The translations under genes were made by a program, and so were the position numbers. Of a stretch of 54,344 nucleotides of DNA, positions 1 to 54,344 are shown piece by piece (the first letter of the stretch is position 1; every line of letters starts with the position of its first letter). This DNA is from an uncultured Flavobacteriales bacterium (GTDB lineage: Bacteria > Bacteroidota > Bacteroidia > Flavobacteriales_D > Crocinitomicaceae), in assembly GCA_903945495.1 (NCBI GenBank), contig CAJAVU010000058.1, positions 1-54,344 of the forward strand. The letters are read 5' to 3'. The notes beneath the pieces were generated by a model. The model saw nothing but the letters and a program-made list of their open reading frames with translations, did not search any database and had not been told where the DNA came from.

Positions 1-1
1 A

Positions 2-61
2 ATTCAATCAAAACAGAATGAGGGAACAATTGTTCAACTTTCAATACCTGAAGAACTATGA
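2..61 (+). CDS. C-terminal end of a probable sensor histidine kinase (partial)
   Basis: Reading in frame from base 2 gives the open tail ...GTIVQLSIPEEL followed by TGA at 59-61. A glycine-rich turn followed by alternating hydrophobic residues and a final P-x-x-x stretch resembles the last beta strand of a GHKL ATPase domain of histidine kinases. The stop overlaps the start of the next gene (ATGA), which is typical of translationally coupled kinase/response-regulator pairs. Only about 19 residues are visible, so the call rests mostly on context. Confidence 0.5.
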   Translation: MQSKQNEGTIVQLSIPEEL

Positions 62-438
62 AATCATTTTTACTAATCGAAGACGATGATATCTTTAATT
101 TTATACATAATCAAATAATCATACAAGCGTTGCCAGATGCCAAAATAACAATCTTCAAGTATGCTCAGCAAGCCTTAGATTATTTAATTAGTGACTCTGC
201 GAATATGCCAGACGTGATTTTTTTGGATCTAAATATGCCAGAAATGAATGGTTTTGAGTTTATTGATTTGTTAATGGATCATTTCGATCAAGATAGTATT
301 ACGTCAAAATTATATTTAGTGAGTTCGACACTTGACCATCGTGACAAAGACCGCGCGAAATCCTATTCTTGTGTCAATGGATTAATCGATAAACCTTTAA
401 GTACACGGTTTATAGAATCGATATTTTCAGACAATTAA
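58..438 (+). CDS. Single-domain response regulator (CheY-like receiver)
   Basis: A 126-residue stand-alone receiver domain with no output domain. Visible receiver landmarks are the acidic cluster E8-D9-D10-D11, the phospho-acceptor D57 in FLDLNMPEMNG, S89/S90/T91 at the switch serine/threonine position, and K112 in the DKPLS motif. All catalytic positions are present, so it should be phosphorylatable. It overlaps the preceding probable kinase by 4 nt (ATGA), suggesting co-translation and cognate pairing. Bacteroidota often use such stand-alone receivers in phosphorelays or to bind protein partners. The target is unknown. No terminator is obvious in the 68 bases before the convergent gene at 507. 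Confidence 0.9.
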   Translation: MKSFLLIEDDDIFNFIHNQIIIQALPDAKITIFKYAQQALDYLISDSANMPDVIFLDLNMPEMNGFEFIDLLMDHFDQDSITSKLYLVSSTLDHRDKDRAKSYSCVNGLIDKPLSTRFIESIFSDN

Positions 439-506
439 TAGTTGGATAGAGGCAATCCTAGCTAATTCCATTTCTACAAAACACTAATAATTGTTACCAT
501 GCTGTT

Positions 507-3197
507 TTAGCGTTGACGAATTGCTCCTGGTTTTCCCGCTTTTATATCCAAAATCCACTTGTAATTTCCAATAAAATGAGAGTCAAAAAAACCTTTTTCT
601 CGGTAGTTCTTTTTGGGAATATACACGCGTTTGGAAGGGTAAAGTCCACCAACTCTTGCCTGAGGTGCAACGCCATCTTGTAAACAAGGTGCCTCACGTT
701 TATCTGGATTCAAATTGCTTCCATATTGCCAAATCTCTTCCCATTCATGGGTTTGAACAAACCCCGCAGAAGCATTTTCAGGTGCAATAATATAAAATCC
801 ACCAAATTGAATTCTTCCTCTTAAAACATCAATCATTCCAAGTGAATACGCATATCCCATACTGTGCGCAACAATGTACAAAGTATCATTTTTCGATTTA
901 TTCGGCAACTCGTTTAGCAATTGCAAAATATTGCGTCCAGCAATCATCCCATTAGACCTTCGTTCACTAAATCCTTTTTTATTGGGTTTCGTGCGATGTA
1001 AATCATAGGTAGGTACAATTTTCGAACCTAACAAGCCCGAACCAGAAAGCGTTGTAGTATAACATATATGCTTTTTAGAATTTGTGCATCGTTTCGGATA
1101 GATGGATGCTGTAGTAGTAAAATTCACCAAACTCTCATGATTGGACGTACTTACCGAAAAATGGCCATCCGCATAATATGTTTCTGCAGGATTAATTCGT
1201 TTCTGAAAAAGTTCATCTATAGCTTGCCATGGATTCCAATAGCCAAATCGGTCAAAATCATAAATCATATTATCGGAATTGGGGTGTTCCAAACCATTTG
1301 CAGAAATATCATTGAAATAATCTTTAAAATTGTGACCAATTGAAGTTGGACGATACCCATTCACCAAGATTAATATGCGTTTTGCAGGATCTTGTAAACG
1401 TATTTTTTTAGTCAATTCAACTCCTAAATGATTGTAAACCTTTTGCTCAACTACTGCATTGTTTTCATCCAAATAATTAAATACGATGTAGTGATTTTGT
1501 GCATGGATTTTCAAATCCATCGTTTGCAAGATCAAAGAATCCTTATTTGCTTCCAGTTTACATTTCGTCCACTCCCCTTTTTCATCCTTCTGTAAGGAAA
1601 AATAAAGCACTTTTTTTCGTATTTTCTTAACCCAACGATTTTTCTGTTTCACCAACAATTCAGACGATAGATTTACTTCAAATTCTCCTTTTTTATTTTC
1701 ATTTGACTTTATGAAAGCAGAAGCGTCGTCCATGTTTAAACCATGCATCACCTTTATTTCACCTTCACCAACCTCATACCATGTAAAACCAATTCGAATC
1801 AAATAAAAGAACCATGTTAAAATAGCAATTGAAGCGCCAATAAACACTAACCGTGATCCAATGCGTAAAAGTCGACTTCTTCGAAATTTAAAACGCAAAT
1901 AGCGATGAAACTTTCTACGTAACAAGAAAGCGACAGTGAAGATGAGAACAAAAGCAATGATGTGTAAAGAGCAAATTACTTCATTGAACCACGGAACAAC
2001 AAAAAGTTCATAAAACAAGAAATTGTCAACCTCTAAATGGTAGGAAAAATAATTCTTTTTATAGGGGCGATGAATGGATCCAAGCAAATCATTGTCAATC
2101 ACTTTGATATACCCATTTTCATCTTCTTCCCAGAAAAAATATGCCACCATTCCATTGTTCGTGACCACTTTTTCATAATTATCGTAAAACGAATAGCTAT
2201 TGGCAGAATGACGTAAATCGGACCATTGAAAATAGGTTAAATGATGTCCACCCGCTGCATCCATTAAATTATCGGTCGATCCTTTTAGTGGGCCATCGTT
2301 CAACCAAGTCGCATTTAACATTCCTATACCATGCCCCAATTGCCGTGTTAAGGTATTCCCTATTGCTTTAGAATCGCCCACTTTTACGAAAGCCATCGCT
2401 TTGTTGACAACCATGTAACCATTCAAGGATGGATTCACAAATCCGGGAATAATGAAAACATAATAGGCTTGTTTGTCCGCATTCGGATGTTTTTTAAAAT
2501 ACGCATCTCGAATTTCCTGCATTTGAAGCGTGTAGCGATCATTTGTAGGACTTGGATTATCGAAGAGCAGTTTTTCATTAAACTTGTCCAATTTAAAAAG
2601 TGGAGCAATGGACAAATCAAAAATAATATTTGCCGGCTGATAGACCTTTTGCAACTGCGATTCCAATGAATCTTTGATTAAAACAGTTTTAACCATTGGA
2701 ACGATGATCACTTTTTGAAGCAAAGGTTTGTACACATACACATGCAAAACACCTTTTACATTCCCTTTGTATTTGGCAATGATTACATAATCATATTTTC
2801 GTTCAGGTAAGAAAAGTGTAAAACTAGAATCGTTTTTTTGTACAAATCGCACTGCTTGACCTGAATTTTGCAATCCATTCTCAACCGATTTACTAATTTC
2901 AAAACTTAAACTGTCAGTATAAATAATTCTTTTACTCAAAAAGACTGCATCCACTAAATCTGTTTGTTCATACCCAACGGATTTATGAGCAGGAGTGTAA
3001 AACCCAATTTTTTGAAGCTGGATAGAATCATAGTTTGAATTCCAAGCGGAATAGCGTGATTCATCAAATCCAAATTGCTGAAATTCGGAAGCTGTGAAAA
3101 TAATTTTTGAAGGAACATAATTCGTGTTTTGACCCAAAGAGTGGGCAGAACTCAATAAAACAGTGAAAATTAAGAAAAACCGAAGCATGTGTTTCAT
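507..3197 (-). CDS. Membrane protein with degenerate zincin-like motif and C-terminal alpha/beta hydrolase domain
   Basis: 896 residues. Residues 1-23 form a signal peptide. The segment 283-330 looks like the zinc-peptidase stretch of Bacteroidota proteins that carry HELGHG...TDNLMD...QW, but here it reads RQLGHG. The first His is R285, the catalytic Glu is Q286, only H289 remains, and N295 stands at the third ligand position. STDNLMDAAGG (307-317) and FQW (323-325) are preserved. Two membrane segments follow (about 399-427 and 449-468). The C-terminal third (about 605-890) resembles an alpha/beta hydrolase: LVNGYRP at 611-617, nucleophile elbow AHSMG with S779, and a candidate His H874 after D872. 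A promoter-like TAACTTTG lies 5 nt before the start, so it may be transcribed separately from the B12 genes upstream. The substrate is unknown. I infer a catalytically dead peptidase module joined to a possibly active hydrolase. Confidence 0.75.
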   Translation of the reverse strand: MKHMLRFFLIFTVLLSSAHSLGQNTNYVPSKIIFTASEFQQFGFDESRYSAWNSNYDSIQLQKIGFYTPAHKSVGYEQTDLVDAVFLSKRIIYTDSLSFEISKSVENGLQNSGQAVRFVQKNDSSFTLFLPERKYDYVIIAKYKGNVKGVLHVYVYKPLLQKVIIVPMVKTVLIKDSLESQLQKVYQPANIIFDLSIAPLFKLDKFNEKLLFDNPSPTNDRYTLQMQEIRDAYFKKHPNADKQAYYVFIIPGFVNPSLNGYMVVNKAMAFVKVGDSKAIGNTLTRQLGHGIGMLNATWLNDGPLKGSTDNLMDAAGGHHLTYFQWSDLRHSANSYSFYDNYEKVVTNNGMVAYFFWEEDENGYIKVIDNDLLGSIHRPYKKNYFSYHLEVDNFLFYELFVVPWFNEVICSLHIIAFVLIFTVAFLLRRKFHRYLRFKFRRSRLLRIGSRLVFIGASIAILTWFFYLIRIGFTWYEVGEGEIKVMHGLNMDDASAFIKSNENKKGEFEVNLSSELLVKQKNRWVKKIRKKVLYFSLQKDEKGEWTKCKLEANKDSLILQTMDLKIHAQNHYIVFNYLDENNAVVEQKVYNHLGVELTKKIRLQDPAKRILILVNGYRPTSIGHNFKDYFNDISANGLEHPNSDNMIYDFDRFGYWNPWQAIDELFQKRINPAETYYADGHFSVSTSNHESLVNFTTTASIYPKRCTNSKKHICYTTTLSGSGLLGSKIVPTYDLHRTKPNKKGFSERRSNGMIAGRNILQLLNELPNKSKNDTLYIVAHSMGYAYSLGMIDVLRGRIQFGGFYIIAPENASAGFVQTHEWEEIWQYGSNLNPDKREAPCLQDGVAPQARVGGLYPSKRVYIPKKNYREKGFFDSHFIGNYKWILDIKAGKPGAIRQR

Positions 3198-3202
3198 TGA
3201 AG

Positions 3203-3210
3203 CAAAGTTA
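3203..3210 (-). promoter_or_regulatory. -7 promoter box TAACTTTG
   Basis: Matches the Bacteroidota -7 consensus TAnnTTTG on the minus strand and ends 5 nt before the ATG of the 896-residue hydrolase gene. I see no TTG at 17-23 nt upstream. If used, the transcript would begin at or next to the start codon. Confidence 0.5.
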
Positions 3211-3233
3211 ATTAGATTCTCCTTGCCTACGAA

Positions 3234-3815
3234 TTACTTAATAAATTTAATAAAAAGCTCAGAACCTGATCGCGGGGTAATCGAATTGTGACACGCTTCA
3301 AAACCTGTAATAGAAAAATGCGCAGAGAAATAGTTTTCATATTCTTCTTGATTTCCACCAAAAGGTGGTCCAACTTCAAAACTTCGGTTGAACAATAATC
3401 CAATCAATTTACCTCCCGGTTTTAATAAAGTCGCGACTTTTTCTCCATATTTACTGCGCAACGAAGGATCAATAGCGCAAAATAAGGTTTGCTCTATGAT
3501 CAAATCATACAATTCTTCATGCTGAAAAAAATCTTCACAGTGAATTTGGTTTTCGGGAAAATCTGGATGGTTTTTCTTGAACATTTCCAAAGGATGTGGA
3601 GAAAAATCGAGCATATTAACCTGCTTAAATCCTTCTTTCCACAAATAGCTTCCCTCATGCCCACTTCCACAACCTGGAATAAGAATTTTCAAATCTTTAT
3701 TCGTCAGCTGATCAATATACGCTTTGATTGGAGGAGAAATTTGTCCTAAATCCCAACCATGCTGTTGATTTTCATAGCGCTGCGACCAATAATCAGGTGA
3801 TAAAAAATCGTTCAT
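3234..3815 (-). CDS. TPMT-like SAM-dependent methyltransferase
   Basis: 193 residues. The N-terminal DYWSQRYENQQHGWDLGQISPPI pattern, split here as DYWSQRY and GWDLG (residues 8-24), and the SAM-binding motif ILIPGCGSGHE (44-54) are typical of the thiopurine S-methyltransferase family in Bacteroidota. Members transfer methyl groups from SAM to thiols, halides or small electrophiles; the substrate here cannot be read from sequence. The gene starts 30 nt after the T9SS protein of the cobalamin locus on the same strand, with no terminator visible between, so it could be the distal gene of the riboswitch-controlled operon. That link is inference. The fold assignment is secure and the biological role is not. 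Confidence 0.85.
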   Translation of the reverse strand: MNDFLSPDYWSQRYENQQHGWDLGQISPPIKAYIDQLTNKDLKILIPGCGSGHEGSYLWKEGFKQVNMLDFSPHPLEMFKKNHPDFPENQIHCEDFFQHEELYDLIIEQTLFCAIDPSLRSKYGEKVATLLKPGGKLIGLLFNRSFEVGPPFGGNQEEYENYFSAHFSITGFEACHNSITPRSGSELFIKFIK

Positions 3816-3845
3816 GCATTAAAGTAAAGCAAAAAAGAAAGTAGA

Positions 3846-4826
3846 TCAATGTGAAGAAACCAGTTGAATACGCTCACGCCAAACCGAATCATTCGTTTGA
3901 ACCTCCATGATTAAACTTGCTACATCCAATTTTTTCAATGAAAAGGTGTGCTGATTTCCGTTTACATCTTCTAGATAAAGTAATTTTCCTTCCAAGGAAT
4001 ACAAACGCACTTCTCCATGAATTGCTCCAACCAAATGAATTATATCGGTTGTTGGATTCGGATAAAGTTGATACGAAAGCGCTTGCTCGTTTAAACTCAA
4101 AGGCAATTGATGAATTACACCGATTGCATCCAAATCAAAGCCACAAGATTCAAAAGGTGTTGGAAACGGGTCGTTAATTAAATTCCCGAATGCGTCAGTC
4201 GTTCCAATTCCTTCAGAAATACTTCCTATTACGTCAATTAACTTAACATGTGTAATCGCATTTACATCTAACAATGGATTTCCCGTTAATTCTTCTAAAT
4301 CGAACGGTGTTCCAAATCCTTGGCGATACTTTCCAGCTAAATTATTGACCATTCGACAATCACCAAACATAAAATTATCCAATTGAACAACAACAGGTGA
4401 TTCACTATGCGATGGAAAACGAACAAAATTGACACCATCCGAACTTACTTCAACATGTGCAAATTCCATGTAATCATCCGAAAATCCGTTCTCGAAAATG
4501 GCAAAATCTGGTCCCGCCTCATTCGTAATAGCTGAAGCAAACGTTACAACAGCAATTCCACTATCTCCTAGGGAAACAACGTTTGTTCCATCTCCTTCCG
4601 CTATGCCTAACGCATACGATTCTTGTCCAAAAGTGGCCCAGAGCAACGTTGGTGTTGAAATATCGATCGAACCGCGTGTAATTTGAACGCCTGTTGCCCA
4701 TGCAACAAAACACGACGAATCTTTCGCAATGGCGGTTGATCCCGCAATTTCAGGTGCAGGAGCGTAACTTTGACCAAAAGCAAAAGTCGAACTGATGAAC
4801 AGAAATAAAACATGCAGCTTATTCAT
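3846..4826 (-). CDS. T9SS type A surface protein of the cobalamin locus
   Basis: 326 residues with a signal peptide (1-18, ending FAFGQ). The body contains a beta-rich domain with the FDLDAIGVI signature near residue 230, seen in cell-surface proteins accompanying BtuB and a YncE-like lipoprotein in Bacteroidota cobalamin loci. The C-terminus, from YQLYPNPTTDIIHL onward, is a type A T9SS sorting domain, so the protein should cross the outer membrane through T9SS and be anchored or released at the surface. Its start overlaps the end of the beta-propeller gene by 8 nt, indicating translational coupling. A role in capturing corrinoids together with BtuB/BtuG-like partners is inferred from position; binding residues are not known to me. 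Confidence 0.8.
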   Translation of the reverse strand: MNKLHVLFLFISSTFAFGQSYAPAPEIAGSTAIAKDSSCFVAWATGVQITRGSIDISTPTLLWATFGQESYALGIAEGDGTNVVSLGDSGIAVVTFASAITNEAGPDFAIFENGFSDDYMEFAHVEVSSDGVNFVRFPSHSESPVVVQLDNFMFGDCRMVNNLAGKYRQGFGTPFDLEELTGNPLLDVNAITHVKLIDVIGSISEGIGTTDAFGNLINDPFPTPFESCGFDLDAIGVIHQLPLSLNEQALSYQLYPNPTTDIIHLVGAIHGEVRLYSLEGKLLYLEDVNGNQHTFSLKKLDVASLIMEVQTNDSVWRERIQLVSSH

Positions 4827-5871
4827 AAAAAACGAGTTTACTTGGATTTAAACCAACATGATAACTTTTCTCGAAAACGCCCGAACTTGTGTATTGACGT
4901 ACATAACCCGAATTGGTATAATTCATAGCATCCAAACAATAGATTTTATCTGAAACAGGGTTGTACTGAATACCATAAAGCGTTGTTAAACCACTTGTTG
5001 AAATAAAATTGCTGTTTGCCAGTGTTTCACTTAAGGTGTTGAATAATCGAATTTCACTCGTTTGTGTCGAATAATTGTAGAACGAAATCAAGAAATAATC
5101 CTGCATCAATGCCATTCCAGAAGCATCAAACGAAAATGTTTGCTCTACTGCGTTCGTTTGTGAATTGATACGTACCATTCTTGAAGGAATTGTACCATAA
5201 TTTCCGCGTGTAATAACGTACACATCTCCTTCTGAATCCACTTGAATAGCGCCTGGATTCTTACCAACAACAATTCGGTCTAATTCTGTATAGCTTGCCA
5301 AATCAATAATTGAAACAGTTGAATCGACTGCTGGATAATTCAAACCACCAGAATTTGAAACGAACAATTTACCGTTTGAAATGGCCAAACCTTCTGGATT
5401 CGAACCAACCGGAATGCGTTGACTGATTGTTAAGCTTGTCGTATCAATTACATCCACAAAACCATCGTAGCATGTCACAAAAGCTTTTCCATTGTAGAAA
5501 GTAATCGAACGAGGCTGTTTTGCAGCAGCGCCATTGGTCATGGAAATTTGTTTGATGCTTTTTCCATCCTTTTTATTGATGACTTCTACTGTATTTGAAT
5601 TATTGACAATAATGTAAATTTTGGAACCATACACTTTCATGTCGTTTCCCGTATCGCCTAAAAAACGACCATTTTGACTTGTGAAAAAATCAGTATTGAC
5701 CGTTTCATTGCTCAAATCTATCCATGACAAGGATGAATTGTTTTGCTGAAACAAACCTTCGCATAAGACTAGAATTCCATTGTCCAACGTTTCAGTAACG
5801 GTTGGCTGATTATCGTCTTTGTCACACGCAAAGAGCAAAAGTGAAAGCACGAATAAACTACTTAAGCGCAT
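4819..5871 (-). CDS. BtuG-like YncE/DUF5074 beta-propeller lipoprotein
   Basis: 350 residues. Lipobox LLLFAC with the lipidated Cys at C16 followed by DKDD, consistent with surface export. Repeated blade signatures such as GNDMKVYGSKIYIIVN, GKAFVTCYDGFVDVID and NPEGLAISNGKLFVSN match YncE-like seven-bladed propellers (DUF5074). In Bacteroides, proteins of this type beside BtuB (BtuG) bind vitamin B12 at the cell surface with very high affinity and hand it to the receptor. Here the gene overlaps the BtuB-like gene by 14 nt and lies downstream of a cobalamin riboswitch, which strongly supports the same job. I do not assign the gene symbol because B12-contact residues cannot be verified by eye. 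Confidence 0.85.
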   Translation of the reverse strand: MRLSSLFVLSLLLFACDKDDNQPTVTETLDNGILVLCEGLFQQNNSSLSWIDLSNETVNTDFFTSQNGRFLGDTGNDMKVYGSKIYIIVNNSNTVEVINKKDGKSIKQISMTNGAAAKQPRSITFYNGKAFVTCYDGFVDVIDTTSLTISQRIPVGSNPEGLAISNGKLFVSNSGGLNYPAVDSTVSIIDLASYTELDRIVVGKNPGAIQVDSEGDVYVITRGNYGTIPSRMVRINSQTNAVEQTFSFDASGMALMQDYFLISFYNYSTQTSEIRLFNTLSETLANSNFISTSGLTTLYGIQYNPVSDKIYCLDAMNYTNSGYVRQYTSSGVFEKSYHVGLNPSKLVFYE

Positions 5872-7813
5872 AATTTAATGAGATTAAAAATGATCTTCCT
5901 GGCATGACATAATAACGTACAATTGCATAAGAAGAATTAAAAGTATTTTTCAGCGTAAACTGCAAACGAATATCGTGGTTTCGGATTGGTAATTTGGTAA
6001 AAACAGCTACATCTGTTAACCAATATCCATCAACTTGATTTGCTGGAATATTTTCATTCAAGGAGTAGCGTAATGAACTTGCGAAATTCGAAATTCGAAG
6101 TCCTGTGTTTTTTCGTTTTACGGTCAAATCAACATTTCCTGAATGTTTGGGTACATAGGCAATTTGGTGCTGATACGTTGGGGAATCACGTTCTGTAATA
6201 TCACTTACGTGTTGAAACGTGTAGTTCAACACCACACAAGTTGACCAATTTTGTGAAAGCGTATAACACCATTCTGCACTTTCTTCAAATCCAAGAATGG
6301 CCACTTTTCCGACATTTTGCATCGACCAAACAAATAAATTCTTTGTTGGAATAGCCACAATTTTGTCACGCACTTGGTTGTAATAAACATTTGCCCGATT
6401 CACAAATTGTGATTTCGAATTGCGAATCGTTAGCGTTTTACCCAAAGAGATTTGATCTGCTTGTTCAGGCTTTAAATTCGCGTTTCCGATGGAATTGTAA
6501 TACAACTCAGAAAAAGATGGCATTCGAAATGAATTACGATAAAACAGAGTCAATTGACCTCTTACCTTCTTCCCTATTTCCTTTGATTCCAATTGCACGA
6601 ATGGATTCATTTTATACAATGGCGTGCGATTTTTACTGCCATTTTGCTCAAGGACTACTTGACCTGAAAGTTGGCTTGTCAAAGTGAAATTCGAATTGTA
6701 ATAACTAAATCCTATGACTCCAAAAGAATGTGCTCTTTTCGTATGATCAATTCCGGCAACAGTTGAAACAAGCATTGAAAGTTGTTCTTCGATGCCAGCA
6801 AATACATACAAGCGTTCTTTTAAGCGAAAGCGTGCATTCAAACCGAGTTGACCAATCGAATTGGAGTAATCGCTTTGTAAAAATCCAGCTGAATTCAAAT
6901 AACTTGAATCTGTGTATACCATCGACATCGCTGAATAAGCTGAGAATGCGCGTACACTCCAACGATTTAAATGTCTCAAATAGGAAACTTGAACACGATC
7001 ATTAAGTGTTTTCAGCGTTTGAAAACCATTCTGAGTATACAAAATGACCGCTCCTGGCAATTCTTGATCCACCAATTCTTTGCGATAAGCCAACTGAAAA
7101 ATGCCGCCTTTTTTGGTTTTAAATCCAAGATTGGCACCACCCATGGCGTCTTGATAAAAATTATTCAAGCGTTCACCCGCATAAACAGTTGATCCATTTC
7201 GAAAGGAATACGGATACGTTCCATTTGCCAATCGGTATTTACCAAAAACGCTAAAATACGCGCGATTTCTGCCGTATTTGTAACTCAGATAATTGTCAAA
7301 TTGTCCAAATGAACCAATTTTAGAACTAAAACGCACTTGATGTTGATGCTCAGAAAAACTTGCTTCAAAGGTTTCAATTAACAAACTGCTACCTGAAACT
7401 TGTGCTGATGTTGGAACCAAATAATTCTTTTGCGCTCCGGCAATGAGTTGTAAGCCTTCCAATGATTCAGTTTGAAGTTGTCCAAGATTAATTTGTCCAG
7501 TTTGATTGTTGACCAAGGTAAAACCATCCACCACAATTGAGCTGTGATTACTCCCTAAACTTCTAACAGAAATCGTTTTTAAGCCACCTAATCCACCATA
7601 CGAACGAATCGATACTCCAGCAAATTTCTGCATCAATTGTCCAACATCTTCTCCTTGTAATTCAAGAATTGCAGAACGACGAAGCGCCTGTACTTTTTCA
7701 GCATTGTTGCGCAATGAATCACGCACACGAACTTCTTGTAGCTCACGCTCAGTTAACTGTGCAACCGACAGAAAACTGAGCATTGAAGCCAAAAATATAA
7801 GTGTGAATTTCAT
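5858..7813 (-). CDS. btuB: BtuB-like TonB-dependent cobalamin receptor
   Basis: 651 residues, short for a TonB receptor and close to BtuB-type lengths. It has a signal peptide (1-18) and then directly a plug domain without a carboxypeptidase-like extension: GEDVGQLMQKFAGVSIRSYG, GGLKTISVRSLGSNHSSIVVDG and GQINLGQLQTESLEGLQLIAG. A beta-barrel follows and ends in ...LISLNYALK. It would bring corrinoids across the outer membrane using TonB/ExbBD energy. Evidence for the substrate is contextual but strong: it is the second gene after a cobalamin riboswitch and overlaps a BtuG-like propeller gene. No periplasmic BtuF or BtuCD genes are in the window, so inner-membrane transport must be encoded elsewhere. 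Confidence 0.85.
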   Translation of the reverse strand: MKFTLIFLASMLSFLSVAQLTERELQEVRVRDSLRNNAEKVQALRRSAILELQGEDVGQLMQKFAGVSIRSYGGLGGLKTISVRSLGSNHSSIVVDGFTLVNNQTGQINLGQLQTESLEGLQLIAGAQKNYLVPTSAQVSGSSLLIETFEASFSEHQHQVRFSSKIGSFGQFDNYLSYKYGRNRAYFSVFGKYRLANGTYPYSFRNGSTVYAGERLNNFYQDAMGGANLGFKTKKGGIFQLAYRKELVDQELPGAVILYTQNGFQTLKTLNDRVQVSYLRHLNRWSVRAFSAYSAMSMVYTDSSYLNSAGFLQSDYSNSIGQLGLNARFRLKERLYVFAGIEEQLSMLVSTVAGIDHTKRAHSFGVIGFSYYNSNFTLTSQLSGQVVLEQNGSKNRTPLYKMNPFVQLESKEIGKKVRGQLTLFYRNSFRMPSFSELYYNSIGNANLKPEQADQISLGKTLTIRNSKSQFVNRANVYYNQVRDKIVAIPTKNLFVWSMQNVGKVAILGFEESAEWCYTLSQNWSTCVVLNYTFQHVSDITERDSPTYQHQIAYVPKHSGNVDLTVKRKNTGLRISNFASSLRYSLNENIPANQVDGYWLTDVAVFTKLPIRNHDIRLQFTLKNTFNSSYAIVRYYVMPGRSFLISLNYALK

Positions 7814-7831
7814 TGAATGCCGCGCACTAAC

Positions 7832-8815
7832 CTATTTGATCACTTTTTGAAGCGCTGTGCCTCGATCGTTCGTTAATTGCAAGAAATAAATTCCTGAAGG
7901 CAATGTTGCTGTTTCAATGATTGAATTCCCCGTTAATTCTTCTGTATGAATCAGTTTCCCCTTTAAATCACGCAATTCTAATAATCCATTTTCACCTTTA
8001 ACAATTAGTTGTTCGTTGAACGGATTTGGGTAAACGTTCATAAAAACTTCCAGCTCTTCAACCCCTGTTGAGTTATAGTGAAAATCAACATTATCAAGCG
8101 CAAAATAAGAAGGAGTATTCATTCCCCACGCGCCATTATCAGATGATTCTAAGCGAAAAGCTATTTGTCTTACAGGAAAACTAAAATTAGTTAAATCAAC
8201 ATTCAACCAAGTATCTAAAATATAATCTTGAGAATTATCGGAAAAACGATAATCTGCTAAATAAACTTCCATGGAATCTTTTGGTCCGCCTGGATATTCA
8301 GAACCAATTACCCATAGACGAAAGAAATCTTCTCCATTTGTGCCGTCAATCGTTATACCATCCGCTGCGTAAATAGATCCAAATTGTTTAGCAAACGCAT
8401 CTCCATCACGCATTGAAATCGCTGCGTAAGTCGTATTTGTGATCTTTAAAGAATCAAAAATTAAATCGATATCAGTAATCGTACAAGAAATTAATCCAGA
8501 TGGATAATAAACAGCGTAATTACTCGAATTTAAACCTGAACCTGTATATGAACTGTATTGATTTCCCCAACCAGCTGTTGTGTTGTCAGTCATGTTGGAA
8601 ATTGAAAATCCGTTCCACGATCCCCAAGCATCATCATAATAATTAGCAAACAAAACATTATCACTGTAAAATGGTCCATTCCCTGTTGATCCATTATCAA
8701 AAGTATCTACCGCAGGTAAGGTAATGTCCTCAAAAGTTGATGTTCCGTAATACGTTTGTGCTGATAAATTACTGCAAATAAAGGCTGCAGTGGCCATCAT
8801 GTAAATTTTCTTCAT
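7832..8815 (-). CDS. DUF4465 T9SS type A surface protein, first gene of the cobalamin operon
   Basis: 327 residues with a signal peptide ending SNLSAQ (about residue 19). Residues 20-245 match the DUF4465 pattern: FEDITLPAVDTFDNGS, then NVLFANYYDD-x-WGSWNGFSISNMTD, and later a Y-x-LDNVDFHY ending. The final ~75 residues (VYPNPFNEQLIVKG...GIYFLQL) are a T9SS type A sorting domain. DUF4465 proteins are recurrent neighbours of BtuB-type receptors under cobalamin riboswitches in Bacteroidota. Being directly downstream of the riboswitch, it is the most tightly controlled gene of this set. A surface corrinoid-binding or receptor-accessory role is inferred. The lipoprotein anchor used by gut Bacteroides is replaced here by T9SS export. 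Confidence 0.85.
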   Translation of the reverse strand: MKKIYMMATAAFICSNLSAQTYYGTSTFEDITLPAVDTFDNGSTGNGPFYSDNVLFANYYDDAWGSWNGFSISNMTDNTTAGWGNQYSSYTGSGLNSSNYAVYYPSGLISCTITDIDLIFDSLKITNTTYAAISMRDGDAFAKQFGSIYAADGITIDGTNGEDFFRLWVIGSEYPGGPKDSMEVYLADYRFSDNSQDYILDTWLNVDLTNFSFPVRQIAFRLESSDNGAWGMNTPSYFALDNVDFHYNSTGVEELEVFMNVYPNPFNEQLIVKGENGLLELRDLKGKLIHTEELTGNSIIETATLPSGIYFLQLTNDRGTALQKVIK

Positions 8816-8929
8816 CGTTTTTAAAAAATAAATTAAACGTTGAAGAAATCAGTTAAATGAGATAATACTCGCTGTCTAGAATGGCGAACACTAAGTCGGA
8901 CTTTAATCTGAAGTCTTCATTAATGATTT
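8816..8929 (-). promoter_or_regulatory. Leader between riboswitch aptamer and first gene (putative expression platform)
   Basis: About 114 nt of transcribed leader. On the minus strand a GACTT (8911-8915) can pair with AAGTC (8899-8903), and that same AAGTC can alternatively pair with a second GACTT (8893-8897), giving mutually exclusive short hairpins. No intrinsic terminator with a U-tract is visible, so control may act on translation or through Rho. The switching model is speculative. Confidence 0.35.
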
Positions 8930-9090
8930 AGGGCAAGTATTCTGACTCTCACCAACTCGCTTTCGTCTTCCCATCAGCCGCAGCTAACAGTGACTTTTTT
9001 GAAAGCGATCTCACAGTGATTACAGCTGCAGACACAGTTCCGGATTCACACCGGATTCCTTATTAATCCACCGAAGTGGAACCAAAAATC
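8930..9090 (-). ncRNA. Cobalamin riboswitch
   Basis: On the minus strand the segment shows the conserved order of a cobalamin aptamer. There is a short P2-like hairpin (TTCCACTTCGGTGGA), then AAGGAATCCGGTGTGAATCC-GGAACTG, then CAGCTGTAA, CACTGTTAGC, a GATGGGAAG core, AAGCGAG, and finally the B12-box relative AGTCAGAATACTTGCC at 8931-8947. Adenosylcobalamin-family ligands normally repress downstream uptake genes through this element. It lies 115 nt upstream of the DUF4465 gene and about 1.1 kb upstream of btuB, in the matching orientation. A -7 box sits immediately upstream, so the aptamer starts near the transcription start. Confidence 0.93.
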
Positions 9091-9094
9091 TGTA

Positions 9095-9102
9095 CAAAGA
9101 TA
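9095..9102 (-). promoter_or_regulatory. -7 promoter box TATCTTTG of the cobalamin operon
   Basis: Perfect TAnnTTTG match on the minus strand, ending about 5 nt before the first riboswitch stem. The predicted transcription start therefore coincides with the beginning of the aptamer. No TTG is seen at the -33 position. Confidence 0.6.
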
Positions 9103-9142
9103 GTTTAAATTTAGAATATAGAGGTAGAAGTTAGAATTTACT

Positions 9143-9170
9143 GTAGGGACAGGTCGCGACCTGTCCCTAC
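9143..9170. repeat. 28-bp perfect palindrome (REP-like)
   Basis: The two 14-base arms are exact reverse complements (left arm GTAGGGACAGGTCG, right arm CGACCTGTCCCTAC) with no spacer. It is strikingly GC-rich against the AT-rich intergenic background and lies between the end of the TonB receptor gene (9221) and the cobalamin promoter (9095). It lacks a clean T-tract on either side, so a simple intrinsic terminator is unlikely. It resembles dispersed palindromic repeats found in many bacterial genomes; its copy number cannot be seen here. Confidence 0.8.
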
Positions 9171-9206
9171 TTTATAAAATTCAATTGATGCTCGTACTTT
9201 ATATAA

Positions 9207-9224
9207 TTCGCGAACTGTCCCTAC
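9207..9224. repeat. Half copy of the palindromic repeat overlapping a stop codon
   Basis: On the minus strand GTAGGGACAGTTCGCGAA matches the first part of the 28-bp palindrome at 16 of 18 positions (both differences flank the TCGCGA core) and then stops. Its first bases form the TAG stop codon of the TonB receptor gene ending at 9221. It looks like a decayed or truncated second copy in the same orientation, about 54 bp from the intact one. Confidence 0.65.
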
Positions 9225-11659
9225 TGTTTCGGAGTTTCCTTTTTCTTTCCTTCCAATTTCAAGGTGTATTGCACCATGATTGTTCTTGGAGGTTCAATTT
9301 TAAGAGGACGCAATGAATAACTGCGGTTCATTATGTTTGAACCAATGATTGCCAATTTATGTTTTTCAGTAAGATTGTACGAAATACGCGCATCAAAAAT
9401 CCAATTTCCAAAACGGTGATTTTCGTAATAATCCATGTATCGCAAATCTTGTAAAACCTCAACATCATTTGTTAATTGCTCGAAATCCTTGATAATCGCA
9501 TCCATGTTAATGATTTTACTAAAATATTTTGCAGAAAAACCAATCCCCAATTTCTTATACAAAACCACTTCTGCGTCAATTTTCACATTGTGCAAGAAAC
9601 GGTATTTCAAAATTCCTTTGGTTGAATCCAAGGATGTTTTGTTGTAAGAGAATACGCGATCCAATGAATCCACTGCGTAAACGTAATCTGGTGTTAAGGT
9701 TTTTGGGACAATGTAGTTGTAACCCGCCATAAACGTCAATTCAGCGTTTTTACCCAATTTCGCCATACCAGTAAACGATGCGTCAATACCGACAACACGC
9801 GATTCACCTGTATTCAAGAACATGAATCCAGCACTTGAAGCCATCGCTTGCGGTGTTGTTAATTCGTGCCAAATTCCAAACATGTATTCAATGGTGTTTT
9901 GGTATTCTTGCCAGAAACCAGCAACATCCAAATAACCGTACAATTTACCAAACTTCAATCCTTGTTTGACACCTACTTCTGCATTCCAGCTGCTTTCTGG
10001 TTTTAAGTTTGCATTCGGGAAAACTCCAAAGTTTCCAACACCTGTTTTAATGAAACGTTCTGTAATGGTTGGAAAGCGATAGCCTTGACCGTACGAAGCG
10101 CGTAAATACGTTTCTTGGTAGATTTTAATACTTGTTCCTGCTCTAAAAATTGGCTTCAATGCAGTATTCGTATCGTTCAACTGAAAATATTCCAAACGTC
10201 CACCAACTGATAAGTTTAGCGTCTTATTGATTTTATTTTCCAATTGCGTATATGCCGAAATATTTAACATTTGATTGTTTGGCGACCCTGAACCAATATA
10301 AATATTGGAATATGAATCTGTAAATGTCCCCGTTACACCACCAATGAAATCCAAGTTTTTCAATTGACGGAATGTTTTTTGGAACATGTAATCTCCGTAA
10401 TACGTCGTTGCTTTGTTTGATTGATTTGCGGACATTTGATTGTCAGCATGTAATATACGTCCTCGTAAACTGTGTTTTCCGTCAGTTGCTGTGTAAAAAT
10501 TAACGAAAGGATCAAGGTTAAAAATAAATTGATCGTTTAGGAAAACAGCTCCTGGATACGCACGATACAAACCAGTTGAATCATTCAACCAAGCCAAAGG
10601 CATAACAGAATGTGCTTTCATGAAATTTCCATTGACTCCATAATTCAAACCACGAATCTTTTTCGAACGGTAACGCAAATTGAAATTCAAACGTCCACGC
10701 ATTGACACCAAATCTTTCTCAGTGAAATTGGTGATGGTATCAGGAAACAAAGTAGCAACTATTGAATCAGTTTTTGGAGGACCAATATATCCATGATCAT
10801 AATTAAAGTTACCTCCAACTACAAGATCCAATTGCTTAATAATGCGTGAATGTAAAAAATTAACTCCGTGAATTCCTGGATATTGGTCCCACCATTTCAT
10901 ACTCTCATCTGATGGCGATGAGTACATTCCTGAGTATACGTTCACTTTAGTCAAAGGAATTTGCTTTGGATAAGCAGTACGAATGTGTACAGAACCTGAA
11001 AGCGCTGAACTACCAGATAAAACCGAAGCAGCTCCTTTAATCACTTCCACTTGGTGAATGTTCTCAACGGGAATAAAACCCCATTCTGGACGACCTGCAT
11101 CACCTGAAAGCATTGGCATATCATCAACAATTACAGCCACTTTCGAACCAACACCAAAGGTAAATCCGCTACCTCCACGAATTTGTGGTTCACCATCCAA
11201 AACGTTTAATCCAGGCGTTTGATCCAGCGCAGTTTCAATGCTTCGCGTGTTTTTGTTTTCAATCATGGCAGGTTTGATAATCTCCATCGAAACGGTTTGG
11301 TCTTCAATGGCTTTATCAAACTTCCCTACTTTTATATCTACCGTAACAAGTTCTTTAATGTATTGCTTTAAAACGATGTCATGAGAAACTGTTTGGTTTT
11401 CAAATACGTTCACTTCAAATGTATCCGTTACCATGTTTGAGTAGCGGCAAATTAAACGATTCAATCCAACCGGAATTTCAAGAACATAATTTCCTTGATC
11501 ATCTGAAACGGCTCCAATCGTTACATCCTTACGGTAAATAATTGCCGCATCTGGAATTGCTTCACCTTTTTCATCGCGCACCTTTCCAACCACTTTTCCT
11601 GTTTGAGCAAAAGATGCGACCGATAAAATCGATACAAAAAACACTAGTAACTTTCTCAT
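9221..11659 (-). CDS. TonB-dependent receptor with carboxypeptidase-regulatory-like domain
   Basis: 812 residues. Signal peptide 1-18 (ends SFAQ). Residues ~20-100 form the carboxypeptidase-regulatory-like fold (GKVVGKVRDEKGEAIPDAAI...DDQGNYVLEIP). The plug follows at ~120-230 (TRSIETALDQTPGLNVLDG, QIRGGSGFTFGVGSKVAVIVDD, VEVIKGAASVLSGSSALSG), then a beta barrel ending in a strand near YTLKLEG. A lysine-rich tail (KKKETPKQ) extends past the barrel. It takes up an unidentified large or scarce ligand. It is separated from the upstream T9SS gene by a terminator (11678-11709) and from the cobalamin operon by the palindrome and a promoter, so I see no reason to assign it to B12. The stop codon lies inside a half copy of the palindromic repeat. 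Confidence 0.88.
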   Translation of the reverse strand: MRKLLVFFVSILSVASFAQTGKVVGKVRDEKGEAIPDAAIIYRKDVTIGAVSDDQGNYVLEIPVGLNRLICRYSNMVTDTFEVNVFENQTVSHDIVLKQYIKELVTVDIKVGKFDKAIEDQTVSMEIIKPAMIENKNTRSIETALDQTPGLNVLDGEPQIRGGSGFTFGVGSKVAVIVDDMPMLSGDAGRPEWGFIPVENIHQVEVIKGAASVLSGSSALSGSVHIRTAYPKQIPLTKVNVYSGMYSSPSDESMKWWDQYPGIHGVNFLHSRIIKQLDLVVGGNFNYDHGYIGPPKTDSIVATLFPDTITNFTEKDLVSMRGRLNFNLRYRSKKIRGLNYGVNGNFMKAHSVMPLAWLNDSTGLYRAYPGAVFLNDQFIFNLDPFVNFYTATDGKHSLRGRILHADNQMSANQSNKATTYYGDYMFQKTFRQLKNLDFIGGVTGTFTDSYSNIYIGSGSPNNQMLNISAYTQLENKINKTLNLSVGGRLEYFQLNDTNTALKPIFRAGTSIKIYQETYLRASYGQGYRFPTITERFIKTGVGNFGVFPNANLKPESSWNAEVGVKQGLKFGKLYGYLDVAGFWQEYQNTIEYMFGIWHELTTPQAMASSAGFMFLNTGESRVVGIDASFTGMAKLGKNAELTFMAGYNYIVPKTLTPDYVYAVDSLDRVFSYNKTSLDSTKGILKYRFLHNVKIDAEVVLYKKLGIGFSAKYFSKIINMDAIIKDFEQLTNDVEVLQDLRYMDYYENHRFGNWIFDARISYNLTEKHKLAIIGSNIMNRSYSLRPLKIEPPRTIMVQYTLKLEGKKKETPKQ

Positions 11660-11677
11660 ATTAGTAGGTATAAAACA

Positions 11678-11709
11678 AAAACTACCCCCGAAAGCTCAGA
11701 AGTAGTTTT
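11678..11709 (-). terminator. Intrinsic terminator after the T9SS Ig-repeat gene
   Basis: On the minus strand a 14-bp stem (AAAACTACTTCTGA paired with a G-rich arm ending GGTAGTTTT, several G-U pairs, loop GCTT) is followed by TGTTTTAT. It lies between the gene ending at 11726 and the TonB receptor starting at 11659. Confidence 0.6.
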
Positions 11710-11725
11710 TAGAATGATGATTTTA

Positions 11726-13276
11726 TTATAAAATCGATATCTTTTTGGTTGTATTTCCTTTGTTTGACATAAGTGTCAAGAAGTAAATACCTTTCAATTG
11801 ATTTGTTTGAATTGTAGCTGCTAAGTCACCGTTTTGTACCAATTGACCATTGCTTGCATAAATTGCATACGTTCCCGTCAATTCTTCACCCAAAATGTGA
11901 ATCACTTGCTCTTCAACTGTAACTTGAATCAAACTTGCATCTGCTTCATTGATTCCCCACGCAAGATTTACAGTTACATTCACAACTGCAGTATCACACG
12001 TGATCGTTGGTGTTCCAGCATCACAAATTGCATACGTGTACGAATCATTTCCGTAGTAACCTGCTGCTGGCGTGTATGTGATTTCACCGGTTGTAGTGTT
12101 AACACTTGTTGTACCGTTTGTTGGATTTACTGTAACGTTTAATGTTGAAATATTGATTTGATTTTCAACGTCCACATCGTTTGTCAAAACATTTGTTACA
12201 ACGGGAGTATTCATGTTCGTTACTGCGACGTCGTCGTTTGCAATGATTTGATTGTTTCCAACGATTACTTCTGTAACATTTACCGTAACAATTGCTTGGT
12301 CGCATAAAACAGGTGTTCCATTGTCACATATTGAATACGTAAACATGTCTGTACCAAACCAACCTGCATTTGGCGTATACGTAATAACACCGGTTGTTGG
12401 GTTTACAGAAGTTGAACCATTTGTTGGAGCAACTGTCACTGCAACTGACGTTAAGTCAAAATCATTTTCAGGATCTACATCGTTTGCCGCAACTGTAATC
12501 GCAACTGCTTGATCTTCTGGCGTTGTTATCGCATCGTCATTCGCAACAACAGCTTGATTCACTGGGTTGTAAATCAATTCAATGTCATCAATATATAGGG
12601 AATCATTTGCAGAACCTCCACCAGGAACATTGTTAGTAGTAAAAGTTGTAATGATATACGCTGCATTTGAAGCTGAACCAACATATGTGAAAGGGACAGA
12701 TTTTCTTACCCAACTATTAGATGTTGTTGGAAAGTTCAATATAGCCGTAGCTACAGTATTTGCATTTCCGACATCATTTGGATCTTTAAAATTATTTGTG
12801 TTATTTGTAATAACAGCACTAACACGAGCGTTATTTGAACCAGCTGTAACTGGTTTATACTTAACCCAAAACACAATTGAATCAGGCGCATCCGTCATAA
12901 CTTCAGAATATGCTGCATCACCAGTTGATGAATAATTGTAATTTGAAGAACTAGATGCTGTTGTTGACCCCATTTCAATTCTCCCTAAAGTCATGTTCCC
13001 ATTAGCAATCACACCAAAACCTGCACTTCTTGACCAAATTACTGCTGATTTTGTTCCAGTCGAACCTGGTCGAACCAAAGTTGACCAATTCATTTGTTGA
13101 CCACCGAAACTAGTCCATGTTCCTGTAGCCGTTTTGAAACTATTCCAGTTGATTGGTTCATGCAATTCTGCAGATGTTGTTTCCCATGCTTCAAAATTTG
13201 AGTTCCCAATTTGCGTTTGTGCAAAACCAGAAATTGTTCCTGCTAAAGCAGTTATAAGTAGTAAAGTTTTTTTCAT
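11726..13276 (-). CDS. T9SS type A secreted protein with carbohydrate-binding-like N-terminus and two Ig-like repeats
   Basis: 516 residues; signal peptide 1-19. The N-terminal ~220 residues (GNSNFEAWETTSAELHEP..., ending DDIELIYNP) resemble the jelly-roll or PCMD type of Bacteroidota surface module. Two tandem ~95-residue Ig-like domains follow. Each begins with an NDD motif (ANDDAITTPEDQAV and ANDDVAVTNMNTPV) and contains NPT-x-G-x-I-x-YTP followed by Y-x-x-CD-x-GTP, as in bacterial Ig domains of adhesins. The C-terminus (~445-516) is a type A sorting domain ending GNTTKKISIL. It is probably an exported adhesin or polysaccharide-binding protein. A promoter with both elements lies ~110 nt upstream, giving a long 5' leader. 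Confidence 0.82.
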   Translation of the reverse strand: MKKTLLLITALAGTISGFAQTQIGNSNFEAWETTSAELHEPINWNSFKTATGTWTSFGGQQMNWSTLVRPGSTGTKSAVIWSRSAGFGVIANGNMTLGRIEMGSTTASSSSNYNYSSTGDAAYSEVMTDAPDSIVFWVKYKPVTAGSNNARVSAVITNNTNNFKDPNDVGNANTVATAILNFPTTSNSWVRKSVPFTYVGSASNAAYIITTFTTNNVPGGGSANDSLYIDDIELIYNPVNQAVVANDDAITTPEDQAVAITVAANDVDPENDFDLTSVAVTVAPTNGSTSVNPTTGVITYTPNAGWFGTDMFTYSICDNGTPVLCDQAIVTVNVTEVIVGNNQIIANDDVAVTNMNTPVVTNVLTNDVDVENQINISTLNVTVNPTNGTTSVNTTTGEITYTPAAGYYGNDSYTYAICDAGTPTITCDTAVVNVTVNLAWGINEADASLIQVTVEEQVIHILGEELTGTYAIYASNGQLVQNGDLAATIQTNQLKGIYFLTLMSNKGNTTKKISIL

Positions 13277-13387
13277 AAGTAATTAATCGTTTGTTAACTT
13301 GTAATCGTTTCAAAAAATCACTCAAACAAATGATTTGCTGAAGTATTTGGGAGTTTTCACTCCACTATTCATGTTAAAGTTTCGCGA

Positions 13388-13419
13388 CAAATATAAAAAA
13401 CCATTTGTTGAGGGTGCAA
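13388..13419 (-). promoter_or_regulatory. Promoter of the T9SS Ig-repeat gene
   Basis: On the minus strand TTG (13419-13417), a 21-nt spacer and TATATTTG (13395-13388) fit the Bacteroidota TTG-N17-23-TAnnTTTG promoter. The start codon is at 13276, implying a leader of about 105 nt, unlike the very short leaders elsewhere in the window. Confidence 0.6.
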
Positions 13420-13524
13420 ATATTTTTATTCACAAATGGCACATTCTGCATTAAAATAACACCTTGAACCAACTATATTAAAAAAATAAACGTCTTTCAT
13501 TATTGAAACCCAAACATTAACAAA

Positions 13525-13875
13525 ATGACAGTTAAGAACATCCAAGAGGTGAATGAGGCCGTGATTATTCTTCGCCATTTCATTGATTTAAGTGCTCGTT
13601 TACTGCCCATCTTATATAAACTTGACAAGATCGCAGCGCCCACAGAGACTGATATTCGCGATAAAAACAGAATTCTAGAAGTTTTTCAATCCTATAATTT
13701 TGAAACACAAACGTCTAATTTATTGTTGGAATCGAATGTCTTGGAACTGATCAAACAATGTTACTTGGAAATCCAAAACAATGAAGTTTCGAGTGCCAAA
13801 GAAGATAGCTTTTTAGCTTTTCTAGAAGAATACAATCGTTTAAAAAATAATTGGCGCATTATCGAGAACAACTAA
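13525..13875 (+). CDS. Small helical protein of unknown function
   Basis: 116 residues, no signal peptide, no membrane segment, and a mostly helical composition rich in Leu, Glu, Asn and Ile. I recognise no family. It begins MTVKNIQEVNEAV and ends with an acidic/aromatic tail (NRLKNNWRIIENN). It is followed after 21 nt by the K+ channel gene on the same strand, although that gene has its own -7-like box, so co-transcription is uncertain. The 248-nt upstream gap contains the promoter of the divergent T9SS gene and no clear TAnnTTTG for this gene. Confidence 0.6.
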   Translation: MTVKNIQEVNEAVIILRHFIDLSARLLPILYKLDKIAAPTETDIRDKNRILEVFQSYNFETQTSNLLLESNVLELIKQCYLEIQNNEVSSAKEDSFLAFLEEYNRLKNNWRIIENN

Positions 13876-13884
13876 AATGGGTTG

Positions 13885-13892
13885 TATTTTCG
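13885..13892 (+). promoter_or_regulatory. -7-like box TATTTTCG before the K+ channel gene
   Basis: One mismatch from TAnnTTTG (C at the penultimate position), ending 4 nt before the channel's ATG at 13897. The spacing equals that of several perfect boxes elsewhere in the window. Confidence 0.35.
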
Positions 13893-13896
13893 TGCT

Positions 13897-14811
13897 ATGA
13901 AAAAAGCAAAAGATCCTGGATTAGGAAGCACATTTGTGAAACCCGTTCGTCGTTTAATGAATGAAGACGGTTCATACAACATCATTCGTAAAGGAAAGCT
14001 GAACGGTTTCAAAGATTTTTACAAGTTTTTAATTGACGCGAATTACCTGGTATTTTCAGCCTTTTTGGTCGGAAGTTTTATTTTACTCAACTTGATTTTT
14101 ACATCCGCTTATTTACTCGTTGGCGTTGATGGTATTTCTGGGATTAGTTCTGAAATGAATCCTTTTGCAAACGCATTTTTCTTTTCCGCACAAACATTTA
14201 CAACCGTCGGTTATGGCGCTTTACATCCAACGAACAATGCAATTAGTTTCATTGCCGTAGCTGAATCCTTTGTTGGTTTATTGAGTTTCGCTATCGCTAC
14301 AGGTTTACTTTACGGGCGCTTTTCCAAGCCATCTTTAAAAATTGCTTTTTCTAAAAACATTATTCTTACGCCGTTTGAGAATGAAAAAGCTGTGATGTTT
14401 AAAATTGTTAATCAGCGAAACAATGTATTATTAAATACAAAAGTGAATGCTATCGTAACGCTCGACACAGGAAACGGAGCGACGGGATTCAATAAAGAAT
14501 ATTTCGATCTGAAATTAGAAACGGACCAAGTAAACTTCTTTCCACTCACTTGGACCTTGGTGCATTTGGTGAACAAAGATTCTCCTTTGTATGAACTTTC
14601 CCTGGATGAATTGCAAAAGCGACATATCGAAATTATCATTTTGATTGAGACCTTTGATGAAACATTTAGCCAGACAATTTTCCAAAAACATTCCTATGGT
14701 TCAACACAATGGCTAGAAAACGTTCGCTTTGAACGCAATTTTGAAGCCAATGAGAAAGGTCAAGTGGAACTCAATGTTCGCGATTTAAATCGTGTTACAT
14801 CTGTAAATTAA
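13897..14811 (+). CDS. Inward-rectifier-type (Kir-like) potassium channel
   Basis: 304 residues counted from ATG 13897; an upstream in-frame TTG at 13882 lies before the -7-like box and is not used. Two transmembrane helices (about 50-77 and 118-141) flank a pore loop with the K+ selectivity filter TVGYG at 103-107. The C-terminal half (~150-300) is beta-rich and contains the Kir cytoplasmic-domain features LVNKDSPLYELS and a late H-SYG-x-x-QW motif. Prokaryotic KirBac channels have this architecture, with K+ flux gated by the cytoplasmic domain. Tetramer formation and inward rectification are family knowledge; nothing here shows the gating ligand. Confidence 0.9.
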   Translation: MKKAKDPGLGSTFVKPVRRLMNEDGSYNIIRKGKLNGFKDFYKFLIDANYLVFSAFLVGSFILLNLIFTSAYLLVGVDGISGISSEMNPFANAFFFSAQTFTTVGYGALHPTNNAISFIAVAESFVGLLSFAIATGLLYGRFSKPSLKIAFSKNIILTPFENEKAVMFKIVNQRNNVLLNTKVNAIVTLDTGNGATGFNKEYFDLKLETDQVNFFPLTWTLVHLVNKDSPLYELSLDELQKRHIEIIILIETFDETFSQTIFQKHSYGSTQWLENVRFERNFEANEKGQVELNVRDLNRVTSVN

Positions 14812-14814
14812 TTC

Positions 14815-14822
14815 TATTTTTG
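14815..14822 (+). promoter_or_regulatory. -7 box TATTTTTG before queE
   Basis: Perfect TAnnTTTG, ending 5 nt before the queE ATG at 14828. It overlaps the region just after the channel gene's stop (14811). It may drive queE and the genes after it from a leaderless transcript. Confidence 0.5.
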
Positions 14823-14827
14823 TGTAG

Positions 14828-15451
14828 ATGCAAGTGAAAGATGTAGATACAAGTCAACATTTGCCTGTGATGGAATATTTTTACACCATTCAGGGAGAAG
14901 GATCATATTCTGGAAGAGCCTCTTTTTTTATTCGTTTAGCTGGATGTGACGTTGGTTGCGTTTGGTGCGATGTCAAAGAAAGTTGGGACATGAGCGAACA
15001 CCCGCTTCAAACCATTGATTTTTTACTAAATGAAGTTGTAACATCTGGAACTGATTTCGTTGTTATCACTGGCGGAGAACCTGCCATGTATGATTTAACA
15101 ACGCTTGTCAATCGCTTGAAGGAACAACACATCGAAGTTGCCATTGAAACATCTGGAACGTATCCACTGCTCGGAGCTATCGATTGGTATTGCTTTTCAC
15201 CGAAGAAATTTAAAGCTCCAGTAGACGAAGCCTATTCTAAAGCATCCGAATTAAAAATAATTATTAATCATCCTTCCGATTTTGCTTGGGCAGAGGAACA
15301 CGCTACAAAAGTTTCATCGAACTGTAAACTGTATCTTCAACCAGAATGGTCAAAACAGGAACGATTCTTGCCTGAAATCATCGCGTATGTGAAAAATCAC
15401 CCTAAATGGAGGATTTCATTACAAACGCATAAATTCATGAACATACCATAA
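14828..15451 (+). CDS. queE: 7-carboxy-7-deazaguanine synthase QueE
   Basis: 207 residues. Radical-SAM enzyme converting 6-carboxytetrahydropterin to 7-carboxy-7-deazaguanine, the third step toward queuosine-modified tRNA. Seen: YTIQGEGSYSGR (19-30), the [4Fe-4S] ligands C40-x3-C44-x2-C47 in GCDVGCVWCD, the downstream W-x-M motif, and the glycine-rich SAM-binding ITGGEPAMYD. The C-terminal LQTHKFMNIP is typical of the family. Length is normal. No queC, queD or queF neighbour is present. The gene begins 16 nt after the channel gene and is followed 2 nt later by the porE-like gene, forming a tight plus-strand cluster. Confidence 0.95.
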   Translation: MQVKDVDTSQHLPVMEYFYTIQGEGSYSGRASFFIRLAGCDVGCVWCDVKESWDMSEHPLQTIDFLLNEVVTSGTDFVVITGGEPAMYDLTTLVNRLKEQHIEVAIETSGTYPLLGAIDWYCFSPKKFKAPVDEAYSKASELKIIINHPSDFAWAEEHATKVSSNCKLYLQPEWSKQERFLPEIIAYVKNHPKWRISLQTHKFMNIP

Positions 15452-15453
15452 CT

Positions 15454-17466
15454 ATGAGAATTTTATTTATTTTCTTTTCACTTGTCTTAATTTCAAGTTG
15501 TTCAACAGCACAAACAGGCTATTCTACGACCAACAAAAAAGCTATTAAGCTGTTTGAAGACGGTCAACAAGCACCGAATAAAATTGATCCTGCAACCAAT
15601 CGTCCCGATTATCGCACAGGAATTGAGTTAATGGATAAGGCAATTGAGAAAGATCCGAAATTTTGGGAAGCACACATGTTGGCTGGTGAATTCAGTGAAA
15701 TCATTGGGGATTACGCAACAGCTATCGGACATTATGAAGCGGCTTTGTTAATCAATCCAAATCATAGTCCAACGGGAAGCACGTATTTCTATTTAGCGAA
15801 CTTGCAACAAGCCATGGGTGATTATGACAATGCTATTAAAAACATTGACATTTATGTGCGCAATAGAAATGCAAATCCTGATTTAGTGCGCCAAGGGTAT
15901 TCCATTCAAGAGAGTTGCAAATTTGCCCTAGAATCAATTCGAAATCCACAAAAATTCAATCCAATTAACATTGGACCTGGAATCAACACAAAAGATCCTG
16001 AATATTTCCCAACGATCACTGTTGATGGAAAGATGTTATTGTTTACGCGTCGCATAGATGATGACAGAACCCTTTACAAGCAACAAGAAGATTTCTACGT
16101 TTCCCTTTTGGAAAAAAACATTTGGGGAAAAGCTGTTCCGATGCCCATAAACATCAACACAACAATGAATGAAGGTGCTCCAACGATTTCAGCTGATGGT
16201 CGCTCGTTAATTTTTGTAGCTTGTTCAGATGACGTTACGAATAATCAAGAATATGGCGAAGGAAGAACTGGAAAAGGAAGTTGTGACATGTTCTATACAC
16301 ACAAAAATGGTTCACGTTGGTTAGACCCCGTAAATTTACCAGGAAGTGTAAATACAGGACTTTGGGAATCACAACCGTCACTTTCAGCGGATGGAAAAAC
16401 ACTTTACTTCATTCGTCGCGTTAGTAAAAAAGGAGAACCTGTAGATTCAGATATTTTTGTTACACGTTTGTTGGACAATGGCCAATGGTCAACTGCTGAG
16501 CGTTTACCGCGTAACATTAACACGTACATGGAAGAAGAATCTGTTTTGATTCATCCAGATGGAAAAACATTGTATTTTGCCTCTCGAGGTCATGTTGGAA
16601 TGGGTGGATCCGATATTTACATGTCGAAATTGAATGCAGATGGTACTTGGTCAAATCCTGAAAACTTGGGTTATCCAATCAATACAAAATATGATGAAAA
16701 TTCATTGTTGGTCGCTGCTGACGGTGAAATTGCTTTTTTCGCATCTGACCGAGAAGGTGGTTACGGAGATTTAGACATTTACTATTTTGAAATGCCAGAA
16801 GAATTCAGACCGACAAAAACCTTGTATTTTGATGGAATTGTATTTGATGCAACGGATAAAAAACCAATCCCAGGTAAATTCCAATTGATTGATTTAAAAA
16901 CAGGTAAAGAGGTTATTTTCTCTGAAGCGGATAAAATCACAGGAGAATTTTTAGTTTCATTGCCATTGAATCAGGAATATGCGTTAAACGTGACGTACCC
17001 TGGTTATAATTTCTTCTCAAAAAACTTTAACATGACGGCGAAGGATGGTTTAGAATCGATTCACATGGATGTTCCAATGATTCCGATTACAAGCGAAGGT
17101 CCTACCCTACTTGCAAATGTATTTTTTGATTTAGGTAAATCGACTTTGCGTCCAGAATCGAATATTGAATTGAACAAGTTGTATGAATTCTTGGTAAAAA
17201 ATCCAACATTGAAAATTGAAATTGGTGGACATACCGATACACGCGGAGATGATAAAGCCAATTTAACTTTGTCAAATGATCGTGCAAAAGCTGTTTATGA
17301 TTACGTTGTAGCAAAAGGAATTGATCCAAAACGAATGACGTATAAAGGTTACGGTGAAACAAAAACAATTGTAAGTGACGCAGAAATTGCTAAATTAGCA
17401 TCTGAGGAAGCTAAAGAAGCTGCTCATCAATCGAATCGACGAACAGAATATAAAATCATTAAATAA
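15454..17466 (+). CDS. PorE-like OmpA-family lipoprotein with TPR, PD40 propeller and regulatory-like domains
   Basis: 670 residues. Lipobox LISSC with C16. Order of domains: TPR-like helices (~25-165, WEAHMLAGEFSEIIGDYATAIGHYEAAL), a WD40/PD40 propeller (~170-450) with repeated SADGK-x-L-x-F units, a carboxypeptidase-regulatory-like beta domain (~455-540), and an OmpA peptidoglycan-binding domain (~545-670: FFDLGKSTLRPES, GGHTDTRGDD, NDRAKAVYDYV, KGYGE). This order and length match PorE of Porphyromonas gingivalis, which ties the type IX secretion machinery to peptidoglycan. Flavobacteria have several paralogues with this architecture, so assignment to the secretion apparatus is likely but not certain. 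The T9SS substrates in the window make such a component relevant. The stop overlaps the next start (TAATG). Confidence 0.82.
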   Translation: MRILFIFFSLVLISSCSTAQTGYSTTNKKAIKLFEDGQQAPNKIDPATNRPDYRTGIELMDKAIEKDPKFWEAHMLAGEFSEIIGDYATAIGHYEAALLINPNHSPTGSTYFYLANLQQAMGDYDNAIKNIDIYVRNRNANPDLVRQGYSIQESCKFALESIRNPQKFNPINIGPGINTKDPEYFPTITVDGKMLLFTRRIDDDRTLYKQQEDFYVSLLEKNIWGKAVPMPININTTMNEGAPTISADGRSLIFVACSDDVTNNQEYGEGRTGKGSCDMFYTHKNGSRWLDPVNLPGSVNTGLWESQPSLSADGKTLYFIRRVSKKGEPVDSDIFVTRLLDNGQWSTAERLPRNINTYMEEESVLIHPDGKTLYFASRGHVGMGGSDIYMSKLNADGTWSNPENLGYPINTKYDENSLLVAADGEIAFFASDREGGYGDLDIYYFEMPEEFRPTKTLYFDGIVFDATDKKPIPGKFQLIDLKTGKEVIFSEADKITGEFLVSLPLNQEYALNVTYPGYNFFSKNFNMTAKDGLESIHMDVPMIPITSEGPTLLANVFFDLGKSTLRPESNIELNKLYEFLVKNPTLKIEIGGHTDTRGDDKANLTLSNDRAKAVYDYVVAKGIDPKRMTYKGYGETKTIVSDAEIAKLASEEAKEAAHQSNRRTEYKIIK

Positions 17467-18413
17467 TGCATTTTTTAAAGCTCATTCGACCTATTAATCT
17501 TGCTATTATCGCACTTACAATGTACGGTGTGCGTTATTACATCTTAAATTCGAATAGTTTTCAAAAGGTCGATGATAACTGGATTGATTTTCTTTTATTG
17601 GTGGTATCAACCGTTTTAATTGCGGCTGGTGGAAACATTATCAATGATTATTTTGATGTAAAAGCAGATCGCATCAATAAACCTGAAAAGCTAATTATTA
17701 CGAAGCATATCGAACGTCGTTGGGCTATTCTAACACATTGGATTTTCAATGGAATTGCTTTTTCGATCGCCATCTTCTTGAGCATTAAATATCAATCGTT
17801 GTGGTATGTGCTTGTTCACTTGGCATCAATCAATGCCTTATGGTTTTATTCCATGTATTTTAAACGAAAAGTATTGATTGGTAATTTCATGATTGCCACG
17901 TTAACGGCATTGATTCCCTTATTGGTTCTGATTTATTTTCAAGTAGGAAACTCGTATGCGACTGAACATTCTGAATTTATTCCAGAATCATGGACCGCTA
18001 TGATTGATTATTCGCTGATCTATTTATTGACTTTCTTTGCTTTTATTCAAAATATTGCACGAGAAATTATCAAAGATGCAGAAGATGTTGAAGGCGATAA
18101 ATTGATTTATGTAAAGTCTTTACCGATGTTGATTGGTCAAAAAAAATCATTGTACCTCGTTGCGTTTATTCTTTTCACTTTACCTGTATTCTATGTTTGG
18201 TTGAGTATAAGTAAAATGGATTCGATTATTGGAACAATTGACTTTTGGACCGCTACTATTCCATTTGGGATTGCTGCTTTGATTAATCTAGTGGTAATAT
18301 TCCTAATTTTCATTAACAAAACGAAGCGATTAAAATTGTATGATGCGCTGATTAAAGTCAGTATGTTGATTGGCGTTTTAGCAACATTTTACATCGGCTA
18401 TTTGCATTTATGA
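17466..18413 (+). CDS. UbiA-family prenyltransferase
   Basis: 315 residues with about eight or nine predicted membrane helices. The first aspartate-rich motif NDYFDVKAD (60-68) and a second, KDAEDVEGDK (near 205-214), are the Mg2+-diphosphate binding motifs of UbiA enzymes. Bacteroidota homologues beside maf are commonly annotated as geranylgeranylglycerol-phosphate geranylgeranyltransferase-like. The prenyl acceptor cannot be read from the sequence, so menaquinone or haem O synthesis are less likely alternatives. It starts 1 nt inside the stop of the porE-like gene and overlaps maf by 4 nt, so the three are probably co-translated. Confidence 0.85.
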   Translation: MHFLKLIRPINLAIIALTMYGVRYYILNSNSFQKVDDNWIDFLLLVVSTVLIAAGGNIINDYFDVKADRINKPEKLIITKHIERRWAILTHWIFNGIAFSIAIFLSIKYQSLWYVLVHLASINALWFYSMYFKRKVLIGNFMIATLTALIPLLVLIYFQVGNSYATEHSEFIPESWTAMIDYSLIYLLTFFAFIQNIAREIIKDAEDVEGDKLIYVKSLPMLIGQKKSLYLVAFILFTLPVFYVWLSISKMDSIIGTIDFWTATIPFGIAALINLVVIFLIFINKTKRLKLYDALIKVSMLIGVLATFYIGYLHL

Positions 18414-18970
18414 AACTCATTTTAGGGTCAAAATCACCTCGCCGTAAAGAATTGTTATCTTCAATTGGTATGCAATTCGAAATTCGCACAAAAGAAACGG
18501 ATGAAAATTATCCAGAAACACTTCCTATAGAACAAGTTGCTGAATATATTGCTCAATTAAAAGCTGATGATTTAATAGAAGACTTAAAGGATGACGAAAT
18601 TCTCCTTTGTGCCGATACAACTGTTCAAATTGATAACATCTTATTGGGCAAACCAAAAGATGCGTCAGAAGCTTCTAAAATGCTATCCTTACTTTCAGGA
18701 AGAACACATGTTGTAACGACGGGTGTTGTTATTGCGTCAAACGAAATGGAGCTTTCATTTTCTGTGAAGACTGAAGTAACATTCAAACCTTTGTCAATGG
18801 ATGAAATTGAATATTACATAGAAACATACCAACCATTCGACAAAGCAGGTTCATATGGAATACAGGAATGGATCGGTTATATTGGCATCCAAAAAATCAA
18901 TGGTTCGTATAACAATGTTGTTGGGTTACCAACCCATGAAGTTTATCAAGCACTTCAAAAATTCGAGTAA
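18410..18970 (+). CDS. maf: Maf-family nucleotide pyrophosphatase
   Basis: 186 residues. N-terminal LGSKSPRRKELL is the substrate-binding loop of Maf proteins. The catalytic aspartate lies in LCADTTVQID, and FDKAGSYGIQEW is the C-terminal signature. Family members hydrolyse non-canonical or canonical NTPs (dTTP/UTP type for the YhdE-like branch) and have been linked to septum control. Overlaps the prenyltransferase gene by 4 nt (ATGA). It ends right before a hairpin that acts mainly as the terminator of the convergent OmpA gene. Confidence 0.92.
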   Translation: MKLILGSKSPRRKELLSSIGMQFEIRTKETDENYPETLPIEQVAEYIAQLKADDLIEDLKDDEILLCADTTVQIDNILLGKPKDASEASKMLSLLSGRTHVVTTGVVIASNEMELSFSVKTEVTFKPLSMDEIEYYIETYQPFDKAGSYGIQEWIGYIGIQKINGSYNNVVGLPTHEVYQALQKFE

Positions 18971-19001
18971 AAAAAAGGCTACTCGAAAATCGAATAGCCT
19001 T
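18968..19001 (-). terminator. Intrinsic terminator between maf and the OmpA gene
   Basis: A 12-bp stem (AAGGCTATTCGA on the minus strand, one G-U pair, 3-nt loop) followed on the minus strand by eight T residues. This is a strong terminator for the minus-strand OmpA gene. The plus-strand side lacks a T-tract, so it is weaker for maf. Confidence 0.85.
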
Positions 19002-19024
19002 CTAAACTAATTTATGTTTTAGAA

Positions 19025-20215
19025 TTACAATGCTCTAAAGAACACTCTTCTATTTTTTGCCATTTTCAAATCATCATCGTCAGCATCAGAAATTTCATCA
19101 TTTGGATTTTCACTTCCTTTATCAACCGGGATAAGACGACTTGCATCAATTCCTTTATCAGTTAAATAGACTGTAATTGCTTCAGCGCGTTTTCTTGACA
19201 TTTCAGCATATTGTGGTTTTTCTAAACCAACTTTATCCTCTTCAGGATCAGAATATCCTTGAATTTCCAATTTAAGTGCTGGATTTGCTTTCAATTGTTC
19301 AGCAATAAAATCCAATGCTTCTTTTCCAGATGGAGTTAACGCTGTTTTTCCGAAAGCAAAGAAAACTTGTTGCTTATCAATTTTTTGATTAACAGTCATT
19401 TTATCATTTAAGATAATTGCTTTTTGATAAATAGTTGCCGAGAACTCAGTGTTGTCTTCTGGAACAATACAATCACATTTTTCACCGTCATTTAACATCA
19501 CAACTGATACATCATCAATGTAATAGTAAGCAGCAATAACTTGGTCTACTTTTACATCTTTCGGTTTTTTGTTGTTTTCCGATTTTGTTTTATCGTCAGC
19601 ATAGAAGTTACCGATTGTTACGTATTTCTCACCACCTTCAGCAGTAAACGTTCCACACACTTGATCCCAACTGAACATTTGATTGAATTTCTTCATGTCG
19701 TTTTCAGGGTGCATCACATGCGCAACATCTTTAATGATTGTTTTATCTTCCGTTGCAAATGGTTTTTTCGACAAATTTGCTCCAATATTATTTGTAGCAT
19801 ATTTAGACGCTTCAGCCAAAGAAACATTGAATTTCACACAATACTTCATTCCTTTTTTCAACGGAGCATCCAATTTAACCATCAAATATGTTCTTGGAAC
19901 TTTATTCCCGAAAGAATATCCAACGATTCCGGCATAATTGGTACCTTCTTTGGCTTCTTCTTTCCCGTAAAGGTTATTTGGTGTATTGATATCTGGCACT
20001 TTGCTTGGTGTATATAAATCAGCTCTTGCGCCAGTTGGAGATGTCCAACCAGTAGCAGATTCGATTCCACCCAATTTCTTCACTTTTCCGTCTGTTGCTT
20101 CAAAACTTCCATTCGGTACAAGATTTTCACCTTCTTGAGCAAATGAAGTAGCAGTTGATAATCCAATCAAAACGATTGAGCTATACTTTCTCAAATTATT
20201 AGTAACGCAATTCAT
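19025..20215 (-). CDS. OmpA-family protein with N-terminal carbohydrate-binding-like domain
   Basis: 396 residues with a signal peptide ending TSFAQ (~27). Residues ~32-240 begin with [13 protein letters not shown] and look like the jelly-roll CBM-like module common in Bacteroidota exported proteins. Residues ~270-396 are an OmpA C-terminal peptidoglycan-binding domain ([35 protein letters not shown]). The usual GHTD motif reads GYSD, a substitution at the His position. The start lies 17 nt inside the end of hemE with no other Met available, suggesting transcription with hemE. Role: cell-envelope anchoring or adhesion (inferred). Confidence 0.85.
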
Positions 20216-21236
20216 AGTCTTTTACAGTTTTAATAAACGTTTTAACCTTTTCTGGGTCAATATCGGGATAAACTCCGTGACCCAAATTTACAATATGTCT
20301 TTTACTTGTGAACGAATCTAACATATTTCTTGTTAAATTCTCAACTTCTTTGTGAGATGCATACAAAGCACAAGGATCTAAATTCCCTTGAATTGTTCTT
20401 GATTCACCGATTATTTCTCGTGTTTTCACAGGATCCATGTTCCAATCAAGTCCAACCGTATTGCAATTTAATTTTGCAACAGCAGGAATTGACGTAATCG
20501 CTCCTTTCGAGAAAATCGTCAATGGCACCTCGTTCAATGCGTTGGCAATTTTATCCAAGTATTTCAATCCAAATTCAGCATATTGTTCAGTTCCCAAGAT
20601 TCCAGCCCATGAATCAAAAACTTGAAGCATGTGTGCACCGGCCTTCACTTGTGCTTTCAAATACTGAATTGTCACATCCGTGATGCGATTTAGCAACTCG
20701 TGTGCCAAAGTTGGATTCGTATATAAAAGCTTACGTGATTCTGAGAATGTTTTCGAGCCTTTTCCTTCTACCATGTAGCAGAAAATTGTCCATGGAGCAC
20801 CTGCAAAACCTATTAAAGGAACTCTTCCATCTAATTCTTTTGAGGTCATTCGAATTGCATCCAAAACATATCCCAAACGATCTTCAATATCGAAATTCGT
20901 TTCAGCATATTTCAATCCTTCTTCACTACGAATCGTTTTTTCAAACCAAGGACCTTTTTGTTCCAACATTTGGTATTCTAGACCCATTGCTTCAGGTACA
21001 ACCAAAATATCGGAGAAAATAATTGCAGCATCCACGCCTAATAAATCAACCGGTTGAATGGTCACTTCACAAGCGAACTCAGGTGTTTCAACTAATTCTT
21101 TGAATCCAGAAAGTTTTGCTCTTACAGCTCTGTATTCTGGCAAAATTCTACCAGCTTGACGCATCAACCAAACAGGATAGCGTTCAATTGCTTCTCCTCT
21201 TGCTGCGCGCAATATTAAATCATTTTTTAACTCCAT
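20199..21236 (-). CDS. hemE: Uroporphyrinogen decarboxylase
   Basis: 345 residues counted from ATG 21236 (MELKNDLIL). The longer reading from TTG 21245 is rejected because that TTG lies in the -7 box. The enzyme removes four carboxyl groups from uroporphyrinogen III to make coproporphyrinogen III in haem synthesis. Seen: [16 protein letters not shown] (21-36) with the invariant arginine motif, [14 protein letters not shown], the GLDWNMDP motif, and [12 protein letters not shown] near the C-terminus. Length is normal. It has its own promoter and is followed by an overlapping OmpA gene that has no functional link to haem. Confidence 0.96.
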
Positions 21237-21242
21237 TGACGA

Positions 21243-21250
21243 CAAAGATA
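21243..21250 (-). promoter_or_regulatory. -7 box TATCTTTG before hemE
   Basis: Perfect TAnnTTTG on the minus strand, 6 nt before the hemE ATG at 21236. It overlaps the apparent upstream TTG start, which decides the start choice. Confidence 0.6.
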
Positions 21251-21287
21251 ATCAATCCTTTTTGTTTAAAAAATCCTCCTTAAATCT

Positions 21288-21959
21288 TTACCAAATTATT
21301 GGACTTTTTCCCTTTTCAAGAAGATACTCGTTTGTTTTACTGAAATGTTTACATCCCAAAAAACCGCGATAAGCAGACAGAGGAGATGGATGTACCGTTT
21401 TTAGGATTAAATTTTTCGACGAATCTACTTGATTCGCTTTTTCCTGTGCTTTCGATCCCCATAGTAAATAAACAACGTGCTCATTGTTATTGTTGAGTAC
21501 CGAAATGATTGCATCCGTTAGCTGCTCCCAACCTTTTCGTGCATGACTTTCAGGCTTTCCCTCTTCAACAGTTAAAACTGCGTTCAGTAAAAGCACGCCT
21601 TGTTCTGCCCAACGCACCAGACTCCCGTTTTCAGGAAATACTTGACCTAAATCTGATTCAATTTCCTTGAAAATATTCACTAAACTCTTCGGGAACGGTT
21701 TCACATTTTCTTCGACAGAAAAACATAAACCATGCGCGTGTCCTCGGGTTGGATAAGGATCTTGTCCAAGGATAACAACTTTCACGTTTTTCAGTGGACA
21801 TGTATTCAAGGCTCTAAAAATCTGATCTCCTTTTGGAAATATAGCTCCAGGTTTAAGACTGTATTGTTCCTTTACAAAATTTGTCAATTCCGTGAAATAC
21901 GGTTTACTGAATTCTTCTTGTAAAACCAATTTCCACGAATCTTCCATCTTCACTTCCAT
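21288..21959 (-). CDS. ung: Uracil-DNA glycosylase
   Basis: 223 residues. Removes uracil from DNA in base-excision repair. Family-1 motifs: ILGQDPYP (63-70) with the water-activating D67, and HPSPLSAYRGFLGCKHF starting at H190, which inserts into the minor groove. The proline/serine loop and WAEQGVLLLNAVLTV are also canonical. Two nearby Met codons exist (M1 and M5). M1 is preferred because it follows a -7 box by 4 nt. It is divergently transcribed from a lipoprotein gene with a shared 67-nt region. Confidence 0.97.
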   Translation of the reverse strand: MEVKMEDSWKLVLQEEFSKPYFTELTNFVKEQYSLKPGAIFPKGDQIFRALNTCPLKNVKVVILGQDPYPTRGHAHGLCFSVEENVKPFPKSLVNIFKEIESDLGQVFPENGSLVRWAEQGVLLLNAVLTVEEGKPESHARKGWEQLTDAIISVLNNNNEHVVYLLWGSKAQEKANQVDSSKNLILKTVHPSPLSAYRGFLGCKHFSKTNEYLLEKGKSPIIW

Positions 21960-21963
21960 GTTT

Positions 21964-21997
21964 CAAAAATAATCAATCCAGTGTGATTGGATTTCAA
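21964..21997 (-). promoter_or_regulatory. Promoter of ung
   Basis: Minus strand TTG (21997-21995), 23-nt spacer, TATTTTTG (21971-21964), then 4 nt to the ung ATG. Both elements match the Bacteroidota consensus and predict a leaderless mRNA. Confidence 0.6.
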
Positions 21998-22022
21998 TTC
22001 TCTGAAGGAACTTGTATATTTG
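21987..22022 (+). promoter_or_regulatory. Promoter of the 254-residue lipoprotein gene
   Basis: TATATTTG at 22015-22022 ends 4 nt before ATG 22027. A TTG at 21987-21989 gives a 25-nt spacer, slightly longer than usual. It interleaves with the ung promoter on the other strand. Confidence 0.5.
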
Positions 22023-22026
22023 CTTT

Positions 22027-22791
22027 ATGAAGAGAATCATTCAACTAGCATTTGTGGCCGCGCTTATCACCTCTTGTGGAGAAAAAACAGAAGTAGAAAA
22101 CAATCCTCCTAGAAAGGATAAAACGTCCAATTCAACCGTTGAAAGTATGGCTAAACGTCATATAGAATCTACTTTAGGGATACCAGCAACAGAAAAATAT
22201 ACCTACAAAATTTATAAGGAACATTTGGACAGTGATAATAAAATAGATGCAATCATTGTCGTCAATCGCAAGCAGTTTGCCCTGAAAAAAGCAAGCGAAT
22301 CCAATAGAACCGCAAAAGCAGCTGAAACAGGATTTTTAGGGCAATACAACTATGTTTTTTATTATGATGGAGGATTGAATAAAATTTCCCCAGATATTGT
22401 TGTTCCTTCAAGTGCTCTAGTTGAGCTGAAAGTTGCGTTTGAAAATATCACTTCGGATGCTTACAAAGACATTATCATAGATTACCGCATCAAAGGTGGA
22501 TCATTTTATGATTTCCTATCCGTCAACAATCACAGTCCTGAGCGCATTTTCCAATGGAAACATTTTGGAAATCTTGGTTCAGCTGACACGTATGAAGCCT
22601 TTCATTTCGAATACGCAGAAGGAACGGTAAATCCAAGAAAAGATATTTTAGTAAAGAAATCGATTTTACAAAAACCAACAAGTGACGTAGATATCTACAC
22701 GTATGTGCCAACCTTGGTTCCAACGAATGAAGTGCTGTATCGTTTTTTCTATTTGCCAGAGCAAGGAAAATACGTGACCAAAATGAAATAA
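22027..22791 (+). CDS. Lipoprotein of unknown function
   Basis: 254 residues counted from ATG 22027; the upstream TTG at 22012 lies at the -7 box. Lipobox ALITSC with C17 predicts an inner- or outer-membrane lipoprotein. The mature part has a central segment KEHLDSDNKIDAIIVVNRKQFALKK and an FENITSDAYKDIIIDYRIKGGSFYDF stretch. No known domain is recognised. The pattern of D-x-D-N-K-x-D residues could be a divalent-metal site, but that is only an impression. A bidirectional terminator follows. Confidence 0.75.
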   Translation: MKRIIQLAFVAALITSCGEKTEVENNPPRKDKTSNSTVESMAKRHIESTLGIPATEKYTYKIYKEHLDSDNKIDAIIVVNRKQFALKKASESNRTAKAAETGFLGQYNYVFYYDGGLNKISPDIVVPSSALVELKVAFENITSDAYKDIIIDYRIKGGSFYDFLSVNNHSPERIFQWKHFGNLGSADTYEAFHFEYAEGTVNPRKDILVKKSILQKPTSDVDIYTYVPTLVPTNEVLYRFFYLPEQGKYVTKMK

Positions 22792-22795
22792 ATAG

Positions 22796-22830
22796 AAAAG
22801 GCGATCCGAAATTACGAATCGCCTTTTTTA
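22796..22830. terminator. Bidirectional intrinsic terminator
   Basis: Stem AAAAGGCGATcCG / CGaATCGCCTTTT with a 6-nt loop, T-tract on the plus side and A-tract (T on the minus strand) on the other. It lies between the lipoprotein gene and the convergent TonB receptor gene and serves both. Confidence 0.85.
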
Positions 22831-22842
22831 TCCAATGTTCGA

Positions 22843-25251
22843 TTAGAAAGAACCTCTTAATGTTAAAATGAAGTTTCTTCCTGGAGCTGAAATGTTAGAA
22901 GCAAAAACACGATAGTTTTGATCTAAAATGTTCTCACACGCTACCTGTAATCCAAGGTGTTTATTGAATTGATACGAAACGCGTGCATTGATTGTGTACC
23001 ATGATGGCATTCCTTCTGGAAGTGCATACGCTTGGTTGTCTTCCCCTGATGGATTGTAATCTGCAATACGTTTCCAAACAGCATAATTCACAAATAAATC
23101 AGCGCGGAATTTATTGTCTATAATTTGACATCCAAATTTCCCAAATGCTGGCGGAATATGATCCAATGGAATGGCTGTTGAATCAGTAACAATTCGTGCA
23201 TGCGTGTAATTGTATGTAGCATAAAGAGAAACATTGTTATTGATTTTTCCATTTACCGCCAATTCTAGTCCATACAAATACGCTTTGTTCGCATTTGTTG
23301 TAGCTACAACTTTACTCATTTGACCTGCATATATAATTGAATCTTGACCTTCAAACGTGAAGTTCTGAACAGTCAAAGCATTGCGATACAAGGTATAATA
23401 ACCCGTTGCAGAAGCCTTAATCCATTCTCCAAATGTATTCGAAATCCCAATTTCACCATTATACGTATATTCTGGTTTTAAATCTGGATTAGGCACATTA
23501 ATCGTTCCTGGCGTTGATTCAAATACTTTGCTCAAATCATCTACGTTTGGCGCTCTAAAACCTGTTGAGAACACAGTTGTTATACGACACTCTTCGGTTG
23601 GCATATAGATTAAACCAATATTTCCATTTAAAGCATTATTATTTTGTTTCGCATCTTTAAAAGGAAAATTAAAGAAGGTTGTATCGGTGAATTTTGCATT
23701 TAAGCCAACATTCGAAAAACGTAAACCATCATTTAAAATAAGTTTATCAGAAATTTCCAAAGTATGAGTTGCGTAAATGGCTACCGAACTCATTGTTGCT
23801 CCTCCTGAAGCATAACGTGTGTCTAAAGGTGATTCAATTCCGGTTTCAATATCTTTAACAAAAGCAGTTGAATTCACTTTATTGTACCAACCTTCCAGTC
23901 CATAACGAATTTCGTTTTTGCCTATTTGCTTCGCAAAATCCAAGTTAGCAGAGATAATATCCAAGTTTTCAATGCGGTTGTTTTGATCCACTTTTTGAAA
24001 TCTTCTATCAATCCTACTCTCTTCAATTTGCTGATATCCAACAACAAGCCTAGCTTTTTCATATAGCTTTGTTGGTTTGGATAATTCTAATGCATAGGAT
24101 GCTAAAAGTCTTTTTTGTGGGCCATAATACCATTCTCCAAATTTTGGTTTACTGCCAGACATTAATGTTAACCTGTCGTAACGATCTATATTCGAAGAAG
24201 TAGAATATTGAAAATTGACCGTATGTTTTACAAATTCATTTTGTTTAAACAGGAATTTTTGGAGTAAATCATATTGCGAATATCCCGAACCCACTTGAAG
24301 GTTTGTATCTGCATTTACAACCATGGAATCTTTCCCATTGAATTGTTGAACGTACCAAGGACGAGCACCAAAATTCCCAACAGATGGTTCACGATTTGCT
24401 CCTTGGCGTAAATCACCGAATTGAGAAAACGTAAACGAAGTCAACGATCCGAATTTTTTACCACCAACAGATACGTTTGCATGAGCAGCATAACCATTCA
24501 CAGCGGACATGTAGCGCGTATACGCATTCGCCTTTACAACAACTTTATCTGAATAAGACAATGTTGGATTTTTTGTTGTGAAAGACATCACTCCTCCAAG
24601 CGCATCTGAACCATACATAACAGAACCTGGACCAAATACAATTTCAACACGATCCATAATCGAGTTATCCATGGTAATTACGTTTTGTAAATGTCCACCA
24701 CGATAAATAGAATTGTTCATGCGAATTCCATCCAAAACAATCAATACCTTATTTGTTTCAAAACCGCGAATAATTGGAGACCCACCGCCCAATTGTGACT
24801 TTTGAACCATCACATTACCAGAATTTGCAAGTACATCGGCAGTTGATGTTTGATTCATGTTTTGCAGTTCTTTTGATCCAATAACTTGAATTTTTTGAGA
24901 AACATCTTTTTTCTTTTCCTCAAATCGACTTGCAGAAACAACTACCTCTTGCATTTCATTGTATTTTTCTGACATTTTCACAGTAAATCCAACTTTATTA
25001 AGCGTAGCTAAGGTTGCATAGTAATTTATGTACCCTTCTTTAATAAAGTAAAGTTCATTTGCTTCAGTAATGTCTTTTAATTGAACAATTCCATCGTCTC
25101 CTGAAATAGCGCACGCATATCCGTCATTCCATTTAAAAACTTGAACTCCTTGAATTGGCAATAATGTTTGGTCATCAATAATTGTGACCGTTTGAGCTTG
25201 AGCACCAAATAGCGCGCACAAGCAAACGATAAGTAAGCTTATTTTTTTCAT
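22843..25251 (-). CDS. TonB-dependent receptor, haem/haemoglobin-receptor type
   Basis: 802 residues with a signal peptide ending GAQAQ. A short N-terminal beta domain (~20-95) is followed by a plug (~100-230). The plug contains EVVVSASRFEEKKKDVSQKI, LANSGNVMVQKSQLGGGSP, IIRGFETNKVLIVLDGIRMN, NSIYRGGHLQNVITMDN and VEIVFGPGSVMYGSDALGG, the signature of haemoglobin/haem/transferrin-type receptors. The barrel ends NFILTLRGSF with the terminal aromatic expected for BAM insertion. The ligand is not proven; haem-like uptake is suggested by family only. It is preceded after 60 nt by a small membrane protein gene on the same strand, with a dyad in the gap. Confidence 0.87.
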   Translation of the reverse strand: MKKISLLIVCLCALFGAQAQTVTIIDDQTLLPIQGVQVFKWNDGYACAISGDDGIVQLKDITEANELYFIKEGYINYYATLATLNKVGFTVKMSEKYNEMQEVVVSASRFEEKKKDVSQKIQVIGSKELQNMNQTSTADVLANSGNVMVQKSQLGGGSPIIRGFETNKVLIVLDGIRMNNSIYRGGHLQNVITMDNSIMDRVEIVFGPGSVMYGSDALGGVMSFTTKNPTLSYSDKVVVKANAYTRYMSAVNGYAAHANVSVGGKKFGSLTSFTFSQFGDLRQGANREPSVGNFGARPWYVQQFNGKDSMVVNADTNLQVGSGYSQYDLLQKFLFKQNEFVKHTVNFQYSTSSNIDRYDRLTLMSGSKPKFGEWYYGPQKRLLASYALELSKPTKLYEKARLVVGYQQIEESRIDRRFQKVDQNNRIENLDIISANLDFAKQIGKNEIRYGLEGWYNKVNSTAFVKDIETGIESPLDTRYASGGATMSSVAIYATHTLEISDKLILNDGLRFSNVGLNAKFTDTTFFNFPFKDAKQNNNALNGNIGLIYMPTEECRITTVFSTGFRAPNVDDLSKVFESTPGTINVPNPDLKPEYTYNGEIGISNTFGEWIKASATGYYTLYRNALTVQNFTFEGQDSIIYAGQMSKVVATTNANKAYLYGLELAVNGKINNNVSLYATYNYTHARIVTDSTAIPLDHIPPAFGKFGCQIIDNKFRADLFVNYAVWKRIADYNPSGEDNQAYALPEGMPSWYTINARVSYQFNKHLGLQVACENILDQNYRVFASNISAPGRNFILTLRGSF

Positions 25252-25261
25252 TTTTTCTTTT

Positions 25262-25316
25262 CTTAATTAGTAAATTCCACTCACGGCATCACGTGAATTT
25301 GATTTTAGTAATTAAG
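25262..25316. promoter_or_regulatory. Imperfect dyad between the small membrane protein gene and the TonB receptor
   Basis: Outer arms CTTAATTA (25262-25269) and TAATTAAG (25309-25316) are exact inverted repeats. After a G-G mismatch, TAAA/TTTA also pairs, and an inner TCACG/CGTGA pair flanks the centre. It spans the stop codon of the upstream gene and lies just before the receptor start. It could be an operator, or an mRNA hairpin affecting expression of the second gene. No T-tract, so not a standard terminator. Confidence 0.4.
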
Positions 25317-25845
25317 AATATTGCGGAGGTGGAGAATCAATCGAATGACTGATTGATTGAAAGAAATTCGCGTAAGCATTATCAAATTCAATTTGTACTT
25401 CATATTTAAAAGCAACAACTGTAATATCCTCCGAAGCAGATAAATACGGAAATTTGATTAATTTAAACCAATTTGAAACAGGCGTTTGATGATCATCATT
25501 TCCTAAATTATTAGAAATAGTTTGACCAAGGCGAGCGAAGAGTACTTTTTCTTGTGAATCGGAAATACATTCAAAAACTGTTAGTCCATTTGCTTGTTTT
25601 GATGAACGAACAACATCATACAGACTCCCTTGAAATTGAAACTCATTTTTTTTCAACCACGTTAGATCTGCAATTTCGGACTCTGAAAAAGTAAATTGAA
25701 CCAATTCTTCTTTTGGAACACCTTTTTTCAATAAGCTTTTGATTTCTTTCTTCAATTTGAAATGCGAAAATTCGAAATAACCAACAAATCCAATAATTTG
25801 CCAGGTCATTAATCCGAATAATAGGTATGAAATCAGTTTTCGCAC
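25312..25845 (-). CDS. Small membrane-anchored protein of unknown function upstream of a TonB receptor
   Basis: 177 residues from GTG 25845 (MRKLISYLLFG). The longer TTG start at 25851 lies inside a -7 box and is unlikely. One N-terminal membrane segment (~4-24) acts as anchor or uncleaved signal. The rest is soluble with a KKEIKSLLKKG basic helix and a C-terminal tail ending SIDSPPPQYS. I do not recognise a domain. Gene order (same strand, 60 nt before a haem-type receptor) suggests a role in the same uptake system or its regulation. That is inference. The short leader (3 nt from -7 box to start) supports a leaderless start. Confidence 0.65.
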   Translation of the reverse strand: MRKLISYLLFGLMTWQIIGFVGYFEFSHFKLKKEIKSLLKKGVPKEELVQFTFSESEIADLTWLKKNEFQFQGSLYDVVRSSKQANGLTVFECISDSQEKVLFARLGQTISNNLGNDDHQTPVSNWFKLIKFPYLSASEDITVVAFKYEVQIEFDNAYANFFQSISHSIDSPPPQYS

Positions 25846-25848
25846 ACA

Positions 25849-25856
25849 CAAATGTA
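25849..25856 (-). promoter_or_regulatory. -7 box TACATTTG (minus) abutting a divergent box
   Basis: Perfect TAnnTTTG on the minus strand, 3 nt before the GTG start of the 177-residue membrane protein. It is immediately adjacent to the plus-strand box at 25857. Confidence 0.55.
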
Positions 25857-25864
25857 TAAATTTG
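25857..25864 (+). promoter_or_regulatory. -7 box TAAATTTG (plus) abutting a divergent box
   Basis: Perfect TAnnTTTG on the plus strand, 33 nt before the esterase ATG at 25898. It directly adjoins the minus-strand box at 25849-25856, so two polymerases could not occupy both at once. Confidence 0.55.
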
Positions 25865-25897
25865 GCAAATGGTATTTACGCAAGAGCTCGATTTTTC

Positions 25898-26521
25898 ATG
25901 AAAAACTACATACAATCCTCAAAAACCTTCCGCTATTTCACTTTAGGGAATCCTGAAAAGGCTAAAAAAATTCTATTTGTTCTGCACGGTTATGGCCAAT
26001 TGCCTGAATATTTTATTCAAAAATTCAATGATTTGGGAGATGAGTACTTCATCGTTGCCCCTGAAGGGATGCATCGTTTTTACCTAAAAGGAAGTTCAGG
26101 TCGTGTTGGTGCTTCTTGGATGACCAAAGAGGAACGTTTAACAGACATTTCGGATACAATCAATTTTTTGAATACCCTGTATACTCACGTTGCGAAACAA
26201 TTTGATATGAATCAAATCAGTATTCTTGGATTTTCTCAAGGAGCTGCTGCTGCTGCAAGATGGTTTTATTCCAATGAAAAATTAGCCAGTCAATTAATTA
26301 TTTGGGCGAGTGTTTTTCCACCAGATTTAGAACGATCATCTGAAATAAATCCTTCAAACAGTTTATCAAACAAATTCGTAATTGGCAAACAAGATGAATT
26401 CTTCGATGAGCAACAACAAAACGAACTGATGCAATTTTATAAAGAAAATGGATTTGAGGTGTTTCGATTCGATGGAAAGCATGATATTGATCCTTCTACA
26501 TTGACTCGAGTATTAAGCTAA
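25898..26521 (+). CDS. Alpha/beta-hydrolase, carboxylesterase/phospholipase family
   Basis: 207 residues from ATG 25898; the 12-residue longer TTG start at 25862 overlaps the -7 box. Cytosolic, with no signal. LFVLHGYGQ forms the oxyanion-hole region, GFSQG is the nucleophile elbow, and the aspartate/histidine pair is probably in IGKQDEFFDE and GKHDID near the end. This is the compact esterase type similar to carboxylesterase/phospholipase 2. The natural ester substrate is unknown. All catalytic residues are present, so activity is likely. Confidence 0.85.
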   Translation: MKNYIQSSKTFRYFTLGNPEKAKKILFVLHGYGQLPEYFIQKFNDLGDEYFIVAPEGMHRFYLKGSSGRVGASWMTKEERLTDISDTINFLNTLYTHVAKQFDMNQISILGFSQGAAAAARWFYSNEKLASQLIIWASVFPPDLERSSEINPSNSLSNKFVIGKQDEFFDEQQQNELMQFYKENGFEVFRFDGKHDIDPSTLTRVLS

Positions 26522-26592
26522 TCCATTCATTTCAACTTTATCTTTTTTTATTTGGCACAATTTCTGATATTTGCACCGAAAAATAAACAATT

Positions 26593-27228
26593 ATGAAATT
26601 TTTAGCATCGCTATTTATCATCCTTTCTTTCACTAGCTTCGGTCAGGATGCAAAATCTCAAGGAATTCTTGACAAACTTTCAACGAAAATGAAAGGACAA
26701 AAGTCTTTCTACATTGAGTTCACAGCAAATATCAAAAATACATCGAACGGAACAAACGAGAGTGAAACTGGAAAAGGATGGGTAAAAGGAAATAAATTCT
26801 ACGCATCGTATGGTGATAACACAATCATTTCAAATGGTGTTAAAACGTGGACCGTTGTAAAAGAAGAAAAATCAGTTTATGAAACTGATGCCAACGAAGA
26901 TGATGAAGAGTCAATGAACCCAAAAAAGTTAATGACAATTTGGGAATCTGGTTTCAAAAACAAATACGAGAAAGAAGACAAGTTGAATAATGAAGCAGTT
27001 CATGTTATCAATTTGTATCCTAAAGTTCCTGCTAAAGTTGATTACCATACAATCACCTTGTATATTTCAAAAGCATCGAATGAATTGAAAAAAGCGGTAA
27101 TGAAAACAAAAGATGGTACGACAATGACGTACACTTTGACAAAATTCACTTCGAATCCAACGGTTGAAGACACGAAATTTGTATTCGACATTAAAAAATA
27201 TCCTGGTTACACATTGATCAAAGATTAA
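26593..27228 (+). CDS. LolA-like outer-membrane lipoprotein carrier protein
   Basis: 211 residues with a signal peptide ending TSFGQ (~18). KMKGQKSFYIEFTA, a GKGWVKGNKFYAS strand pair, DNTIISNGVKTWTVVKEEKSVY and the later TITLYISKASNELKKAV are the curved beta-sheet pattern of LolA/LolB-like proteins in Bacteroidota. It would shuttle lipoproteins across the periplasm, fitting a genome with many lipoproteins. The upstream region has an approximate -7 sequence (GATATTTG at 26566-26573, one mismatch). Confidence 0.85.
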   Translation: MKFLASLFIILSFTSFGQDAKSQGILDKLSTKMKGQKSFYIEFTANIKNTSNGTNESETGKGWVKGNKFYASYGDNTIISNGVKTWTVVKEEKSVYETDANEDDEESMNPKKLMTIWESGFKNKYEKEDKLNNEAVHVINLYPKVPAKVDYHTITLYISKASNELKKAVMKTKDGTTMTYTLTKFTSNPTVEDTKFVFDIKKYPGYTLIKD

Positions 27229-27247
27229 TGTTGATCCAATAGAAACT

Positions 27248-27278
27248 AAAAAGGCTACCATAATCGGTAGCCTTTTTT
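27248..27278. terminator. Bidirectional intrinsic terminator
   Basis: Perfect 12-bp stem AAAAAGGCTACC / GGTAGCCTTTTT with a 6-nt loop and T-tracts on both strands. It ends the LolA-like gene and the convergent helicase gene. Confidence 0.92.
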
Positions 27279-27284
27279 AGTGTC

Positions 27285-28628
27285 TTATTTTTTCTTCTGT
27301 CCTTTTTTCTTCGGACGTCCGTATTTCTCTTGTTTGATTTTCTTCCAGTCTTTGCGAACATTGACTTTAGAATTCTTAGCCGATTTCTCATGAAACGCAG
27401 GACCAACATCTTCGCGTTTTTTAATCTTAACAGCAGGTTCTGGCATTGAAATCCTCGGTTCTTCCTCGTAAATCAATTCATTCGATATTTCCACCGATTC
27501 TGGGAAATCGACATATTCCAATTTCAAATCGCCAAGTCCTTCTGTGATGTGTTTTTCGCTTGTTGATTCAAACGGTGAAAAGAAGCTGATTGCCTCCCCT
27601 TTTCGATCTGCACGACCAGTTCGACCAACACGGTGAATAAAGTTCTCAAAATCATCTGGAGCATCGAAATTTACTACGTGGGTAACTCCCGTAATATCTA
27701 TACCACGAGAAATCAAATCTGTTGCGATCAAAATTGAGATTTCACCCGATTGGAAAGCATTCACTGTTTCGAAACGATTGTTCTGAGATTTATTTGAATG
27801 AATTACGCCTAAACGCTCTTCAAAGTTTGGCAATAAACGTTCATAAACAGTCATTGCAAACGTTTTACTTGAAACAAAGACCAATACCTTTTCCATTTCT
27901 GATTTCGTTGCAAGTAAATCTTCCAACAAATTCAATTTAGTATTAAAGTTTGGCACTGAATACGCCGTCAAATGAATGTTTTCCAAAGGTGTTCCAGCTG
28001 GAGCAGCCTCCACCTTCACTGGATTCACGAAATATTCATCGATTAATTCTTCCACTTGCTCATTCATTGTCGCAGAGAAGAACAAACTTTGTTTCTTTTC
28101 AGGTAATAAATCAAGAACGTTTAACAATTGGTGCTTAAATCCAAGGTCAAACATCTCATCAACTTCATCGACAATCAATCGTTTGATTCCTTTTAGCACT
28201 AAATCACCGCGCAAAGCTAAATCCAATAAACGTCCAGGTGTTGCAACAAGCACATCCAAGCCCATGTTGATTTGATCCGCTTGTGTATGAATATTTGTTC
28301 CACCATAAACGCCAACAACCGTTAAAGTCATGTACGTCGTTAATTGTTCAACTGTCTCTACAATTTGAGCGACTAATTCGCGCGTTGGAACAATGATTAA
28401 TATTTGAGGTAAACGGTCTTTCGAAAAATTCCATTGTCTCAAGGCTGGCAACAAATACGCTAAGGTTTTTCCTGTACCTGTTTGCGCAATTCCAATCATG
28501 TCCTTTCCTGACATAACAACTGAAAAAGCTTTTCCTTGAATTGTTGTTGGTATTGTATATCCCAGATCATCCAATGCGTTCAGCAAAGGTTTATTCAAAT
28601 TAAGATCTCTAAATGTAAATTCTTCCAT
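27285..28628 (-). CDS. DEAD-box RNA helicase (RhlE-like)
   Basis: 447 residues from ATG 28628 (MEEFTFRDLNL), matching the usual start of this family. Longer starts at 28652 (ATG) and 28676 (TTG) exist, but the TTG lies in the terminator of the preceding gene. Motifs: Q motif (PTTIQ, to residue 31), Walker A AQTGTGKT (48-55), PTREL, motif II as DEVD (154-157) instead of DEAD, FFSATM, and HRVGRTGR. The basic C-terminus (KKIKQEKYGRPKKKGQKKK) is a likely RNA-binding tail. Expected role: RNA unwinding in ribosome assembly or cold adaptation. Confidence 0.93.
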   Translation of the reverse strand: MEEFTFRDLNLNKPLLNALDDLGYTIPTTIQGKAFSVVMSGKDMIGIAQTGTGKTLAYLLPALRQWNFSKDRLPQILIIVPTRELVAQIVETVEQLTTYMTLTVVGVYGGTNIHTQADQINMGLDVLVATPGRLLDLALRGDLVLKGIKRLIVDEVDEMFDLGFKHQLLNVLDLLPEKKQSLFFSATMNEQVEELIDEYFVNPVKVEAAPAGTPLENIHLTAYSVPNFNTKLNLLEDLLATKSEMEKVLVFVSSKTFAMTVYERLLPNFEERLGVIHSNKSQNNRFETVNAFQSGEISILIATDLISRGIDITGVTHVVNFDAPDDFENFIHRVGRTGRADRKGEAISFFSPFESTSEKHITEGLGDLKLEYVDFPESVEISNELIYEEEPRISMPEPAVKIKKREDVGPAFHEKSAKNSKVNVRKDWKKIKQEKYGRPKKKGQKKK

Positions 28629-28656
28629 GTTGTTTTCTTCTTCTCGAGGCATGATT

Positions 28657-28688
28657 GGAAAAAAAATCCGACTCAAATGAATCGGATT
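28657..28688 (-). terminator. Intrinsic terminator after the fused E1 gene
   Basis: Minus strand stem AATCCGATTCA / TGAGTCGGATT (one G-U pair, 2-nt loop) followed by a run of T residues (plus-strand A tract 28657-28666). It lies between the E1 gene and the helicase start. Confidence 0.85.
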
Positions 28689-28703
28689 CTTTTAACGATT
28701 GTA

Positions 28704-30704
28704 TTAATATTCTAACAGTTGATTGATTGCCTCAACCAAGCGTTGTTTCGGTAAAAATTGACTTTCCAAAGGAACTGCAAACGGTACTGGTGTATCCAAA
28801 GAGGCTACACGTTTAACTGGTGCATCCAAATCAGTGAAACAATTTTCAGTAATCAATGCTACTAATTCTCCACCAATTCCACCGGTCATGCAATCTTCAT
28901 GTAACACAATCACTTTTCCAGTTTTTCGTGCAGCAGCGAAAATTGCTTCATTGTCCAATGGTAATAATGTTCTTAAATCTAAGATTTCAGCAGACACATT
29001 TGGCATTGCTTCGATTGCTTCCATTGCCCAGTGAACGCCCAATCCGTATGTAATAATTGTGATATCTGTTCCTTCTTTCGCTGTTCGTGCCTTTCCGATT
29101 TCAACTGTGTAATAGTCATTTGGAATTTCTTCTTTCAAACTTCTATACAAGTATTTGTGCTCGAAAATCATTACAGGATTTGGATCTTCAATCGCAGCAT
29201 TCATCATTCCTTTTGCATCATAAACAGTCGATGGATAAAGAATTTTTAATCCTGGAGTGTGTACAAACCATGCTTCATTACTTTGCGAATGGAAAGGTCC
29301 AGCAGCCGTTCCTGCACCTGTAGGCATACGAACAACAACGTCAGCATTTTGCGACCAACGCCAATGCATTTTTGCTAAATTATTGACAATTTGGTTGAAT
29401 CCACATGTTACGAAATCTGCGAATTGCATTTCCACAACTGCTTTCATTCCAGCAATCGACAATCCTAAACCAGCTCCAACGATTGCACTTTCACAAATTG
29501 GTGTATTTCGAACGCGCTCTTTTCCGAACTGATCGACAAATCCTTCTGTCACTTTGAACGCACCACCATATTCAGCGATGTCTTGTCCCATGATTACCAA
29601 TTCTGGGTATTTCTCCATTGATTCACGCAAACCATCTTGAATTGCATCGATGAAACGTTTTTCAGTTGTACTTCCTTTCCCTTCAATTACTTCTTGAGAA
29701 AAAGGAGCGTATACATCTTCTAATTCAGTTTCTAATGAAGCAATAATTGCAGGTTCAGCGTGAGCCGTATCAAATCCTGTTTGAATTTCTTCTTTAATTT
29801 CTTTTTTAAATGCAGCTTCTTGCTCTTCAGTCAAAACACCAATTTCTTTCAAATACAATTCGAAATTAGACACTGGATCTTGTTTCGACCATTCGTCTTG
29901 CAAGCCTTCTGGATAGTATTTTGTTCCTGATGCTTCTTCATGTCCACGCATTCTGAACGTCATCAATTCCAAAATATATGGTTTTGGATTTTCACGAATT
30001 TCTTCATTGATTTTGCGGACAGCATTAATTACTTCTAGAATGTTGTTCCCATTAACTTGAACAGCTTCCATTCCGTAACCAATTCCTTTATCGATGAATT
30101 GTTTACAACGGAATTGTTCAGATGAAGGTGTTGAAAGTCCCCAACAGTTATTTTCAATTGCAAAAATCACTGGTAAATCCCAAACAGAGGCAACATTCAA
30201 TGATTCATGAAAATCACCTTCTGAAGCTCCACCATCACCTGTAAAAACAATTGTTGATTTTTTCTCTTTTTTCAATTTGGCAGCCAATGCAATTCCATCA
30301 GCAATTCCCAATTGTGGTCCAAGGTGAGAAATCATACCAACAACCTTATATTCTTGTGTTCCAAAATGGAAAGAACGATCTCGTCCTTTTGTGAAGCCGG
30401 AAAGTTTTCCTTGAAACTGTGCAAACAAGCGTTCTAATGGAATTCCGCGTGTTGTGAAAATTCCAAGATTACGGTGCATTGGAAGAATGTATTCATCTTG
30501 ATTCATTGCATACGCACAACCTACGGAAATACCTTCTTGTCCCCAACCAGAAAACCATTTTGTAATTTTCCCTTGACGCAATAAAATCAACATTTTTTCC
30601 TCAATCATTCGAGGTTTAAGGATTGTTTTATAAATCGTCAATAATTCTTGGTCATCAAATCCTTCGCGGTTAAAGTCGATGTATCGTTTTTCTAATACTT
30701 CCAT
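28704..30704 (-). CDS. Fused alpha-beta E1 subunit of a 2-oxoacid dehydrogenase (branched-chain type)
   Basis: 666 residues from ATG 30704 (MEVLEKRYIDF). The longer start at 30764 is a TTG that serves as the -33 element. The first ~340 residues are the alpha subunit, with the thiamine-diphosphate motif GDGGASEGDF...NNCWG at 156-188 and the phosphorylation-loop-like MRGHEEASG. Residues from ~345 are the beta subunit (IMGQDIAEYGGAFKVTEGF, VEMQFADF, MPTGAG). Such fusions in Flavobacteria act on branched-chain 2-oxoacids or pyruvate; I favour the branched-chain assignment but cannot fix the substrate by eye. It decarboxylates the 2-oxoacid and acylates lipoyl-E2, which is encoded elsewhere. The neighbour gdhA would supply 2-oxoglutarate turnover for transamination. 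Confidence 0.88.
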   Translation of the reverse strand: MEVLEKRYIDFNREGFDDQELLTIYKTILKPRMIEEKMLILLRQGKITKWFSGWGQEGISVGCAYAMNQDEYILPMHRNLGIFTTRGIPLERLFAQFQGKLSGFTKGRDRSFHFGTQEYKVVGMISHLGPQLGIADGIALAAKLKKEKKSTIVFTGDGGASEGDFHESLNVASVWDLPVIFAIENNCWGLSTPSSEQFRCKQFIDKGIGYGMEAVQVNGNNILEVINAVRKINEEIRENPKPYILELMTFRMRGHEEASGTKYYPEGLQDEWSKQDPVSNFELYLKEIGVLTEEQEAAFKKEIKEEIQTGFDTAHAEPAIIASLETELEDVYAPFSQEVIEGKGSTTEKRFIDAIQDGLRESMEKYPELVIMGQDIAEYGGAFKVTEGFVDQFGKERVRNTPICESAIVGAGLGLSIAGMKAVVEMQFADFVTCGFNQIVNNLAKMHWRWSQNADVVVRMPTGAGTAAGPFHSQSNEAWFVHTPGLKILYPSTVYDAKGMMNAAIEDPNPVMIFEHKYLYRSLKEEIPNDYYTVEIGKARTAKEGTDITIITYGLGVHWAMEAIEAMPNVSAEILDLRTLLPLDNEAIFAAARKTGKVIVLHEDCMTGGIGGELVALITENCFTDLDAPVKRVASLDTPVPFAVPLESQFLPKQRLVEAINQLLEY

Positions 30705-30730
30705 TCTTTGTGTAATTGCAATTGAATTTG

Positions 30731-30764
30731 CAAAATTAATCGAATTTGTGGCAGAAAAAGGCAA
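30731..30764 (-). promoter_or_regulatory. Promoter of the fused E1 gene
   Basis: Minus strand TTG (30764-30762), 23-nt spacer and TAATTTTG (30738-30731), with ATG 26 nt downstream at 30704. The TTG that would extend the reading frame is the -33 element. Confidence 0.6.
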
Positions 30765-30785
30765 AAAGGTGAATTTCTTTAAATG

Positions 30786-30817
30786 AAAAAAGGCTGATTC
30801 AGAAGAACCAGCCTTTT
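30786..30817 (-). terminator. Intrinsic terminator after gdhA
   Basis: Stem AAAAGGCTGgTTC / GAAtCAGCCTTTT on the minus strand with a T-tract. It lies between gdhA and the E1 promoter, so the two genes are separate units. Confidence 0.85.
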
Positions 30818-30835
30818 CAAGTATAATGTAATTGA

Positions 30836-32191
30836 TTAAACCAAACCTTGGTCAATCATAGAATCAGCAACTTTTACGAAACCAGCAATGTTTGCTCCTT
30901 TAACGTAATCGATTGTACTATCTTCTCTTTTACCGTATTTAACACAAGCTTCGTGGATTGAAACCATGATACCGTGTAAACGTTGATCAACTTCTTCAGC
31001 TGGCCAAGAAAGACGTAATGAGTTTTGAGACATTTCAAGACCTGAAGTTGCAACACCACCAGCGTTAGACGCTTTTCCTGGTGAGAACAATACTCTTGCA
31101 GTATCAAATTCAGCGATTGCTTCTGGAGTTGATGGCATGTTAGCACCTTCAGCAACACAGATAACACCGTTTGAAATCAATACTTTCGCTTCGTCACCGT
31201 TCAATTCGTTTTGAGTAGCACAAGGTAAAGCGATATCAACTTTCACTTCCCAAGGACGTTTTCCTGCTACGAATTTCGCAGATGGATATTTAGCTACGTA
31301 TTCTTCGATACGACCTCTTTTTACATTTTTCAATTCCATAACGAAAGCCAATTTCTCAGCGTTGATTCCGTCAGCATCGTAGATGTAACCAGATGAATCT
31401 GATAAAGTAACAACTTTAGCACCTAATTGAGTAGCTTTCTCACATGCATATTGTGCAACGTTTCCAGAGCCAGAAACAGCAACAACTTTACCGTTGAAAG
31501 AATCATTTTTAGTAGCTAACATTTCTTTCGCGAAATATACAGTACCGTATCCTGTAGCTTCAGGTCGAATCAAAGATCCACCCCAATTACGTGCTTTACC
31601 AGTTAACACTCCAGTAAATTCATTACGAATTCTTTTGTATTGACCGAACATGTAACCAATTTCACGTCCACCAACACCGATATCACCAGCAGGTACATCC
31701 GTATCAGCACCAATATGACGAGAAAGCTCAGTCATAAATGATTGACAGAATTTCATTACTTCGTTATCTGATTTTCCTTTTGGATCGAAATCAGAACCTC
31801 CTTTACCACCACCCATTGGCAATGTAGTCAAAGAGTTTTTGAAGATTTGCTCGAATCCTAGGAATTTCAAAATTGACAAGTTCACAGATGGGTGGAAACG
31901 TAAACCACCTTTGTATGGTCCGATTGCAGAGTTAAACTCAACACGGTAACCTCTATTTACTTGAATTTCTCCTTTGTCATCCAACCATGGAACACGGAAA
32001 ATAATTGTTCTTTCTGGCTCAACAATACGATCTAAAATTTTAGCCGCTTTGTACTTTGGTGTTTCTTCAATAACAGGAATAACTGCTTCAGCTACTTCAT
32101 GAACTGCTTGAATAAACTCTTTTTCGTGACCATTTGTTGCTTTCACACGTTCCATGAAAGCATCAATTTCTGCTTGATATTTGTTTGACAT
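30836..32191 (-). CDS. gdhA: NADP-type hexameric glutamate dehydrogenase
   Basis: 451 residues. Interconverts glutamate and 2-oxoglutarate plus ammonia. Landmarks: [14 protein letters not shown], the active-site [19 protein letters not shown] with catalytic Lys, [21 protein letters not shown], the Rossmann glycine motif [13 protein letters not shown], and [15 protein letters not shown]. Length and motifs match the ~450-residue NADP-linked bacterial class (coenzyme preference is family-based, not proven). It is monocistronic, flanked by its own promoter and terminator. Codon choice looks more optimised than that of neighbours, as expected for a highly expressed enzyme. Confidence 0.97.
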
Positions 32192-32218
32192 TATTTATCT
32201 GGTTTTAAAATAACGAGG

Positions 32219-32226
32219 CAAATGTA
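32219..32226 (-). promoter_or_regulatory. -7 box TACATTTG before gdhA
   Basis: Perfect TAnnTTTG on the minus strand, 27 nt before the gdhA ATG. The nearest upstream TTG is only 14 nt away, so no good -33 element is seen. Confidence 0.5.
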
Positions 32227-32379
32227 AATATTTTTTAAACCAATTATCAGAAAATTAAAAGTTATCTATTAAATCGTTGAAAACTATTAAATATTCATTG
32301 GTTATAGCGAAATATTCATGAATAGATAACTTTGAAAAATTAAAAGCAACATTCTCTTAATCTATAAAGCAACTTTAAG

Positions 32380-32387
32380 TAAATTTG
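32380..32387 (+). promoter_or_regulatory. -7 box TAAATTTG before the giant T9SS adhesin
   Basis: Perfect TAnnTTTG ending at 32387, which is also the first base of an apparent GTG start. The box makes that start untenable and points to ATG 32423. The remainder of the 231-nt gap (32192-32379) holds only AT-rich sequence and the gdhA promoter. Confidence 0.55.
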
Positions 32388-32422
32388 TGCGTCTAAACCA
32401 CATAACAATTACATTACTTGAG

Positions 32423-35125
32423 ATGAAAAACTTATTTTCTATTATCACTTTCACATTTATTTCATATTTTGGATACAATCAAGCTTTGCCAGCGGTGAAT
32501 CTTTGTCTGGGTCAAGACGCAACGGTTTGTCAAGGACAACAAGTTGTTATTACCAATTGTGGAGGTTCAGGTAGTTCGGGTGCCGCAGGTATTAGTTTAA
32601 ATGCTCCCAACAGTGTAAACTTGTGGGATGACGTTTGGTCAGGATCAGTTCCAATTGGTTTTCCTTTTAGTTTTTATGGTACTACGTATAACAATTGTGT
32701 AATTGGATCTAATGGGATTGTATCATTTGATTTATCGAAAGCAGGTGGTTATTGTGCTTGGTCTTTAGGAGGTGTTGGTGCATTACCAAACGCAACATTT
32801 TTTGATGCAAAAACGTCAGCAATGGGTTGTTATCAAGATATGAATCCTGGTTTAGGTGGAACAATTCAATACCAAACGGTTGGTACAGCTCCAAACCGAG
32901 TTTTTGTTGTTCTTTACAAAGAAATTCCAATGTTCTCTTGTGGTTCATGTACTTATCTTTCGATTATGTTGTATGAAACATCAAACAAAGTTGAATTTCA
33001 TATTGGTAACAAACCGCCATGTACTTCTTGGAATGGTGGTTTAGCAATTCAAGGGAATGAAAACGCAACTGGTTCTGCGGCAGTAACTACTCCAGGTAGA
33101 AACAACACACAATGGTCAGCTAATCAAGATGGTAAACGTTTCACACCTACATCTGCTACTAATACTTCAAATTATACTGTTTCAACAATTCCTTATGTCT
33201 TAGCATCATCGCCTGGTACAAACATGTTATGGCAAAATACTTTAGGACAAACTTTCCCATATAATAATGGTGTATTAAATGTAACTTCTGTGCCTCCTGG
33301 TACAACTGGATATTTCATTACAGGTTCGGCATGTGGCACAAGTATTGGTTCGATAACGAATGATACAACATGGATTACACGTGTAAATTCAACAGTAAGT
33401 GCAACGTCAACTCCAGATATTTGTAGTACAGGAATTGGTACAGTAACTGCAAATCCAGGAAACGGAACAGCTCCTTTCAATTTTAACTGGCCAGCACTTG
33501 GTGCCACAACACAAACGGTAACGAACGTTCCTGGTGGAACATACACTGTATTGATGACAGATGCAAATGGTTGTCCTTCTTCAGCAACAGTAATTGTAGG
33601 AAATACCCCAGCTGCTTTCACAGGAACAACAACGTTAATTTCTTGTCCAGGTGGTTCAGACGGATCAGCCACTGCAACGATGACTCCTGCTCTTGGAACA
33701 GTTTCTTACTTATGGAATGATCCTTTAGCTCAAACAACTGCAACTGCAACTGGTTTAAGTGCAGGTAGCTATACTTGTACTGTAACTTCATCTGTAGGTT
33801 GTACAGGAACTGTCAATGTAACAGTAACAGAAATCCCTGGAATGATTGCAACAATTACGAATCAAGTTGACGCGACATGTAATTCTGACAATGATGGAAT
33901 TATTGAAGTTACTGTTACTCAAGGAACGCCAATTTATTCATACAGTTGGGACAATTCAACGTCTACTGCAAACATTGCGAATGATTTATACGCAGGTACG
34001 CACACTGTAACTGTAACTGACAATTTAGGATGTGTTGTAACAGCAACCACTACGATTTCGGAACCATCACCACTTTCAATTACTACATTGACTCCTCCAA
34101 CTCAAATATGTCCAGAGGATGATATTTTATTGAGTGTCACTGGAACGGGAGGTTCTACACCTAAAACTTTCACTTGGATTCAAAATGGACTTATTATTGG
34201 AACAGGTACTTCAATCACTGTTGATCCAACAACGACAAACACACAGTATTGTGTAGAGTTATCAGAAGCTTGTGGGTCTCCAATTGATGATTCTTGTACT
34301 GTAATCACTTTCCCTACTCCAATTGTTCCAAGTATTTTACCGAATAAAACCGAAGATTGTATTCCTGGATATTTTGAATTCCAAAATACATCTTCAAATG
34401 GTGGAGAAATTGCTACATCATACTTTGAATTTACTGATGGTGATAATTTCTTAGAAGTTGGTATCGATTCATTGTCTAACACCTTCGAAATACCAAACTT
34501 CTATTCTGTAACAATGACAACTACTTCAATTTACGGTTGTGTTTATGCTGATACATTTATTAATATAATTGAGGTAAAACCATTACCTGTTGCAGATTTC
34601 ACTTTCTCTGCTAATCCAGCAACCTTCTTTGAAACATCGATTCAATTACAAGACAGATCTTCAGTTGATGTTGTAGATTATCAGTGGTTCAGTCCTGGAT
34701 CGTCACCAACGTATAGTTCCTCACAAAATCCAGTTTTCACATTCCCTGAAGGCGAAGTAGGATCTTATCCAGTTACTTTAGTTGTAACTTCTGAGCACGG
34801 ATGTACGGATACGACAACATTGACAATGAACATTATTCAAGATATAATTTTCTATGCACCGAATACGTTTACACCAGATGGTGACGAGCACAATCAATCA
34901 TGGGAAATTTATGTTGATGGTTTAGACATTTATCATTTCGAATTATACATTTTTAACCGATGGGGAGAAATGATTTGGGAATCACATGATCCATCTGCAA
35001 AATGGGATGGTACCTACAATGGTGAAATTGTTCCAAACGGAATGTACATTTGGAAAGCAAGTGGAAAAGATGAAATCAACGATGGTAAATATGAGTTTAA
35101 TGGTTACATTAACGTAATTCGATAA
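32423..35125 (+). CDS. Giant T9SS type B surface protein with SprB-type repeats
   Basis: 900 residues from ATG 32423. A signal peptide (MKNLFSIITFTFISYFGYNQ) directly follows this start, confirming it. After an N-terminal beta-sandwich region (~40-260) come three or more SprB-like repeats (~330-560). Each has a TC-x-G-x-x-DG-x-x-x-V/AT core and an L-x-AG-x-Y/H-x-x-x-VTD-x-x-GC ending. PKD-like regions follow (~640-800, VADFTFSANPAT...DVVDYQWFSPG). The final ~85 residues (FYAPNTFTPDGDEHNQSWEI, YIFNRWGEMIWES, WDGTYNGEIVPNGMY) are the gliding-motility-associated type B sorting domain. SprB repeats occur in mobile cell-surface adhesins of gliding flavobacteria. A surface adhesin role is inferred. 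Monocistronic, with a strong terminator. Confidence 0.87.
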   Translation: MKNLFSIITFTFISYFGYNQALPAVNLCLGQDATVCQGQQVVITNCGGSGSSGAAGISLNAPNSVNLWDDVWSGSVPIGFPFSFYGTTYNNCVIGSNGIVSFDLSKAGGYCAWSLGGVGALPNATFFDAKTSAMGCYQDMNPGLGGTIQYQTVGTAPNRVFVVLYKEIPMFSCGSCTYLSIMLYETSNKVEFHIGNKPPCTSWNGGLAIQGNENATGSAAVTTPGRNNTQWSANQDGKRFTPTSATNTSNYTVSTIPYVLASSPGTNMLWQNTLGQTFPYNNGVLNVTSVPPGTTGYFITGSACGTSIGSITNDTTWITRVNSTVSATSTPDICSTGIGTVTANPGNGTAPFNFNWPALGATTQTVTNVPGGTYTVLMTDANGCPSSATVIVGNTPAAFTGTTTLISCPGGSDGSATATMTPALGTVSYLWNDPLAQTTATATGLSAGSYTCTVTSSVGCTGTVNVTVTEIPGMIATITNQVDATCNSDNDGIIEVTVTQGTPIYSYSWDNSTSTANIANDLYAGTHTVTVTDNLGCVVTATTTISEPSPLSITTLTPPTQICPEDDILLSVTGTGGSTPKTFTWIQNGLIIGTGTSITVDPTTTNTQYCVELSEACGSPIDDSCTVITFPTPIVPSILPNKTEDCIPGYFEFQNTSSNGGEIATSYFEFTDGDNFLEVGIDSLSNTFEIPNFYSVTMTTTSIYGCVYADTFINIIEVKPLPVADFTFSANPATFFETSIQLQDRSSVDVVDYQWFSPGSSPTYSSSQNPVFTFPEGEVGSYPVTLVVTSEHGCTDTTTLTMNIIQDIIFYAPNTFTPDGDEHNQSWEIYVDGLDIYHFELYIFNRWGEMIWESHDPSAKWDGTYNGEIVPNGMYIWKASGKDEINDGKYEFNGYINVIR

Positions 35126-35145
35126 ACTAAAATTATAAATAGTTG

Positions 35146-35173
35146 AAAGGGAGATTAATCATCTCCCTTTTTT
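35146..35173 (+). terminator. Intrinsic terminator after the T9SS adhesin
   Basis: Stem AAAGGGAGAT / ATCTCCCTTT with loop TAATC followed by TTT. Perfect 10-bp stem just after the stop codon. Confidence 0.88.
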
Positions 35174-35193
35174 GTTTCTTTTTGGTATCGTTT

Positions 35194-35224
35194 TTGAAAG
35201 AAACCGCAAAAAATAGTAAGTTTG
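35194..35224 (+). promoter_or_regulatory. Promoter of the DUF4197 lipoprotein gene
   Basis: TTG (35194-35196), 20-nt spacer, TAAGTTTG (35217-35224), then 16 nt to the ATG at 35241. Both elements and spacing fit the Bacteroidota consensus. Confidence 0.65.
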
Positions 35225-35240
35225 ACAAAATCTTAAAATC

Positions 35241-35987
35241 ATGAAACGATTAATAATTCCAGTAAGCATAGTTTTTTTAGGAGCTACCTTTACTGCTTGT
35301 GATGTTCTTGAAGAGGCTGCTTCAATGGTAACAACAACATCTACTACCAATACAACTCCGCAATTAACGAACACTGAAGTAATTTCAGGTTTAAAAGAAG
35401 CGCTTAATGTAGGTATTAAAAATTCTGTAAACCTCACATCTGTTACAGACGGTTTCTTAGGAAATGCTGCTATTCGTCTACCTTTCCCAGAAGATGCACT
35501 AAAAGTAAAGCAAAAAGCATTGGATTGGGGTTTAAGCGGCCAAGTGGACAAATTTGAAACTACCTTAAATCGTGCTGCTGAAGAAGCTACAAAAGAAGCA
35601 CTTCCAATTTTTGTTGACGCAATTACCAATATGAGTATTTCCGATGGTTTCACTATTTTAAATGGTGGAGATGGTGCTGCAACCAAATTTTTGAAAGATC
35701 AAACTACAGCAAAACTTGTTGCTGCTTTTAGTCCGAAGGTTGAGGCTGCTATCGCAAAAGTAAAATTGACTGAATACTGGAACCCTATCATCACAAAATA
35801 CAACTCAGCAATGACGTTGACAGGAGGCGAAAAGTTAAATCCAGATTTGAACAAATATGTGACTGAAAAGGCAATAGCCGGTTTGTTCCTAATGGTTGAA
35901 CAAGAAGAAAATAAAATTAGAAAAGATCCAATGGCACGTGTTTCAGATATTTTGCAAAAGGTATTTGGAAGTTTAACATCAAAATAA
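35241..35987 (+). CDS. DUF4197 lipoprotein
   Basis: 248 residues. Lipobox-like TFTAC with C20 after a hydrophobic signal. The body matches the DUF4197 pattern GLKEALNVGIKNSVNLTSVTDGF, then RLPFPEDALKVKQKALDWGL, ATKEALPIFVDAITNMSISDG and GDGAATKFLKDQT. The family is periplasmic, mostly helical and has no established function. It has its own promoter and terminator, so no operon clue exists. Confidence 0.88.
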   Translation: MKRLIIPVSIVFLGATFTACDVLEEAASMVTTTSTTNTTPQLTNTEVISGLKEALNVGIKNSVNLTSVTDGFLGNAAIRLPFPEDALKVKQKALDWGLSGQVDKFETTLNRAAEEATKEALPIFVDAITNMSISDGFTILNGGDGAATKFLKDQTTAKLVAAFSPKVEAAIAKVKLTEYWNPIITKYNSAMTLTGGEKLNPDLNKYVTEKAIAGLFLMVEQEENKIRKDPMARVSDILQKVFGSLTSK

Positions 35988-36007
35988 TCTTCATTTTTTT
36001 ATACTTT

Positions 36008-36040
36008 AGGGTACAGAATCGTTTCTGTGCCCTTTTTATT
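36008..36040 (+). terminator. Intrinsic terminator after the DUF4197 gene
   Basis: Stem AGGGTACAGAA / TTCTGTGCCCT (one T-G pair, 4-nt loop TCGT) followed by TTTTATT. It lies just upstream of the nucleoside phosphorylase start. Confidence 0.85.
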
Positions 36041-36048
36041 TTTTACAC

Positions 36049-36912
36049 ATGCAATTTCCTCCATCAGAACTAGTATTGAATGATAAAAATCAAGTTTATC
36101 ATTTGGGATTATCTCCAGAAAACATTTCAACTAAAGTGATTCTCGTCGGAGATCAAGATCGTGTATCAATGATTTCAGATTTTTTCGAATCTATTGAACA
36201 TCAATCACAACATCGTGAGTTTGTTTGTCACACAGGAATGTATCAAGGTAAACGGATTACAGTTATTTCAACCGGAATTGGAACAGACAATATCGATATC
36301 ACACTAAATGAATTGGACGCTTTGGTAAACATTGATTTAATCAAACGAGAAGAAAAAATTGATAAAACAGCACTTTCGATTATTCGCATTGGAACGTGTG
36401 GAATTTTGCAAGCGGAAATACCAGTCCATTCTTATATATTATCAACACACGCTTTTGGATTGGATAATGTAGCTCATTTCTATGCTATTGCATTTAGTAC
36501 GGAAGAAGAAGAACTTAAAAATGCATTACAAAACCATTTGAACTTACCTAGTACAATTCAACCCTATTTAATTTCTGCCTCTCCCCGATTGACATCACTA
36601 TTGGATTCAGTAGAGACACATAATGGAATTACTGTCACTAGTAGTGGCTTTTACGGACCACAAGGTCGACAATTGCGAATTAAGAATATAATTGAAGGAA
36701 TGAATGAGAAACTCACATCATTTAGCTTTAAAAATCAATTCGTGAGTAATTTTGAGATGGAAAGTTCTGCAATTTTCGCTTTAGGAAGAGCAATGGGACA
36801 TGAATGTGCGACAATCTGCTTAGGAGTAGCTAATCGACCAAACATGCAATTCTCGAAAGGTTATACGGAAGAAATGAAAGGATTGATCAAATACGTGCTT
36901 GATCGAATTTAA
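36049..36912 (+). CDS. Uridine-phosphorylase-like nucleoside phosphorylase
   Basis: 287 residues. Family PNP_UDP_1: it cleaves nucleosides with phosphate to base and ribose-1-phosphate. Seen: KVILVGDQDRVSMIS (phosphate-binding GDxxR near the N-terminus), VISTGIGTDN, IRIGTCGILQ, and the purine/pyrimidine and ribose-binding region FEMESSAIFALGRAMGH. The FEMES motif provides ribose contacts. Substrate preference (uridine versus other nucleosides) is not resolved. It converges on the minus gene at 36909 with both stop codons sharing TTAA, and no terminator separates them. Confidence 0.87.
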   Translation: MQFPPSELVLNDKNQVYHLGLSPENISTKVILVGDQDRVSMISDFFESIEHQSQHREFVCHTGMYQGKRITVISTGIGTDNIDITLNELDALVNIDLIKREEKIDKTALSIIRIGTCGILQAEIPVHSYILSTHAFGLDNVAHFYAIAFSTEEEELKNALQNHLNLPSTIQPYLISASPRLTSLLDSVETHNGITVTSSGFYGPQGRQLRIKNIIEGMNEKLTSFSFKNQFVSNFEMESSAIFALGRAMGHECATICLGVANRPNMQFSKGYTEEMKGLIKYVLDRI

Positions 36913-37379
36913 TTTTGAGGGCGATAAATCATGTATTTACCTTTGTAAATCGTTGAAAACTTCAGCATACTAACACCCACTTTTTTTCCAGTATAAGCAG
37001 TATTTTGATGAATCAATTCAACTTCATCTGAAGATAAAACCTTGTTGACGATTGCCGTATGCTGATCCATCGTAACCGAATACGTAGTTTTTCCTTCTTT
37101 GTATTTGATTTTTACGCCATTGAATTGAATAATATCACCTGGCATTAAACATTCATCTATGGTTAGTAGTTTTCCAAATTCGAATTTATGGTCCCAAACG
37201 GCACCGCATGATTCAAGCGCATACTTGGCTAAATCCCAACATTCTCCTCTACCAACCTTCTTTTTTAGATTTGTTTGGGCGAAATTCAGCAGCTGTTGAT
37301 TCAACGTAGCAATGCTGTCACATTGCGCATTTGTGTTAAAATTAACAGCTAAAAACAAGATGACAAATATTAACTTCAT
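36909..37379 (-). CDS. Exported putative cysteine-peptidase-fold protein
   Basis: 156 residues with a signal peptide (1-18, ending TNAQ). A possible papain-like triad is visible: C47 in GRGECWDLAKYAL, H107 in MDQHTAIVNK and N126 in IHQN. A GDIIQF strand (81-86) precedes the His, as in NlpC/P60- or CHAP-like enzymes. The GECWDLA motif is also like the cysteine-proteinase-fold domain described in fungal BBC1/AIM3 proteins. The target (peptidoglycan or peptide) is unknown. It is the last gene of a minus-strand run starting at the mutase gene, 33 nt after cutC. Confidence 0.65.
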   Translation of the reverse strand: MKLIFVILFLAVNFNTNAQCDSIATLNQQLLNFAQTNLKKKVGRGECWDLAKYALESCGAVWDHKFEFGKLLTIDECLMPGDIIQFNGVKIKYKEGKTTYSVTMDQHTAIVNKVLSSDEVELIHQNTAYTGKKVGVSMLKFSTIYKGKYMIYRPQN

Positions 37380-37412
37380 ATGACTAAAACGTAAAAGTTC
37401 TAAAACGATACA

Positions 37413-38111
37413 TTAGCATCCTGCCGCAGTCAAGATTCGTTGAACACGCGGTTTATCAACCATTAAAACGGGTTCAGCAAATAATGATTCCTCGTCTTGC
37501 TGAACTTTAACTGTTCCAGAAAAATGTATCGCATTTGGCCTCAATTCTTGGGCTATTTTCCCTGCATTTGCTGCATTTATTCCTCCACCAGTCATAATTT
37601 CAATTCTTCCTGCACTATGAGCTACCATTTGCTTTAAAATTGGCAAACCTAATTCAACATTTCTCGCCAATCCAGAAGACAAAATGCGATTCACACCATG
37701 TTTGATTAAGACATCCATTGCTTTTTGCCATTCGATGCAATCATCAAAAGCACGGTGAAAAGTAACTTCCATTCCTTTTGCCTTGTGCATCACTTCTTGC
37801 AAAATTTTTTCATCAACTTCTCCTGCTTCTGTCAATGCGCCAATGACAATTCCTTTGGCACCCATTTCTTTGCAATTCAAAATCTCGCGCAACATCACTT
37901 CTACTTCTTCTTCAGAATAGAAAAAACCTCCTGGCCTAGGACGAATAAGTACATGTGTTTCAATTCCATAAGCAATCGCATATTCAATCATACCATAAGA
38001 TGGGGTTATTCCACCTTGTTCCAGTGTTTGGCATAATTCAATACGATCAAAATTCAACTCTTTAGCAATCTTAATTGCATCAATTGAAGCAGCACAAAGT
38101 TCAAATTTCAT
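37413..38111 (-). CDS. cutC: CutC-family protein
   Basis: 232 residues, TIM-barrel family. FELCAASIDAIKIAKEL, DRIELCQTLEQGGITPSYG, LIRPRPGGFFYSEEE, ITFHRAFDD-like VTFHRAFDDC and the C-terminal IMTGGGINAANAGKIA are characteristic. CutC was named for copper homeostasis in E. coli, but its biochemical role remains unsettled. Its start overlaps the stop of the hexosaminidase gene by 1 nt, so the two are co-translated, an unexpected combination. Confidence 0.93.
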   Translation of the reverse strand: MKFELCAASIDAIKIAKELNFDRIELCQTLEQGGITPSYGMIEYAIAYGIETHVLIRPRPGGFFYSEEEVEVMLREILNCKEMGAKGIVIGALTEAGEVDEKILQEVMHKAKGMEVTFHRAFDDCIEWQKAMDVLIKHGVNRILSSGLARNVELGLPILKQMVAHSAGRIEIMTGGGINAANAGKIAQELRPNAIHFSGTVKVQQDEESLFAEPVLMVDKPRVQRILTAAGC

Positions 38112-40414
38112 TACTTAAAATAGATTATAAGTTCATCCATAAATGTCCATGGAACATTGTTTTCACCGGGTAATCCTTCAGGAATCACATCAAAGGTCGT
38201 TAATTTAATGCTTACAAAACGTCCTTTTGATTTTAGAATTGCTCGATAAGGCATTAAATTATTTGGGTCAATTGTATATTCATACGTCTTAATTTCAGCG
38301 TTTTTCAAATACTTCCATTTCTTCCCATTTTTTGAAACTGAAAATCGCAAAATATATGGATGGTGAATCCAAGACCCTTCATCCTGTAAGAAGCTTAAAT
38401 CGATCGAATCAATTGCGGAAACTTTTCCCAAATCCACTTGTAATTCAATTTCCTGGTCTTGAAAACCGAGCCATTCGTTTCCTTTCCATGGACGAGTACC
38501 AAGAATTCCGTCCGTCAACGTTTCTCCACCTTTTCCAGAATATTGTGCAGATGGTTTGGTAATCAACTCAACTTTTAAACCTAAAGATGGATGCTGAATC
38601 AATGTAAATCCTTGTTTATCATCCGTAAATTTATTGGAGATTTCAACTTTTACAGGATTAACTTGATTGATTTCCGTTCGTTCAAAAACAATACTATCAC
38701 CTTTCGTTAATCCTTGATCGTGTGCACCGTTTGTATCGGAATAGTGTACATTAAACGATTGATCAGCTGCCTCTTTCGCCAATTCTAATTTAACACCATT
38801 TTCAGTGTTTTTGAGAGAATACTTAGCAAAAGTTACCGCTTTCGAAAAGTTTACATTGTAGCGTTCCAAAAAATCAAATTGGTGATACAACAATGTTGCT
38901 TTAAAATCAGCATACGCTGGCCTTGACTTGCACCAAAGTGCCTGAGACAGCGCCAATGCACGCGGATAGGTCATATACTCCAGTTGTTGCATGGTGGGAA
39001 TATACTCAGTCCATAAATTGGCTTGTCCTCCCAAAATATAGGTTAATCCTTCGTTGTCTAATCCTGTAGGAATTGGACTAAATTGGTACACTTTTTCAAT
39101 TGGAGTATATCCGCCGATGGCTAAGGGCTCACTTGGTGAATCACTTTGGTAATGGTCAAAATAGCAATGTGATCCCGGACTCATAACCGCATAATGTTTC
39201 ATTTTTGCAGCTTCAAGCCCTCCTTCCATTCCTCTCCATGACATGACAGCTGCATTCGGGCTCAATCCACCTTCTAAAATTTCATCCCAACCGATTAATT
39301 TCCGACCTTTCGCTGTTAAGTATTCATCCATCTTACCAATGAAATAACTTTGTAATTCATGTTCATCCTTCAATCCGTTTTCACGAATAACTGCCTGACA
39401 TTTCTTACATTTTTTCCATCGTGCTTTTGGTGCTTCATCACCTCCAATATGAATGTAGGTCGAAGGAAATAATTCCAGCACCTCATCCATAATTCCGTAA
39501 AGGAAATCAAATGTTGATTCATGCGCACAAAAAATATCGTCAAAAACGCCCCACAAACCAGGAACACCTTGCTGTTCACCTGTACAGGAATACTGAGGGT
39601 AAGCCGCCAAAGCTGCTCGTGCGTGACCTGGCATTTCTATTTCTGGAACAATCGTAATGTACTGAGCAGCAGCGTACGAAACAACTTCTTTAATTTGTTC
39701 TTGTGTATAATAGCCACCATATTTTTCTACCGTGTACGTTCTTGGTATCGTGCTATAATGTGCATTCACTGTACTATCACGCCAAGCACCTATCTCCGTT
39801 AATTTGGGATATTTCTTAATTTCAATACGCCAACCTTGATCGTCCGTTAGATGCCAATGAAACGTGTTGAACTTATAAAAAGCCATTAGATCAATAAAAC
39901 GTTTCACTTCTTCGACCGTGTAAAAATGTCGGGCTACATCTAAATGCAATCCTCTCCATTGAAAATTAGGAGCATCTTGAACAAAACACTTTTGAATAAA
40001 TAATTCGCCATTCTTTCCTTCAATCATTTGCAGCAATGATACAACTGCGTAAAAACAACTTTCTTCCGAACTATAGGTAATTGTAATTGTCTCATTTACG
40101 TTAATCGAATACCAATCTTTTGGGACATTCACTATTTTCTTAAAAATAAGATCCTTGCTTACAGCCGAAATGGTGGTTCGAAGCTCATAAACATGATTAA
40201 GCTTTTCAATTAAATAGGTTTTAATATTTTCTGGTAAATCCTTTGAAGAAACAGAAATATTGTCTGCCAAAATCAATTGACCTTCAACTAATTTATATAC
40301 TTCTGGAGTTGGAACGATTGGTTGAACAGCTGAAATAGTCGGTATAGACTGAGCATTTACAAGTTTTGTAACAACTAGTATAATCAACAGTGATGCGAAC
40401 GTTTTTAACTTCAT
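38111..40414 (-). CDS. GH20 beta-N-acetylhexosaminidase
   Basis: 767 residues with a signal peptide ending VNAQ (~22). N-terminal GH20b-like domain (~30-150), then the catalytic barrel: WRGLHLDVARHF (153-164), FHWHLTDDQGWRIEIKKYP (185-203) and HIGGDEAPKARW with the catalytic pair D326-E327. A CKKC insertion follows at 336-339. The C-terminal ~200 residues resemble the chitobiase C-terminal and discoidin-like carbohydrate-binding modules. It removes terminal GlcNAc/GalNAc from chitin fragments, glycans or peptidoglycan. Overlaps the GT87 gene by 4 nt. Confidence 0.95.
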   Translation of the reverse strand: MKLKTFASLLIILVVTKLVNAQSIPTISAVQPIVPTPEVYKLVEGQLILADNISVSSKDLPENIKTYLIEKLNHVYELRTTISAVSKDLIFKKIVNVPKDWYSINVNETITITYSSEESCFYAVVSLLQMIEGKNGELFIQKCFVQDAPNFQWRGLHLDVARHFYTVEEVKRFIDLMAFYKFNTFHWHLTDDQGWRIEIKKYPKLTEIGAWRDSTVNAHYSTIPRTYTVEKYGGYYTQEQIKEVVSYAAAQYITIVPEIEMPGHARAALAAYPQYSCTGEQQGVPGLWGVFDDIFCAHESTFDFLYGIMDEVLELFPSTYIHIGGDEAPKARWKKCKKCQAVIRENGLKDEHELQSYFIGKMDEYLTAKGRKLIGWDEILEGGLSPNAAVMSWRGMEGGLEAAKMKHYAVMSPGSHCYFDHYQSDSPSEPLAIGGYTPIEKVYQFSPIPTGLDNEGLTYILGGQANLWTEYIPTMQQLEYMTYPRALALSQALWCKSRPAYADFKATLLYHQFDFLERYNVNFSKAVTFAKYSLKNTENGVKLELAKEAADQSFNVHYSDTNGAHDQGLTKGDSIVFERTEINQVNPVKVEISNKFTDDKQGFTLIQHPSLGLKVELITKPSAQYSGKGGETLTDGILGTRPWKGNEWLGFQDQEIELQVDLGKVSAIDSIDLSFLQDEGSWIHHPYILRFSVSKNGKKWKYLKNAEIKTYEYTIDPNNLMPYRAILKSKGRFVSIKLTTFDVIPEGLPGENNVPWTFMDELIIYFK

Positions 40415-41616
40415 GAAAAGGATAATTTAGGATTTTCTTTCTTGGAATCAGTTGATAGATTCAAGAAACAAAAGAATAAAATAAGTGCAAAATTGGCTAA
40501 GCCCATCCACCCTGCTTGAGTAACCAAAGTTGATAAGGTTTTACCTAACAAATCATTTGATTGCAAGCTATACGGCAGAATTAATATCACGAAAACAAAC
40601 CAAAAGAGTGGTTTTCTTAATTGAATAAGACGTTTAAGAATGATGAGGATTAATGGTAAACTCAACAAAAAATGCTCTGTATCAGTTACAAAGAAATTGG
40701 GTGTAAAAGCAAGAAACAATGCTGACCATTCAATAAAACTTAAAGGATTTAACTTTTGTTTTTGAATTGTTAGAAACAATAAACCTACTAAAATCAATAA
40801 TCCAATTAGTGATGGCAACCAATCAGAATACACACCAAAATAGTACTTTGCTAAGTACTTAAATGAATTTTCGCTGACAATGTAGTCTCCATGTCGATCA
40901 ATAGCAGCAATCCAATCTTTCCATAGATTCATTCCTCCTTCCCATCCTTTGTGCATGAAAGGAACTAAGAAATAGACAATTCCGAAACAAAACATTGCCC
41001 AAATCGTTTTCCATTGCTTAAAGAAGATTAAAGGAATAAAAGCCAAAATAATTATTGGTTTCAAGATTACCATCAAACTCCAAACGATTGCTAATGGAAC
41101 TGTTTTTTTTGCAAGAAATGCTTTCAGGCCTAGTATGAATAATGCAAAAAGCACCAAATTCACATTCCCCATGTGAAATTCTCGCACCAAATGAACGGCA
41201 ATAAAAACAAAGGCTAAATACAAAAGTCCTCGTTTCTTTTTATCGTTTATGGTTTGATAAAAAAGGATTTTATGTAATCCTGTGACTCCAATGATTAATG
41301 AAACCAAAAGAACACTCGAGTGGATTATTTGGGCAGTGAAATAGCTAAATTTTGTAAGAAAGAAAAAGAAATATAAAGTGGTTGGCGGATATTTAAACAA
41401 TCCGCTTCTTAATCCATATGCCTTTGCATAGGGACTGTTTCCATTGAAAAAATCGGTTGTAGCGTCATAATACACTTTAAAATCATTCGTCCAAAATTTA
41501 CCATTTTTGATTTCCACGAAAATCATCAAAGCGGTAAACAAAAGACAAAAAATCCCGAAGAAGTAGTAACTCCTCGGGATTCCTTTGATAAATTTTATGA
41601 ATGTATTTTCAGCCAT
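40411..41616 (-). CDS. GT87-family membrane glycosyltransferase
   Basis: 401 residues with about ten membrane helices. The acidic motif in the first periplasmic loop, WTNDFKVYYDATTDFFNGNSPY (split here as TNDFKVYYDA and NGNSPY), and the later LFKYPP are typical of GT87/DUF2029 polyprenyl-phosphate-sugar-dependent transferases. It would add a sugar on the periplasmic side to a lipid-linked or envelope acceptor; the acceptor is not known. It starts 6 nt after the mutase stop and overlaps the GH20 gene by 4 nt, so the run is probably transcribed together. Confidence 0.83.
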   Translation of the reverse strand: MAENTFIKFIKGIPRSYYFFGIFCLLFTALMIFVEIKNGKFWTNDFKVYYDATTDFFNGNSPYAKAYGLRSGLFKYPPTTLYFFFFLTKFSYFTAQIIHSSVLLVSLIIGVTGLHKILFYQTINDKKKRGLLYLAFVFIAVHLVREFHMGNVNLVLFALFILGLKAFLAKKTVPLAIVWSLMVILKPIIILAFIPLIFFKQWKTIWAMFCFGIVYFLVPFMHKGWEGGMNLWKDWIAAIDRHGDYIVSENSFKYLAKYYFGVYSDWLPSLIGLLILVGLLFLTIQKQKLNPLSFIEWSALFLAFTPNFFVTDTEHFLLSLPLILIILKRLIQLRKPLFWFVFVILILPYSLQSNDLLGKTLSTLVTQAGWMGLANFALILFFCFLNLSTDSKKENPKLSFS

Positions 41617-41622
41617 TTCAGC

Positions 41623-44600
41623 TTACATGTTGCGTCTGTACTGACCACCAACCTCAAACAAGGCATTGGTGATTTGTCCTAATGATGCATATTTACATGT
41701 TTCCATCAATTGCTCAAACATGTTTTTATTTTGAATTGCCGCTTCTTGAACATTTTGAACACCTACTTCAATTTTATCCGCATGTGCCTTGTGCAAGTTC
41801 GCTAGCATTTCAATTTGATATTGTTTTTCTTCTTCTGTAGCACGAATTACCTCTTTCGGTAAAACCGTTGGAGATCCTTTTGAACTCAAGAAGGTATTTA
41901 CACCAATAATTGGGAATTCACCAGTATGTTTCAATGTTTCGTAATACAACGATTCTTCTTGAATTTTTGAACGTTGGTACATTGTTTCCATTGCACCTAA
42001 AACTCCACCTCTTTCAGTGATTCTATCAAATTCTAACAATACTGCTTCTTCAACTAAATCTGTTAATTCTTCAATGATGAATGAACCTTGTAATGGATTT
42101 TCGTTTTTCGCTAAACCTAATTCACGATTAATAATCAATTGAATAGCCATTGCTCGACGAACTGATTCTTCAGTAGGTGTTGTAATCGCTTCGTCATACG
42201 CATTCGTGTGCAATGAATTACAGTTATCGTAAATTGCATACAACGCTTGCAAGGTTGTACGAATATCGTTGAAATCAATTTCCTGAGCATGCAACGAACG
42301 ACCAGATGTTTGAATGTGATATTTCAACATTTGCGCACGTGCATTTGCTCCGTACTTTCTAGCCAAGGCCTTCGCCCAAATTCTTCTTGAAACACGACCA
42401 ATTACAGCGTATTCAGGATCAATTCCGTTTGAGAAGAAGAACGATAAGTTTGGTCCAAAATCATTGATACTCATTCCACGACTCATGTAGTACTCAACAT
42501 ACGTGAATCCATTCGCTAAAGTAAACGCCAATTGTGTAATTGGATTTGCTCCTGCTTCTGCAATGTGATATCCTGAAATCGAGACAGAATAGAAATTACG
42601 AACTCCTTTGTCGATGAAATATTCTTGAACGTCACCCATTAAACGCAAGGCAAATTCCGTTGAGAAAATACACGTGTTTTGTGCTTGATCTTCTTTTAAA
42701 ATATCTGCTTGAACCGTTCCACGAACTTGTGTTAATGTTTCTGCTTTGATTTGGTTATAAACATCCAATGGCAAAACTTGATTACCTGTTACACCCAAGA
42801 GCATTAAACCTAATCCATTGTTTCCTTCTGGTAAACCACCTTGATAACGTGGACGCTCAACACCTTTTTCTTTGTAAATCGCAGCAATTTTTGCTTCAAC
42901 TTCAGCTTCTAGACCGTTTGCAACAATGTATTTTTCACAGTTTTGGTCGATCGCCGCATTCATAAAGAATCCTAACAACATTGGTGCTGGACCGTTGATT
43001 GTCATGGAAACAGATGTCATTGCGTGAGATAAATCGAAACCAGAATATAATTTTTTCGCATCATCTAAACAACAGATTGATACTCCTGAGTTTCCGATTT
43101 TACCGTAAATATCTGGACGTACATCTGGATCATTTCCATAAAGCGTAACAGAATCGAACGCCGTAGACAAACGTTTAGCTGGCATTCCAAGGGAAACATA
43201 GTGGAAACGTTTATTTGTGCGCTCTGGACCACCTTCACCAGCGAACATACGCGTTGGATCTTCTCCTTCACGTTTGAATGGGAATAAACCAGCAGTGTAA
43301 GGGAATTCACCCGGTACATTTTCTTGCAACGACCAACGTAAAATATCGCCCCAACCATTGTATTTCGGTGTAGCAACTTTTGGAATTTGAAGGTGCGAAA
43401 GTGATTCTGTATGCGTATCTAATTTCAATACTTTATCACGTACTTTGAATTCAAACGTTGGATTTTTATACATGGCTTTTTTATCAGCCCATTTTTGTAA
43501 AATATCCCAGTTTTTCGGGTCAAAGTTTAATTTTTCTGTTTCAAATGTCTCTTGTAAAGCTTTTACCAAACGATCTTTATCTTCCAACGAAGACGAACCA
43601 ATTGTTTCAATGGATGAATACAATCCTTGTAAACGATCGGCAACTTTTACTTGGGCATCAACCCATTTGTCATATGCACGATTGTTTTCAGAAATCTCAG
43701 ATAAATAACGTGTACGATCTGGCGGAATCACGAAGATTTTCTCCGACATTTCTTTCGTAATCTGGAAAGTTGATTTCAAGTCTGCACTTGTTTTCTCAAC
43801 AACTTTATCCATAATCACTTTATACAAAGAATTCATTCCAGGATCATTGAATTGCGACGCGATTGTACCATATACAGGCATTGAATCAACATCCGCTTCC
43901 CAAAGATTGTGGTTGCGTTGGTATTGTTTACGTACGTCACGTAAAGCATCTAACGCTCCGCGTTTGTCGAATTTGTTCAATGCAATTACATCCGCAAAAT
44001 CCAACATATCAATTTTCTCTAATTGCGTTGCTGCACCATATTCTGGCGTCATTACATACAACGAAACATCTGAGTGATCTAAAATTTCTGTATCTGATTG
44101 ACCAATACCTGAAGTTTCAAGAATAATCAAGTCATATTCAGCCGCCTTTAAAACCGTAATCGCTTCAGCAACATGTTTAGACAATGCTAAATTCGATTGA
44201 CGCGTTGCCAATGAGCGCATGTAAACACGGTCACTTTTGATTGAATTCATACGAATTCTATCTCCTAAAAGCGCTCCACCTGTTTTACGTTTTGATGGAT
44301 CGACAGAGACAACAGCAATTTGTTTTACTGGAAAATCAATTAAAAAACGACGAACCAATTCATCCACCAAAGACGATTTACCAGCACCACCAGTACCTGT
44401 AATACCAAGAACTGGAACTGAAGTCGTTTTTGCCAATTCATGCACTTGCGTTAAAATATCTTTTGATTCTTCACCAAAGTTTTCAGCAGCTGAAATAACG
44501 CGAGCAATTGCTGGAACAAATTTCGCTTTTAGCTGATCTACTTGCGCTTGAACATTTTGTCCAACTGGAAAATCACATTTTTGAATCAAATCATTGATCA

Positions 44601-45003
44601 TTCCTTGCAAGCCCATTGAACGTCCATCATCTGGGTGATAAATACGCGTAATTCCGTATGCTTGTAATTCTTCAATTTCAGAAGGCAGGATAGTTCCTCC
44701 TCCACCTCCGAAAATTTTAATGTGTGGCGCACCTTTTTCTTTCAAAAGATCGTGCATGTATTTGAAGTATTCTGTGTGTCCACCTTGGTAAGATGTCATT
44801 GCAATTGCTTGAGCATCTTCCTGTATGGCACAGTTCACAACTTCTTCAACTGAACGGTCGTGACCTAAGTGAATTACTTCACAACCAGTAGCTTGAATAA
44901 TACGACGCATGATATTGATTGCAGCGTCGTGTCCATCGAACAACGAAGCAGCTGTTACGATACGCACTTTATTTTGAGGAATATACGGTTCTACTTTTTC
45001 CAT
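41623..45003 (-). CDS. icmF: Fused B12-dependent acyl-CoA mutase (IcmF type: isobutyryl-CoA mutase)
   Basis: 1126 residues. Three modules in order. The first is a B12-binding domain (~10-145) with axial His H25 in [12 protein letters not shown]. The second is a MeaB-like G-protein chaperone (~175-450) with P-loop GTGGAGKSS (203-211), VDPS and NKFDKRGA. The third is the large mutase barrel (~545-1080). The substrate-specificity residues agree with isobutyryl-CoA mutase rather than methylmalonyl-CoA mutase: the Tyr of RQYAGF is F587 (TRMFAG), and the Arg of MVRNTYIF is Q775 (AQNTCIF). H813 lies in SISGYH. The enzyme rearranges isobutyryl-CoA and n-butyryl-CoA, and the G-domain protects or reloads adenosylcobalamin. 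Likely linked to valine catabolism and to the B12 uptake locus at 3846-9090. Confidence 0.92.
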
Positions 45004-45078
45004 TAAAGCAATTTATAAGTCATTTTTAAGAGGTACGAAGGTACAAAAAAATGGAAAAAGGGACAGTAAATTAAAACA

Positions 45079-45104
45079 AAAGCAGATTCAATCGAATCTG
45101 CTTT
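45079..45104 (-). terminator. Intrinsic terminator after the VWA gene
   Basis: Perfect 11-bp stem AAAGCAGATTC / GAATCTGCTTT with a 4-nt loop, followed on the minus strand by TTGTTTTAATTT. It lies between the VWA gene and the mutase gene. Confidence 0.8.
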
Positions 45105-45113
45105 CTACCATCA

Positions 45114-46235
45114 TTATATTTGAATAAATCGTCCGCCCGTCATTTTGAATTTTAACTCGCCAACTTTAATCGTCTTTCCTTCTCCCGTTGTAGCGATATC
45201 AACCAAATCTTCTTCTATGGTGTGAACCGAACCTCCAGTTGCATATGCAATATCCAAATAGGATGTATTCATTCGGTCAGTAACGCCGCAAACCACAATG
45301 TGCACAACCACTTTCTCTTTTTTCAAGAAATCGAGTAATTTCATATCACAAGGTGTTTCCCAATTATCAGCAATCATCACCACATTTTGCTTGTTCTCAG
45401 GGTATTTCTTTATTGCATAACATATCGCTTCAAGGTTGTTTTCATAATGATCACCTTTTTGCATTGCTTCATAGGCTTTGTCCACGACTTTATCTGAGTT
45501 TCCAGTTTCTATCGTCCAAATACCAACTTCATCCAATACCGCCAATTGATTCGTACTTTTCTCTTCATTGTCATTGAAAAACACAATTTGTTTGAAGGTT
45601 TTCAATTTTTGATTGCTTTTCATCCAAAGGAGCAATTGAGCTGTATAGGGCGACATACTTCCTGTAACATCACATACCACCAACATATCTTTCCACGTTT
45701 TAGAACGAGTAAACACTTTGAGCAATGTTGAATCATCAGGAGGTGTTTTACCATTAACAATATTCGCTATTGTTTGATTTTCTGAGGCATAGCTTGGCAT
45801 CGGTCGATAATAGATTGTGATCCCATGAAAATAATTTTGTATACCGCCAGTGTGCTCAACTCCGGTTTGCTTCACGAGTTGCCATTGAATCATTGGATCG
45901 CCGAAAGCATCTGGGAATTGCATGTATAATTCAAGAATGCGCTTTCGATTTAATTCTGAAAAATCCGCTCCAACTGGATAATCTGAGTAGACTAAATCGA
46001 CACCAACTATTGTTTGATTTGCTAATTTTGACAATTCAGCCAAATTCTGAATCACATAATCACCTGGTTGCATTTTAAGTTTAAGGTATGTAAAGCCATT
46101 GTCATCTGGTTTATACTTTTCTACTTCAACAGTATCTTTAAATCGAATGTTCTCACGAATATTAACTTGCGCTGCGGCATACCCTTTCACCAAAAGAATG
46201 ATTGCCAGTAAAATGTAAGTATTTCTCATATTCAT
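45114..46235 (-). CDS. Secreted VWA-domain protein
   Basis: 373 residues with a signal peptide ending YAAAQ (~23). Residues ~180-360 form a von Willebrand A domain. The metal-ion site DVTGSMS (D189, T191, S193) is intact, and DNWETP near 292 is a further acidic turn. The N-terminal ~150 residues match no family that I recognise. VWA domains bind protein partners through Mg2+. Periplasmic or outer-membrane location is inferred from the signal peptide. Alternative Met at codon 3. Flanked by a TonB receptor gene 30 nt upstream on the same strand, so possibly co-transcribed. Confidence 0.83.
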   Translation of the reverse strand: MNMRNTYILLAIILLVKGYAAAQVNIRENIRFKDTVEVEKYKPDDNGFTYLKLKMQPGDYVIQNLAELSKLANQTIVGVDLVYSDYPVGADFSELNRKRILELYMQFPDAFGDPMIQWQLVKQTGVEHTGGIQNYFHGITIYYRPMPSYASENQTIANIVNGKTPPDDSTLLKVFTRSKTWKDMLVVCDVTGSMSPYTAQLLLWMKSNQKLKTFKQIVFFNDNEEKSTNQLAVLDEVGIWTIETGNSDKVVDKAYEAMQKGDHYENNLEAICYAIKKYPENKQNVVMIADNWETPCDMKLLDFLKKEKVVVHIVVCGVTDRMNTSYLDIAYATGGSVHTIEEDLVDIATTGEGKTIKVGELKFKMTGGRFIQI

Positions 46236-46265
46236 AGAACATGAGTATCATGAAAAAGTAACAGC

Positions 46266-48896
46266 TTAAAATCGAAGAATCAATTTTAAATTGAATCTGC
46301 GCTGTGTTAAATAGTTTGGAATAGAATAATATTTCCCCTCAACGTCCTGAATCCATTGTTTCGACAAAACATTGTTGATTCCCAGTAAATTAAAGACTTC
46401 AAAGGAGACAACGGCATCCGTGAAATTGCGCGTAATAAAGTTTTTCTTTTCTTTTTTCTTGTATAAGAAATCATAGGACATTCCAATGTCAACACGGAAA
46501 TAGGATTTCATGCGCAATGTATCTTTATAACGGTCGAAATCTGGCGGACCATAAGGTAAACGTGAACCAAACTGTAAGCCCATTTGAACACTGAAACTTT
46601 CAAAACCAGGCATTCTATCTTGCACCAATGCGCCAACATTTATGAATTGATCTGTTGGACGTGGAATGTATCCTGGATAAATTGTTGCACTATCAACCAC
46701 AACTTGATCTTCGCTGTATCCAAAAATGATTTTTTCACCCGCTTGATTGTAAAATTCTTTGTACGAATCATTCAGGATGTTTTCTTTTGTCGATAAGATT
46801 CCCAGCTTAAAAAAGGACTCGATTCCCTCAACAAATTGCCCGTTGATATTCATATCAATCCCGTACGCATAAGCGATTGCATCATTGTTCGCATAATAAC
46901 GCGTGCGAACATTGTCAATTTCATACGGATTCACATCCCATAAGTATTTGTAATATGCTTCTGCTGTAAATTTAAATGGTACTTCTCGGTTCCACATATT
47001 GAAATAAACGTCTGTACCAGCAACAACGTGAAATGATTTTTGGGATTTAACATTCAAATTTAGCTGACCATCAAACGTTCGAAATTCTCTGTAAAATGGG
47101 GGCTGATAATACAATCCAGATGCTAAACGAATCCCCATATCTCGGCGTTTAACGCGTCCATGATTCACCATGTACAAGCGCGGGAAATACGAAATTGAAG
47201 CACGCGGAGTTATGTACATTTCTTGATTAATTGTTGTATACCCAACACGCGTTCCATAACTTAAAGCAAAACGCGAACTCGATTCAACAATCGTATCTCT
47301 GAACGATTTTAGCACTTTCTTCCCTTTCTCTTTTACTTTTTTATCAAGCGCAACTGGGAAGTCACGTTTGGTGTTTAACCAGCTTGAGTTCATTTGAACA
47401 AATCCAGTTAAACGATTGGATTGAAGTGTTAATTTACCCTTAATTGTTTCGTATAATTCAACTTGATTACTTGTTCCTTGCGGCACACTGTATCCTGCAG
47501 AATCAATCATCTTCCATTCACTTAGAACATCATAAAAATCATCGTGTTGAAAATTGACTCCCCAATTGAATGTTTGACTTGTAAAGCGCACACGATCAGC
47601 ATCTTTAAACTTGCTCTTCAGAACATATTGCCCATTGTGATATACATTTAAGATTGTTGCGTTTAGCTTATTTCTGGCATGGTTTAAAAAGGTTCCAATT
47701 CCTAAAACAGCGATTGAATCACCATAATTTTCTTTGGATGGATCCATTTCTAATTCATTGATGTAATATTGACCTTGAATGTCGAAATATTCACGTTCAT
47801 TTGTATTAAACACCGTTGCATAAAAATCCAATTGCGTTTTTTTATTTGCTTTGATTTTCAAGGACGTTCCTCCCATCATTGTTTGGAACCTCGTTTGTTC
47901 CTGACCGTCAAAGTATATTTTAAACGAATACGCTTCGTTGGCAGTTCCAAAATCTGTTTCTTGGGTTTGAGGTGCAAAACGGTAATTATTACTTGAGAAA
48001 TGGCCTATTACACTCCATTTAATATTTTCTGTAACAGCAAAATTGGTTAAAAATTGAGCATCCCAAAAAACAGGATTATATGCACCTTTTGCAGGCAATG
48101 AATTCAATAAATAACCATTTGAGCGATATCGTGCACCAATCAAATAATCGAATCGAGATGTTGGATTGTGTTCAAAATGTGTTTCAACACCCATTAAGGA
48201 AGCCATTGCTGATCCTTTCAGTTTCTCAGGTGTTTTGTATTCAATATCTAAAACAGAGCTTAATTTATCTCCATATTGCGAATCAAAACCTCCAGCTGAA
48301 AAGCGCACCGATTTCACCAAGGCAGAATTGATAAAACTCATTCCTTCTTGTTGTCCACTTCGCGTTAGAAATGGCCTGTAAATATTAAATCCATTGACAT
48401 AGACTAAATTTTCATCATAACTTCCTCCTCGGACATTATAATTGGATGTTAATTCATTATTCGAAGATGCGGCTGTCATATAAACCAACGAACGTTCAAC
48501 AGAACCTAAAGGAAGTTTCTGAGCATCGTAATACGGTAATTTTGGAATTTCAAACGGCTCAGTTCTGACACCTTGGATTTTCACCTCATCTTCTTGAATG
48601 AAGCCAAATTTTACATCACCAACACGGATTATTGCTTGATTTTTGACGTCAATTTGTTTCGTTTCCGTCAAGTCATTCACAAGCATTTCCAATGAAATCT
48701 GCTGATTTAAATTGACAGAAAACTCAAAAATTCCTAAGGTATTCGTGTAAACGATAAAATTTGAATCTGCCGTAACTTTAATTTGAACATTCTCAAGTCC
48801 TTTGCTGCGTTTATCAATACATCGACCTGTAACCGTCGCTTTTTGAGCGAGAACAGGAAACGAAACGACTAAAACGGCAATCAATAATAAACGCAT
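46266..48896 (-). CDS. TonB-dependent receptor with carboxypeptidase-regulatory-like domain
   Basis: 876 residues with a signal peptide (1-17, ends VLAQ). Residues ~20-105 form a carboxypeptidase-regulatory-like domain (ATVTGRCIDKRSKGLENVQI...TLGIFEFSV). The plug follows (~110-230: GSVERSLVYMTAASSNNEL, YNVRGGSYDENLVYVNGF, VKSVRFSAGGFDSQYGDKLSS), then the barrel, ending RRFNLKLILRF with a terminal Phe. The ligand is unknown. A -7 box lies 4 nt before the start. The VWA gene 30 nt downstream may be functionally coupled. Confidence 0.88.
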   Translation of the reverse strand: MRLLLIAVLVVSFPVLAQKATVTGRCIDKRSKGLENVQIKVTADSNFIVYTNTLGIFEFSVNLNQQISLEMLVNDLTETKQIDVKNQAIIRVGDVKFGFIQEDEVKIQGVRTEPFEIPKLPYYDAQKLPLGSVERSLVYMTAASSNNELTSNYNVRGGSYDENLVYVNGFNIYRPFLTRSGQQEGMSFINSALVKSVRFSAGGFDSQYGDKLSSVLDIEYKTPEKLKGSAMASLMGVETHFEHNPTSRFDYLIGARYRSNGYLLNSLPAKGAYNPVFWDAQFLTNFAVTENIKWSVIGHFSSNNYRFAPQTQETDFGTANEAYSFKIYFDGQEQTRFQTMMGGTSLKIKANKKTQLDFYATVFNTNEREYFDIQGQYYINELEMDPSKENYGDSIAVLGIGTFLNHARNKLNATILNVYHNGQYVLKSKFKDADRVRFTSQTFNWGVNFQHDDFYDVLSEWKMIDSAGYSVPQGTSNQVELYETIKGKLTLQSNRLTGFVQMNSSWLNTKRDFPVALDKKVKEKGKKVLKSFRDTIVESSSRFALSYGTRVGYTTINQEMYITPRASISYFPRLYMVNHGRVKRRDMGIRLASGLYYQPPFYREFRTFDGQLNLNVKSQKSFHVVAGTDVYFNMWNREVPFKFTAEAYYKYLWDVNPYEIDNVRTRYYANNDAIAYAYGIDMNINGQFVEGIESFFKLGILSTKENILNDSYKEFYNQAGEKIIFGYSEDQVVVDSATIYPGYIPRPTDQFINVGALVQDRMPGFESFSVQMGLQFGSRLPYGPPDFDRYKDTLRMKSYFRVDIGMSYDFLYKKKEKKNFITRNFTDAVVSFEVFNLLGINNVLSKQWIQDVEGKYYSIPNYLTQRRFNLKLILRF

Positions 48897-48900
48897 GTGA

Positions 48901-48908
48901 CAAAAATA
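48901..48908 (-). promoter_or_regulatory. -7 box TATTTTTG before the TonB receptor
   Basis: Perfect TAnnTTTG on the minus strand, 4 nt before the ATG at 48896. No -33 TTG seen. Confidence 0.5.
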
Positions 48909-48994
48909 GTACTACTAACGAAATGAGAAAGGAAATATTATAAAATCGAGAAGCTTAGCGCGTAAATAGAGCAACAAACGTTGTATTGCTAGAA

Positions 48995-50584
48995 TTAAGA
49001 TTCTCGAATAATTACAAAATCTGGATCAAAAGGATCAATGAAACTATGTAACTGAGCAATTTTCGCGCTCACTTTCCCGTCTGCACACATTGAAATCAAG
49101 TTCATTGTACGTTCCTGCATTCCACCGTTTGGAAACAATTTTTCAAATATTTGGTCAATTGCTTTAAGTCCCGCATCATGTCGCTGCTTCACATTTCTGG
49201 TAAGTTTTTCCTTAATGCCTTCAAGTTGCTTTTGCATTTTTATTGTTTCTGCAAGTGCATATTTGTCCAAATTAGGATCAATCGCATCAATTTTATCAAT
49301 GATGGCCATTCTTAATTCCTCAAATTGTAGATCAATCTTTTCGAAATCAATTTCTTCAGAAGCATTTTCAGCTAAATAGTGCTTTTTAACATCCGAACTA
49401 TCTTTAAATAAATCTTCCAAAACAATTTCCGCTTTGTCCAAACGCTTAGAAGTTCCAGCATCTACCCACAAAAGCGAAGAACGCACTTGAATTAAAGGAT
49501 AAACCAATTCGATAGCATCAAATACTCCCTTTAATTGCAACCAATAAGATATTTCACCAACACCACCAACATAGCATAGATTTGGAAGTATAGTTTCTTG
49601 ATAAACGGGGCGTAAAATAACATTTGGAGAGAAACATTCAGGCTGATTGTTCACTAATTGAATCAATTCATCGTAGGAAAATTTCCCTTTCCCTTCTATA
49701 AAAAACCCTTCATCCAAATGCAAAATACGCTCGCGAATCTGATCTTCAATATAAAACAAGTTTATTTCACGCGCATTGACTTGCAATTTCAATCCTTCTT
49801 TTTGGATTTGTTCATTTGTCTTATGAACTGCATGAAACGAAAATTGTTCCTTCAATTCTTTTTCAACAAGGGGAATAATTGCATTTTTCAATTCTCGTTG
49901 ATCTCCGTCTACGACAATTAAACCATATGCTCCAAACAATTTATTGACTAGATTGAACGTAGCTTCGGCCAAATTTCCTCCATCATAGGCGTCAAAAATT
50001 GCTTGAATTTCACTCTCAGGTTGATTTTCAAAAAAGCCAGCAATCTCTTTCTTTAAACTGTCCAATCCGTCCAAACTAAATCTTCCAACTGGTCCAGTTT
50101 GAGTAGAATCCCATGTCATCTGACGATTAAACACTTCAACCGACTGAATTTCTTCAAAGTCATGATCTTCTGAAGCCATCCAAAACACAGGTACAAAGTG
50201 ATTTTCAGGATTGTTTTTGTTCAATTCCTCGGCTGTACGAATAACATGAAGAATTTTATAAATAAAGTAAATAGGTCCTGTAAAAATCGACAACTGATGA
50301 CCTGTTGTGATGGTAAATGTAGAAGATTTCTCAAGAAGATTGAGGTTCTTTTTTTGCTCAACTGTCGTTAATTCACCTGCATAATTTGCGTTTAAAACTT
50401 TCACCAAACGTTCTCTACTTTCTTTCGAGAAATTCGCTTCCTTTAAGTCAATTTGCTTTTCATAATTCGCTTCTGAAAACGTTTGACCAATAAAAGGTAA
50501 TACTTGTTCTTGATTGTATGCCAACTGATTTTGTTGATCTGTAAAAAGACCCGTCAACTGTCGGTGAAATGTAAATTTATGCAT
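48995..50584 (-). CDS. bshC: Bacillithiol biosynthesis cysteine-adding enzyme BshC
   Basis: 529 residues. Adds cysteine to glucosaminyl-malate in the last step of bacillithiol synthesis. Characteristic segments: TITTGHQLSIFTGPIYFIYK, VPVFWMASEDHDFEEIQSVE, GLIVVDGDQRELKN and YVGGVGEISYWLQLKG. A coiled-coil insertion (~430-480) is typical. Length is normal for the family. bshA and bshB are not in the window. The start is fixed by a -7 box 4 nt upstream. Confidence 0.96.
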   Translation of the reverse strand: MHKFTFHRQLTGLFTDQQNQLAYNQEQVLPFIGQTFSEANYEKQIDLKEANFSKESRERLVKVLNANYAGELTTVEQKKNLNLLEKSSTFTITTGHQLSIFTGPIYFIYKILHVIRTAEELNKNNPENHFVPVFWMASEDHDFEEIQSVEVFNRQMTWDSTQTGPVGRFSLDGLDSLKKEIAGFFENQPESEIQAIFDAYDGGNLAEATFNLVNKLFGAYGLIVVDGDQRELKNAIIPLVEKELKEQFSFHAVHKTNEQIQKEGLKLQVNAREINLFYIEDQIRERILHLDEGFFIEGKGKFSYDELIQLVNNQPECFSPNVILRPVYQETILPNLCYVGGVGEISYWLQLKGVFDAIELVYPLIQVRSSLLWVDAGTSKRLDKAEIVLEDLFKDSSDVKKHYLAENASEEIDFEKIDLQFEELRMAIIDKIDAIDPNLDKYALAETIKMQKQLEGIKEKLTRNVKQRHDAGLKAIDQIFEKLFPNGGMQERTMNLISMCADGKVSAKIAQLHSFIDPFDPDFVIIRES

Positions 50585-50588
50585 AGAA

Positions 50589-50618
50589 CAAATCTACAAA
50601 CTAAAGTGCAATAATCAA
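50589..50618 (-). promoter_or_regulatory. Promoter of bshC
   Basis: Minus strand TTG (50618-50616), 19-nt spacer, TAGATTTG (50596-50589), then 4 nt to the ATG. Complete consensus with a predicted leaderless transcript. Confidence 0.65.
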
Positions 50619-50750
50619 CTTGATGTAAGTCAATAAAAAATCTAATCTATATCACCTTGTTCGAAGCTTGATAACACGTACTTTAGGTTCATCTATTCAT
50701 AAAAATCAATTGTTTTAATCGATAAACGAATCAGATTTTCAAGATATCGG

Positions 50751-50758
50751 TATCTTTG
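50751..50758 (+). promoter_or_regulatory. -7 box TATCTTTG before the cyclophilin gene
   Basis: Perfect TAnnTTTG, 14 nt before the ATG at 50773, with an A-rich leader (CAAAAAAAAAGACA). No -33 TTG at the right distance. Confidence 0.55.
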
Positions 50759-50772
50759 CAAAAAAAAAGACA

Positions 50773-51225
50773 ATGGAAGCAATAATCAAAACAAATAAAG
50801 GAGACATGCGTGTTTCTTTGTACACAGAAGATGCACCAAATACAGTGGCAAACTTCGTGAAATTGGCGAAAGAAGGATTTTACAACGGCTTGAAATGGCA
50901 CCGCGTTCTTCCTGACTTTGTGATTCAAGGAGGTTGTCCAAATTCACGTGAAGGATCGAACGGAATGCCAGGAACAGGTGGACCAGGATACAAAATTGAT
51001 TGTGAATTAAGTGGTGGAAATCAACACCATGATAGAGGTGTGTTATCAATGGCACATGCTGGAAGAAACACTGGTGGATCACAATTTTTTGTTTGCCATT
51101 CTAGAAACAATACTGCCCATTTAGATGGAAATCATACATGTTTTGGTAAAGTAATTGAGGGGGTTGATATCGTTGATGACATTCGTCAAGGTGATTCTAT
51201 CGATGCAATTGAAATTATCGATTAA
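50773..51225 (+). CDS. Cyclophilin-type peptidyl-prolyl cis-trans isomerase
   Basis: 150 residues, cytosolic, with no signal. Catalytic-site segments: [16 protein letters not shown] (the usual FHR is WHR), [19 protein letters not shown], and [15 protein letters not shown]. The arginine of the HRV motif and the QFF residues are retained, so activity is expected. Accelerates proline isomerisation during protein folding. Monocistronic, followed by a strong terminator. Confidence 0.94.
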
Positions 51226-51242
51226 TTAAAATAGATTAAATA

Positions 51243-51277
51243 AAAAATCCCCGCTAGCATTGCTAACGGGGATTTTT
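51243..51277. terminator. Bidirectional intrinsic terminator
   Basis: Stem AAAAATCCCCG-C-TAGC / GCTA-A-CGGGGATTTTT with one mismatch and a 3-nt loop, with A and T tracts for both strands. It separates the cyclophilin gene from the convergent lipoprotein gene. Confidence 0.92.
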
Positions 51278-51296
51278 AATGTTTTACAAAAAACGA

Positions 51297-51602
51297 TTAT
51301 TTAGCGCTTTTTACATAATTATCATGAACAGGTTTTAAATCTGGACATTTTTCTTCAATAGATTTACCCATTTGCTCATCGAATGGATCAACTTCAGTAG
51401 CTACATCTAAAGCACATAAAGAGAAATCTAAATCAGTCATGTCAATTTTGAACTCAGATGTATCAGCAGCAGCAGCAGCTGTTTTCTCTGACATACAATC
51501 ACAAATTTTACCTGCAGCTGTATCATACTCTGCTTTACCTGGTCCTCCACAAGATGCAACAACTAACGCAAGTGCTGCAAGTGCTAAAAAGTTTCTTTTC
51601 AT
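51297..51602 (-). CDS. Small lipoprotein of unknown function
   Basis: 101 residues. Lipobox VVASC with C18. The mature part contains a C-x-C pair (KICDCMSEK) and two more cysteines (FSLCALD, EKCPDLK), so disulfides in the periplasm are plausible. An Ala-rich stretch (TAAAAADTS) lies after the first pair. Acidic overall, no known domain. The 220-nt region up to dnaX contains the dnaX promoter; no strict TAnnTTTG is found for this gene. Confidence 0.75.
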   Translation of the reverse strand: MKRNFLALAALALVVASCGGPGKAEYDTAAGKICDCMSEKTAAAAADTSEFKIDMTDLDFSLCALDVATEVDPFDEQMGKSIEEKCPDLKPVHDNYVKSAK

Positions 51603-51783
51603 AATATCATTTTGGTTTCTCTAAAAGTATAAAAAAAAAGATTTGTCGCACACCTGAGTGTTAAAAAAATCACAATTAATTCATGATAATTTATCAACAT
51701 AAATAAGAGCATGTGTCTATTTCTTCATTTTAACCATTCTTCCATTCTTTCGCGGGAAATAAGTTTTTAACAATTGCTTTTTT

Positions 51784-51817
51784 TTGAACGAACATTTAAT
51801 TGATTCCATTAAATTTG
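51784..51817 (+). promoter_or_regulatory. Promoter of dnaX
   Basis: TTG (51784-51786), 23-nt spacer, TAAATTTG (51810-51817), then 5 nt to the ATG at 51823. The TTG that could be read as an upstream start is the -33 element. Confidence 0.65.
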
Positions 51818-51822
51818 TACCA

Positions 51823-53550
51823 ATGAGTGATTTCGTTGTTTCAGCCAGAAAATATAGACCCCAGACTTTCGACACTGTCGTAGGTCAAAAATCTATTACC
51901 AATACGCTGAAAAACGCTATTAAAATCGATCACTTAGCACAAGCTTTTCTTTTTTGTGGTTCACGTGGAGTTGGTAAAACAACTACTGCCCGAATTTTAG
52001 CAAAAACAATTAACTGTTTTAATCGAACAGAAGCTGTTGAGGCGTGCGATCAATGTGATTCGTGTTTGTCGTTTAATTCTGGAGCATCCTTGAATGTATA
52101 TGAATTAGATGCCGCTTCAAATAACTCAGTTGAAGATATTCGTAACTTAATTGATCAAGTGCGCATTGCACCGCAATTGGGTGATTATAAAGTGTATATC
52201 ATTGATGAGGTTCACATGTTGTCTTCTTCGGCATTCAATGCTTTTTTGAAAACATTAGAAGAGCCACCAAAACATGCGATTTTCATTTTAGCAACCACTG
52301 AAAAGCATAAAATCATTCCGACGATTCTTTCGCGTTGTCAAATTTTTGACTTCAGTCGAATCAAAGTGAAAGATATTGCAGACCATTTGGCATCCATTGC
52401 AACAAAAGAAGGAATTACCGCGGATCCTGAAGCCTTGCATTTAATTGCACAAAAAGCGGATGGGGCTTTACGTGATGCACTTTCAATTTTCGATCAAATT
52501 GTAACGTTTACGGGGAACAACCTAACATACAAAAGCGTTATCGAAAACTTAAACATTCTGGATTATGATTATTACTTCAGAATTGTTGAAAGCATGCAGA
52601 AAGAGGACATTCCATCTGCTTTATTGTTGTTAAATGATATTTATGAAAAAGGATTTGATGGACACAACTTCATTGTTGGATTAGCAGATCATTTCAGAAA
52701 CTTATTGGTTTGTAAAGATGTACGAACGGCTTCGTTACTAGAAGTTGGAGAAAACATCGAGCAAAAATACATTGATCAATCCAAGCAGCTGGATGCACAC
52801 ATTATCTTACGTTCACTTGCTATTTTGAGTAAGTCGGATGTGGATTATAAGTCTTCCAAAAATCAGCGCTTGCTGGTCGAAATGGCCATGATGCAATTAT
52901 GTTCCTTGAACCAGGAGCTCGAAAAAAAAAAATGGCTGACGGACCCCGTTGACATTATTCCTTTCCCAAGTCAAAATTTACGCGATAACGTTCCGGCAAC
53001 ACCAAAGCCGAATGCGCCAATTGTGCGTCAAGCGCCACTTGTTGAGCATGTTGAACCTAAAAACGTGAGTGTTCCAATCGGAAAACTAAGCTCTTCTACC
53101 CTTTCCATCAAGCAATTGATGGAGAAAAAAGAAGAGGAACAAGCCGCTTCGAACATCATGCCAGAGAACATGCCAATGAATTCTTTTTCATACGATCAAG
53201 TGAAAATGTTATGGCGTCGTTTCGCCTTCGAGATGAAGGAAAGAGGAATGGAAACCTTCTACAACGCCATGGTAAAGCGTGAACCAATCCAGAAAACAGA
53301 AACACATTTTGTGATGGATGTGGACAATCAAATTCAAGTCGATTATATTACGCCTCATTTACAAGAAATGACAGGATTCTTCCGAAAAGAATTGAAAAAC
53401 TATTCCTTCGAAGTAAGTTTCTCCTTGAATGAAAATCCGGAACAAGAAGTGAAATACCTTACAGGAAAAGATAAGTTTGCAGCATTGGCGCGCAAGAATC
53501 CGAACTTACACACCTTAAAAACAACGTTCAACTTGGATATTGAGTTCTAA
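51823..53550 (+). CDS. dnaX: DNA polymerase III subunit gamma/tau
   Basis: 575 residues from ATG 51823 (MSDFVVSARKYRPQTF), the canonical DnaX start; the TTG at 51784 is the promoter -33 element. AAA+ clamp-loader ATPase: Walker A GSRGVGKTT (46-54), zinc ligands C65/C75/C78/C81 (ACDQCDSC), Walker B YIIDEVHML (125-133), and sensor-1/SRC (LSRCQIF). Domain III ends near residue 365. At 367-370 the codons GAA-AAA-AAA-AAA contain 11 consecutive A residues (52922-52932). A one-base change there ends translation at residue 371 or 376, which would produce a gamma-like protein. The tau-specific part follows, with a proline-rich linker and a C-terminal domain. Confidence 0.96.
   Translation: MSDFVVSARKYRPQTFDTVVGQKSITNTLKNAIKIDHLAQAFLFCGSRGVGKTTTARILAKTINCFNRTEAVEACDQCDSCLSFNSGASLNVYELDAASNNSVEDIRNLIDQVRIAPQLGDYKVYIIDEVHMLSSSAFNAFLKTLEEPPKHAIFILATTEKHKIIPTILSRCQIFDFSRIKVKDIADHLASIATKEGITADPEALHLIAQKADGALRDALSIFDQIVTFTGNNLTYKSVIENLNILDYDYYFRIVESMQKEDIPSALLLLNDIYEKGFDGHNFIVGLADHFRNLLVCKDVRTASLLEVGENIEQKYIDQSKQLDAHIILRSLAILSKSDVDYKSSKNQRLLVEMAMMQLCSLNQELEKKKWLTDPVDIIPFPSQNLRDNVPATPKPNAPIVRQAPLVEHVEPKNVSVPIGKLSSSTLSIKQLMEKKEEEQAASNIMPENMPMNSFSYDQVKMLWRRFAFEMKERGMETFYNAMVKREPIQKTETHFVMDVDNQIQVDYITPHLQEMTGFFRKELKNYSFEVSFSLNENPEQEVKYLTGKDKFAALARKNPNLHTLKTTFNLDIEF
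52913..52952 (+). other. Predicted dnaX slippage/frameshift site (gamma/tau)
   Basis: AGGAG (52913-52917), 4 nt, then 11 consecutive A residues (52922-52932). Reading with one A fewer meets TGA at 52937-52939. Reading with one A more, or a -1 ribosomal shift, meets TGA at 52950-52952. A short hairpin ACGG-ACC-CCGT lies 6 nt downstream of the run. This is the arrangement known from dnaX genes that make both tau and gamma; occurrence in this organism is inferred. Confidence 0.7.
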
Positions 53551-53555
53551 GAGTT

Positions 53556-54344
53556 TTAGAATTTAATGCGCAACTGAAGCGTTATATCCGTTTTCACAGA
53601 TCCTTTAATTTCTTCTGCCCCAGAACCGATAGACGTACGGTTATTGTATTTGAAAACACCGTAGCGCACCCACAAATCACAATGACGCAAGAAGGAATAA
53701 CGCACTAATGCATAAAAACGACTTCCTTGGTAATAATACGCTGGAACCGCAAATACGTACAAAGCATTGTTTTCATACGTGTACAAACGTGAATCGTAAC
53801 TATCTGTATCAAACAAGGCATAGCGCAAGGACAAATCAAACGGTAAGTTCTTCGGTTTGAATAAAATGTCTTGTGTTAAAATCATTCCTTTTTCAAGCGT
53901 ATTACTTGGCCGATTGATGGTTACATATTCCAAACGGCTTTTAATCGTAAAGAATTCACTGATAGCATAGGAAATGTTCAAACGATAATTGCGCTGCAAT
54001 ACATCTTCCAATTCCGTTACCGTTCCATCTGAATCGCGACTATTCTTTTGACGCACTTGTTCACGGTAACGACCATAAATCTCAAGGATTTTATTTGGTT
54101 TATAGGACGCTTGCACCATGATTTCGTGTCCTGCCGAAGGAGCATCAACTTGGTATTTCATCCAAGGAAATTTGAATAAATCCACATACGAATTCAGCGA
54201 CCATGCAGATGAAAGTTTCAATTTCAAACCAGCATAAATTCCTTTTTCATTTTGTGTATTACTTCCTTCTGAAAAACCAGTGTTGTAAAATGTTTGATAG
54301 CCTTTTTGATAATTACGGTACAATACACTAAAGGAAGCTCTGGA
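53556..54344 (-). CDS. C-terminal part of an outer-membrane beta-barrel protein, probably of the helix-hairpin-helix type (partial)
   Basis: The reading frame is open to the window edge (reading SRASFSV before LYRNYQKGYQTFY), so the true start lies beyond 54344. About 262 residues are visible. Alternating aromatic beta strands (GIYAGLKLKLSSAWSLNSYVD, FKFPWMKYQVDAPSAGHEI, ALVRYSFLRHCDLWVRYGVF) end in LQLRIKF with a terminal Phe, as in outer-membrane barrels. The segment YRNYQKGYQTFYNTGFSEG and the KFPWMKYQVDAPSAGHE motif resemble the C-terminal barrel of Bacteroidota proteins that carry N-terminal helix-hairpin-helix domains. The N-terminal part needed to confirm this is missing. Confidence 0.6.
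   Translation of the reverse strand, partial: SRASFSVLYRNYQKGYQTFYNTGFSEGSNTQNEKGIYAGLKLKLSSAWSLNSYVDLFKFPWMKYQVDAPSAGHEIMVQASYKPNKILEIYGRYREQVRQKNSRDSDGTVTELEDVLQRNYRLNISYAISEFFTIKSRLEYVTINRPSNTLEKGMILTQDILFKPKNLPFDLSLRYALFDTDSYDSRLYTYENNALYVFAVPAYYYQGSRFYALVRYSFLRHCDLWVRYGVFKYNNRTSIGSGAEEIKGSVKTDITLQLRIKF

Follow-up and report, generated by a model that had tools for sequence, protein, structure and literature searches.

Organization of the dnaX locus

The window, i.e. the whole 54,344-nucleotide stretch of DNA that was analysed (contig CAJAVU010000058.1 of assembly GCA_903945495.1, from an uncultured Flavobacteriales bacterium), carries a dnaX reading frame on the + strand, which starts with ATG at 51823 and ends with a stop codon at 53548–53550 (Table 1). 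It gave the only match over the cut-off of TIGR02397 in the whole genome, and this match ended at 52902. A run of 11 A was read as GAA AAA AAA AAA TGG from residue 367, and the Pfam match to domain III stopped at residue 368, which placed the run at the gamma/tau boundary. With one A fewer, the sequence was read as EKKNG and then TGA (52937–52939); with one A more, it was read as EKKKMADGPR and then TGA (52950–52952). The run at the boundary, the early TGA stops in both alternative frames and an AGGAG separated from the run by 4 nt (CTCG) had been described in the initial annotation, and all of them were confirmed. Two neighbouring ORFs were observed at 48995–50584 (– strand) and 50773–51225 (+ strand); judged by their translations, the former is presumably BshC (bacillithiol synthesis), and the latter we take to be a cyclophilin-type peptidyl-prolyl isomerase.

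Table 1. Features of the dnaX locus in the window
Feature	Position	Strand	Basis
dnaX (575 aa), with full-length tau as the templated product	51823..53550	+	TIGR02397 and Pfam profile matches
Predicted RNA hairpin, 5' arm, GTTCCT	52901..52906	+	Fold prediction, f1 consensus stem, covariation
Predicted RNA hairpin, 3' arm, AGGAGC, containing AGGAG (52913–52917)	52913..52918	+	Fold, codon bias, covariation
A11 slippery run (A10 in genus relatives)	52922..52932	+	Sequence and alignment of relatives
TGA after residue 371, ends gamma; reached with one A fewer or two more	52937..52939	+	Frame reading
TGA after residue 376, ends gamma; reached with one A more or a –1 ribosomal shift	52950..52952	+	Frame reading
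tau-specific part, read in frame in the window and in the –1 frame in most f1 loci	52933..53547	+	Comparison with relatives

Collection of dnaX junctions from relatives

Relatives were collected from the family of the window genome (family code f1), where 228 of 240 genomes searched were matched, and from 80 named Bacteroidota loci, 177 order genomes and 391 phylum genomes, of which only part was fetched. From 394 sequences, 365 had an N-terminal match, 361 of these reached residue 355, and 336 distinct junctions were obtained (143 from f1, 34 from the order, 74 named and 85 from the phylum sample). The sampled regions were best matches plus a hand-picked spread rather than a random sample. 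The 43 loci without a run of nine A were kept among the 336, and three loci with a run and no tau frame were left out of the 290 used for frame counts. Loci L037 and L039 were assigned to f1 by similarity. Two metagenome-assembled genomes titled Chryseobacterium gleum and Chitinophaga pinensis (L033 and L035) carry an f1-type dnaX, and their titles look wrong. Trees were made by FastTree or quick IQ-TREE and have many open forks; the numbers of changes given below are therefore minima on one tree.

Among the matches listed, most of the f1 dnaX open frames ended near residue 370–400, and in one genus of the phylum sample (code g64) every open frame listed was only 361–378 aa long. An open frame of about 590 aa without a stop was found among the listed f1 matches only in the window genome, G122 and G207, with G203 containing one stop. 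The G203 locus (L006) has ten A and tau in phase 0 and nevertheless meets a stop in that frame directly behind the run, owing either to a second downstream indel or to an assembly fault; it was kept in the counts.

Conservation of the A-run and changes of the tau frame

An A-run of at least nine was present at the junction in 293 of the 336 distinct loci, and it was exactly ten A long in 246 of them. In f1, 127 of 143 distinct loci keep at least nine A, so that the run is not broken by AAG codons in close relatives, a break that would have counted against the reading in the initial annotation; the exception is a sub-clade of 16 loci described below. Elsewhere the run was kept in 166 of 193 loci, and most of the 27 lacking it belong to Bacteroidales or to distant families of the phylum and have tau in frame. 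In 160-nt control windows, runs of at least nine were found in 0.14% (f1) and 0% (others) of those taken from domains I–III of dnaX, and in 0.9% of those from the tau part. The 3.64-Mb genome of the window contains 24 distinct A/T runs of at least ten, four of which are 11 long and none longer. Four of the 24 fall in open frames of at least 200 aa, and only that of dnaX lies beyond 19 codons from the 5' end of its frame. By the run counts of the genome and by the control windows, the A11 at the dnaX junction is more than chance. A test on lysine codons (679 AAA codons inside runs, log10 P –113) was discarded, because its sites had been chosen for having runs.

The frame in which tau is written was found to be free. 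Of the 246 A10 loci, 89 have tau in frame, 148 have it in the –1 frame and 9 in the +1 frame, and this frame changed at least 23 times on a FastTree tree of domains I–III. Since the run remained A10 through these changes, most of them lie outside the run. The codon phase of the run was also variable: among the 135 A10 loci that do not belong to f1, its first A lies on codon position 1 in 22, on position 2 in 81 and on position 3 in 32, and this position changed at least 19 times over all A10 loci. L335, L342 and L345 are identical over 30 nt plus the A10, and yet tau is in the –1 frame in the first two and in frame in the third. Tau in the +1 frame behind 9–11 A was observed in L285, L286, L288, L289, L290, L291, L294, L300, L266, L352, L106 and L305. 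These 12 loci with a run of at least nine include that of G258, which lies on one 3.98-Mb contig. Production of tau from +1-frame loci needs two A more or one A fewer, and not a –1 ribosomal shift.

Both frames other than that of tau were closed early. A stop within six codons in both of them was found in 255 of 290 loci (125/127 in f1 and 130/163 in the others), compared with 10–18% at control positions. The tau-frame codons following the run in f1 were biased toward out-of-frame stops: Leu was encoded only by CTG, CTA or TTA (109/109), Thr by ACT or ACG in 108 of 110 cases, and Val by GTT (giving GTTGA) in 71 of 88 cases against a background of 48%. Synonyms that remove the out-of-frame stops were avoided in these codons, which correspond to 52933–52952 of the window. 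One stopped frame would suffice if ribosomes only shifted by –1.

Comparison of the window with its genus

The nearest relative among the matches listed, G082, has ten A and shows 98% amino acid identity over residues 1–372. The nucleotide identity was 83% over 2,504 columns, the stretch around the run being nearly identical, and the sole indel between the two dnaX coding sequences is the one extra A in the window. Each of the 18 distinct genus loci fetched carries ten A and places tau in the –1 frame, and the window departs from this pattern. The in-frame arrangement given in the initial annotation is thus true of the window itself and exceptional in its surroundings, because most of the sampled f1 loci template gamma and would need a slip for tau.

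This comparison implies that one base swaps the templated product, unless an A10 was miscounted as A11 in sequencing or assembly, in which case the true genome would have tau out of frame like the rest of its genus. Such a miscount is a real though minor possibility: homopolymers are error-prone, the 18 genus loci all have A10, and no 16S was found in the assembly, which consists of 114 contigs. Against it, four of the 24 long runs of the genome were counted as 11, and the f1 loci of G122 (A11) and G207 (A14) likewise have tau in frame. The slippage reading proposed below stands unaffected whether the window has A10 or A11.

A predicted hairpin upstream of the run

A 22-mer of the window was predicted to fold at –6.8 kcal/mol with six pairs, forming the stem GTTCCT/AGGAGC 3 nt before the run. 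This hairpin taken alone was unexceptional (z of –0.29 over 53 nt). Over the relatives, the 26 nt upstream of the run gave a mean z of –1.97 in f1 (70 of the 127 loci) and about –1.55 in 163 others, compared with –0.95 to +0.29 (f1) and –0.48 to +0.10 (others) in other windows. When loci were collected into 42 family-level groups, which are partly dependent because NCBI names and anonymous codes overlap, the mean z was –1.28 upstream, –0.01 in the control and –0.06 downstream (Wilcoxon, 2.7e-7 and 1.8e-6), and a z below –1 was found in 26, 4 and 2 groups, respectively. The signal was weak or absent in Bacteroidales, f13, f15, f16, Chitinophagaceae and Saprospiraceae, so the hairpin cannot be essential. 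No stem-loop was found downstream of the run, where z was +1.07 and –0.27 in the window and mean z ranged from –0.65 to +0.15 over downstream windows. An Rfam search of 52780–53120 with matches up to E 10 returned chance-level matches only, with no dnaX family among them.

The hairpin sequences differed between groups, as exemplified by CTCTATCA-CTTT-TGATGGAG-A10 in Flavobacteriaceae and GACCTCTCTG-TGAA-CGGAGAGGTC-A10 in Rufibacter. At least four of five stem pairs were formed in 124 of 127 f1 loci. Third-codon positions –17 and –8 paired in 83 of 117 distinct f1 sequences, compared with a mean of 45.9 and a maximum of 58 in 1000 shuffles. Correction for the tree left at most nine supported independent pairs of changes, about five with the stem and 0.2 against it, an under-powered comparison with a median p of 0.06. 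In Flavobacteriaceae (30 distinct sequences) most pairs were no better than in shuffles, the stem being too conserved to test. The outer pairs –22/–3 and –16/–9 were unpaired in most f1 sequences.

AGGAG had been regarded in the initial annotation as a possible SD-like element. Its sequence forms the 3' arm of the predicted hairpin, and its spacing from the run varies over the loci; a reading of the motif as SD only was dropped for these reasons. What survived is a possible additional role. The Glu codon at this site was GAG in 116 of 125 cases in f1, against a background of 25%, and in 78 of 117 sequences GAG leaves a G-U pair at a position where GAA would fit the stem better. The hairpin does not explain all of the GAG conservation, and AGGAG may have a second, SD-like role. 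A pattern search and Rfam SSU models found no 16S, and hence no anti-SD tail, in the assembly of the window.

A sub-clade without the run

In 16 f1 loci (L121–L132, L134–L136 and L138; genus codes g7, g9, g12, g13 and g18) no run of at least nine was found and dnaX was still split. They sit in one supported clade together with an A10 locus (L133, g19), and the run is lost in these 16. Three of them (L123, L129 and L131) have A_AAA_AAG in frame. In six, no more than about 10 nt separate the –1-frame stop from the gamma stop downstream of it, leaving little room for a –1 shift. ATC was found beside the gamma stop (ATCTTAA-like) in 14 of the 16 loci, the background of ATC among Ile codons being 20%, and in L122, L132 and L138 an ATG or GTG overlaps the gamma stop. 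In these 16 loci the tau part may be made separately, as a polypeptide of its own, possibly from a non-standard start.

A proposed mechanism of polymerase slippage

The near-constant run length, the indifference to tau frame and codon phase, the stops in both non-tau frames and the hairpin upstream rather than downstream of the run favour slippage of RNA polymerase, which the initial annotation had also preferred to ribosomal frameshifting. We consider it likely that transcription of dnaX slips at this site in a programmed way, probably with the aid of a hairpin in the nascent RNA. When RNA polymerase reaches the end of the run, its RNA–DNA hybrid of 9–10 bp would be entirely rA:dT, and the nascent RNA just behind the hybrid would fold into a hairpin abutting the run. 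The polymerase might then pause or lose its grip and realign, giving mRNAs with 10, 11, 12 or more A. One of the mRNA frames would be translated into tau, i.e. the clamp loader part followed by the C-terminal tau part, and translation in the other two would end a few codons on, yielding gamma (371–376 aa in the window). Because all frames would be made, the templated frame would hardly matter, and a single base change would swap the templated product. We infer that slippage occurs at this site, that RNA polymerase is what slips, that the hairpin helps and that both proteins are made.

A hairpin lying 0–3 nt before a run of ten A would be 10–13 nt behind the RNA end. This distance is close to the spacing of a hairpin pause. 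A hybrid of 9–10 bp and slippage of Thermus dnaX on nine A have been reported (PMC5009743, PMC1088944), and, according to PMC5009743, an adjacent nascent stem-loop stimulates slippage in a Roseiflexus IS and a single change can reverse the roles.

With some hesitation, we lean toward a wider form of this proposal, as far as the sampled sequences allow. A core replisome gene would be read through a dedicated transcriptional slippage device Bacteroidota-wide, with about ten A matched to the hybrid and often lying behind a pause-spaced hairpin, and the tau frame would be nearly neutral and would drift among the three frames.

Alternative mechanisms

A –1 programmed ribosomal frameshift as in E. 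coli dnaX, with AGGAG acting like a Shine–Dalgarno sequence, was the most probable of the other mechanisms, and is itself improbable. The run contains A_AAA_AAA heptamers, and such a shift would yield gamma in species with an in-frame A11 and tau in the common –1 class. SD-like cores were enriched in the 16 nt upstream (72/163 versus about 10%; in f1 42/127 versus about 8–9%), as was pairing to CACCUCCU (51% versus 17%; in f1 34% versus 17%), and GAG was favoured beyond the need of the hairpin. These features do not account for the 12 loci with a run of at least nine and tau in the +1 frame, which a single –1 shift could not reach, or for the early stops in the third frame. The downstream structure is lacking as well, and the purine motif lies 0–4 nt from the run instead of the 8–11 nt given in PMC6321510, where –1 shifting by 70S ribosomes is also described as being lowered by an upstream hairpin adjoining the site. 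The enriched SD-like motifs lie at a spacing of 0–2 nt and within the hairpin arm, compared with about 8–14 nt for the element of an E. coli-type shift.

All frames would be visited as well if ribosomes slid in either direction on the poly-A run of a homogeneous mRNA, and sliding on iterated AAA codons has been reported (PMC4363877). We regard this as rather less probable still, because sliding fails to predict a run length fixed at that of the RNA–DNA hybrid and an indifference to the number of whole AAA codons in the run. Replication slippage, which would make the run a hypermutable contingency tract and turn tau on in some cells and off in others, might be suggested by the difference of one A between the window and its nearest relative. 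It is very hard to reconcile with a tau frame that changed 23 times or more across the tree while the run stayed A10, and with the A10 shared by 18/18 distinct genus loci; turning off a replisome subunit also seems implausible. RNA polymerase slippage remains the preferred reading.

Implications and comparison with known systems

If polymerase slippage takes place as proposed, stuttering of the polymerase would specify an essential replication protein in much of a phylum, and which protein is made could hardly be told from the genomic reading frame. In many genomes dnaX would then be cut short or misjudged by automatic annotation, as with the short open frames of g64. The loci would also allow the effects of run length, frame and upstream hairpin on slippage to be compared in natural variants, among them a sub-clade that has lost the run, and would bear on whether gamma is generally needed. 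A literature search found no demonstrated dnaX slippage in this group, and an upstream hairpin, frame drift or phylum-wide scale for Bacteroidota dnaX was not found in print, subscription papers being mostly outside the search.

In E. coli dnaX, a –1 ribosomal frameshift occurs at A_AAA_AAG with the help of an SD-like element and a downstream stem-loop. The loci described here share with it the gene, the place, an upstream GAG-containing purine motif and, if both are made, the two products. They differ from it in the spacing of the motif, in their indifference to frame and in having neither a downstream stem-loop nor an Rfam dnaX match.

In slippage of the Thermus type, gamma and tau are both made at a ratio of about 1:1. 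As described for Thermus thermophilus dnaX, where slippage yields gamma (PMC1088944, PMC5009743), the window has a sense-strand A-run at the gamma/tau boundary, tau in frame and both other frames stopped. Unlike the A9 of Thermus, the runs here are A10–A11, an upstream hairpin is enriched and the templated frame is reversed in most of the sampled f1 relatives; the present case is one read from DNA sequence.

A two-ORF type of dnaX with tau needing recoding was described as a 'novel type' by GeneTack in 17 genes of 12 genera, nine of them with ten A, and transcriptional slippage was suggested for it in 2013 (PMC3711429). Here 148 loci match that type in having ten A at the junction and tau in the –1 frame. 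The –1-frame tau was seen in 18/18 distinct loci of the genus and not in the window, where tau is in frame. The available text of PMC3711429 mentions no upstream hairpin, +1 class or repeated switching, all of which belong to the present set.

The Roseiflexus IS630 element has a nascent-RNA stem-loop directly 5' of its slippery motif (PMC5009743), as is predicted for the loci described here. In that account the motif is T5C5, the slip is a one-base deletion and the gene encodes a transposase, in contrast to the homopolymer in a replication gene of many families described here. Slippage on poly-A has also been reported for tssM1 (A11) of Citrobacter rodentium and tssM3 of Yersinia, a secretion gene in two species, with tssM1 demonstrated by mass spectrometry of RT-PCR products (PMC4256274). 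These are two orthologues in which the slip gives the longer protein in one case and the shorter in the other, as is proposed here for the dnaX loci.
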